DNA from: Burkholderiales bacterium
Lineage (GTDB): Bacteria > Pseudomonadota > Gammaproteobacteria > Burkholderiales > Casimicrobiaceae
NCBI GenBank assembly: GCA_025354165.1
Contig: JANXNI010000091.1
Span: 1-43,579 of the forward strand
Reading direction: 5' to 3'
Length of the DNA stretch: 43,579 bases
Part shown: one piece after another, positions 1 to 43,579 of the stretch
How the letters are laid out: every line of letters starts with the position of its first letter
How positions within the stretch are numbered: position 1 is the stretch's first letter
The notes under the pieces: generated by a model
Told to the model about the DNA's origin: nothing
What the model saw: the letters and a program-made list of their open reading frames with translations, nothing else
Databases searched by the model: none
Program-made: the position numbers and the translations under genes

Positions 1-323
1 ATCCCAAAGCGTTTGAGGTTGTCGGCGTTGCCAAAATACAGGCCACCTGCATACATCGTGCGTAGCAGGATCGTTGTGTCGCTAATGGCCTGCTTTTCCG
101 ATTCGGCCGTGGCGCAGCGAATTCCCGTGATGCCGAGCGTCAGGTTAAATCCTTCTTTGTGACGTAGTTCGGTCAGTTTCGACAGGGACGCGGATGATGC
201 GACGCCTGTCCGTGTCACGCGGGGACGTTGCAGCGTGGCCATGCCGTAAGCGTTGGCCGTGCGGATCCATACTTTCTGAACGCCGTTGGCGTGATGCTGA
301 AAAATTGTCATTGTGATTGCCAT
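1..323 (-). CDS. Unknown protein, C-terminus beyond left edge
   Basis: The gene reads leftwards from an ATG at 323 and stays open to the window edge, so about 107 residues of its N-terminal part are visible. The start is supported by a GGAG Shine-Dalgarno sequence 6 nt upstream and by the shared leader hairpin (346-362). The protein begins MAITMTIFQHHANG and is soluble, with no signal peptide or membrane segment. I do not recognise a family. It lies downstream of the YqaJ-type exonuclease gene but is separated from it by a terminator, so it is probably transcribed on its own. Because it shares its leader with the exonuclease gene and with the gene at 42150, it probably belongs to the mobile-element backbone. 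Confidence 0.7.
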   Translation of the reverse strand, partial: MAITMTIFQHHANGVQKVWIRTANAYGMATLQRPRVTRTGVASSASLSKLTELRHKEGFNLTLGITGIRCATAESEKQAISDTTILLRTMYAGGLYFGNADNLKRFG

Positions 324-395
324 GTGGTGCTCCTGTGAAGAAGTCTCTTCGCCCATCGAAGATGCTTGCTTTGTAGGTGCGCGCGACACGGACAG
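324..395 (-). promoter_or_regulatory. Structured 5' leader, copy 1
   Basis: Upstream of the ATG at 323 is a perfect 6-bp hairpin (346-362; on the minus strand TCTTCG-ATGGG-CGAAGA). Exactly 22 nt separate it from the start codon, and the spacer contains GGAG. Further upstream are CCGTGTC and CGCAC blocks that also occur before the gene at 42821. The stem sequence differs from the copies at 1415 and 42844, but pairing is kept and the ATGGG loop is identical, which suggests a conserved RNA structure. In this copy only 3 bp of pairing to the Shine-Dalgarno can be drawn. Confidence 0.6.
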
Positions 396-397
396 GT

Positions 398-434
398 ATA
401 AAAAAGCCCCTCACACGCGAAGCGAATGAGGGGG
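398..434 (-). terminator. Rho-independent terminator after exonuclease gene
   Basis: Arms CCCCTCA (407-413) and TGAGGGG (427-433) enclose an inner CGC-GAA-GCG hairpin. On the minus strand the stem is followed by a run of six T (400-405). It ends transcription of the gene stopping at 505. Two terminators at 42.1 and 43.25 kb have the same nested design. Confidence 0.85.
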
Positions 435-504
435 TTGGTTTGTGTTGACCGCGATCAAGAGACAACACATCAGCCTCGCACGGGAGTGCAAGGCGTATGT
501 CGGC

Positions 505-1392
505 TCATTGCAATGTAGCTTTGGTGATCGCGGCGCTATAGGGAATCGGCATGACGTCGAAAACGCGAGAACCCTTCTTCCGATAAGCATCCTTCGCCGT
601 CAAAGGCACCTTGTGGGCTGCGAGCAGCCGGTCGTAATCGCATGTGCCAGCCCTTGGTTTGTATTCCGCCATGACCCCGTTATCAGCCATCCAGGAGACT
701 CCCGGTGGCATCAACACTTCGAGCGCGTCCGTAGCTTCGGCGTATGCGGCCTTCGCTGCAATGAGCGCCTTGTCCGCACGCAACCACCGATCGGCCGCAA
801 CAGTCCACGTCTGCGACGTGGGTTGCACGCCGGAATGAACACAATCCCAGAACCGCTGCAATTCATCCACCAGTCGATCAATGTACGGCTGATCGCGATT
901 GACACGCAAAATGACCGGATCGTTGCTGCCGTCGTAGCTGACATAGTCACAAACGTCCGCCTCAGCTACGTAGAGCTGCTGCATGATTTGCGGTATGTAT
1001 TTTTGCGGTACGGTGCCGTTCAGTGCGGTTGTGTGATCGCGTTCACCAGGACATTTAATTTCGAGAACCAGCTCACCCGACAGCGAGAGACCATCGAACG
1101 ATGCACGGATAAACGAAAACTCGCCTGACTCCGCAATGGCCGGCGTCATGATCTCGTTGCGCATCAGCTCGTACCGTTTGCGCGCAATTGGCTCAAGCGC
1201 ATGCCCTCTTGCCATGCGCGGGTTTGAGGCTTGCTCTGGCGCGAGCCCCCGCTTGCGCAGCCACAGTAATGTGGGCGTACACCACGGGCTCAAGCCCATG
1301 ATGACTGGTGCCTCTGATGCGCCAATACCTGCTCTTCGCCAGGCTAACCACTGCGGTGTGCCTTGCTCCAGGTCAACCACCTTCATTGCCAT
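505..1392 (-). CDS. YqaJ-family (lambda exonuclease-like) recombinase nuclease
   Basis: This 295-residue protein has the layout of the YqaJ/lambda-exonuclease family: an N-terminal GIGASEAPVIMGLSP motif (about residues 22-36), a helix with ARGHALEP, and the PD-(D/E)xK active site as D100 followed by LEIK (E111, K113). Family members degrade one strand of double-stranded DNA 5' to 3' for single-strand-annealing recombination in phages and mobile elements. No annealing partner (RecT/Bet/Erf) is visible in the window. The start at 1392 (MAMKVVDLEQG) has AGGAG 8-9 nt upstream and is preceded by the shared leader hairpin. The longer open frame upstream would run through that leader, so I reject it. 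The terminator at 398-434 follows. Confidence 0.88.
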   Translation of the reverse strand: MAMKVVDLEQGTPQWLAWRRAGIGASEAPVIMGLSPWCTPTLLWLRKRGLAPEQASNPRMARGHALEPIARKRYELMRNEIMTPAIAESGEFSFIRASFDGLSLSGELVLEIKCPGERDHTTALNGTVPQKYIPQIMQQLYVAEADVCDYVSYDGSNDPVILRVNRDQPYIDRLVDELQRFWDCVHSGVQPTSQTWTVAADRWLRADKALIAAKAAYAEATDALEVLMPPGVSWMADNGVMAEYKPRAGTCDYDRLLAAHKVPLTAKDAYRKKGSRVFDVMPIPYSAAITKATLQ

Positions 1393-1475
1393 ATTTGTCA
1401 CTCCTGAAAAATGCGTTCTCGCCCATCGAGAACTGCTATGCAGGAGGAGTGCTGCGGGACAATCGTGGGTGCTGC
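1393..1475 (-). promoter_or_regulatory. Structured 5' leader, copy 2 (Shine-Dalgarno sequestration possible)
   Basis: A perfect 7-bp hairpin (1415-1433; minus strand GTTCTCG-ATGGG-CGAGAAC) lies 22 nt before the ATG at 1392. The Shine-Dalgarno AGGAGTG (1399-1405) is fully complementary to CACTCCT upstream of the hairpin (1445-1451). A 7-bp helix could therefore hide the ribosome site while enclosing the hairpin. CACCCA further upstream could pair with TGGG of the loop. The remaining sequence up to 1568 is the divergent promoter region for the plus-strand gene at 1569; I see no clear promoter hexamers there. Confidence 0.65.
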
Positions 1476-1568
1476 GCCGCACTGGGTACGGCACAAATAG
1501 GGGTCACCACAGAAAACGAGGGACCCCAATGGAGCGAGTAGCAATGAAACGGTCTATGTACTTAAGCC

Positions 1569-1964
1569 ATGCGTTTCACGCTTGGGCAAGAAACACCCCC
1601 AATTGCAGTGCTCGCAGAGGAACTGTATATCTACACAGTGGAATGCAAAGTTTATCGTCTGTACAGCAACGGGGTGAAGCTCTCGGAGCAGGCTCGCCAG
1701 ACGCAACCCAAAATTGGCCGTTTGCTGTTTGCTGCCCGCATCCGGCATCAGCAGATACGACTCACAGTCTTCACGGCACAGTTGCTGGAGCTCAAAAGCG
1801 AAGACATGGTGCTACCCCCGATCGATAGCGCCGTCATCCTGCGCATCAACGATCGGGGGCTGTTGGTCGCGGGTCAGGAGGTCGTCGCACGACGCAGCAG
1901 CAACAAGTCGAAGTGCGACTACTATCCTCAGGAATGGGTGTGTAAGCCCATTTACAGGGAGTAG
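1569..1964 (+). CDS. Unknown protein upstream of SRAP gene
   Basis: The frame encodes 131 residues beginning MRFTLGQETPPIAVLAEELY. A stop codon lies directly upstream in frame (1563-1565), so 1569 is the first possible ATG. No strong ribosome site is seen. The protein is basic, has no signal peptide or membrane span, and ends five bases before the SRAP start, so the two are probably co-transcribed. I do not recognise the family. The middle (about residues 60-105, with SAVILRINDRGLLVAGQEVV) looks like a small beta-rich domain. A role linked to the SRAP protein is only inferred from position. Confidence 0.7.
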   Translation: MRFTLGQETPPIAVLAEELYIYTVECKVYRLYSNGVKLSEQARQTQPKIGRLLFAARIRHQQIRLTVFTAQLLELKSEDMVLPPIDSAVILRINDRGLLVAGQEVVARRSSNKSKCDYYPQEWVCKPIYRE

Positions 1965-1969
1965 CAACC

Positions 1970-2704
1970 ATGTGTAATGTGTATGAACCCGCCACCGAAG
2001 ACTACCTTCAGGCGGAATGGACTCGCTTCCATGAATCCGGCATCACCGGTGCGCCGCCTTCCTCGATGGCCTACAAACTCCGTCTCGGCCCCCGCGACAC
2101 CGGACCGTTCATCACAAGCCAGGGCGTGATGCTCGGCCAGTGGGGAATGATTCGTCCGAACGCTCCCACCCGAACCGAAAAAGACCCCAAGGGCCGACCG
2201 CTGATGACCAACAACGCGCGTTCGGAAACGATGGCCACCCGTGCCACCTTCCGCGACGCTTGGAAGAACGGGCAACGTTGTTTGATCCCGGCGACGTCCT
2301 GGGACGAACCGTACTGGGGCAACAACGCGTTCAACACCTGGTGGCGCTTCCACCGTCAAGACGGCGACGCCTGGATGCTGGCCGGCCTATGGAACACCTG
2401 GACCGACAAAGCAACCGGCGAAGTCGTGCCCAGTTACACGATGATCACCATGAACTGCGACGCGCATCCGCTGCTCAAGCTCATGCACAAGCCCGAGAAA
2501 GACAAGGAGGGCACTATCTTGCCCCCTGAAAAGCAGGACAAACGCACCGTGGTGCCGATCGATGCCGCCGATTGGTCGCTATGGCTAACCGGAAACGCAG
2601 AAGACGCGCTAAGTCTGATTCAGTTACCACCCATGCGTCTGTTCAAGCACGCCGCCGTCGACCCAGCGAAGCAGGTGGATTTGCCCATCACGGCGATTGC
2701 ATAG
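1970..2704 (+). CDS. SRAP domain protein (HMCES/YedK family)
   Basis: This 244-residue protein begins MCNVYEP. After removal of the start Met it exposes the conserved catalytic Cys2 of SRAP proteins. Other family landmarks are TNNARSETM (about residues 82-90; the Asn that holds DNA), CLIPATSWDEPYW (position of the conserved Glu) and MTMNCDAHPLLKLMH (the conserved His). Family members form a reversible covalent DNA-protein crosslink with abasic sites in single-stranded DNA and shield them. Such genes are common in phages and conjugative elements. AGGGAG lies upstream of the start. The protein may protect single-stranded DNA produced by transfer or by the neighbouring exonuclease; this is inference. 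Confidence 0.9.
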   Translation: MCNVYEPATEDYLQAEWTRFHESGITGAPPSSMAYKLRLGPRDTGPFITSQGVMLGQWGMIRPNAPTRTEKDPKGRPLMTNNARSETMATRATFRDAWKNGQRCLIPATSWDEPYWGNNAFNTWWRFHRQDGDAWMLAGLWNTWTDKATGEVVPSYTMITMNCDAHPLLKLMHKPEKDKEGTILPPEKQDKRTVVPIDAADWSLWLTGNAEDALSLIQLPPMRLFKHAAVDPAKQVDLPITAIA

Positions 2705-2736
2705 CGCGGGTGCCGATCGTCCTGAATCGGAGGGCG

Positions 2737-3012
2737 TCAGAACTGCGTTTCCAGTAACTTGCCGGTACGATCAAAGTAATTCCACCCAAAGCTTACCTTA
2801 CCTTGGAGCGTGCTTTTTTCTGGCTCGTGCTCACAAATTCGCTTTTGAAAAGTGCGATTGTTCATCGCCATACTAATCACGAACCAATCAATTTCATCGT
2901 TCGCCAAGACTCTAAAAATCAAAGTACTGCCTGTCCGTGCAACGCTTTGAATAGTTAAACCGCCCGAGAGTTTAGGTAGGTGTTTAGCGTTTTGTTCGAC
3001 GACATCAAGCTT
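2737..3012 (-). pseudogene. Remnant of a secreted protein related to the gene at 4267
   Basis: The minus-strand frame is open from just after a TGA (3013-3015) to its stop at 2737 and reads like coding sequence (LPKLSGGLTIQS, then FGWNYFDRTGKLLETQF at the end). No ATG lies at its front; only an internal TTG at 2922 could start it. Its layout resembles the mature part of the protein at 4267-4683: LPK near the front, a single Cys in the second half, and a Y-x(3-4)-G-x(5)-F pattern at the end. I read it as a degraded relative that lost its signal peptide, or as a small gene with a TTG start. It immediately follows the J-domain gene. Confidence 0.45.
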
Positions 3013-3041
3013 TCAATGGTCTGTGGTTTCTTGGGGTACGG

Positions 3042-3953
3042 TCACTTCGACCGGAAGCCATTTGCGACCCACGCTAAGAGGCCAAATGGAAGAAGAGGAA
3101 TTGCTAATATGCATAAAGTACCTAACAACGTAAATAGAGCTCCCCCAAGAAAATTGGTGAAAATTCCCGAAAATGCTGGACTCCAACCACCCGACACTGA
3201 GAGCCCGCCTGCGAGGTAGATGAAAAACGCAATAGTCGCGGCGACCGGCAATAGGCACATTAATAGAGCCTCGAACTTACCACCATTGGCATCTTTGGCT
3301 ACTTCGTCTGCGAGTTTGATGCTTGCGTAGAGCGCGCCGCCTGCTGCACCCAAGCAAGGCATGAGCAAACTCTTAGCTGGTCCAGCTGGGCCAGACTCTG
3401 ACCACAAAGCTAAAACGATTCCCCCAGTAATTAGGCACTGCAGCGTGACTAATACAGCCCAGACTCGGCGTGCACCGCCCATGTAGTTAACTGCCATATT
3501 GCTACGCACTTTGAGGTTAGGATCTACGGGGGCTGGCGGCGGCGCAGCACGATGTTGCGCTGGTGGAGGAGGGGAAGATGGCGGCGATGATCGTAGGCCA
3601 CGATTGGCGTTTCGCCAATTTCCGTCTGCCTGTGATGGTGGAATGTCAGCGCCGTAGGCGGACCGCATTGCATCTGCGCCAGAACGCGCGTATGAGGCAT
3701 AACGGTCGCTAGTGGTCGTACGTTTTGCGGCTTCTTGCTCTTGATCTGCAATCCATTCGTCATGCTCTTTACGGCGCGCAGGCTCAGAAAGCACCGCGTA
3801 CGCTCGATTCAACATCACCATGATTCGCGCCGCCTGTTCGCTACCGGGGTTCAGGTCAGGGTGATATTTTTGCGCAAGTGTTTTGTACGCTGCCTTTATG
3901 ACGTCTGGTGGCGCGCTGCGCGAAACCTTCAGGTTGTCGTAATGCGTTTGCAT
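3042..3953 (-). CDS. J-domain (DnaJ-like) membrane protein
   Basis: About 303 residues. Residues 1-65 form a J domain with the essential HPD triad at 31-33 (KYHPDLNPG), which stimulates the ATPase of a DnaK/Hsp70 partner. A proline-rich linker follows (SSPPSSPPPPAQ, about 120-140). The C-terminal half has four hydrophobic segments (VWAVLVTLQCLITGGIVLAL and three more), so it should sit in the inner membrane with the J domain in the cytoplasm. I chose the ATG at 3953 (MQTHYDNL) because the alternative at 3977 adds only eight residues that do not look like a J domain and lies within the old S24 frame; the ATG at 3977 does have a better ribosome site. Its client is unknown. Confidence 0.8.
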   Translation of the reverse strand: MQTHYDNLKVSRSAPPDVIKAAYKTLAQKYHPDLNPGSEQAARIMVMLNRAYAVLSEPARRKEHDEWIADQEQEAAKRTTTSDRYASYARSGADAMRSAYGADIPPSQADGNWRNANRGLRSSPPSSPPPPAQHRAAPPPAPVDPNLKVRSNMAVNYMGGARRVWAVLVTLQCLITGGIVLALWSESGPAGPAKSLLMPCLGAAGGALYASIKLADEVAKDANGGKFEALLMCLLPVAATIAFFIYLAGGLSVSGGWSPAFSGIFTNFLGGALFTLLGTLCILAIPLLPFGLLAWVANGFRSK

Positions 3954-3957
3954 GGTA

Positions 3958-4263
3958 TTCCGGCACCCATTTCCCAATCACCTTTCCACAATACGTGATG
4001 TCAACTTTCAATTCCAAATAACGCGGCGACTAGTCAGGATTAAGCGCCTGCAGTAGTCGTTTGCCATCCTCTTCGACCAGCTGCTTGAACGTCGCTTCAC
4101 AACGATCGTCCAGGCGCGTGATGATCCGGTTGCCAGACACTCCCTCTTGATCCGGATCCACGTAGATGATGTTGCCGTTAGCGTACGAAGGCTTGCCATC
4201 GGGGGTTTTCATGCTTTCGCCGCGCACGCGCAGGGCATACGTGACAGAGCCTGACATGGCCAT
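3958..4263 (-). pseudogene. S24 peptidase (CI/LexA-type repressor) remnant with amber stop
   Basis: The first part (4263 to 4030) encodes ALRVRGESMK, containing the nucleophilic Ser of S24 peptidases, then NGNIIYVDPD and EATFKQL with the catalytic Lys. It ends LNPD followed by TAG (4030-4032). Reading on in the same frame gives SPRYLELKVDITYCGKVIGK and WVPE down to 3958, which is the normal C-terminal end of CI-type repressors. A point mutation to an amber codon is the simplest reading. The N-terminal DNA-binding domain and the self-cleavage site are also missing; the frame starts just after the stop of the gene at 4267. It is a phage-repressor relic, probably non-functional. Confidence 0.75.
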
Positions 4264-4266
4264 AAT

Positions 4267-4683
4267 TTAACCGCAATCCTTCTTGTTTACATCAAAACGT
4301 GTGACGAAAGCGCCAGACGCATTTCTATAGGAGTAGGTCATCGTGACGTTGTTATCGTGGTAATAAAGCATTGTTGGGTCGGTGCAAAATCCAGCGACGA
4401 TTTGCGGTCGTAGCGCGGTTGTAAGACGATTCCCGATCGAGCTGCCAGCCGTAATGGTGAGAAGGGTGTACGAGTGAGTCAATCTGCGATCCGGCCCAGC
4501 AGCTGACGTATCCCATCGAGTGTGTTGGTCCAGCACTTTGGGAAGCGTCTGACTGATGTTGTTCGCGATCTCATTGAGCCGCTGTTCGACAGTCTGCTTT
4601 ACGGCCGTCGCCTGTGCCCAGCTCGTGGTGGTCAGAAGAAAAAATATGAGGGCGATTGCAGCGGAACGCGTAGGTGGCTTCAT
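4267..4683 (-). CDS. Secreted protein of unknown function
   Basis: 138 residues starting MKPPTRSAAIALIFFLL with a signal peptide that probably ends at SWAQA. The mature part has a coiled-coil-like front (TVEQRLNEIANNISQTLPKV), a middle Cys (GFCTDP) and a C-terminal Cys (KKDCG*), so one disulphide is possible. The frame extends six bases upstream to a TTG, but the ATG at 4683 is the better start. It probably acts in the periplasm. I do not recognise a family; the decayed frame at 2737-3012 looks like a relative. The S24 remnant follows three bases after its stop, in the same frame. Confidence 0.7.
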   Translation of the reverse strand: MKPPTRSAAIALIFFLLTTTSWAQATAVKQTVEQRLNEIANNISQTLPKVLDQHTRWDTSAAGPDRRLTHSYTLLTITAGSSIGNRLTTALRPQIVAGFCTDPTMLYYHDNNVTMTYSYRNASGAFVTRFDVNKKDCG

Positions 4684-4689
4684 TCTCAA

Positions 4690-5634
4690 TGTGTCGAATT
4701 TTTACCGAATCCAACAGTAGCTGAAAACACAAAAAATTGCCTTAGATTTCCAAAGATTTTTGTCGCGGCGTTCCCTTTTCCGCTCTCGACAGCGCTACTT
4801 CGCACTAATTTATCGGTGTACATTGTTCCTATGGTTATCAACCGTCAAAACACCACGAAGCTGTTTATTGCCATCTGCGTCAAATCAATCAAAGCTCGAT
4901 TCAAAAAGTGTCGACATTGTCGATCCCGTGGCAGAGTATTTCCTGAACGATTTACCCACCGATATGGTGATTGAAGAGGTCAGCGACGAGGCCCGAGGAT
5001 GGGGTGACGCGGTTGCCCTAGCGAACACGCGTAGGATTGACGTTGGAGTGGACTTTAGCTAGCTACATTTTGATTTTGCTGCTCAAGACTGAATTTATGC
5101 CGCCACAAAAAATCTACGCGGCTCGTATCGATCGTGAGTATCCAGATTACAAGCAGTGAGCTTCCGCCTTGCCACGCATTCACCCAGTATCCACTCTCCA
5201 TGGAGAGCATTGGAACTGTCTCATCGGAGCATCAGGCGCGGAACTTACGACTGTTGAAGCTAACCGCGCGGAATTCCTCTCAGCCATAGTTTTGCGCGCA
5301 GGGGGTCATCGCCAAATGGCCGAACGTGCCTCGTGGAAAAACTCGCTCCATTTAACATAACAAAAATTCCCGAACAATTAGGCATAAATTTATTGTTAAA
5401 AGGAATAAAACGTGTCGCAGCATAGTTCCGTCACTTCGCCACGTCTCCAACGGTTAGATTTCCGGGAACAGTGCCCTTGCTTAAGTCTTTTTGGTTGCGT
5501 CTGCCTTCGACGCAGCACAGATTGTCGACCATATGCGCGCCGAGCTGAACTGTTGCGGTGCTGTTGAGTCCACATAAGCGAAATGCAAGCCCACACGCCG
5601 CGCAAGCCGTAAACTACCTGTGCATTGAAACTTT
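4690..5634. other. Region without a clear gene; possible decayed ORF
   Basis: No intact gene is convincing in these 945 bases. Between about 4830 and 5062 on the plus strand, two frames join into a protein-like sequence: one begins MVINRQNTTKLFIAIC (ATG at 4831) and the other carries VDIVDPVAEYFLNDLPTDM and ends GVDFS at 5062. They would need a single frameshift near 4905, so a broken gene is possible. The part nearest 5635 must hold the promoter of the copper operon, but I cannot point to clear hexamers. The part nearest 4690 should hold the promoter of the gene at 4683. Confidence 0.35.
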
Positions 5635-6039
5635 ATGATCGCTCGAAACATGGTGCAGCGAAATATTTGCCGACTTCTGATCGCCGCGATCCTGTTCGTG
5701 CAGATGGCAGTGTCTGCCTATGCGTGCCCCAGCCTGCTCAAGTCTGGCGACACGACGGGCACCGTCCAAACTACAGACAGTATGCCCGTTGACTGCGATC
5801 AAATGGCAGGGATGCTTGACCCCGCAGCCCCCACCCTCTGTTCCGCTTATTGCCATAACCACGAACAAAGCGCGGATCACGCAGACTCGCCGATGTTGCC
5901 CCCCGCCTTTTTCGCCACGCTGTATTGGCTAGCTACCCAAACGCCAATTGAAGCTGTTTCCGACACACCCGAAGCCAGCGTTCTCCACGCTGCCCTGCCT
6001 CCGCCGCACGCGATCCTGCACTGCTGCTTTCGCATCTGA
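5635..6039 (+). CDS. Small secreted Cys/His-rich protein heading the cus operon
   Basis: 134 residues with an N-terminal signal peptide (CRLLIAAILFVQMAVSAYAC). The mature part contains scattered Cys (DCDQMAG, LCSAYCHNHEQ) and ends HAILHCCFRI, a pattern typical of small proteins that open heavy-metal efflux clusters in Burkholderiales. It probably sits in the periplasm and binds metal, perhaps buffering or sensing it, as suggested for CzcI-like proteins. It precedes cusC by about 136 bases on the same strand. An ATG at 5650 is an alternative start. Two further small Cys/His-rich secreted proteins (24476 and 32883) head the other metal operons of the window. Confidence 0.72.
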   Translation: MIARNMVQRNICRLLIAAILFVQMAVSAYACPSLLKSGDTTGTVQTTDSMPVDCDQMAGMLDPAAPTLCSAYCHNHEQSADHADSPMLPPAFFATLYWLATQTPIEAVSDTPEASVLHAALPPPHAILHCCFRI

Positions 6040-6175
6040 TCTTCCCGACGACTTCGCGCTGACCATCTGAACGGTGGTTTTGGCGCGTTCTTCGCGCTCG
6101 CCCTTTACACGTTTTGCACGCATTGACGTGTCACGGTGCCGCGCACACGCTTAACCGCTTGTCGTCTGGATTTTT

Positions 6176-7501
6176 ATGTTTCACCTCCTTCATCGTGTTG
6201 CGCATGGCAAGGCTGCTGCGCGCTGGTTACTACTGTCGTTTGCCGTTTCGTCGGGTATCACATTTGCCCAATCACTGCCGAGCGGATCGCTCTCGCTTGA
6301 GTCTGCGCTGAAGCTTGCGCAGACGCGCTCTTCGCTCCTGCTCGCACAAGACAGCGCCGCTACCGCGTCTCGCGAAATGGCGGTATCCGCAGGGCAGTTG
6401 CCCGACCCGACGCTCAAACTCGGCATCAATAATCTACCTGTAACCAGCTCGGATCGGTTCAGTCTGTCGCGGGACTTTATGACCATGCGCTCGATTGGCG
6501 TGATGCAGGAATTCACACGTAGTGACAAGCGCAAAGCGCGATCAGTGCGCTTTGAGAGCGAAGCGCAGGTCGCTTACGCGAGTCGAGCCGTGACCATCGC
6601 AAACCTTCAACGCGAAACGGCCATGGCCTGGCTTGAGCGCTACTACAGCGAACGCATGCGTGAAGTCCTCGTTCAACAGCGCGACGAAACCACGCTGCAA
6701 ATCGAAGCGACCGATACCGCCTATCGCACCGGTAAGGGATCACAAGCGGATGTGTTTGCTGCCCGCTCCGCCGCCGCGCAAATCGAGGATCGTATCGCGC
6801 AGGCAGACCGACAGGTACTCGCGTCCAACGCCAAGCTGACGCGCTGGATTGGCGACGCCGCCGCGCAGCCGCTGGATCATTTGCCCGCGATGGACAAGCC
6901 CAACGTGGAATTGACGCTGCTCGACAGCGTGGTCGCGCATCACCCGCAAATCGCCGTGCTCAAACGTCAGGAGGATGTCGCGCAGGCCGACGTAGTGATC
7001 GCGAAGACCAACAAGCACGCCGACTGGAGTGCGGAGCTGATGTTCAGTCAACGGGGTTCCGCGTTCTCGAACATGATTTCGATCAACCTGTCGGTGCCCC
7101 TTCAATGGGATCAGAAAAACCGTCAGGATCGAGAACTCGCCGCCAAGCTGGCCATGGTCGAGCAAGCCCGGGCGCAAACCGAAGAGATGATCCGAGAACA
7201 CGCCGCAGAAATTCGCGGCATGGTCATCGAATGGCAAAGCAACCGCGAACGCCTGACGCGGCATGACAGTTCACTGATACCGCTGGCCAGCGAGCGCACT
7301 CGTGCGGCGCTGGCCGCGTATCGCGGCGGCGCGGGTAGCTTGACCACGGTGCTTGAGGCGCGACGCGGCGAGATTGATGCCCGTATGGAGCGCCTGCGCC
7401 TGGCGATGGACACCGCACGCCTGTGGGCGCAGCTCAACTATTTGAATCCCGAAGGCCACGGCGACGCACCCATTGCTGCCACTGTACGGAGCGCACCATG
7501 A
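6176..7501 (+). CDS. cusC: Outer-membrane efflux channel of Cu/Ag RND system (CusC/TolC family)
   Basis: 441 residues with a signal peptide (WLLLSFAVSSGITFAQ) and two long alpha-helical repeats rich in Ala, Gln and Arg, as in TolC-family outer-membrane channels. No lipobox Cys is present, unlike E. coli CusC. It should form the trimeric outer-membrane exit duct for the CusBA pump. Its TGA stop overlaps the ATG of the next gene (ATGA at 7498-7501), so translation is coupled with cusB. The family assignment is clear; copper/silver specificity comes from the linked CusB and CusA. Confidence 0.9.
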   Translation: MFHLLHRVAHGKAAARWLLLSFAVSSGITFAQSLPSGSLSLESALKLAQTRSSLLLAQDSAATASREMAVSAGQLPDPTLKLGINNLPVTSSDRFSLSRDFMTMRSIGVMQEFTRSDKRKARSVRFESEAQVAYASRAVTIANLQRETAMAWLERYYSERMREVLVQQRDETTLQIEATDTAYRTGKGSQADVFAARSAAAQIEDRIAQADRQVLASNAKLTRWIGDAAAQPLDHLPAMDKPNVELTLLDSVVAHHPQIAVLKRQEDVAQADVVIAKTNKHADWSAELMFSQRGSAFSNMISINLSVPLQWDQKNRQDRELAAKLAMVEQARAQTEEMIREHAAEIRGMVIEWQSNRERLTRHDSSLIPLASERTRAALAAYRGGAGSLTTVLEARRGEIDARMERLRLAMDTARLWAQLNYLNPEGHGDAPIAATVRSAP

Positions 7502-9135
7502 AACTCAAGACAACACTTTCAATCATCGCAGCAATCGCCATCGCTGGTGCTGCGAGTTACGGCCTGTACATGTTCGGTATGCAACGCGGCATGGGCATGG
7601 CGGGAGGCACTGCGGACACCTCCGCCAGCGGCGCAACCGGCGCGGACAGCGGCCCGCAAAGTATCGCCCAGGGCGAAGCGGCCACCAAACGCCACATCAC
7701 AGCAGGCATCAAGGCCGGTGACATCGACCCCGAAACCGGCAAAAAAATCCTGTACTACCACGACCCCATGGTGCCGGGAAACAAGTTCGACAAACCCGCC
7801 AAGTCACCCTTCATGGACATGATGCTGGTGCCGGTCTACAACGAAGGCGATTCTGATCAGAGCAAGGTCACGGTCAGCTCGCGCATTCAACAAAATCTCG
7901 GCGTGCGCACGGCCCCGGTGGTGGAAGGCATGCTCTCGCCACAGGTGTCTGCTGTCGGCAGCATCGCCTACAACGAACGCGATCAGGTGATTGTGCAGGC
8001 GCGAGCGACCGGCTACGTCGAGCGCCTGCACGTACGCGCCACGCTGGATCGCGTGGCGAAAGGTCAGGCGCTGGCAGAACTCTACGTGCCCGACTGGATT
8101 GCGGCACAAGAGGAGTTTCTCTCGGTGCGTCGCATGCAGGGCACTGATCTGGCGTCGCTCGTTGATGGCGCACGTCAGCGCATGCGACAGGTGGGCATGA
8201 GCGACGTGCAGATTCGTCTCGTGGAGACGACCGGCACGATCCAACCTCGTGTCACCTTGACGTCGCCGCAAAATGGCGTGGTGGTCGAATTGTTGGCACG
8301 CGAAGGCATGACGGTGATGTCTGGTGCGACGTTGTTTCGCATCAATGGTTTGGGCACGGTCTGGGCGAACGCCGAAGTGCCAGAGACGCAGGCCGCGTTG
8401 CTGCGTCCCGGTGCGAAGGTGTCTGCCAAGAGCCCAGCCGTGCCGGGCACGACTTTCGAGGGCAAGGTGCAGGCGATCCTGCCCGAGGTCAACGCAGCGA
8501 CCCGCACGATCAAGGCCCGACTCGAACTCGCCAATCCCGGCGCGCGCCTAGTGCCGGGCATGTTTGTCACCATGCAACTAACCGACAACCGCGCAGAAAA
8601 GTCGATCCTTATCCCGACCGAAGCCGTGATCCAAACCGGCAAGCGCACTGTGGTGATGGTGGCTGAAGACAACGGCAAGTTCAGTCCGGTCGAAGTCGAA
8701 GCGGGCATCGAGAGCGACAACCAGACCGAGATCAAGCGCGGCTTGAAACTCGGCCAGCGCGTCGTCGTGTCATCGCAATTCCTGATTGACTCGGAGGCGA
8801 GTCTCAAAGGGGTCGAGGCGCGACTGAATGACGCACCGAAGCCCATCGCGGCCAACACCGCCAAACGGCATCAGGGCGAAGCCAAGGTAGAGGCGATTAC
8901 CCGCGATGCCATCACGCTGTCACACGACCCAATTCCGTCGATCAAATGGCCGTCGATGACGATGGATTTCAAGCCGCCGGAGAAAGGATTGCCACGCAAC
9001 GTGCAGGCAGGGGATCGCGTCACATTCGAGTTTTACGAAGCGGCAGAAGGGATACCGCAAATCACCGTGATTACGCCAATGGCTCCAGAGGCAAAGGCAG
9101 CGCCGACCGCACCCAAAGCCGGGCCGAAACCATGA
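7498..9135 (+). CDS. cusB: Periplasmic adaptor of Cu/Ag RND pump with fused CusF domain
   Basis: 545 residues. After an N-terminal membrane anchor (about residues 7-23) comes a heavy-metal-binding domain with [15 protein letters not shown] and [12 protein letters not shown]. Membrane-fusion-protein domains follow ([19 protein letters not shown], then [11 protein letters not shown]). The last 90 residues form a CusF-like domain with the Cu(I)/Ag(I) site [14 protein letters not shown]: His, Trp and two Met in the CusF order. The adaptor thus carries its own metallochaperone, as in some Burkholderiales CusB proteins. I chose the ATG at 7498 over a longer frame because it overlaps the cusC stop (ATGA) and starts a proper membrane anchor. 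The stop overlaps cusA by four bases. Confidence 0.92.
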
Positions 9136-12100
9136 TTGCGGGTCTCATCCGCTGGTCAATCGTCAACCGCTTTCTGGTGCTGCTGGCCACGGTGATAGTC
9201 AGCGCCTGGGGGGTCTATTCGGTACTCAAGACACCGCTAGATGCGCTGCCCGACCTGTCCGACGTGCAGGTGATCATCCGCACCACGTTTCCCGGTCAGG
9301 CTCCGCGCATCGTCGAAAACCAGATCACCTATCCGCTCACCACGACCATGCTCTCGGTGCCCGGTGCCAAGACAGTGCGCGGCTACTCGTTCTTCGGCGA
9401 CTCGTTTGTTTACGTGCTGTTTGAGGATGGCACCGACTTGTACTGGGCGCGATCCCGGGTGCTGGAATATCTCAATCAGGTGCAGTCGCGCTTGCCGCCC
9501 TCAGCCAAAGCCACGCTTGGGCCTGACGCAACCGGCGTCGGCTGGATTTATCAGTATTCACTGGTGGATCGTACGGGGACGCAAGACGCCTCGCAACTGC
9601 GCGCCTTGCAGGACTGGTTTCTCAAATACGAATTAAAGACAGTGCCCAATGTCGCGGAGGTGGCCGCAGTCGGCGGCATGGTGCGGCAGTACCAGATCGT
9701 GCTTGACCCTGACAAGCTCGCGGCCTACGGCATCTCGCACACCAAAGTGGTCAACGCGATTCAGCGCGCCAATCAGGAGGCGGGTGGCTCAGTGCTTGAA
9801 CTGGGTGAGGCCGAATACATGGTGCGCGCGTCAGGCTACTTGCAATCGCTCGACGACTTTCGCAAAGTGCCTTTAACGACTAACGATGCAGGTGTCTCCG
9901 TACGCCTGGGCGACGTGGCGCGCGTGCAAGTTGGCCCGGAAATGCGCCGTGGCATTGGCGAGCTGGATGGTGAGGGCGAAGCGGCAGGCGGCGTAATTGT
10001 GATGCGCTCGGGCAAGAATGCGCTCGAAACCATAGCTGCGGTCAAAACGAAGCTGCGCGAATTGCAAGCGGGGCTGCCGAAGGGCGTTGAGATCGTACCG
10101 GTGTATGACCGCTCCGGGCTGATCGAACGGGCGGTTGAGAACCTTGGGCACAAGCTGCTCGAAGAGTTTCTGGTGGTGGCCGTGGTGTGCTTCATCTTCC
10201 TGTTTCACCTGCGCTCGGCGTTCGTCGCCATCGTTTCACTGCCGCTCGGGATTCTGGCGGCGTTCATCGTGATGCACTATCAAGGCGTCAATGCGAACAT
10301 CATGTCGCTTGGCGGCATCGCCATCGCGATTGGGGCGATGGTGGATGCAGCGGTGGTGATGATCGAGAATGCGCACAAGCATCTGGAGCACTGGAACCAT
10401 GCGCATCCGGGTGAAACGCTCGACGGCGAGGCGCGATGGCAGGTGATTGGCGATTCAGCGGCTGAGGTCGGCCCCGCGCTGTTCTTCTCGCTGTTGATCA
10501 TCACGCTGTCGTTCGTGCCGGTGTTCACGCTGGAGGCGCAGGAAGGCCGTCTGTTTGCGCCGCTCGCCTTCACCAAAACCTACGCAATGGCAGCGGCAGC
10601 AGGGCTGTCGGTCACGCTGATTCCGGTGCTGATGGGCTACTTGATTCGCGGTCGTATCCCAGATGAAAAAAGTAATCCGCTAAACCGTTTGCTGATCGCG
10701 ATTTATCGTCCGCTGCTCAACTATGTGTTGGCGTGGCCGAAGCTCACGCTGGCCTTCGCAGCGGTGATTTTGGGCTTGAGCATATGGCCGTTGCAACACA
10801 TCGGCGGCGAGTTCATGCCGCGCTTGGATGAGGGCGACATTCTCTACATGCCCTCCGCACTACCAGGGCTTTCTGCGGGCAAAGCGGCCGAGTTGTTGCA
10901 GCAGACGGATCGCCTGATCAAGACGGTGCCCGAAGTGCTGAGTGTGTACGGCAAGGCGGGACGCGCCGAGACTGCGACTGACCCGGCACCGCTCGAAATG
11001 TTTGAGACGACGATTCAGTTCAAGCCGCGCGATCAATGGCGTCCCGGCATGACGCAGGACAAGCTAGTCGACGAACTGGATCGAATCGTCAAGGTGCCGG
11101 GCCTCGCCAATATCTGGGTGCCACCGATCCGTAACCGCATCGACATGCAGGCCACCGGCATAAAGAGCCCTGTCGGTGTCAAAGTGGCAGGCACCGACCT
11201 CGCGGTGATTGATCGCATCACGGGTGAAATAGAGCGCGCACTGAAAGACGTGCCCGGCGTCAGCAGTGCGCTGGCCGAGCGACTCACCGGGGGTCGCTAC
11301 GTCGACGTGAACATTCGTCGTGATGATGCGGCGCGCTTCGGCATGAACATCGCCGACGTGCAGTCGGTCATCACCGCCGCCGTGGGGGGTGACAACATTG
11401 GCGAGACGGTGGAAGGCTTGCAACGCTTCCCAATCAGCGTGCGCTATCCGCGTGAAATTCGAGATTCGCTGGAGAAGATTCGCAAACTACCGATTGTCAG
11501 CGAACGTGGCGCGCGTCTGGTGCTCTCGGACGTTGCGGATATTCGCGTCACCGATGGCCCGCCGATGCTGCGTAGCGAAAACGCGCGGCTGTCGGGTTGG
11601 GTGTATGTCGACATTCGTGGGCATGACCTGCGCTCGGCCGTGCAGGACATGCAGAAGGTGGTGGCCGACAAAGTCGTGTTGCCGGCGGGCTACTCCGTTT
11701 CATGGTCGGGACAGTTTGAGTTTCTGGAGCGTGCGACCGCCAAACTCAAGGTGGTGGTGCCATTCACTTTGCTGATCATTCTGGTGCTGCTGTACCTGAC
11801 CTTCAAACGCATGGATGAGGCGGTGCTGATCATGGCAACGCTGCCTTTCGCGCTGGTCGGTGGCATCTGGTTGCTCTATCTGCTCGACTACAACCTGTCG
11901 GTGGCCGGTGCCGTGGGCTTCATCGCGCTGGCCGGCGTGTCGGCCGAGTTTGGCGTGATCATGTTGCTGTATCTAAAACATGCGTGGGACGAGCGCATCG
12001 CGCAGGGCAAAACGAGTAATGATGATCTTCTCGACGCAATTCGCGAAGGGGCTGTGCTGCGGGTGCGTCCGAAGGCAATGACGGTGGCTGTCATCCTCGC

Positions 12101-12299
12101 GGGCTTGTTCCCGATCATGTGGGGTAGCGGCACTGGATCGGAAGTCATGCAGCGCATTGCAGCGCCGATGGTCGGCGGCATGATCACAGCGCCCCTGCTG
12201 TCAATGTTTGTGGTGCCTGCGGTTTATTTGTTAATGCGGCGGACGCGGAAGGCGCGACGCACTGCTGAAGACACGGCAACAGTGGAGGCTTCGGCATGA
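9132..12299 (+). CDS. cusA: RND efflux pump for Cu(I)/Ag(I) (CusA/SilA type)
   Basis: 1055 residues with the usual RND layout of twelve membrane helices and two large periplasmic loops. The three Met residues that bind Cu(I)/Ag(I) in E. coli CusA are present at the same positions: M573 ([11 protein letters not shown]), M623 ([10 protein letters not shown]) and M672 ([11 protein letters not shown]). The TM4 motif [16 protein letters not shown] is of the monovalent-metal (CusA) type. It should be a trimer in the inner membrane driving export through CusB and CusC with proton motive force. The start overlaps the cusB stop (9132-9135), and the last four bases overlap the patatin gene. Confidence 0.95.
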
Positions 12300-13264
12300 A
12301 GTCGCTTCAACGTAATCGCAGGGGCGTTCGCGCGATAGGTCGATCCGTCACGCGGCTAACGTTAACCGCGTTAGCGGTCATTCAAATCAGTGGCTGTGCA
12401 ACCACGCCGACGGCGGGTGTCTCGTTACTACCGGAACGTCGCGGCGGCGCGATCCGAGCCTTTGACGCAAAGCGCCCTGTGGTGGCCCTTGTGCTCTCGG
12501 GGGGCTCCGCGCGCGGTTTTGCGCATATCGGTGTAATTCGCGTGCTGGAGCAAATGGGCATCGAACCCGATCTCATCGTGGGAACCAGCGCGGGCAGCAT
12601 CGTGGGCGCGGGGTATGCAGCAGGTATGACAGCCAATCAACTTCAGGATGCCGCAAAGCGCTTTGATAAGTCGTTGTTCATGGACATTGCATTTTCGAAT
12701 TTCGGATTGCCGTTCATCCCGAACGAGCTGGGACTGATTCGCGGCGAGCGTTTACAGCGATTCGTGGATGATCTGGTAACGCATCGCCCAATTGAGTCGT
12801 TGCCGCGTCGACTAGCGATTACCGCTACCGACCTTCAGTCCGGTAAGACCATGTTGTTCACGCACGGCAACGCTGGACTTGCGGTTCGCGCCTCATCTTC
12901 GGTTCCAGGGCTATTTACGCCGCCAAAGATTGGCGGACGACTCTACGTCGACGGTCAGGTCAGTAGTCCACTGCCGGTGGTGGCGGCTCGCACTTTGGGA
13001 GCGGACATCGTGATCGCTGTGGACGCGACGTATCCGCCCGACCACGCCGATGTAACCAACGCGCTGGGTGTGCTCTTTCAGTCATTCATGATCGCCGGGA
13101 ACCAAATCAAGAATCGCGAAGTGGCCGCTGCCGACCTTGTGATTCGCCCCGAGATCAAGCGATCTGGGCAACTGGGATTCGACGATTGCGATTGGTTGAT
13201 AGCGTCCGGCCAAACGGCAGCGCTGACGAAGAAGCAAGAACTATTGCAGTTACTCAAGCCCTAA
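12296..13264 (+). CDS. Patatin-like phospholipase lipoprotein in the cus operon
   Basis: 322 residues. A signal peptide ends in a lipobox (ISGC, Cys about residue 34), so it is probably a lipoprotein. The patatin domain follows: a glycine-rich oxyanion loop ([12 protein letters not shown]), the nucleophile elbow GTSAG with the catalytic Ser, and the Asp of the dyad in [10 protein letters not shown]. It resembles the RssA/NTE group of bacterial patatins, which hydrolyse phospholipids or lysophospholipids. The ATG overlaps the cusA stop (ATGA), so it is translated with the pump. A link to membrane repair or remodelling under copper stress is inference. Confidence 0.88.
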
Positions 13265-13527
13265 TGTGGGGGCGAGATTCCTAAATTGGCAACGTTCAAA
13301 GCTTGGAGCGCGTAAACCGATAGGAGATTCCTTGCCGCGACAACTTTACCGTTGACCTTCTGTTTAGATAGGCGGACACGGTGTCGAGCAATAAAAACGA
13401 TAGAAACAGAAGTCTCACGGCAAGCGATTGAGTAACGACTGGCAAGCTCCACCGTTGTACGCTCCCCCGCCACGACAGTGACGTTCTCATCCACGCAAAA
13501 AATACAGGACCTCAGTCGAGTGCTCAA
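13261..13527 (-). CDS. Small unknown protein coupled to multicopper oxidase
   Basis: 88 residues. The start is a TTG (13525-13527) that overlaps the TGA of the upstream oxidase (TTGA), so it is likely translated by coupling. The middle and end (QKVNGKVVAARNLLSVYALQ) loosely recall an HPr-like fold, but the phosphorylatable His of HPr is absent and I do not assign a family. Two Cys near the N-terminus (CIFC) might bind metal. The gene is convergent with the patatin gene, overlapping its last four bases. The coupling is the main argument that it is real. Confidence 0.5.
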   Translation of the reverse strand: MSTRLRSCIFCVDENVTVVAGERTTVELASRYSIACRETSVSIVFIARHRVRLSKQKVNGKVVAARNLLSVYALQALNVANLGISPPH

Positions 13528-15506
13528 AGATCAACTTGGAGCACACCCATCATGCCTTGATCTTCATGTTCAAGTATGTGGCAGTGATACATCCGCTTGC
13601 CTGTTTGATCTTGGCGCACGACAAAAGAAACCGTTGTGTTGGGCGGCACGTTGACCGAATCGCGCCAAGCCGGGAAACTGTCGACTACGTCTCGCCCAGC
13701 TACCGTCCGAGAAATAACTTGAAACTGCGTGCCGTGCAGATGAAAAGGATGATCCATGGTCGAGTCATTTTGTACCTCCCAGCGCTCGACAGCGCCGACG
13801 CGGGTGATCGTATCAATTCGCGTGGGATCAAATGATTTTCCGTTGATAAGGAAGCCGCCGCTCGTCGACATCCCCATTCCACCGCTCTCGCTCAGTACGA
13901 AGCGCCGTGTCGTTGGCACCGCCCCCTGTGCCAGCAACGAATGGATAGGGCGCAAGCTCAACGGTAGCGAGACGGAGGCGGCAACGTTGTCGACGCTCGT
14001 GCGCAAGTTGCCAATCGCCACAGTTGTCTGACTAGCCGCCATTCCCATGGTGCCGCGGTTGTACGCCAGCGCCTGAATAGATCGCACAGTGGACGAGGTG
14101 TTTGGTGCGGTCAGCAATATTTCGGCACGTTCACCGGGCGCCAAGAGCAGTTCGGTGAGCAAAGGAGACGGGCCATTGGTTAGCCCACCGTCGGTACCGA
14201 TTTGGCGGAACGGCAACCCGTCAATCGCGAAGCGTACGTAGCGCGCATTTGTGCCATTGAAGAGCTTCCAACGTTGCGTTTCGCCTGGCCACACATCCAG
14301 CGTTGGTTGTAACCCACCATTGACCAGCAAATACTGGCCTTCCCGACCGTTCATCGCGTCCATTGCACTGCTACCAGCGATGGAACCGTCCGACGCGAGC
14401 TTCAGATCGGACAGGAACAAAAGCCTTTCTCGTACATGTTCGGGCAATGGGTTGTCACGAGAACGAATCACCAACGCACCCGCAAGCCCCCGATAGACCT
14501 GTTCCGCAGTCACACCGTGCGCATGAGGGTGATACCAGTACGTACCGGCGCTACCGATTGGTATCGTGAATTCGTAGTCACGACCGCCCCCGGAAGGCAC
14601 AGGATCCATAGGGTTGCCATCTTGCGACGGCGGAACAGGCAGTCCGTGCCAATGAATCGTCGATGGTTGCGGCAGTCGATTTTCAAATCGTATGCGTACG
14701 CTGTCGCCCTCGTAGAGTTCAATCATCGGACCCGGTACGCTGCCGTTGTAACTCCAAAATTCGGTTGCGTTGGTGCCAGCTAGCTGGATGCTGGTCGGTG
14801 ATGCGATTAGCGTTGCTTCAAACCGTCGTTCGATGGCGTTGGCGTTTTTGAGCCGCGAGAGTGCACGAAGGGGCTGACCGAATGCGAGAGACGGTGCTAT
14901 CGGTAGTGCACTCATTTGTTCGTCGAGCACGGCTGCTGCGCAAAATACCGCGCCCTCGCCTGTCCACCCCTGCCTCACTGCCGCGTCGTACGTGCGTGCG
15001 CTGGTGAAGTACCGATGATTGGCCATGGCGAGCGATGACTGCGCGCGAAACGCTCGATACACGGGGCGTGCAGTATCTGCTGGGCAGGTACCGTCGCTCA
15101 AACGAGGGGTTACTGAAAAATCGATGCCTTCGTAGAAAAAATTCGCTGGCTGGCTACGAGCAATCAACGCGCAGTCATCGCTCAGACCATAGAAATGCGT
15201 CGAAGCCAATGTCGGCGCTACTTCGATACGATAGCGACACACTGCGTCAGTGGAAGCACTAGGGGCTTTCGCTTGAAAGCTCATCCCGGTTCGCCGAAAG
15301 GCATCTGAAACGTCTAGAAGCACCTGTTCAGCGGAGCGCCCAGTGAGGAAATACTGATCAGACGCCGCGCGGTAATATTCAACCACTGATACGACAGGAG
15401 TCTGTGCGATTGCGCGCTGCGGCGCGGGTGCCACTGACAACGCGGCAATTGCGGCAAACGCGCATCTGTTTGCGACCCATAGTGAGTCCGACAACTGATT
15501 GTTCAA
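13524..15506 (-). CDS. Multicopper oxidase with extra N-terminal domain
   Basis: 660 residues, well above the 450-600 usual for this family. A signal peptide (ending RAIAQ) is followed at residues 41-195 by a domain with EYYRAASDQYFLTG and ANHRYFTSARTYD, patterns typical of the DUF5648-like family of secreted proteins. The cupredoxin part then has all four copper-binding motifs: HWHG (285-288), HPHAH (326-330), HPFHLHG and HCHILEHEDQGMM near the C-terminus. Met replaces the axial ligand-free position, giving a type-1 site of His-Cys-His-Met. It probably oxidises Cu(I) in the periplasm. The start is a TTG preceded by AAGG; no in-frame ATG is near. Confidence 0.9.
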   Translation of the reverse strand: MNNQLSDSLWVANRCAFAAIAALSVAPAPQRAIAQTPVVSVVEYYRAASDQYFLTGRSAEQVLLDVSDAFRRTGMSFQAKAPSASTDAVCRYRIEVAPTLASTHFYGLSDDCALIARSQPANFFYEGIDFSVTPRLSDGTCPADTARPVYRAFRAQSSLAMANHRYFTSARTYDAAVRQGWTGEGAVFCAAAVLDEQMSALPIAPSLAFGQPLRALSRLKNANAIERRFEATLIASPTSIQLAGTNATEFWSYNGSVPGPMIELYEGDSVRIRFENRLPQPSTIHWHGLPVPPSQDGNPMDPVPSGGGRDYEFTIPIGSAGTYWYHPHAHGVTAEQVYRGLAGALVIRSRDNPLPEHVRERLLFLSDLKLASDGSIAGSSAMDAMNGREGQYLLVNGGLQPTLDVWPGETQRWKLFNGTNARYVRFAIDGLPFRQIGTDGGLTNGPSPLLTELLLAPGERAEILLTAPNTSSTVRSIQALAYNRGTMGMAASQTTVAIGNLRTSVDNVAASVSLPLSLRPIHSLLAQGAVPTTRRFVLSESGGMGMSTSGGFLINGKSFDPTRIDTITRVGAVERWEVQNDSTMDHPFHLHGTQFQVISRTVAGRDVVDSFPAWRDSVNVPPNTTVSFVVRQDQTGKRMYHCHILEHEDQGMMGVLQVDL

Positions 15507-15905
15507 CGTGAAAACCTTAATTGATTAGCTAGCCGTGAGCCAATTCGCTTGACGCGTTGGCTTGGTACAAAGTGTGTGTGCAAAAAAAAATGCGCCTTGA
15601 GCGTACTCTGTGAACCTTATGTGACACTTAAGGCGTCCGCGGCAAAAAAGGGGGGCCGCAGTTCGTGTCGATACAAGGAAATTGCCATCATCGACCGATG
15701 ATCAAGTGTTCAGCAACCCGTACCTATCGTTCGCCAAAACTCGCAACCATGTGCTTGCATAACGTGTTATCAGGCCGAATCAAATGGGCGCGGCAACATC
15801 ACCTTCCTGTGGATCGCATCACTTCAAAGTCCTTCGCTACCCAAACCCTCAAACGCCGACCGCCAACTGTTATTCCTTTAGTCATCGCCTCACCCAGCAA
15901 GCCTG
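15507..15905. other. Intergenic region with oxidase promoter, no gene seen
   Basis: About 400 bases between the oxidase and the small periplasmic gene. The right half must hold the 3' end of the ATPase transcript; the left half the oxidase promoter. A homopolymer-rich stretch (about 15580-15590) and G-rich GGGGGG (15651-15656) occur. The open frames here are short and do not look coding. Confidence 0.4.
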
Positions 15906-16313
15906 CTATCGACGCGGACTAACGCGTGACAGCGTCAGCGTTATGAGCGACAAGCTCGAGCCCTTGTTTGTCCACATCCAGCAATAGTCCTCTTTGCTTT
16001 GCGCAACCAAGACTCCCTGCAGCTCAGACACGCTATCCTGCTTTTCAGGGAAGGCTACTTCTTTCCCCTGATGAAAGTGGACGTTGACATTCAGCGGGGC
16101 GGACGCCTTGAATTGCCACGTAACGGCGCTCCCCTTCGCCAGATTTTCACAAATTTCCAGAAACTTTCCGGGCGCGATGGACTGTGTGTGATCGAACTTG
16201 CCCTCGGTATTCCATTTCATATCGATGAGCTCAGCGCGTGAAGTCGCATTGAGCGCCAGCACATTCAATCCGACGACAGTCGCCATTCTCGTGATCGCGT
16301 GTAATTGCAGCAT
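15906..16313 (-). CDS. Small periplasmic protein coupled to Cu ATPase
   Basis: 135 residues starting [18 protein letters not shown], a signal peptide ending near ATSRA. The mature part has a HFH motif (NVHFHQGKEVAFP), a Cys (LEICENL) and a second Cys next to Trp-Met-Trp (DYCWMWTNKG), candidates for metal binding. The ATG overlaps the last base of the ATPase stop (TGATG at 16311-16315), so it is translated with the ATPase. The open frame extends 93 bases further upstream, but those residues overlap the ATPase and lack a signal peptide. I do not know a named family. A role as periplasmic acceptor or sensor of exported copper is inference. Confidence 0.72.
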   Translation of the reverse strand: MLQLHAITRMATVVGLNVLALNATSRAELIDMKWNTEGKFDHTQSIAPGKFLEICENLAKGSAVTWQFKASAPLNVNVHFHQGKEVAFPEKQDSVSELQGVLVAQSKEDYCWMWTNKGSSLSLITLTLSRVSPRR

Positions 16314-18706
16314 CACTTGGTTCCTCTTAAACGCAGAGCATTGGTGATCACAGAAGCAGAACTTAAGCTCATTGCCAGCGCTGCGATCATGGGTGACAGT
16401 AGCCACCCGGTTAACGGGAACAGTACGCCAGCCGCAAGTGGTACGCCGAGCGCGTTGTAAACAAACGCGAAGCCCAGATTCTGTTTCATGTTGGTAATCG
16501 TGTCCTGCGACAATTTGCGTGCAACTGAAATGCCGCGCAAATCTCCTTTGACCAGCGTAACCTGGGCGCTGTTCATAGCAACATCTGTTCCTGTGCCCAT
16601 GGCAATACCAATGTCTGCCTTCGCCAACGCGGGTGCGTCATTGATACCGTCACCTGCCATTGCAACCACTCGGCCCGCTTGCTGAAAGCGCTCGACCAGC
16701 GCAAGTTTGTCAGCGGGTTTGACTTCTCCGTACACCTCGTCGATCCCTAACTTCGCGGCGACCGCCTTGGCAGTGGTCAACCCATCCCCAGTTGCCATCA
16801 CCACGCGAATTCCGCTAGCGCGCAGCGTGGCGAGCGCCTCCGGCGTGCTGGCTTTGACCGGGTCAGACACCGCAATGAGCCCTGCGAGCCTTTGCTTCAC
16901 GGCCAGATACATCACGCTCGCCCCTTGTTGTCTCAGTGCCTCGGCCTGCACGGTGACACTCTCCACAATCACGCCCAGGTCTTCCATCAGTGCGGTGTTG
17001 CCCAAGGCCATCGGTTGCTGATCGATCACGCCGCGCACGCCGATGCCTGTGCTCGACTCAAACGTGTCGACACGGCTCAAACTGAGCCCTTGCGTGCGCG
17101 CTGCGCGCACGATGGCCTCGGCGAGTGGATGCTCGCTGCCCTGATCAAGGCTTGCTGCAAGGCGCAGTATTTCGGACTCGGTATAACCGGCAAACGCTAT
17201 CGCGCGGTCAAACTGCGGCTTACCCTCCGTCAGCGTTCCCGTTTTGTCGACGATCAGCGTATCCACCTTGCGGAAGTTCTCGATAGCCGCTGCGTCGCGA
17301 AACAGCACGCCTTGCGTCGCTGCGCGACCGGTGGCCACCATGATCGACATCGGCGTCGCGAGGCCTAACGCGCATGGGCAGGCAATGATCAGCACCGACA
17401 CCGCTGCAATCAAACCGTAAACCCAGCTGGGCTCAGGGCCAAACCAGCCCCAAACAAAGAACGTGACGATTGCGATGGCAACGACTGTGACGACAAAGTA
17501 CGACGCCACTGAATCCGCCATGCGTTGCATCGGTGCGCGCGAGCGCTGCGCCAGCGCCACCATCTGTACGATTTGTGCGAGCATGGTTTGCGCGCCAACC
17601 TTCTGCGATTCGATGATCAACGCACCGGAGCCGTTCATCGTTGCGCCGATGACGCTGTCGCCTATGCGTTTGGTGACAGGTATCGGCTCACCGGTCAGCA
17701 TGGACTCATCTACCGGACTTTCTCCGTCGACGACCACGCCGTCCACAGGCAACTTTTCTCCGGGGCGAACGCGCAGCTTGTCGCCGACGTGAACGTGATT
17801 GAGCGGGATGTCTTCTTCGGTTCCGTCGCTGTTGATGCGTCGCGCGGTTTTCGGTGCGAGACCTAACAGCGATTTGATGGCGGCTGAGGTTTGTGAGCGT
17901 GCCTTCAGCTCAAGGATTTGTCCCAGCAAAGTGAGCGAAATGATCACCGCAGCCGCCTCGAAGTACACCGCAACGCGGCCCATTGACTGAAAAGCAGCGG
18001 GGAACACATTTGGCGCGACGGTCGCGACCACGCTGTAGACGAACGCCGCACCAGTGCCGATGGAGATCAGCGTCCACATATTGGGGCTGCGGTTGATGAT
18101 GGACTGCGCGCCGCGTTCAAAGAACGGCCAACCCGCCCACAACACGACCGGTACCGTCAGAACGAGCTCAATCCAGCTTTGCGTTGCCATGGCAAACCAT
18201 CCCAGTTGATGGCCGAACATGGCAAGCACAGTGACGATCACGGTCAGCGGTAGCGTCCACCGGAATCGTCGTGTGAAATCCACCAGCTCCGGGTTGTCGT
18301 CCTCGTCAAGGCTTGGCATTTCGGGTTCCAGCGCCATGCCGCACTTCGGGCAGGTGCCGGGATGATCCTGACGTATCTCGGGATGCATGGGGCAGGTGTA
18401 CATCGCCGCAATTGAAGCTGCTGGTGACGCGGCGGCGCTCACCCCAGGAGCCGTCGGCTTCGGTGTCAAATATTTGGCCGGATCAGCCGCGAATTTGGTC
18501 TTGCAACCTGCGCTGCAAAAGTAATACATCTTCGCTGCATGTTCGTACTGATGCGCAGACTGTTCGGTCACGGTCATACCGCACACGGGATCCTTTAACG
18601 CTGCGCTTGCGGGCACTACCGTTGCTGGCGCATGACCGCCGCCACAACACGAGCTTGCGTTTGTGTCGCCTTTGACGGCGGTGGGTTCAGGTGAAGCATG
18701 ATTCAT
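16313..18706 (-). CDS. copA: Cu(I)-exporting P-type ATPase
   Basis: 797 residues. The N-terminus has SSCCGGGH (about 18-25), a YHS-type domain with DPVCGM and FCSAGC (38-80), and a heavy-metal-binding domain with [20 protein letters not shown] (103-122); there is no classical HMA domain. The ATPase core has CPC in [12 protein letters not shown], the phosphorylated Asp in DKTGTLT, the HP motif SEHPLAEA and [10 protein letters not shown]. The final helices keep the Cu(I) signature (YNALGVPL and [18 protein letters not shown]). It pumps cytoplasmic Cu(I) or Ag(I) to the periplasm. It is divergent from a MerR regulator, with a MerR-type promoter between them, and is coupled to the small gene downstream. 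Confidence 0.95.
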
Positions 18707-18755
18707 GACAGCCTCTCGGGCGTGAACATTGCGGACAATCGGAAGGACACACGAA

Positions 18756-18786
18756 GCGTAAACTCTGTACTCGACCCCAGAGTCAA
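18756..18786 (-). promoter_or_regulatory. MerR-type promoter/operator of the copper ATPase
   Basis: On the minus strand a -35 TTGACT (18781-18786) is separated from TTACGC (18756-18761) by 19 bp, the long spacing typical of MerR-activated promoters. The spacer contains an inverted repeat ACTCTG...CAGAGT (18762-18767 and 18778-18783). The -10 match is weak. The site lies between copA and the regulator gene that starts at 18796. Confidence 0.75.
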
Positions 18787-18795
18787 GCTTTTTTT

Positions 18796-19230
18796 ATGAA
18801 AACTGTTGCAACGGCTTCAAATGCGGGGACTCTCACTATAGGCCACCTCGCCCGTGCGGCGAACGTGGGTGTCGAGACGATTCGCTACTACCAGGAACGT
18901 GGACTGTTACCAGTGCCTGTCGCGCAAGGTGCTTATCGGCGCTATTCCGCTCATTTGGTCGGTCGCATTCGCTTCATCAAACGAGGGCAGGAACTGGGGC
19001 TAACACTGGCCGAAATCACCGAACTGTTACGACTGGAAGATGGCGCTGATCGCCCGTCGATTCGACGCATTGCCAATGCACGACTCGTCCAGATTGACCA
19101 CAAAATCGCCGACCTTGAACGCATGCGAAGTGTGTTGAGTCTTCTGGTGGAACAGTGCGAGCACACCAAGAAAAGCCTTCCATGTCCAATCATCGCGACC
19201 CTAGCTAACGTCCAAACCGCTGAAGCCTAG
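18796..19230 (+). CDS. MerR-family metal-responsive regulator (CueR/MerR-like)
   Basis: 144 residues. An N-terminal helix-turn-helix (LTIGHLARAANVGVETIRYY, about 13-32) is followed by the dimerisation helix and the metal loop CEHTKKSLPC (C121 and C130). The sequence around GQELGLTLAEITELLRLEDG is close to the Hg-regulator MerR, but the first Hg-binding Cys there is replaced (GADR at 83-86), leaving only two Cys with eight residues between them. Two Cys fit monovalent Cu/Ag sensing better than Hg. It is divergent from copA and should bind the 19-bp-spacer promoter between them, repressing without metal and activating with metal. Confidence 0.88.
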   Translation: MKTVATASNAGTLTIGHLARAANVGVETIRYYQERGLLPVPVAQGAYRRYSAHLVGRIRFIKRGQELGLTLAEITELLRLEDGADRPSIRRIANARLVQIDHKIADLERMRSVLSLLVEQCEHTKKSLPCPIIATLANVQTAEA

Positions 19231-19232
19231 TT

Positions 19233-19415
19233 TCAGCGTCGCGTTCGAGGCTTCTTGGGTGTGTAATGACGACGCTCGTGACGTAGCTTTCGGTTGCGGA
19301 ACGCAAGCCAGCCGATACCGCCAATGATTGCGACGAACATGACGGCCATCAGCGGTGCGACGCGGGCTAACAGCTCCGGCGGCGCATCCATAATCGCTTT
19401 GAATTCGTGCGGCAT
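19233..19415 (-). CDS. Small single-span membrane protein
   Basis: 60 residues with one membrane helix (about 20-40, LMAVMFVAIIGGIGWLAF) and a basic, Arg/Lys-rich tail (RKLRHERRHYTPKKPRTRR) that should face the cytoplasm. It is the last gene of the minus-strand copper operon, 15 bases after the five-span membrane gene and convergent with the MerR gene, only two bases away. No family recognised. Confidence 0.65.
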   Translation of the reverse strand: MPHEFKAIMDAPPELLARVAPLMAVMFVAIIGGIGWLAFRNRKLRHERRHYTPKKPRTRR

Positions 19416-19430
19416 GACTGGCCGGAACGG

Positions 19431-19982
19431 TTAAATCCGTACCGCAGAGCGCGCCAGCTCAGCGCCAATCTTGCGTGCTAGCTGCCATCCTGACGTCGCG
19501 GTGATCGCGGCAACGCCGAGCGCGAAAACGCAGGGGCCGCTGGCGTCGAGTACGCGCGCTGCGAAAGCACCCGTTACCATCACAACCCCAAACGCTATGA
19601 AGCCCGCAAACTCCTTTCCGCGACGTGACGTAGTGATCATGTTGGCTTCGGTAACGCCAACCGTTAACACGCAAAAACCGAGTATGCCTAACATCGAAGG
19701 CGTACCGATGCCGTTGCCGCCCCAGAAACCTGCGTGCATTGCTGTTACCCATGCCACTAGAGCAAGCGCAACCAATAGCGACGCGCTCCCCACGACCCAA
19801 CAATGAATCGCACTGCGCAACAGATCCACCGCCTCACGGTGTTCGACATGCATGCGTGCAATATAGACCGTGAGCATGGCCGAACTTGCGAGCAAGATGC
19901 AATCGCGTGTGGCGATGCCGAGTAGGAGTGCTACCAGCACTCCTACCCATGGCAATTGGTTTGACCAGCGACCGGTCAGCAT
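19431..19982 (-). CDS. Five-span membrane protein of unknown function
   Basis: 183 residues, almost all hydrophobic, with about five predicted membrane helices (for example WVGVLVALLLGIATRD and SLLVALALVAWVTAMHAGFW). No metal motif stands out apart from a short HVEHRE segment between helices. The ATG at 19982 lies six bases after the stop of cusF, so it belongs to the same operon. I do not recognise the family. It could be a membrane partner of the periplasmic copper proteins, but the sequence does not show a function. Confidence 0.72.
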   Translation of the reverse strand: MLTGRWSNQLPWVGVLVALLLGIATRDCILLASSAMLTVYIARMHVEHREAVDLLRSAIHCWVVGSASLLVALALVAWVTAMHAGFWGGNGIGTPSMLGILGFCVLTVGVTEANMITTSRRGKEFAGFIAFGVVMVTGAFAARVLDASGPCVFALGVAAITATSGWQLARKIGAELARSAVRI

Positions 19983-19988
19983 CGTGCG

Positions 19989-20294
19989 CTACTTTGCTGG
20001 CTGGATATCGGTGACCACGTACGCAGAGCCATCCTTGATAACTTTGAATTTAATCTTGTCACCCGCCTTTGCCTTGTCGAGCAGTGCGGCGTCCTTCACC
20101 TGAAACACCATCGTCATACCGGGCATATCCAGATTTTTAATGTCTTCGTGCTTGAGGGTGATTTTCTTGGCGTCTTTGTCGACCTTGCGTACTTCGGCGT
20201 TGGTCATATCGGCCTCATCGGCGAACACTGTTGCGGCGAAACTGGCGGTCATCGCGATAGCGGTCGTGGCTAAAAGTGTTTTGAACAGATTCAT
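19989..20294 (-). CDS. cusF: CusF-like periplasmic copper chaperone
   Basis: 101 residues with a signal peptide ending FAATVFADE. The OB-fold core has LKHEDIKNLDMPGMTMVFQV, the CusF copper motif: His, then Met-x-Met. The Trp that caps the copper in E. coli CusF (WPEMTM) is replaced by Met here (MPGMTM). Such a change keeps Cu(I) binding possible but alters the cation-pi site. It sits between copI and a membrane protein gene in the operon. It should carry Cu(I) or Ag(I) in the periplasm to the CusCBA pump encoded upstream. Confidence 0.9.
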   Translation of the reverse strand: MNLFKTLLATTAIAMTASFAATVFADEADMTNAEVRKVDKDAKKITLKHEDIKNLDMPGMTMVFQVKDAALLDKAKAGDKIKFKVIKDGSAYVVTDIQPAK

Positions 20295-20395
20295 GGTGAT
20301 GCTTTCAATCGAGAAATTACGTTGTGGGAGTTAGAGTGACGAAACGCGTCCGAATGGGTTTGGACGACTTTGAGTGATCGTTGTGCGCCGGATGG

Positions 20396-20914
20396 TTAGT
20401 GTTTATGTGAATGACCGTCACCTTTGGTGACCTTGATGGTCCCCACCATGCCAGCCTGGTAGTGACCGGCGATCAGGCAAGCAAAGTCGAAGTCACCGGC
20501 CTTGTTGAAGTTCCAGATGATTTCGCCGGTTTTGCCCACGGGCACGTGAGCCATGTAGGGCTCATCGTGTTCCATATTGGGAAACTTAACCATCAAGGCC
20601 GCGTGCTCTTCCAGTTCTTTCTTCGTGCCGATCACGAACTCGTGCAGTTGCTTGCCCTCGTTCTTAACGACAATTTTGATGGTTTCACCTTGCTTGACTT
20701 CGATCTTGTCCGGTGTGAAACGCATGGCGTCAGACATCGTTAGGGTGACGGTTCCCTTAACGGCTTTCGCGTCGCCTGCGATGCCCCATTCCTTTTGTTC
20801 CTTTTTTACAATGCCGGACTTCTTGGCGTGGTCTTCGTCGCCGTGCGCTTGAACCAGCGTTGCAGCAGTCAGTGCAAACAGTGCTGCACCGAGGATTTTG
20901 GCCATTTTTTTCAT
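20396..20914 (-). CDS. copI: Cupredoxin (CopI-like)
   Basis: 172 residues with a signal peptide (GAALFALTAATLVQA) and a cupredoxin domain. Type-1 copper ligands are visible: His in LHEFVIGT (about 120), Cys in FDFACLIAGHYQAGM, with the following His and Met. A His-rich stretch near the N-terminus (HGDEDHAKK) and HSHKH at the C-terminus may bind extra copper. EPYMAHVPVGKTGE matches the periplasmic CopI proteins described in copper-tolerant proteobacteria. It lies between the Tat-exported oxidase and cusF. A second ATG at 20905 is possible. Confidence 0.88.
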   Translation of the reverse strand: MKKMAKILGAALFALTAATLVQAHGDEDHAKKSGIVKKEQKEWGIAGDAKAVKGTVTLTMSDAMRFTPDKIEVKQGETIKIVVKNEGKQLHEFVIGTKKELEEHAALMVKFPNMEHDEPYMAHVPVGKTGEIIWNFNKAGDFDFACLIAGHYQAGMVGTIKVTKGDGHSHKH

Positions 20915-20961
20915 GATTCTTCTTTCATTTCTTTGTGTGAGTAGATGTTGTTTGGAGCGGT

Positions 20962-22392
20962 TCAGTGGCCCATGCTTTTGTGGTCAATGGGTTTGCGAAC
21001 CTGCACCTCGATGTTTTTGGCGGGCATGCGCTCGGCCGGCATAGCGCCGCGTCCAGCGCTGTTTGCTTCGGCCTTGAAGCGCGCCGGGTCAGGCAGCGTG
21101 CCTGTCCACTCGTAGGCCACTTCACCGGGCGGATGCTTGTACCAACCGGGATCGGAGTAATCACCCGGTTTTTGCTCTTTGCGCACTTTGACCATGCTGA
21201 ACATGCCGCCCATGCCCACTGATCCGAACGGGCCGGTGCCGGTCATCATCTGCGCGGTGTTGTCTGGCAGTGGCATTTGCATTTCGGTCATGTCGTGCAT
21301 GCCGCGCTCCGCCATCGCCATGTAGTCGGGAATCAAATTGGTGATTTTCTTGGCGACACTGCGATGGTCAACGCCGATCATCGTGGGCACCTCATGGCCC
21401 ATCGCGTTCATGGTGTGGTGGCTCTTGTGACAGTGGAACGCCCAATCGCCCGGCTCATCCGCCAAGAAATCAAGTTGCCGCATTTGTCCGACCGCCACGT
21501 CCGTCGTCACTTCGGGCCATCGTGTTGACTTTGGCGTCGGCCCACCGTCGGTACCTGTGATGAAGAACTCATGCCCGTGCAGATGGATTGGGTGATTGGT
21601 CATGGTGAGATTGCCGATGCGAATACGCACCTTATCGCCCTGCCGCACGTTCAACGTGTCGATGCCGGGGAACACGCGGCTGTTCCATGTCCACAGGTTG
21701 AAGTCCACCATCGTCATGATCTTTGGCGTGTAGGCACCGGGATCAATGTCGTACGAATTGAGCAGAAACACAAAGTCGCGATCCACCGGATCGATCAGCG
21801 GATGCTTGTCTTTCGGATGCGTAATCCAGAAACCCATCATGCCCATCGCCATCTGCACCATCTCGTCCGCATGCGGGTGATACATGAACGTGCCGGGACG
21901 ACGCGCAACGAACTCATAGACGAAGGTTTTTCCGGGCGCAATGCCTGGTTGCGTCAAGCCCGTGACGCCGTCCATGCCGTTGGGCAGGCGCTGGCCGTGC
22001 CAATGCACGCTGGTGACTTCACCGAGTTTATTGGTCACAAAGATACGTACTCGATCTCCTTCGACGACTTCAATCGTTGGCCCCGGACTTTGCCCGTTGT
22101 AGCCCCACAAATGCGCCTTGAACCCTTCGCACATTTCACGCACGACGGGTTCGGCGACCAGGTGAAACTCCTTTACTCCCTGATTCATGCGCCACGGCAA
22201 TGTCCAGCCGTTGAGCGTGACCACGGGGTTATACGGTCGCCCGGTGCTTGGGACTAGCGGTGGCATGGTGTCCGCCTTCATTTGCATGACTGGCTCTGGC
22301 AGTGCTGCCATCGCAACGCGGCTGACGGAGGCGGCGGCCACTGCACCGCCGGCAATGCCTGCTGAACGTAAAAAATCTCTTCTGGAACTCAT
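20962..22392 (-). CDS. Tat-exported multicopper oxidase
   Basis: 476 residues. The N-terminus MSSRRDFLRSAGIAGG is a twin-arginine signal, so the folded, copper-loaded enzyme is exported. All four copper motifs are present: HWHGQRLP, HPHADEM, HPIHLHGHEF and HCHKSHHTMNAMGH. A Met-rich stretch at the end (PFGSVGMGGMFSMVKV) follows the core. It probably oxidises Cu(I) to Cu(II) in the periplasm. The ATG at 22392 is preceded by AAGGA; the longer frame upstream does not start with a Tat signal. It lies between the lipoprotein channel gene and copI in one operon. The name is left blank because copA would clash with the ATPase. Confidence 0.92.
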   Translation of the reverse strand: MSSRRDFLRSAGIAGGAVAAASVSRVAMAALPEPVMQMKADTMPPLVPSTGRPYNPVVTLNGWTLPWRMNQGVKEFHLVAEPVVREMCEGFKAHLWGYNGQSPGPTIEVVEGDRVRIFVTNKLGEVTSVHWHGQRLPNGMDGVTGLTQPGIAPGKTFVYEFVARRPGTFMYHPHADEMVQMAMGMMGFWITHPKDKHPLIDPVDRDFVFLLNSYDIDPGAYTPKIMTMVDFNLWTWNSRVFPGIDTLNVRQGDKVRIRIGNLTMTNHPIHLHGHEFFITGTDGGPTPKSTRWPEVTTDVAVGQMRQLDFLADEPGDWAFHCHKSHHTMNAMGHEVPTMIGVDHRSVAKKITNLIPDYMAMAERGMHDMTEMQMPLPDNTAQMMTGTGPFGSVGMGGMFSMVKVRKEQKPGDYSDPGWYKHPPGEVAYEWTGTLPDPARFKAEANSAGRGAMPAERMPAKNIEVQVRKPIDHKSMGH

Positions 22393-22455
22393 AAAACAAT
22401 CCTTGAGTACGTGGGTTCGCAATAGGTAGGGGTGAGGGCACTCGTTGGCGAGGGG

Positions 22456-23925
22456 CTAGTGCATTGCATCGCCGCCTCCTGTTGGCGCGGGACCAGCACC
22501 CATGCTTTGCATCATCATGGGTTTGCCCAAAATGGACGATTGCAACGCAGCGTCGGCCAGCCAGAATTGCTGTTGCGCATTGATAGCAGCAATCACGCTG
22601 GCGATCTGGTCGCGCGAGTCGGCCAGCAGCTCGAACACGCCGATCAACATGCCGTTGTAGCGGAGCACGTTTTCGTCGGCGATGAGCTTGCGCAGCGGTA
22701 CGATTTCGTCGCGATAGTGCTTTGCGATGTCATAGGTAGTGCGATAGGCCGAATAGCTTTCACGCAGATTGGACCCGGCGGCACGTACCGTGCCTTCAAG
22801 GCGATTGGTGGCGGCGAGCATCTGCGCATTTATCGCATCGCGCTTCAAGTCACCCCAGTCAAATATGGGCAGCGTCAAGGCCACTTCGAAACCGCGCGCC
22901 TGAGTGCGTTGCCCGTCGGCACGATCTTTCGACGTGTTGCGAATCACGCTCAGTTCGATGTCGGTGAAGCTTGTCAGTACGTTCAATCCCTGCGCTGCCG
23001 CTGTCGCATTGACGGCAGCCTGAGCGGTCTTGATGTCCAGTCTGCTCCTCGATGCTGCGGCGCTTACTTCGTCCGGTGCGCGAGGAGCCGTCGGAATGTC
23101 TGGTAGGCGTCCCGGCAATGTCAGTTGTTGCGCTTGACTGTCAGTCAAACCCAGCAACCGTACCAATGTCTCTCGACTCGCTGTAGCTGCGTGCGAGGCG
23201 TTAGCCCATTGCGCTGAAGCATCGGCATAAAACGCCTGCTGCCGCGCTCGTTGCAGTTTGTTGAAGTTACCTATGGCCAACATACGTCGCGCAAGCTCGG
23301 CGCTGGCTTCGGCTGAATCGCTGACTTGTTTCGCGTAGGCCAACGATTGCTGGGCGCTCACGGCGGCGACCCATGCCTGACGAACTTGTGTCACTTTGTC
23401 GACAACGTCAGCGGTAAGTTGCAGTTGCCCTTGCTCAAGCCTGCTTTGCGCGATACGGTTGCGCCTAGGCAAGGTGAGTACGTCAAGTAATCCAACCCCC
23501 AGCATGCGGCCCACATCGATGGTGCCGGGGGATCGAATCCAGTCGAGTGTCAGTAATGGATTCGGCAACCGGCCCGACTGTGCCGCGCTTGCGCCGTCGG
23601 CCCAGCTTTGCGCGAGCAGCGCTTGCATCGCCGGGCTATTGATCAGCGCCAAGTGAACTGCGTCATCGGCACTCAGTGGTTTGGCGAGGATGAGTGTGGC
23701 TGTGGCTTGTAGGTCAACGCGTTCTCGGTCAGTCTGAGCGAGGGCGAGTTTGCCGCCCGTGAGGTTGCCGACATCCTGATTGACTCGCGCAATCGACTGC
23801 TTGACGTCGACGGTGGCGCATCCCGCCAAAATCAGTGTGCCCGTTGCGATAAGTGCCAGCACCATCCGCGTCGGACGTACCCGGAATGCCGATGCAGCAG
23901 GCGTCTGTTTCGAGTTACTCGTCAT
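22456..23925 (-). CDS. TolC-family outer-membrane lipoprotein
   Basis: 489 residues. A signal peptide ends in the lipobox LAGC (about residues 33-36), so it should be lipid-anchored in the outer membrane. The rest has the TolC-family helical layout (SADDAVHLALINSPAMQALL) with two repeats. The C-terminus is Met-rich (KPMMMQSMGAGPAP). It sits directly upstream of the multicopper oxidase with a 63-base gap. No pump or adaptor is encoded beside it, so it may work with the CusBA proteins or act as the copper-related outer-membrane protein of this operon. Its ATG overlaps the stop of the preceding gene (ATGA). Confidence 0.88.
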   Translation of the reverse strand: MTSNSKQTPAASAFRVRPTRMVLALIATGTLILAGCATVDVKQSIARVNQDVGNLTGGKLALAQTDRERVDLQATATLILAKPLSADDAVHLALINSPAMQALLAQSWADGASAAQSGRLPNPLLTLDWIRSPGTIDVGRMLGVGLLDVLTLPRRNRIAQSRLEQGQLQLTADVVDKVTQVRQAWVAAVSAQQSLAYAKQVSDSAEASAELARRMLAIGNFNKLQRARQQAFYADASAQWANASHAATASRETLVRLLGLTDSQAQQLTLPGRLPDIPTAPRAPDEVSAAASRSRLDIKTAQAAVNATAAAQGLNVLTSFTDIELSVIRNTSKDRADGQRTQARGFEVALTLPIFDWGDLKRDAINAQMLAATNRLEGTVRAAGSNLRESYSAYRTTYDIAKHYRDEIVPLRKLIADENVLRYNGMLIGVFELLADSRDQIASVIAAINAQQQFWLADAALQSSILGKPMMMQSMGAGPAPTGGGDAMH

Positions 23926-24305
23926 GGTTTAGCTCCATGGCCAGCGTGGGGATTTGGAGTGGGTGGGGCACTTGGTTTGGCAGGGGTAGTCGGTACGGAT
24001 GATTCCGTGACCTCGGGCGCTTGCGCTTCCTTGAGATAGGTGCGCCAACCACCAATCCGTGTGACTGTATCGTTGGCCTCGCGCCATGAACCCAGCTTCT
24101 GGTCAGTCATGGGCTTGTAGCGCGACAGTACCGAATCAAATCGCAGCGGCACGGGTGCACCAAGGGCGACGGGCGGCGCGCTAGGCGTTGTTGCACTCGC
24201 GGAGAGCGTCTCGGGTGCGACGGACATGGCGTGATCATGTTGGGCGTACGCAACGCCAGCAAAGACCATCGTTGCGCCGATGCTGAATGCGACAGGGGCG
24301 CGCAT
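23922..24305 (-). CDS. Small secreted His-containing protein of the copper operon
   Basis: 127 residues from the ATG at 24305 (MRAPVAFSIGATMVFAGVAY, a signal peptide ending at AYAQ). Upstream starts at 24344 (ATG) and 24362 (GTG) would lengthen the N-terminal region; none has a strong ribosome site. The mature protein starts HDHAM and ends NPHAGHGAKP, with a Pro/Ala/Thr-rich middle, so it has two His clusters for copper. It overlaps the following channel lipoprotein gene by four bases. Proteins of this shape often precede CopB/TolC-like genes in Burkholderiales; no function is known to me. Confidence 0.7.
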   Translation of the reverse strand: MRAPVAFSIGATMVFAGVAYAQHDHAMSVAPETLSASATTPSAPPVALGAPVPLRFDSVLSRYKPMTDQKLGSWREANDTVTRIGGWRTYLKEAQAPEVTESSVPTTPAKPSAPPTPNPHAGHGAKP

Positions 24306-24475
24306 ACGACGCGCGCACCCATCACGGGGAGAAAAATAAAACATAAGAAATCTCGGATGCACGATCTGCCCGAAGTTCGGAGGCAGTCAGGTTTATCGAA
24401 GAGCACGCTGCAAACTGCGCAACGTGGACGAGCGGCTATCCCGGCTGTGAGGCAATCACAACCGGAACGGTGTGG

Positions 24476-24907
24476 CTAGGCTCGTGGGGGTCGTTCTAGA
24501 CCGTTCGCGACATTGCGTACGCGAGAAACTGCGGATTCAGGAAACGACGCTGATTCGGCTGCGGGAATGTCCGCAACAACGGTTGCATCGCTGAGCACAG
24601 CGCTGCACAGATGACACCCCGCACAGGCTGCACATTTGCTGCGAGTATCGTCTTGGGTAGAGCCATCACCTGTGTCGTTGTTGTGCGCTGCAGTGGACTG
24701 ATGTTCGCCATGTCCGGTCGCGGCATCGTGGTGAGCCAATGAAACGCCGCGCTGCGTGTGCGTTGTTGACGTAACAGTAGCCGCCAAGGCCGCAAGTGCC
24801 TTGACCCGATGGCATTCGCCAAACGACGCAACAGCCATTGCCTGCATGCTGATCGTCAGACTCAGAAGCAACAATAGAGCACGACGAAATTGGCGAGAAA
24901 TGTTCAT
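24476..24907 (-). CDS. Small secreted Cys/His-rich protein heading the copper operon
   Basis: 143 residues with a signal peptide (ALLLLLSLTISMQAMAVAS). The mature part has a His-rich stretch (SLAHHDAATGHGEHQS), then a Cys cluster (SKCAACAGCHLCSAVLSD) and a C-terminal ERPPRA. The layout matches other small periplasmic proteins at the front of metal operons, and the C-terminal PERP-type ending recalls CzcI. It probably binds copper in the periplasm. It lies 170 bases upstream of the next gene and may be the first gene of the transcript that runs to 19233. Confidence 0.75.
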   Translation of the reverse strand: MNISRQFRRALLLLLSLTISMQAMAVASFGECHRVKALAALAATVTSTTHTQRGVSLAHHDAATGHGEHQSTAAHNNDTGDGSTQDDTRSKCAACAGCHLCSAVLSDATVVADIPAAESASFPESAVSRVRNVANGLERPPRA

Positions 24908-25259
24908 TACAGTTATGTCGAAAGTGTAGCTGAGATCAAATTGGGATTGCTAAGTTCCCGCCAAAACAAAACAACAGATTGATCGTTGTAGCTGCCGCGA
25001 ACGCCCCAGTCTGGCCGTCGATAGCGATGCGTGAGCGGCTGATTGATGTTGCACTCGTTCGCATGTGCAGGTATCTACAGCTTTACGATGAGTCCATTAT
25101 TTTGTAGCTGCGGGGAGCCGATTATTTTGGAAAGTCGACTTTGTCAATTTGAGCTTCTCGCTCCATAGAAAATGGCGGCTAACGCAAGAAGCTGCTGCGC
25201 CCTTTCTTGGATACTGCACGAGCGAATCAGCCATCGTGCGCATGACGGGCATCCGATTC
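24908..25259. other. Intergenic region between copper and zinc blocks
   Basis: 352 bases that must hold the promoter for the minus-strand gene starting at 24907 and the 3' end of the czc transcript. Short open frames here do not look coding. No strong terminator hairpin or promoter pair was seen. Confidence 0.4.
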
Positions 25260-25661
25260 TTACTTGATCGTAAATCGCAGCGTGCTGGCCAACTTGCCTT
25301 CGGGTGTAATCACAACGACCGCCTTGGTGCCCGTAGCAACATTGAACTTGCCTTTGGCCTCAAGTTTCGAATCTCCGACGGGTGTGAGATCAGCCTCCAC
25401 TTTTTCTGTACCGCTGAGCAGGGTGATCTTGCCTTTCGCGCCCTTGGCAGACATGGGCTTGCCATGGTCGCTCAGATAGACCGTGATGAGATCCGGTTTG
25501 GCCAGCAGTTCCGCGTCGAACGCTTTGCCTTCCGACACGATGCCGCCGAACTTGGGTTTGTGATCGTCTCCGTGCCCACCCGCTGCAAATACGGCTGGTG
25601 CGGCAACTAGGCCGAGCGCTAGCGTGACTGCGAGAGCGATAAAGGGGGACTTCTGTTTCAT
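25260..25661 (-). CDS. Small secreted protein resembling a CzcB N-terminal domain
   Basis: 133 residues with a signal peptide ending PAVFAAGG. The mature protein starts with a His cluster (GGHGDDHKPKFGGIV) and continues FDAELLAKPDLITVYLSDHG and KPMSAKGAKGKITLL. Its order of motifs (GG, then E-x(n)-P-x(n)-Y-x-x-D-x-GKP, then AKG) matches the N-terminal part of the CzcB encoded at 29903 (PNGGKLFVEAGYGLE, KDGKPIAP, LKAKG). It looks like a free-standing version of that metal-binding domain, perhaps a periplasmic zinc/cobalt chaperone. It is the last gene of the czc series, 79 bases after czcD. Confidence 0.78.
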   Translation of the reverse strand: MKQKSPFIALAVTLALGLVAAPAVFAAGGHGDDHKPKFGGIVSEGKAFDAELLAKPDLITVYLSDHGKPMSAKGAKGKITLLSGTEKVEADLTPVGDSKLEAKGKFNVATGTKAVVVITPEGKLASTLRFTIK

Positions 25662-25740
25662 GGTGTTTCCTTTCGAATTAAAGAAATTTGAGCGTGTTGT
25701 TTGTTAGTTAAGGATAAGGACGCGCGGTGGGGTTGCGCAC

Positions 25741-31474
<5,734 letters not shown>

Positions 31475-31480
31475 CCATTC

Positions 31481-32785
31481 CTATTGCTTTTGCTCGATGG
31501 ACGGATCGCCAAGCAAGCGTTCGATTTCGCTGGCGGCGCGATGCGTTTCCGCTAAGGCCCGCAGATATTGCGTTCTCGCCTGAATCAGCGTGCGCTGCGC
31601 ATCCAGCGTTTCCAGAAAGCTGAATTTGCCGGCGTCAAAGCCCTTGCCCGCGGCCTCATAGGCGCTTTGCGCGCCGGGCAGCACCTCGTTACGCAAGGCA
31701 TCCACTTCCGTGCGCGCGGTCAACAGACGTTCGCGCGCTTGCAGGACTTCGCTATGCAGACGAAGGCGGTTGGCGGTGATCTCGTCACGCGCCTTGTCCT
31801 CGCGCCGCAGCGCCTCCAGCAGATTGCCCTGATTGCCATCAAAGAACGGCAACGGCAACGACACGCCCAACAGGATTTGATTCGTTGATTCTGGTGCGCG
31901 CTTCACACCGAGACTGATCGTGGGATCAGGCGTACGCTTAGTCTGCTCCACGCGGGTCAGCGCTACGCGGCGTTGTAGTTCAACTTCGGTACGGCGCAGA
32001 CTCGGCGACTGCAATATGCGTCGATCAAGTACCACGGCGGATGGCACTTCCGGTAGATCAACGACCGCGCCATCCACTCGCTCAAAGCGCGGCGTCGCGT
32101 TGCCCCAAAGCGCAGAGAGCTTCTGCCGTGCAATACGCAAATCACCCTGCGCCTGTGACAGTTCGACTTTCACCTGAGCCTCGGCCACGTGGGCTTTGGT
32201 CTCTTCGACCGGCGAGATTTTTCCGGCAATCACGCGCTTGCTGGTGACTTCGGTGACGCGTTGGGTGAGAGAGAGCGTTTGTTGGGCCAGACGAATGCGT
32301 TCTTGCGCAGAAAGTACATCGAAAAACGCGCCAATCACCGCCGCACGCGCTTCACCTTGTCGCTGTGTCATCTCGGCGGCGGCCAGCTCACGACCGCGCT
32401 GCGATGCGTCAATACGAGCCTGCCGTTTGCCACCCATCTCAATGGGCAGGTTGATCTGCAAGGCGCTGCTGCGAGTCGCGCTGCGCGTATCCTCCTGCAC
32501 GAAGGAAAGCTCAGGATTGGGGCGCGCCTGTCCTTGAATTAACGCGCCTTCGGTCGCCGCGTATTCGCGTCGTGCGAGGGCGATGTCCGGATTGTTCGCA
32601 AGCGCGAGCTGGATCGCTGCCGCTAGCGTTAGCGTTGCCGCAGGCTCTGTCGTCGGCGCGTAGACGGGCGTGTTGCTGGACCCAAAATCGGGCAACACGG
32701 ACTGAGCCGCGGTTGCCACTGAAATTATTGAAAAGGCCGCAATAGTAAGCGGCAATAACACCGAATGAAACGCAGGATTGCGCAT
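31481..32785 (-). CDS. czcC: Outer-membrane channel of divalent-metal RND pump
   Basis: 434 residues with a signal peptide (PLTIAAFSIISVATAAQS) and the TolC-family double helical repeat (TLAAAIQLALANNPDIALAR). The sequence PNPELSFVQEDTRS and the linked czcBA genes give the CzcC assignment. It forms the outer-membrane exit duct. The ATG is preceded by AGGAG. A 97-base gap separates it from czcI. Confidence 0.92.
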   Translation of the reverse strand: MRNPAFHSVLLPLTIAAFSIISVATAAQSVLPDFGSSNTPVYAPTTEPAATLTLAAAIQLALANNPDIALARREYAATEGALIQGQARPNPELSFVQEDTRSATRSSALQINLPIEMGGKRQARIDASQRGRELAAAEMTQRQGEARAAVIGAFFDVLSAQERIRLAQQTLSLTQRVTEVTSKRVIAGKISPVEETKAHVAEAQVKVELSQAQGDLRIARQKLSALWGNATPRFERVDGAVVDLPEVPSAVVLDRRILQSPSLRRTEVELQRRVALTRVEQTKRTPDPTISLGVKRAPESTNQILLGVSLPLPFFDGNQGNLLEALRREDKARDEITANRLRLHSEVLQARERLLTARTEVDALRNEVLPGAQSAYEAAGKGFDAGKFSFLETLDAQRTLIQARTQYLRALAETHRAASEIERLLGDPSIEQKQ

Positions 32786-32882
32786 CGAATTCTCCTGATT
32801 GTTGAAACAAAAAAGGACGAATTCGGCGAGGCGTTAGCTACACGAAAATCTTAGAGATAGATGAGCAGTCGAACTCGCCGAA

Positions 32883-33239
32883 TCAGGCGAGCTGCAACCA
32901 TTTAGGACGTTCGGGCCGTTGTGCCGTGACGCGGTTTTGATGGTCAGCGCTAGGCCGTGAGAGTGCGTCGGGTGCTGACGTTATGGCAAGTGCTTCTATG
33001 CCCGATCCAAACAGTGCGAGCGCGTGGAAGAAATGGCACGTGCCGCATTCGCCATGGCAACGCGGCGACGCATCAGTGTTGTCGTCGGCATCAACCGCAG
33101 CAGCCTTCGCATCCGCGCCAACCACGTGCGAACGCTCGGAATGCCCATTACCCGCGTGCTCGAACGCGTCCACCGCGCCTGCCAGTGCGAACTGGAGCGG
33201 CAAGACGCAAAGCAACAAGAAAATTACAAACCGACGCAT
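32883..33239 (-). CDS. czcI: CzcI-like small periplasmic protein
   Basis: 118 residues with a signal peptide (FVIFLLLCVLPLQFALAGAV). The mature part has a Cys/His cluster (RCHGECGTCHFFHA) and ends PERPKWLQLA, the ending typical of CzcI proteins. CzcI is thought to modulate the induction of the czc operon in Cupriavidus; its exact role is unsettled. The gene lies six bases after the ATPase stop and 97 bases before czcC, in the same direction. Confidence 0.85.
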   Translation of the reverse strand: MRRFVIFLLLCVLPLQFALAGAVDAFEHAGNGHSERSHVVGADAKAAAVDADDNTDASPRCHGECGTCHFFHALALFGSGIEALAITSAPDALSRPSADHQNRVTAQRPERPKWLQLA

Positions 33240-33245
33240 GGGTGC

Positions 33246-35549
33246 TTAGTGTATCGATTGCCCGGAAGGTTCCGATGACCGCAACAGCCGCAACCCATTG
33301 AACACCACCAGCAGGCTCGCGCCCATGTCAGCAAATACCGCCATCCACATCGTCGCATTGCCGAACAACGCGAGCCCCATGAATATCACTTTGATGCCGA
33401 GTGCGAGCGTGATGTTTTGCCAGAGAATGTTGTGCGTCCTCTTCGACAAACGAATGGTTTCCGGGATACGACGTAGGTCGTCATTCATCACGGCAATGTC
33501 AGCCGCTTCCATCGCTGTGTCGGTACCAGCCCCGCCCATGGCGAAGCCGATGTCGGCTTGCGCGAGTGCGGGGGCGTCGTTGATGCCGTCACCCGTCATC
33601 GCAGTTGCGCCGTATTGCCGCTGCATGTCGTGAATGGCTTTGAGCTTGTCTTCGGGCAACAAATTGCCTCGGGCATCTTTGATCCCGGCAAGACCTGCGA
33701 CCGTGCTCGCGGTGGTGGCATTGTCGCCAGTCAACATGACCGGCGTGATACCCAAGGCAATCAATTCGGCCACCGCCTGTTGTGACGAGGGCTTGATCGT
33801 GTCGGCCACCGCGAACAGTGCGATCACTGCTTTATCGGTCGCGAGCAACGTCACCGTGCGGCCCTGATTTTCGTGTTCCTGTAGCTTGGCTTCAATTGCA
33901 GGACTACAAATGCCGCGCTCTTCGATCAAACGGTGATTGCCGAGCCAATGCTGTGTGCCATCAATGATGCCGCTGACGCCACGACCGGCAATCGCCGTAA
34001 ACGCTTCGACGGCTTGCGGCGTAGCCTCCAAGCCTGCTGCAACTGCCTTGGACACCGGATGATCCGATTGCGCCGCGAGGCTATGCGCCAGCGTTGCTGT
34101 GGCTACACGCGAGTGGCTCTCTGCCAACATCTCAAACGCAACGAGCTTGGGTTTTCCTTCGGTGATGGTGCCGGTTTTATCGAGCGCGATGGCCTTGAGG
34201 TTGCGCGCTTCTTCGAGATAGGTGCCGCCCTTAATCAGAATACCGCGTCTAGCTGCTGCCGCCAACGCGCTCACGACAGTCACGGGCGTGGAGATCACCA
34301 ACGCACACGGGCAAGCGATGACCAGCAATACGAGCGCTTTATAGGCAGCGAGCGTCCATGTCCAGCCGAGCAGCCAAGGCGTAAGCACCGCTACCGCCAG
34401 TGCAAGCGCAAAAACGGCTGGCGTGTAAATAGCAGCGAAGCGATCCACAAAACGCTGCGTTGGCGCGCGCGTGCCCTGCGCTTGCTCAACGGCGTGGATG
34501 ATGCGAGCCAAAGTGCTGTTACTCGCCAAGGCGGTGATCTTGATCTCAAGCGTTGCCGTTTCGTTGATCGTGCCTGCAAACACCGTGTCACCCGGTTGCT
34601 TGTCGACCGGGATGCTCTCGCCGGTCACAGGGGCCTGATTGATCGCGCTGTTGCCGCTGACGATCACACCGTCTAGCGGGATCCGCTCGCCTGGCTTCAC
34701 TCGCACGACCGCATCGAGCGGCACCGCGCTCGACAGCATGCGCGCATAACTTCCGTCCCCCTGCTTTACGTCTGATTCTTCCGGCGCCAGCGCCATGAGG
34801 CTTTTAATGGCATTGCGCGCACGATCCACGGAGCGCGCTTCGATCAGTTCGGCTATCGCGTACAAAGCCATGACCATCGCAGCTTCCGGCCATTGGCCAA
34901 TGAGGAAGGCACCCGTGACGGCGACCGTCATCAGGGCGTTGATGTTCAATCTTCCGTGACGAAGCGCGCCAAAGCCTTTGCTGTACGTGGACAGTCCGGC
35001 CAATCCAATGGCAACGGCGGCGAGCGCCATGCCGGCAATTTTCCACTGCATGGCATTGGGCGCGAAAAACGACAGCGCTTCTGCCGCGACGGCAAAGGCG
35101 AGTGCTGCGACGTAGCGCGCCACTTCTGACCAGCCACTTCCCGATTCACTACCGTGATCATGGTCGTGATGATCGTGTCCCTCATGCGACTCGTCGCCAG
35201 GCGCGCTCGCAGTATCGGAGCGGCGAGTGTTGTCGGCAACCGGCTGCGGCGAGAAGCCAGCCCTGCGAATCGCCTCAAGCGCGGGTTGCAAGGCGACCGC
35301 GTCCGCATCAATCGCAAGTGTTCGCGCACCGAGCTGAAACGACAATGATCGAATGCCTGCAATCGGCTCCAGCGCGCGACGAATTTCACCTTCTTCGGAT
35401 GCGCAGTCCATCGTAGAAATTCGCCAAAGCGTGCTTTTCGGCGAAGCAACGACTGGCAACGGATTCGTCAACGCGACGTGCGAAGGCGCGTCACAGCACG
35501 CGGAACTTGTGCATGTTGACTGGGTTGCAGGAATCTTTTCAGAGGACAT
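33246..35549 (-). CDS. cadA: Zn/Cd/Pb-exporting P-type ATPase
   Basis: 767 residues. The N-terminal metal domain has TMDCASEEGEIRRALEP, the MDC-x-x-EE pattern of Zn/Cd/Pb ATPases, followed by a His-rich linker (DESHEGHDHHDHDHGSES). The core has IACPCALVISTP (CPC), DKTGTITEGKP (phosphorylated Asp), SDHPVSKA and [20 protein letters not shown]. The last helix keeps the DKTG-type Zn ATPase Asp in AVFADMGASLLVVFNGLRL. It exports Zn(II), Cd(II) or Pb(II) from the cytoplasm. It is divergent from cadR with the CadR promoter between, and czcI follows after six bases, so the ATPase and czc genes are probably one transcript. zntA would be an equally fair name. Confidence 0.93.
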   Translation of the reverse strand: MSSEKIPATQSTCTSSACCDAPSHVALTNPLPVVASPKSTLWRISTMDCASEEGEIRRALEPIAGIRSLSFQLGARTLAIDADAVALQPALEAIRRAGFSPQPVADNTRRSDTASAPGDESHEGHDHHDHDHGSESGSGWSEVARYVAALAFAVAAEALSFFAPNAMQWKIAGMALAAVAIGLAGLSTYSKGFGALRHGRLNINALMTVAVTGAFLIGQWPEAAMVMALYAIAELIEARSVDRARNAIKSLMALAPEESDVKQGDGSYARMLSSAVPLDAVVRVKPGERIPLDGVIVSGNSAINQAPVTGESIPVDKQPGDTVFAGTINETATLEIKITALASNSTLARIIHAVEQAQGTRAPTQRFVDRFAAIYTPAVFALALAVAVLTPWLLGWTWTLAAYKALVLLVIACPCALVISTPVTVVSALAAAARRGILIKGGTYLEEARNLKAIALDKTGTITEGKPKLVAFEMLAESHSRVATATLAHSLAAQSDHPVSKAVAAGLEATPQAVEAFTAIAGRGVSGIIDGTQHWLGNHRLIEERGICSPAIEAKLQEHENQGRTVTLLATDKAVIALFAVADTIKPSSQQAVAELIALGITPVMLTGDNATTASTVAGLAGIKDARGNLLPEDKLKAIHDMQRQYGATAMTGDGINDAPALAQADIGFAMGGAGTDTAMEAADIAVMNDDLRRIPETIRLSKRTHNILWQNITLALGIKVIFMGLALFGNATMWMAVFADMGASLLVVFNGLRLLRSSEPSGQSIH

Positions 35550-35580
35550 AGATAGGCCGATTTGGCGACAGAATAGCCAT

Positions 35581-35611
35581 ATTAGAAACCCTGTAGCCGC
35601 TACAGAGTCAA
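35581..35611 (-). promoter_or_regulatory. CadR-type promoter/operator of cadA
   Basis: On the minus strand a -35 TTGACT (35606-35611) and a -10 TCTAAT (35581-35586) are 19 bp apart, the spacing MerR-family activators need. The spacer holds a nearly perfect dyad (CTCTGTAGC with GCTACAGGG, about 35589-35607). It lies between cadA and cadR. It resembles the copA promoter at 18756-18786 in the -35 and left arm but has a better -10. Confidence 0.85.
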
Positions 35612-35660
35612 GCGTAAAATCGGGTAATTGTTAAAACAGTAGTCGCTTACAAGGCTAACG

Positions 35661-36089
35661 ATGCGTATTGGCGAACTTGCAGGATCTACCGGCGTAGATG
35701 TCGAAACCGTCCGGTATTACGAGAAGTCAGGGTTATTGCCACCTCCCGCGCGTGAGGCCAATGGCTACCGGACCTATGGCAAAACGCACCTTGAACGGTT
35801 GGCGTTCATCCGTCACTGTCGGGCGCTCGATATGCCGCTGGCGGACGTCACGCGTTTGCTGAATTTTGTGGATCGTCCCGCGTCGGATTGTGGCGACATC
35901 AACGTGCTCGTGGACCAGCAAATCGGTCGCGTCAAGGCCCGTCTGAAGAGTATGCGCGCATTGGAGAAACAACTCACGGCGTTGCGTCGTCAGTGTAGCG
36001 AGCCTCACTCAACCAAGGAATGCGGCATCCTGCACGAATTGGTTTCGGCAGCGCACGGCGAGGCTTGTGCCTGCCACGCGGAGCATTAA
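35661..36089 (+). CDS. cadR: MerR-family Cd/Pb/Zn-responsive regulator
   Basis: 142 residues. N-terminal helix-turn-helix (MRIGELAGSTGVDVETVRYY), then the metal-sensing residues of CadR/PbrR: C77 in SDCGDINVLV, C112 and C121 in CSEPHSTKEC. The C-terminal tail AHGEACACHAEH is the Cys/His-rich extension of CadR proteins. AAGG lies upstream of the ATG. It is divergent from cadA and should act at the 19-bp-spacer promoter between them, twisting the DNA when metal is bound. The transporter gene starts only three bases after its stop. Confidence 0.93.
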   Translation: MRIGELAGSTGVDVETVRYYEKSGLLPPPAREANGYRTYGKTHLERLAFIRHCRALDMPLADVTRLLNFVDRPASDCGDINVLVDQQIGRVKARLKSMRALEKQLTALRRQCSEPHSTKECGILHELVSAAHGEACACHAEH

Positions 36090-36092
36090 GTC

Positions 36093-37148
36093 ATGCGCAG
36101 TTATCGAACTGGACAAGTCGGTGTTGCAAGCGCGCTGCTTGCGGCGGCGCTGTTTGGAGCCAGCACACCCCTGGCCAAGCTGCTGCTCACCAAAATCGAA
36201 CCCTGGCTGCTGGCAGCGCTGTTGTATCTGGGCTCTGGCCTCGGACTCTACGTTGCGCGAATCGTGATGCGTTCTAAGACGCCGATGCTTAGCCGCGCCG
36301 ACTGGCGTTGGATGCTGCTCGCGGTGCTGCTGGGCGGTATCGTCGCACCCGTACTACTCGTGTTCGGCTTGCAGGGGATGACCGGGTCTGGCGCATCGCT
36401 ACTGCTCAACGCCGAAGCGGTTTTGACGGCTGTGATTGCGTGGATTGTGTTCAAAGAGAACGTGGATCGGCGTGTCGCATTCGGATTGGTCTGCATCGTC
36501 GCCGGGAGCGTTGTGCTCGGTTGGGGTGAAACAGGCGGTGGCAACTGGCTGTCGGCGTTGGCTATAGTGGGAGCTTGCCTCGGCTGGGGGCTCGACAACA
36601 ATTTCACGCGCAAAGTGGCGCTGAATGACGCGTCGTTCATCGCCATGGTCAAGGGGCTGGTGGCGGGCACGACCAATCTTGTGATCGCGTTGGCGCTGGG
36701 AGCGGCTTTCCCGCCTGCTTCTGCGGTTGGCTGGGCAGCGCTGCTGGGGTTTGCGTGCTACGGCGTTAGTCTGGTGCTTTTCATCATCGGGCTGCGTCAT
36801 CTGGGTACTTCGCGCGCAGGCGCGTACTTTGCCGTAGCTCCGTTTCTTGGGGCGACGCTGTCGGTGCTGTTACTGGGTGAGCCGATTACTGCGTCACTGA
36901 TCGCGGCTGGCGCCCTAATGGCGGTTGGTGTTTGGCTGCACTTGTCCGAGCAGCATGGGCACCTGCATGAGCACGAAGCGTTGTCACACACGCACAGCCA
37001 CTCGCATGGCGCAGGGGACGATCACCACGATCACACGCACAGTGAACCGCTGACGCAGGGCGTGAGACATTCGCATGCACACTATCATCGACCACAGACG
37101 CACTCCCATCCGCACGTGCCGGACGCTCATCATGCGCACACGCACTGA
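36093..37148 (+). CDS. DMT/EamA-family transporter with long His-rich tail
   Basis: 351 residues with ten hydrophobic segments in the EamA pattern up to about residue 285 (for example LLAAALFGASTPLAKLLL and LLGEPITASLIAAGALMAVG). The last 65 residues are extremely rich in His (HEALSHTHSHSHGAGDDHHD and HSHAHYHRPQTHSHPHV), a probable cytoplasmic metal-binding tail. EamA proteins are mostly metabolite exporters, so metal transport cannot be read from the membrane part. The tight coupling to cadR (three bases) and the tail suggest a divalent metal such as Zn, Co or Ni; this is inference. Confidence 0.85.
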   Translation: MRSYRTGQVGVASALLAAALFGASTPLAKLLLTKIEPWLLAALLYLGSGLGLYVARIVMRSKTPMLSRADWRWMLLAVLLGGIVAPVLLVFGLQGMTGSGASLLLNAEAVLTAVIAWIVFKENVDRRVAFGLVCIVAGSVVLGWGETGGGNWLSALAIVGACLGWGLDNNFTRKVALNDASFIAMVKGLVAGTTNLVIALALGAAFPPASAVGWAALLGFACYGVSLVLFIIGLRHLGTSRAGAYFAVAPFLGATLSVLLLGEPITASLIAAGALMAVGVWLHLSEQHGHLHEHEALSHTHSHSHGAGDDHHDHTHSEPLTQGVRHSHAHYHRPQTHSHPHVPDAHHAHTH

Positions 37149-37182
37149 GTTTCGGCACCACGACCCGTGACCGGTAAAGACC

Positions 37183-37779
37183 ATGGCTGACTCTGTGAGT
37201 ATTGCGTTCTTCGACGAGCAGTTTCGCGAGCAATCGAAGGGCGTCGCGCTAACCCTGAACTCGTTCGAGGAACTAGCACTGCCCTACCTCAAGGGCGAAG
37301 TGCTTGATTTCGGCTGCGGCATGGGAAACCTGTCGTTCGCGGCTGCGCGCCAGGGCTGCAAGGTGACGGCATTGGACGCAAGTCCCGCTGCGATTGAGCA
37401 CATCCGCTCACGTGCCTCAGCTACGGGGCTGCCTGTGTCGCCTTCGCTCGCTGATCTGCGTGACTATCCGCTAGCGGACCACTATGACGCCGTCGTTTCC
37501 ATTGGCTTACTGATGTTCTTCAACTGCGCAAGGGCTATGGAAATTCTCGGTGACTTGAAAGCGCATGTGCGTCCGGGCGGCATCGCGGCGGTCAACGTCC
37601 TGGTGGAAGGTACGACCTATATGGGCATGTTCAACCCGGCGGATCATTGCCTGTTCGCGTCAATGGCATTGCGAGATGAATTCGAGAACTGGACGATTGA
37701 GCGGATAGAGTTCAGTGAGTTCGCCGCGCCCGGCGACACGGTGAAGCGCTTTTGTACGGTTATCGCGCGCAAGGATTAG
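37183..37779 (+). CDS. Class I SAM-dependent methyltransferase
   Basis: 198 residues with the SAM-binding motif I (EVLDFGCGMGNLSFAA, about 45-60), motif II acidic residue in VTALDASPAAIE and a post-motif DHYDAVVSIGLLMFF. It resembles TehB/UbiE-like small methyltransferases. The substrate cannot be read from the sequence. It lies 34 bases after the His-rich transporter and may belong to the cadR transcript. A tellurite/thiopurine-type detoxification role is possible but unproven. Confidence 0.82.
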   Translation: MADSVSIAFFDEQFREQSKGVALTLNSFEELALPYLKGEVLDFGCGMGNLSFAAARQGCKVTALDASPAAIEHIRSRASATGLPVSPSLADLRDYPLADHYDAVVSIGLLMFFNCARAMEILGDLKAHVRPGGIAAVNVLVEGTTYMGMFNPADHCLFASMALRDEFENWTIERIEFSEFAAPGDTVKRFCTVIARKD

Positions 37780-37876
37780 CGCTACTAAGCACACGCAACG
37801 CGCTCGTCATCCGCAAGTTGAGTCGGGACATGTTGACCGATCGCAAGGTGAAGTCGGATGAGTTGGGTGCAGAAGC

Positions 37877-39100
37877 TTACGTGCGACTTTTAACGAATCG
37901 ACGCAAAGTGTCATCGTTCTTGTAGAGGGAAGCAACGATCCACGGCCCGCTGCAGAGCGTGTAAAGCGATTGCAATACATCACGCGACAATAAGTACGAT
38001 ATGGCAGGGTTAAGGCGTCTGGCGGTCCAGGCGTAGCCCGCTGCAACTTCTCCAGGTTCTGTCGGGAACGTTGAGTCGTTGAACAGGTCGGCCGCCAAGC
38101 GCATCGCGTCGTCGGCTGGGTTCCACGGCATCCAGTATTGATCAAATTCCGCGTACAGTTCGTGTTTTGGACGCGCCACGCCATCCCATTGGTCTGTGAC
38201 GATAAAGTTGCGCAGCTCATACAACGCGTCAATTGCATCGTGATCGTTCAAGCCGGTTTTTTCCAATAGATCTTCTCGTGAAATTTGTGGATTGACGCTT
38301 TCGGCGCTGGTCGTCGTTTCCACGAAAAGCCTTGCAATCAGATTGGCGGCGAGTGAATAGCCAGTCGATTGATTGCGCTTGACCAAGGCTGCGTGTGGAG
38401 ACGGCCCAAGTTGCGGTTTCCTTGTGATCCCGTGGATATCGTTGATCAAAGCGCTCACGTCGAAATCCGGGCCGAATACTTCGGGCGATACCAGTCCAGA
38501 CAGCGTGGGTGGCAGATCTGCGGCACTGAGTTCATAGCGCAGCACGATCATTTTTGCGCGTCCCGCTGCTTTGCGACTCAGCCCACTGTCCAGCTCGATA
38601 TTGACCCAGGGCTTCGTTTTCGAGCGAGGGGTCAACAGCGCGACAAAGTGCGTGCAATTGCCAACGCCCTCGTCTATTTTTTGTCGCAAACTGTCGCCCG
38701 ACGTTAAGTCCCATACCGCGAACCACGTGTCAATGCCTTTGGCCATCAATTGCTTCGCGATGGCCGTCGCGGCTGCGGCATCTTCCCCGCCGTAACTTAA
38801 AAACACTTTTGGGGTTGCCATCACTGCTTGCTCGCTATTGTCGGAGGTTGAGTCGGATTCCAGGTTGAGACGTTCCTTCACGAGCGCGAGCAGCTTGGGG
38901 GAGCCTTCAACCGTGCATTGAATGTCATTGAGCGCGTTGGCGTGAACGACGATGGTCGGAAATTCACCGGTGTCGGGATCGCGGATGGCACCGATTCTGT
39001 CGCGAACATTGTCAGCGGCTTGTTGCATGAGCGACTGCATGATCGTATCGGTGAAGGTCTTCGGATCGAAGGGTTTGCCGTTGAATTCCAATCGGATCAT
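37877..39100 (-). CDS. TIR-domain protein, possible anti-phage NADase effector
   Basis: 407 residues. Residues 1-90 form an N-terminal domain (IGAIRDPDTGEFPTIVVH, SPKLLALVKERLNL) known from bacterial TIR proteins. The TIR domain spans about 97-230: PKVFLSYGGEDAAAATAIAK, FAVWDLTSGDSLRQKI and KTKPWVNIELDSGLS, where E169 sits at the catalytic Glu of TIR NADases. A C-terminal alpha-helical part follows (about 250-407). Many such proteins hydrolyse NAD+ to abort phage infection. The gene starts 12 bases after the PIN toxin gene and probably shares its transcript. No sensor or TIR partner gene is adjacent. Confidence 0.85.
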   Translation of the reverse strand: MIRLEFNGKPFDPKTFTDTIMQSLMQQAADNVRDRIGAIRDPDTGEFPTIVVHANALNDIQCTVEGSPKLLALVKERLNLESDSTSDNSEQAVMATPKVFLSYGGEDAAAATAIAKQLMAKGIDTWFAVWDLTSGDSLRQKIDEGVGNCTHFVALLTPRSKTKPWVNIELDSGLSRKAAGRAKMIVLRYELSAADLPPTLSGLVSPEVFGPDFDVSALINDIHGITRKPQLGPSPHAALVKRNQSTGYSLAANLIARLFVETTTSAESVNPQISREDLLEKTGLNDHDAIDALYELRNFIVTDQWDGVARPKHELYAEFDQYWMPWNPADDAMRLAADLFNDSTFPTEPGEVAAGYAWTARRLNPAISYLLSRDVLQSLYTLCSGPWIVASLYKNDDTLRRFVKSRT

Positions 39101-39112
39101 CGTCGCTGCTCG

Positions 39113-39691
39113 CTAGATAAGGTTGATGCGTTGCCGCAATCGTCTCGCTGACTGAACCAATCCATTCTGTTGAAGGGTGTCGATAAATTCCTCCGGCGTG
39201 CGCGGCGGGTTGCGCAGTCGGGCGCGCATGCGCTTGATGGCAGCAAGCGCCTCATACTCACGCAGCTCCAGCTGGTTCATGACGAAATCGTCAGGGTGCT
39301 GGGCTTCCAGACTGTAGGTTGCCAGGATTGCAGCTGGAAAGTCCTTGAGATTGACCGTCACAATCGCATCGGCATGGCCCGCGATGGCGGCGGCGAGCAC
39401 GTGGCGATCATCTGGATCTGGCAGCGACAATCCCGCGATCAACGGCTCGTAGTGGGTCACCATGCAATCGGGAATCGCTGCAATCATGCGTTCCTGAGTA
39501 GTTTGCAACTGCTTCAGGTTAAGGTCTGGTCGGTTGGCCAGCAGATTGCGCGTCCACTCGTGTTCAATGTCCGGCGTCCAGCGCGCATGGAAGAGCCCGG
39601 CACTGGCCAGACTGAGTAGCAGGTCTCGCAACGGTGCCGGGTAGAGCACACAGGCGTCCAGTACGGCCGTATACGTCGCCGAACCGGCCAT
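39113..39691 (-). CDS. PIN-domain ribonuclease toxin
   Basis: 192 residues. The PIN active site acidic residues are visible: D12 in TAVLDACVLYP, the Glu of DIEHEW, the Asp pair in LPDPDDRHVLAAAI, and the downstream Asp in VTVNLKDFP. PIN toxins cut RNA and are kept silent by an upstream antitoxin. Its ATG overlaps the stop of the HTH gene by one base (TGATG). The TIR gene follows after 12 bases. The target RNA is unknown. Confidence 0.88.
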   Translation of the reverse strand: MAGSATYTAVLDACVLYPAPLRDLLLSLASAGLFHARWTPDIEHEWTRNLLANRPDLNLKQLQTTQERMIAAIPDCMVTHYEPLIAGLSLPDPDDRHVLAAAIAGHADAIVTVNLKDFPAAILATYSLEAQHPDDFVMNQLELREYEALAAIKRMRARLRNPPRTPEEFIDTLQQNGLVQSARRLRQRINLI

Positions 39692-40155
39692 CAGTAACCT
39701 AAGCCTAACTGTTGCGCTTGGTCGGTCAGATCCTGCAACGCCTGATCGCTTGCTGCTTGTGATGCGCGCTGGTACTTCACAAGATCAGTGAACGTGACGC
39801 GGCGATGTCTCCCCACCTTGCGATGCGGGATCTTGCCCGCTTCGATTTCCTTGATCACGAACGGTCGCGACACGTTTAGGAACGCTGCGGCCTCTTGGGT
39901 CGTCAGCTCGTGCTTCTGCGGCACCAAGGTGACAAGCTTTTGTTCTGCCATAGCACCCAGCATTTCGGCGAAGAAACGAAGTACCTTGGGTGGCAATTCG
40001 AGTGTCGGTGACGAATCGGTCCCGCCGTCGCTATCAATCAACGCGATGCGGTGTGCACGCGAATGATCGAGTGATGCCATGATGCAGCGCTGCGCTACCT
40101 TGGCCAGTTCGGCTTCCTCGGTGGATAAGACGTTATCCAAAAGATCAGTGTTCAT
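39691..40155 (-). CDS. HTH (excisionase-type) antitoxin
   Basis: 154 residues. The C-terminal half has an excisionase/MerR-like helix-turn-helix (LTTQEAAAFLNVSRPFVIKE, about 85-104, followed by IPHRKVGRHRRVTFTDL). The N-terminal half has no domain I can name. Together with the downstream PIN gene it forms a common toxin-antitoxin pair. It should repress its own promoter by binding the repeats upstream (40175-40224). The ATG at 40155 is preceded by GGGAG. Confidence 0.88.
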   Translation of the reverse strand: MNTDLLDNVLSTEEAELAKVAQRCIMASLDHSRAHRIALIDSDGGTDSSPTLELPPKVLRFFAEMLGAMAEQKLVTLVPQKHELTTQEAAAFLNVSRPFVIKEIEAGKIPHRKVGRHRRVTFTDLVKYQRASQAASDQALQDLTDQAQQLGLGY

Positions 40156-40174
40156 AGTGTGCTCCCATTAGGCT

Positions 40175-40224
40175 GCATTATTCGCATTATTCGCAACAAA
40201 CGCAATAAGTGAATAGCCTTATTG
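40175..40224 (-). promoter_or_regulatory. Repeats in promoter of toxin-antitoxin-TIR operon
   Basis: Two tandem copies of GCATTATTC (40175-40183 and 40184-40192) are followed by an inverted repeat CAATAAG...CTTATTG (40203-40209 and 40218-40224, 8-nt spacer). They lie 20-70 bases upstream of the antitoxin start and are plausible operators for autoregulation. Confidence 0.6.
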
Positions 40225-40370
40225 ACAAACCCTGTCAGCGTAGGTTCCGATTTATTTGGCAAATAGTCTATGGTTCTACTGATACGAATAAGCGTCCCGA
40301 CGCGACGCTCTCTCCAGCGCGATTTCTACGGCGGGATTGATGATCACATTCCGGCACCGAAGGCCAGATG

Positions 40371-40397
40371 CAAAAAAACCGCCTTCGGGCGGCTTTT
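40371..40397 (-). terminator. Terminator after the 50-codon gene
   Basis: CCGCC (40379-40383), loop TTCG, GGCGG (40388-40392), flanked by A and T runs on both sides, so it can work in both directions. It follows the stop of the small gene at 40410. Confidence 0.85.
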
Positions 40398-40409
40398 TCG
40401 ATGTCGCGG

Positions 40410-40562
40410 TTACTGCTGCTGATTCATGTCATAGCCCGTCTCGCCGAATCGGTCATCAACTCGCAACATCACGTAATGATGCGTCGGAGTGGTGGCGACG
40501 ACCGTGGCGATCAGTGTGCTGAAGAACGGGTAGCCGAAGTGCTCTATTTTTATTAGTTCCAT
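40410..40562 (-). CDS. Small unknown protein (50 residues)
   Basis: This frame starts MELIKIEHFGYPFFSTLIAT and ends DMNQQQ. AAGGA lies 7 bases upstream of the ATG at 40562, and a strong terminator follows the stop within about 15 bases, so it has all parts of a gene although it is short. It is a soluble or weakly amphipathic protein of unknown function. Codon use looks normal for the region. It is separate from the toxin-antitoxin operon because of its terminator. Confidence 0.6.
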   Translation of the reverse strand: MELIKIEHFGYPFFSTLIATVVATTPTHHYVMLRVDDRFGETGYDMNQQQ

Positions 40563-40789
40563 GAAGGATCCTTGTTTTGTGAAGCAGCGGAATTGCTGCT
40601 TGCATCTTATTTATGCGTTTGCCGATTCTGGCCACCAGCAGGCCGCGATTTGACTTTTTCGCAAAACAGATGTGAAATTCGCTTGGGCAAGTGCGTCTAG
40701 CGCGAATGCTCACAGTTGAAGCCACCCTCTACGGTGGCTTTTTCGTTTCTAGCCCGCTTTGCGCGGGCTTTTTCATATGCAAAGGTTCC
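40563..40789. other. Intergenic stretch with tandem terminators
   Basis: The left part should hold the promoter of the small gene at 40562. At the right end two hairpins with T runs on the plus strand follow one another (see the terminator entry). No gene on the plus strand leads into them, so a small RNA or transcription from outside may be involved. Confidence 0.4.
40719..40774 (+). terminator. Two tandem rho-independent terminators
   Basis: First hairpin GCCACC-CTCTAC-GGTGGC (40721-40738) with TTTTT; second AGCCCGC-TTTGC-GCGGGCT (40751-40769) with TTTTT. Both stop plus-strand transcription. They insulate the integrase region from the upstream DNA. Confidence 0.85.
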
Positions 40790-40873
40790 ATGCGCAAAGA
40801 ACGCATCGAGCTCCTGGCATCGGTGATCGCCCTGATCGCTGCTGCTTTGGAGCTCGTCAGCAAGTTTCTTTAA
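40790..40873 (+). CDS. Possible 27-residue membrane peptide
   Basis: The frame reads MRKERIELLASVIALIAAAL followed by ELVSKFL: a charged start and one hydrophobic helix. AAAGG lies 4 bases upstream of the ATG. It starts 15 bases after the tandem terminators. Such short hydrophobic peptides occur as toxins or accessory membrane peptides, but length alone makes the call weak. Confidence 0.3.
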   Translation: MRKERIELLASVIALIAAALELVSKFL

Positions 40874-40921
40874 TCGCACGCGCCAGCAGACCCCGCTTCC
40901 GTTCACGGTAGCCGAGTTCGG

Positions 40922-40988
40922 CTGACTTCGATGCTGAAGTCAGTCTGAGACGAGTTCGTCTATGTAATACTGATAAAAAATATTATCA
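40922..40988 (+). promoter_or_regulatory. Inverted repeats upstream of the recombinase
   Basis: An 8-bp inverted repeat CTGACTTC-GATGCT-GAAGTCAG (40922-40943) and an AT-rich one TGATAA...TTATCA (40971-40976 and 40983-40988) lie just before the recombinase start. They could be an operator or recombinase-binding sites. No good Shine-Dalgarno is seen. Confidence 0.45.
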
Positions 40989-40995
40989 TTAGTGA

Positions 40996-41982
40996 ATGGC
41001 TGTGAAATCAGGATCAATCGCGTTGCCGGTGTTGCTGGGATCCGACGGCGGTAGGGCGCTGACTGCGCCGGAGTTTCATCGCCTCGCTGACGTGCCTCCG
41101 GAGTCGTCCTGGTTTGCCAATCTGGACAGTGAGCAGACGCGCCGCGCTTATCAAAATGATCTACGCGCGTTCATGACGTTTGCTGGCATTAGTGCATCCG
41201 GGGAGTTTCGCCTGGTGACGCGTGCACATGTGTTGGCGTGGCGTGCGGAGCTGGAGCGCCAGGCGTTGTCGGGGGCGTCGATTCGCCGGAAGCTCGCGGC
41301 ATTGTCTTCGTTATTCGAATACCTGTGTGAGGTGAACTCGGTGGCCATCAACCCGGTGAAAGGCGTCAAGCGACCGAAGGTGGATACGACCGAGGGGAAG
41401 ACCCCAGCCATCGGGGATCATCAGGCGCGGGCACTGCTTGATGCGCCAGATGCGGAAACGCTCAAGGGCAAGCGGGATCGGGCGATTTTGTCGGTGTTTC
41501 TATTTCATGGCTTGCGCCGCGATGAGTTGTGCAAGCTCACCGTGGGCGACGTGGTGGAGCGACGCGGTGTCAATCATTTGAAGGTGCAGGGCAAGGGCGG
41601 CAAACTGCGCTATGTACCGTTGCATCCGCAGACCGCGGGTTGTCTGAATGCCTATTTGCAGGCGTCGGGCCACGCGGCACAACGCGATTCACCGTTGTTT
41701 CGGCCGATGATCAATAACCGCGTGGGACACACTGAGACGGCGCTGACGGTGGATGGGGTGTACGCCATCGTCACTGGTTATGGTCAACAGGTGGGTATCG
41801 CCGCGGAGCGCTTTGCGCCGCATGCGCTACGGGCTACGGCGGCGACCAATGCCCTTGACCATCAGGCCGATATCGCCAAGGTGCAGGCGTGGCTGGGGCA
41901 TGCCAGTATCGCGACTACGCGTATCTATGATCGGCGCACGACGCGGCCGGAGGATTCGCCGACGTTTAAGGTGAGCTATTGA
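40996..41982 (+). CDS. Tyrosine recombinase / integrase (XerC-like)
   Basis: 328 residues. An N-terminal SAM-like DNA-binding domain (about 30-120, with SEQTRRAYQNDLRAFMTFAG) precedes the catalytic domain. Catalytic residues seen are Arg in FHGLRRDELCKL, Lys in KVQGKGGKLRYVPL, His-x-x-Arg in PHALRATAAT, His in LGHASIATT and the Tyr nucleophile in TRIYDRR. It cuts and rejoins DNA at a specific site, so it may move this island or resolve multimers. It ends SPTFKVSY like integrases of Burkholderiales elements. Attachment sites could not be identified in the window. Confidence 0.92.
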   Translation: MAVKSGSIALPVLLGSDGGRALTAPEFHRLADVPPESSWFANLDSEQTRRAYQNDLRAFMTFAGISASGEFRLVTRAHVLAWRAELERQALSGASIRRKLAALSSLFEYLCEVNSVAINPVKGVKRPKVDTTEGKTPAIGDHQARALLDAPDAETLKGKRDRAILSVFLFHGLRRDELCKLTVGDVVERRGVNHLKVQGKGGKLRYVPLHPQTAGCLNAYLQASGHAAQRDSPLFRPMINNRVGHTETALTVDGVYAIVTGYGQQVGIAAERFAPHALRATAATNALDHQADIAKVQAWLGHASIATTRIYDRRTTRPEDSPTFKVSY

Positions 41983-42100
41983 AGGGATGCGAAACCGTCA
42001 GGCGTAAACCACAGGGCAAGGAAGGCCAAGATTGAAAGGAAACTCGATGTCAATGCCGCAACCGTACAGCGCGTTTTAAGACTGTCATGCCAAAAATAAG

Positions 42101-42135
42101 AAAAAGCCCCCGAATACGCGAGGCGTAAAAGGGGC
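42101..42135 (-). terminator. Terminator after the gene at 42150
   Basis: Outer arms GCCCC (42106-42110) and GGGGC (42131-42135) enclose a perfect inner hairpin TACGC-GAG-GCGTA (42115-42127). The minus-strand T run is 42101-42105. It has the same nested design as the terminators at 398 and 43240. Confidence 0.85.
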
Positions 42136-42149
42136 CTAGGGGTATGAGG

Positions 42150-42821
42150 TTATTTCATCTGCGACAGGAGCTCACGTAGTTTCGAAGTTGTTGCCCGTCG
42201 CGCTTCGTCACTGGCAACCCCGTTCAACGTGCTCGTGAGGTCATCCAAGATGCATTGGGCAGCGCGGTCGAACTGACTCGCGACAAGCGCAGCTTCCAGT
42301 TCGTCACCCAAGCGTGCGGCCTGCTGCGATGATCTCGCGACGGATACATGTCTTCCGTGGAATTCACCGCAACCGCCAAACGCACCAAGATGCGGTCTAC
42401 TGCAATGCCACGACCCTTCTGTTTGAACGGCTTTGATGCCGTGTCCATCGTCGAAGTGCAGCGCCAATGCAAATAGCGTTTCGACACTGGCGTCGCCGTC
42501 AAACGAGTTGTCCTCGATCAACCGGTCAATCTCTGGATTCTTGTCGACGCCAAAATGTCTTGCGAGTACGCGGAAGTAGTTCTCCACGTTCCGTTCAGCG
42601 TTTCCCGGCGGTGTGAGGCCGAGGCTTGACGCCAGCACCTGCAGGTTATCCAACACTTCATCCCATGAACAGTTGCTGTTCTCAGCGATATTTGCGATGT
42701 ACACAGTCCCGTCACCGGGATAGTTTTCATCCAGTTCGAACGGGCCAAATAGTGCCTTGATGACCGGAGTCACCTTGTCCAGTGTGATCGTGCCAGTCAT
42801 GTCGTAGTAGTTGTCTGCCAT
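42150..42821 (-). CDS. Unknown protein with shared leader
   Basis: 223 residues from ATG at 42821 (MADNYYDMTGTITLDKVTPV). The longer frame upstream would include the leader hairpin. GGGAG lies 6 bases before the ATG. The first 100 residues are acidic and globular (LFGPFELDENYPGDGTVYIA). A Cys/His stretch follows (SWHCSRPHLGAFGGCGEFHG, about 149-168), which might bind a metal. I do not recognise the family. It has the same leader and terminator type as the genes at the left edge and so should belong to the element's backbone. Confidence 0.82.
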   Translation of the reverse strand: MADNYYDMTGTITLDKVTPVIKALFGPFELDENYPGDGTVYIANIAENSNCSWDEVLDNLQVLASSLGLTPPGNAERNVENYFRVLARHFGVDKNPEIDRLIEDNSFDGDASVETLFALALHFDDGHGIKAVQTEGSWHCSRPHLGAFGGCGEFHGRHVSVARSSQQAARLGDELEAALVASQFDRAAQCILDDLTSTLNGVASDEARRATTSKLRELLSQMK

Positions 42822-42905
42822 TATTTTCTCCCAAAAAATTGCGTTCTCGCCCATCGAGAAACACTATGCGCGGGGAGTGCGACAGACACGGCTGGGTGCC
42901 TGGGG
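42822..42905 (-). promoter_or_regulatory. Structured 5' leader, copy 3
   Basis: Hairpin TTCTCG-ATGGG-CGAGAA (42844-42860, minus strand), exactly 22 nt from the ATG. The Shine-Dalgarno GGGAG (42828-42832) can pair with CTCCC upstream of the hairpin (42873-42877). The pairing differs in sequence from that of copy 2 but has the same position. Upstream are CCGTGTC and CGCAC blocks as in copy 1 and GCACCCA as in copy 2. Confidence 0.65.
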
Positions 42906-43019
42906 AGGCAGTCCAACAACCGTGTATTACTACTTCATGTGTATCGCAAAAAGTGTAAAACTAAGCGGTGTGTACCGCAGGGCGCGTGGTGATTGGCGGA
43001 CTGCCTTTCTTGGTGAGCG

Positions 43020-43196
43020 ATGACAACAACCGTGTTTGAGATGTTGCAGGTGGCAGTGAACATTGCGAGGGATTTGCAGGTTGCAAACGCGTTGGATCTG
43101 CGCGCGTTGCTGATCAAGCGTTATCCGGGCGATGACGCGGCTATCGATCAAGCGCTGGATCTGTGGCGCGGGTATGTGCGCCGGCACGGTTGTTAA
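43020..43196 (+). CDS. Small unknown protein (58 residues)
   Basis: The frame reads MTTTVFEMLQVAVNIARDLQ and ends WRGYVRRHGC. It is short but looks coding: regular codon use, helical amphipathic pattern and a GGTGAG ribosome site just before the ATG. It is divergent from the gene at 42821 and convergent with the racemase-like gene. No family recognised; it may be a DNA-binding or accessory protein of the element. Confidence 0.6.
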   Translation: MTTTVFEMLQVAVNIARDLQVANALDLRALLIKRYPGDDAAIDQALDLWRGYVRRHGC

Positions 43197-43239
43197 CGAA
43201 TGCCCGTTAGGTCGACTGCATCTTGCAACCGCCATAAAA

Positions 43240-43277
43240 AATGGAAAACCCCCAAAACGCGAGGCGTTGAGGGGGTT
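43240..43277 (-). terminator. Terminator after the racemase-like gene
   Basis: Outer arms AACCCCC (43247-43253) and GGGGGTT (43271-43277) enclose the inner hairpin AACGC-GAG-GCGTT (43256-43268). It has the same nested design as the terminators at 398 and 42101. It ends the minus-strand gene whose stop is at 43298. Confidence 0.85.
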
Positions 43278-43297
43278 GGTGGTTGAGAGACAACCGC

Positions 43298-43579
43298 TCA
43301 GTTGAGCGGTTTATCGGCAGCGCAAATTGCTACTGAGACGCCCATATTTGCAAACGCATTCTCGATGGTGTCTGACCACTCGATGCTGCATCCATGGGCA
43401 TTTGGGCATATTTCTTTAATAAATGCCTCATACGTCCCAGATTGAACGGTTGCATCGGTCCCGATAATTGCAATTAAATCTGATGTCGCACCGGTATTTT
43501 TTCCTTTTAATGCTTCGACTGCATCGTGGCTTGCAGGTTCGATAACGCCAAAAACCGGAATTTTGAACTTTGCCTTCAG
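43298..43579 (-). CDS. Glutamate-racemase-like protein lacking C-terminal half
   Basis: The frame enters from the right edge and shows 93 residues. FKIPVFGVIEPASHDAVEAL and IAIIGTDATVQSGTYEAF match the middle of glutamate racemases (MurI). In MurI this part is followed by about 100 residues with the second catalytic Cys (GCTHFP), but here the protein ends after SIEWSDTIENAFANMG and VAICAADKPLN. It therefore cannot be a normal racemase. An inverted repeat (AACCGCTCA, 43292-43300, and TGAGCGGTT) covers the stop. It may be a domesticated or broken copy; the N-terminus is outside the window. Confidence 0.65.
   Translation of the reverse strand: MKAKFKIPVFGVIEPASHDAVEALKGKNTGATSDLIAIIGTDATVQSGTYEAFIKEICPNAHGCSIEWSDTIENAFANMGVSVAICAADKPLN

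Follow-up and report, generated by a model that had tools for sequence, protein, structure and literature searches.

Copies of one short leader stand before 15 genes of the genome examined here (G000, 4.72 Mb in 97 contigs). They are probably copies of a single cis-acting RNA that closes the ribosome-binding site (RBS) and unites DNA-maintenance or establishment genes, plasmid-wide, under one control. Such a scope, 15 genes on what is probably one plasmid, would be unusual. The window, i.e., the whole 43,579-nt stretch of DNA that was analysed, is contig C91 of this genome and carries three of the leaders (Table).

The leader and its covarying hairpin

The initial annotation described three minus-strand hairpins with an ATGGG loop, and reading the sequence and folding it located all three where they had been placed. 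The window contains the nine-base core CGATGGGCG three times, where shuffles average 0.90 and 4 of 100 reach three; within the window it is weak evidence by itself. In the genome, the eleven-base core TCGATGGGCGA gave 17 matches and its reversed control 1, an excess which argues that the window hairpins are not due to chance. All 17 contexts were read. Nine are full leaders with 24-36 nt from the end of the core to the ATG; the other eight lack the remaining blocks and were judged chance by context.

Table. Leader features and leader-borne genes in the window
Feature	Position	Strand	Remark
Leader copy 1 (W323)	321..401	-	Weakest Shine-Dalgarno pairing of the three window copies
Copy 1 blocks	RYACC 399-395; TGTC 388-385; CAC 379-377	-	
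Copy 1 GCAAGC	369-364	-	Other leaders have GCATAG here
Copy 1 hairpin	362-346; loop ATGGG 356-352	-	Stem TCTTCG/CGAAGA
Copy 1 Shine-Dalgarno AGGAG	334-330	-	
Copy 1 ATG	323-321	-	
Leader copy 2 (W1392)	1390..1474	-	Precedes YqaJ-type exonuclease gene
Copy 2 blocks	ACC 1470-1468; TGTC 1461-1458; GCATAG 1441-1436	-	
Copy 2 anti-Shine-Dalgarno CACTCCT	1451-1445	-	
Copy 2 hairpin	1433-1415; loop ATGGG 1426-1422	-	7 bp, stem GTTCTCG/CGAGAAC
Copy 2 Shine-Dalgarno AGGAGTG	1405-1399	-	
Copy 2 ATG	1392-1390	-	
Leader copy 3 (W42821)	42819..42901	-	
Copy 3 blocks	ACC 42897-42895; TGTC 42888-42885; CAC 42879-42877; GCATAG 42869-42864	-	
Copy 3 anti-Shine-Dalgarno CTCCC	42877-42873	-	
Copy 3 hairpin	42860-42844; loop ATGGG 42854-42850	-	Stem TTCTCG/CGAGAA
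Copy 3 Shine-Dalgarno GGGAG	42832-42828	-	
Copy 3 ATG	42821-42819	-	
Leader-1 gene	1..323	-	Product (fragment) without Pfam family; truncated at contig end
Leader-2 gene	505..1392	-	YqaJ-like (lambda-exonuclease type) recombination nuclease, 295 aa; PF09588, E 6.5e-27
Leader-3 gene	42150..42821	-	223 aa, without Pfam match
Terminator-like hairpin	400..433	-	T tract 405-400 ends two bases before leader-1 ACC

A covariance model (R1) built from the nine full leaders recovered 15 in the genome, i.e., the nine used for training and six new ones at E values of 4.5e-7 to 0.003, together with one opposite-strand echo of a leader at E 0.24. The new leaders all lie on contigs with training leaders or on C54. 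Hence the 15 are confined to contigs C6, C42, C54 and C91, all four of which carry conjugative-plasmid genes. The leaders lie before start codons and their stems covary. The common layout is ACC-N6-TGTC-N5/6-YAC-N7/8-GCATAG with few variants, followed by the hairpin, the Shine-Dalgarno and the start codon. The spacing rule ACC-N6-TG[TG]C-N5/6-[CT]AC-N7/8-G[CA]A fits all 15 leaders, and the CCGTGTC block, earlier taken as a feature of copies 1 and 3, is simply part of this pattern. GCATAG is exact in 11 of the 15. The base before ACC is a pyrimidine in every leader and the next one upstream is a purine in 14; conservation starts sharply at this point, two bases upstream of ACC, and nothing further upstream is strongly conserved. 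Consecutive blocks begin 9-11 bases apart, and the leader measures 79-95 nt from the first conserved base to the start codon. The spacing of exactly 22 nt between hairpin and start codon proposed earlier was found in copies 1 and 3, while copy 2 has 23, or 22 with its seventh pair included, and over the 15 copies it gave way to a range of 20-35 nt. The loop is ATGGG in 13 leaders, TTGGG in one and ATGGT in one.

When the four contigs were scanned for the blocks, all 15 leaders ranked at the top, the weakest scoring 22.9 against 18.1 for the best other site. Hairpins with the loop [AT]TGG[GT] and at least five Watson-Crick pairs numbered 18, of which 15 are leaders, against 1.4 in mononucleotide shuffles. 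Thus, the blocks and the hairpin occur together. The highest-scoring site with blocks alone (window 15502, minus strand, 18.1, against 13.9 for the best in shuffles) coincides with the start of a reading frame and is not followed by an ATGGG hairpin. Terminator-like hairpins (GCTTCGC-type stem, GGGG, T tract) recur at 2-3 bases before ACC in five leaders and at about 45-84 bases in three more (window 400-433, C6, C42, C54), as if gene, terminator and leader had travelled together.

The stem was said to change between copies with its pairing kept, and this holds across the family. Two-sided changes occur in all six pairs, in 36 cells altogether; of the 89 cells, 96.6% are paired, and none of 500 shuffles did as well; versions slid along the alignment were 37-48% paired (best 48.3%). 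Each stem pair occurs as three or four standard pair types, and RNAalifold predicts exactly the covarying helix. On this comparative evidence, covariation establishes a hairpin of 5-6 bp with a nearly invariant AUGGG loop. A pseudoknot between the loop UGGG and the upstream ACC[CA] is possible by eye in most copies, but these columns are fixed and show little variation; treated as a helix in fixed register, it pairs in 77.3% of cells with zero two-sided changes.

Predicted pairing around the ribosome-binding site

The annotation had also noticed a partner for the Shine-Dalgarno upstream of the hairpin in copies 2 and 3 and not in copy 1, and copy 1 indeed pairs only CCU with AGG. Across the 15 leaders, the statistics support two further helices. 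In the outer one, the YAC block and the next 7-8 nt would pair with the gene's own Shine-Dalgarno or start codon; in the inner one, the stretch from GCAUAG to the stem would pair with that just 3′ of the hairpin. Each leader's 5′ segment was paired with its own 3′ segment and with those of the other 14 leaders, and the duplex energies were compared. For the outer helix, the own partner gave -7.13 against -6.0 for swapped partners (p 0.0029, 15 leaders). The inner helix gave p 0.0049, the stem as positive control p 5e-5, and four negative-control segment pairs p 0.28-0.96. Within these averages, the own RBS partner ranked first in 2 of the 15 leaders and eighth or lower in 5. The clearest outer helices pair CUCUCCUG with CAGGAGAG (C42-51814), UUCCUGA with UCAGGAA (C6-45899) and CACUCCU with AGGAGUG (W1392). 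The partner in C54-11595 and C54-12191 lies over the start codon rather than the Shine-Dalgarno, and RBS pairing is poor (-2.5 to -2.7 kcal/mol) in W323, C6-42700 and C42-1810.

Predicted folding points the same way. The mean unpaired probability of the Shine-Dalgarno is 0.13 in the 15 leaders, whereas 42 control starts elsewhere on the plasmid that also have a Shine-Dalgarno average 0.43 (Mann-Whitney p 1.1e-5). Minimum-energy folds often add the two outer helices. The folding energy of whole leaders is mostly ordinary, with z from -3.09 to +0.86 and beyond -2 in 2 of 15; in this set, C6-42700 was folded to an inner ATG and C42-382 at 70 nt, both being shortened. The predicted accessibility also depends on where the RNA begins: about 0.14 for the full leader, 0.185 from YAC, 0.44 from GCATAG and 0.29 from the stem, at which point the Shine-Dalgarno is still moderately folded. 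Modelling thus supports the view that, across the set, the conserved leader structure pairs the Shine-Dalgarno or the start codon, weakly so in copies like W323. The leader may accordingly be pictured as one long irregular hairpin that would keep the RBS closed. The proposal of a cis-acting RNA with a hidden Shine-Dalgarno before mobile-element genes gains support from three computations, namely covariation, the swap comparison and low predicted accessibility.

Distribution, genes served and host element

The only other genome found with the leader, G018, belongs to the same genus. It has six copies on one contig (C31) of 83,141 bases, on both strands and spread over more than 40 kb. Among 399 genomes of the order, R1 found the leader in its own genome only, at E up to 0.001. 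The model R2 gave hits at E up to 0.01 in 20 of these genomes, its own included, with 27.0 bits for the best foreign hit, where the weakest leader scores 42.8. Of the 19 foreign hits, six were read and two aligned; one of these two lacks the loop and the other breaks two of the six pairs. The foreign hits were set aside. In the class, R2 hit 11 of 369 genomes including its own (best foreign 21.0 bits; three of the ten foreign hits read). In the family, R1 hit 2 of 64 genomes and R2 3 of 64; the third R2 genome, G016, has its hit inside an 856-aa reading frame on the opposite strand, presumably a subtilase, and it was taken as chance. A pattern scan of named genomes yielded 16 stretches. Two are on JAPUER010000031.1 at the same sites as on C31 of G018, and the remaining 14, about the number we estimated to be expected, were taken as chance, with L043 alone run against a model. 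A viral pattern scan gave three stretches of at most 11.3 bits, 16 related plasmids and one viral record gave a best E of 0.022 under strict filters, and no relative of the DUF3150 protein was found in viral contigs. In the samples searched, no homologue of the leader was found outside the one genus. The searches sampled genomes, and the strict filters recovered just 11 (R1, order), 13 (R2, order) and 14 (R2, class) of the 15 known leaders; since up to four known leaders were missed, distant relatives may exist and absence elsewhere is not proven.

The initial annotation suggested an ICE-associated RNA such as the radC or DUF3577 motif, and neither identity was borne out. None of 4227 Rfam models matched the window at its gathering score, a result that covers DUF3577 only if it is among these models. 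Up to E 10, the window leader regions drew only Acido-Lenti-1, P18 and mir-648, far below gathering scores, as were all matches up to E 1 in the further leader regions, a scan outside of which lay the C54, C42-21982 and C42-51814 leaders. The radC RNA (RF01754, gathering score 40 bits) had no match in the window, nor up to E 10 in the window leader regions or up to E 1 in the further ones scanned. It had none in the genome either, a result weak by itself as 14 control genomes were silent too. A literature search, with subscription journals mostly outside its coverage, found no description of this leader. We regard it as real and structured, a candidate for a new RNA family within a familiar broad class, undescribed as far as our searches reach.

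Eight of the 15 genes behind leaders have Pfam matches: a YqaJ nuclease, a CobT-like VWA protein, a MoxR-type AAA protein, DUF3150, ERF, DUF4942, a WGR/DNA-ligase protein and SSB. The other seven have none (W42821, the W323 fragment, C6-46860, C6-43755, C54-12191, C42-382 and C42-1810), the C54-12191 gene being represented in the search by 58 aa of its 75-aa frame. Among 72,556 plasmid records, the only ones searched, the leader-3 protein has relatives in 10, at 24.7-44.2% identity, and by eye no leader was seen upstream of three of these plasmid relatives. An SRAP (SOS-associated peptidase) gene at window 1970-2704 adjoins the YqaJ leader unit on the opposite strand and lacks a leader match. 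Efflux genes of Cus type, for an outer membrane efflux protein and a CusB/CusF-domain protein, sit with a 1117-aa ORF at window 6176-12299, between the leaders at the two contig ends.

The genes around the leaders bear out a mobile element, as annotated. C42 has a run of F-type transfer genes, a Rep3-type replication gene and KfrA; ParA and ParB families occur in a protein group mostly from C42, topoisomerase and actin-like families in the group of C54 and window proteins, and C6 has a large helicase among other genes. Judged by its Rep3, ParA/ParB-type, KfrA and F-type Tra families, the element resembles a large conjugative plasmid more than an ICE, integration being possible. An identical stretch of 141 bases closes C6 on the right and opens the window on the left, and by eye the leader-1 reading frame continues in C6, the assembly break lying inside this gene. 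This overlap puts C6-42700, 43755, 45899, 46860, 48038, W323 and W1392 in one row on one strand as seven leader-gene units. On C31 of G018, C54 and C42 map to places separated by about 0.9 kb, and both contig pairs likely belong to one plasmid. C42 also has 24 tRNA genes in an array that covers many specificities (10718-13819, plus strand), with the same 24 genes at 2298-5399 of the G018 contig; tRNA arrays are described on plasmids and phages in the parts available of PMC5966550 and PMC12803027. The IncA plasmid pRA1 similarly groups AAA ATPase, Bet, exonuclease, DUF3150 and VWA genes, and no leader was found there under the strict filters.

Competing readings and the proposed control

Ribosomal-protein or CsrA-controlled leaders likewise hold the RBS closed in a structure that a trans factor reads. 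CsrA/RsmA sites have a GGA core in the hairpin loop, which none of the three loop types here presents. The radC motif precedes ICE genes. In the text available, PMC2864571 lists this motif and describes STAXI, a repeated pseudoknot near DNA-handling genes such as ssb; both are candidate structured RNAs (RF01754, RF01728), as is our leader, which in contrast has no Rfam match. Cluster K mycobacteriophages carry SAS/ESAS, start-associated elements that include an inverted repeat and recur before many genes of one mobile genome (PMC3203893 and PMC12699233, as far as available). The ESAS arms hold a consensus sequence, whereas here the arms vary and only the pairing is kept. EGeRS1, from Bacillus conjugative plasmids of the pLS20 family, is likewise a structured sequence that recurs upstream of genes; it defines an establishment-gene regulon in several operons, and its mechanism is given as unknown in the accessible part of PMC8708921. 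However, EGeRS1 spans 400-600 bp with multiple inverted repeats according to the same portion of that paper, while the leader, at 79-95 nt, combines a single covarying hairpin with a segment complementary to the RBS, and its plasmid carries F-type transfer genes, a related record being labelled betaproteobacterium.

T4-type phages have promoter-plus-stem-loop cassettes, and the blocks might similarly act as DNA, forming a compact plasmid-specific promoter or activator site copied before many genes, while the hairpin would sit at the mRNA 5′ end, or close to it, and lend stability. The rigid block spacing and the sharp onset of conservation would suit such a cassette, and T tracts two or three bases before ACC in 5 of the 15 leaders call for a start inside the leader. 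Nevertheless, we consider this unlikely. Full covariation extends to the outer pairs of the stem although the loop begins just 6-12 bases downstream of GCATAG, which leaves GCATAG too near to serve as an ordinary -10 box. On this reading, the outer helix would also have its 5′ strand outside the RNA, and yet the pairing of that strand beats swapped partners. Furthermore, sigma-70-type matches are not in excess in the regions scanned (1 vs 1.0 shuffled in window 300-1700, 2 vs 3.0 for the C6 leaders). A very slight chance attaches to a single-stranded-DNA element, in which the hairpin on the transferred strand would drive early expression in the recipient cell in the manner of an Frpo promoter. 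Frpo/ssi promoters of F-like plasmids are folded sequences preceding ssb in leading regions (PMC11541004, available in part), and ssb is among the leader genes. Their -35/-10 elements, however, lie in the paired region, according to that part, whereas here the paired arms are what varies and the regions scanned showed no sigma-70 excess. Moreover, the G018 leaders occupy both strands over a long distance, and RBS pairing would be left without explanation.

Transcription attenuation, with the hairpin and a U-rich stretch in several copies as a weak terminator relieved by a factor, could draw on an excess of terminator-like sites near leaders over shuffles (5 vs 1.4 and 16 vs 7.3). These sites include the W1392 hairpin with its tail GCATTTTTCA and the C6-45899 hairpin, and W42821 and C54-12191 also have T runs. 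But the T run is detached from the stem and missing in C6-48038 and C42-51814, and the stems are short, which makes attenuation very improbable. Least probable of all is that the loop AUG is an upstream start codon for a leader peptide or coupled translation. The loop does start with AUG in 14 leaders and UUG in one, in frame with the gene in 8 of 15, but this frame preference has p 0.09, and stop-free runs to the gene start are similar across frames (14, 13 and 11 of 15). One copy stops after two codons, and no common Shine-Dalgarno is seen by eye before the loop, C42-696 having AGGA there. From the loop AUG/UUG to the gene AUG, 8 copies are in frame 0, 7 in frame 1 and none in frame 2, which may be inherited spacing as the copies are related.

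We therefore return to an RNA that closes the RBS. The paired arms drift while the loop and blocks stay fixed, which suggests that the arms matter as pairs and the fixed letters as letters. Since ACC, TGTC, YAC, GCATAG and the loop are fixed, we infer a common trans factor, a plasmid-encoded protein or RNA, that would read these letters and open or lock the structure. With the RBS inside the fold, translation control would be the simplest output. No fixed upstream promoter was seen. The T tracts before ACC in the five leaders imply either a promoter inside the leader or a terminator that is read through. Accordingly, either the first two blocks are a compact promoter, with RNA starting between TGTC and YAC, or the terminators are read through; both would fit RBS closing, and a start behind GCATAG would not.

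In the proposed scheme, at least 15 genes rich in DNA handling (SSB, ERF annealing protein, YqaJ exonuclease, the MoxR/CobT/DUF3150 group, WGR ligase) would be translated together. Such a gene set points to DNA maintenance or establishment, and the leader genes are most plausibly an establishment or maintenance regulon. More tentatively, and on balance doubtfully, one plasmid-encoded RNA-binding factor might read the AUGGG loop and the blocks and shut at least 15 RBSs in donors; a recipient free of the factor would then produce a brief burst of SSB, recombination and perhaps defence-evading proteins. This would be, by analogy, an RNA counterpart of the repressor-based establishment switch of Bacillus plasmids.

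Coordinated control of plasmid genes is usually sought at promoters, and here a short RNA element precedes at least 15 genes of what seems to be a single large environmental conjugative plasmid. A single genome suffices to establish the hairpin, given how strongly the copies covary. Furthermore, the leader picks out seven genes without Pfam match as candidates for acting together with ssb, ERF and the MoxR/CobT/DUF3150 group. The leader offers a directly testable RNA regulon for plasmid establishment or maintenance and a new candidate RNA family.
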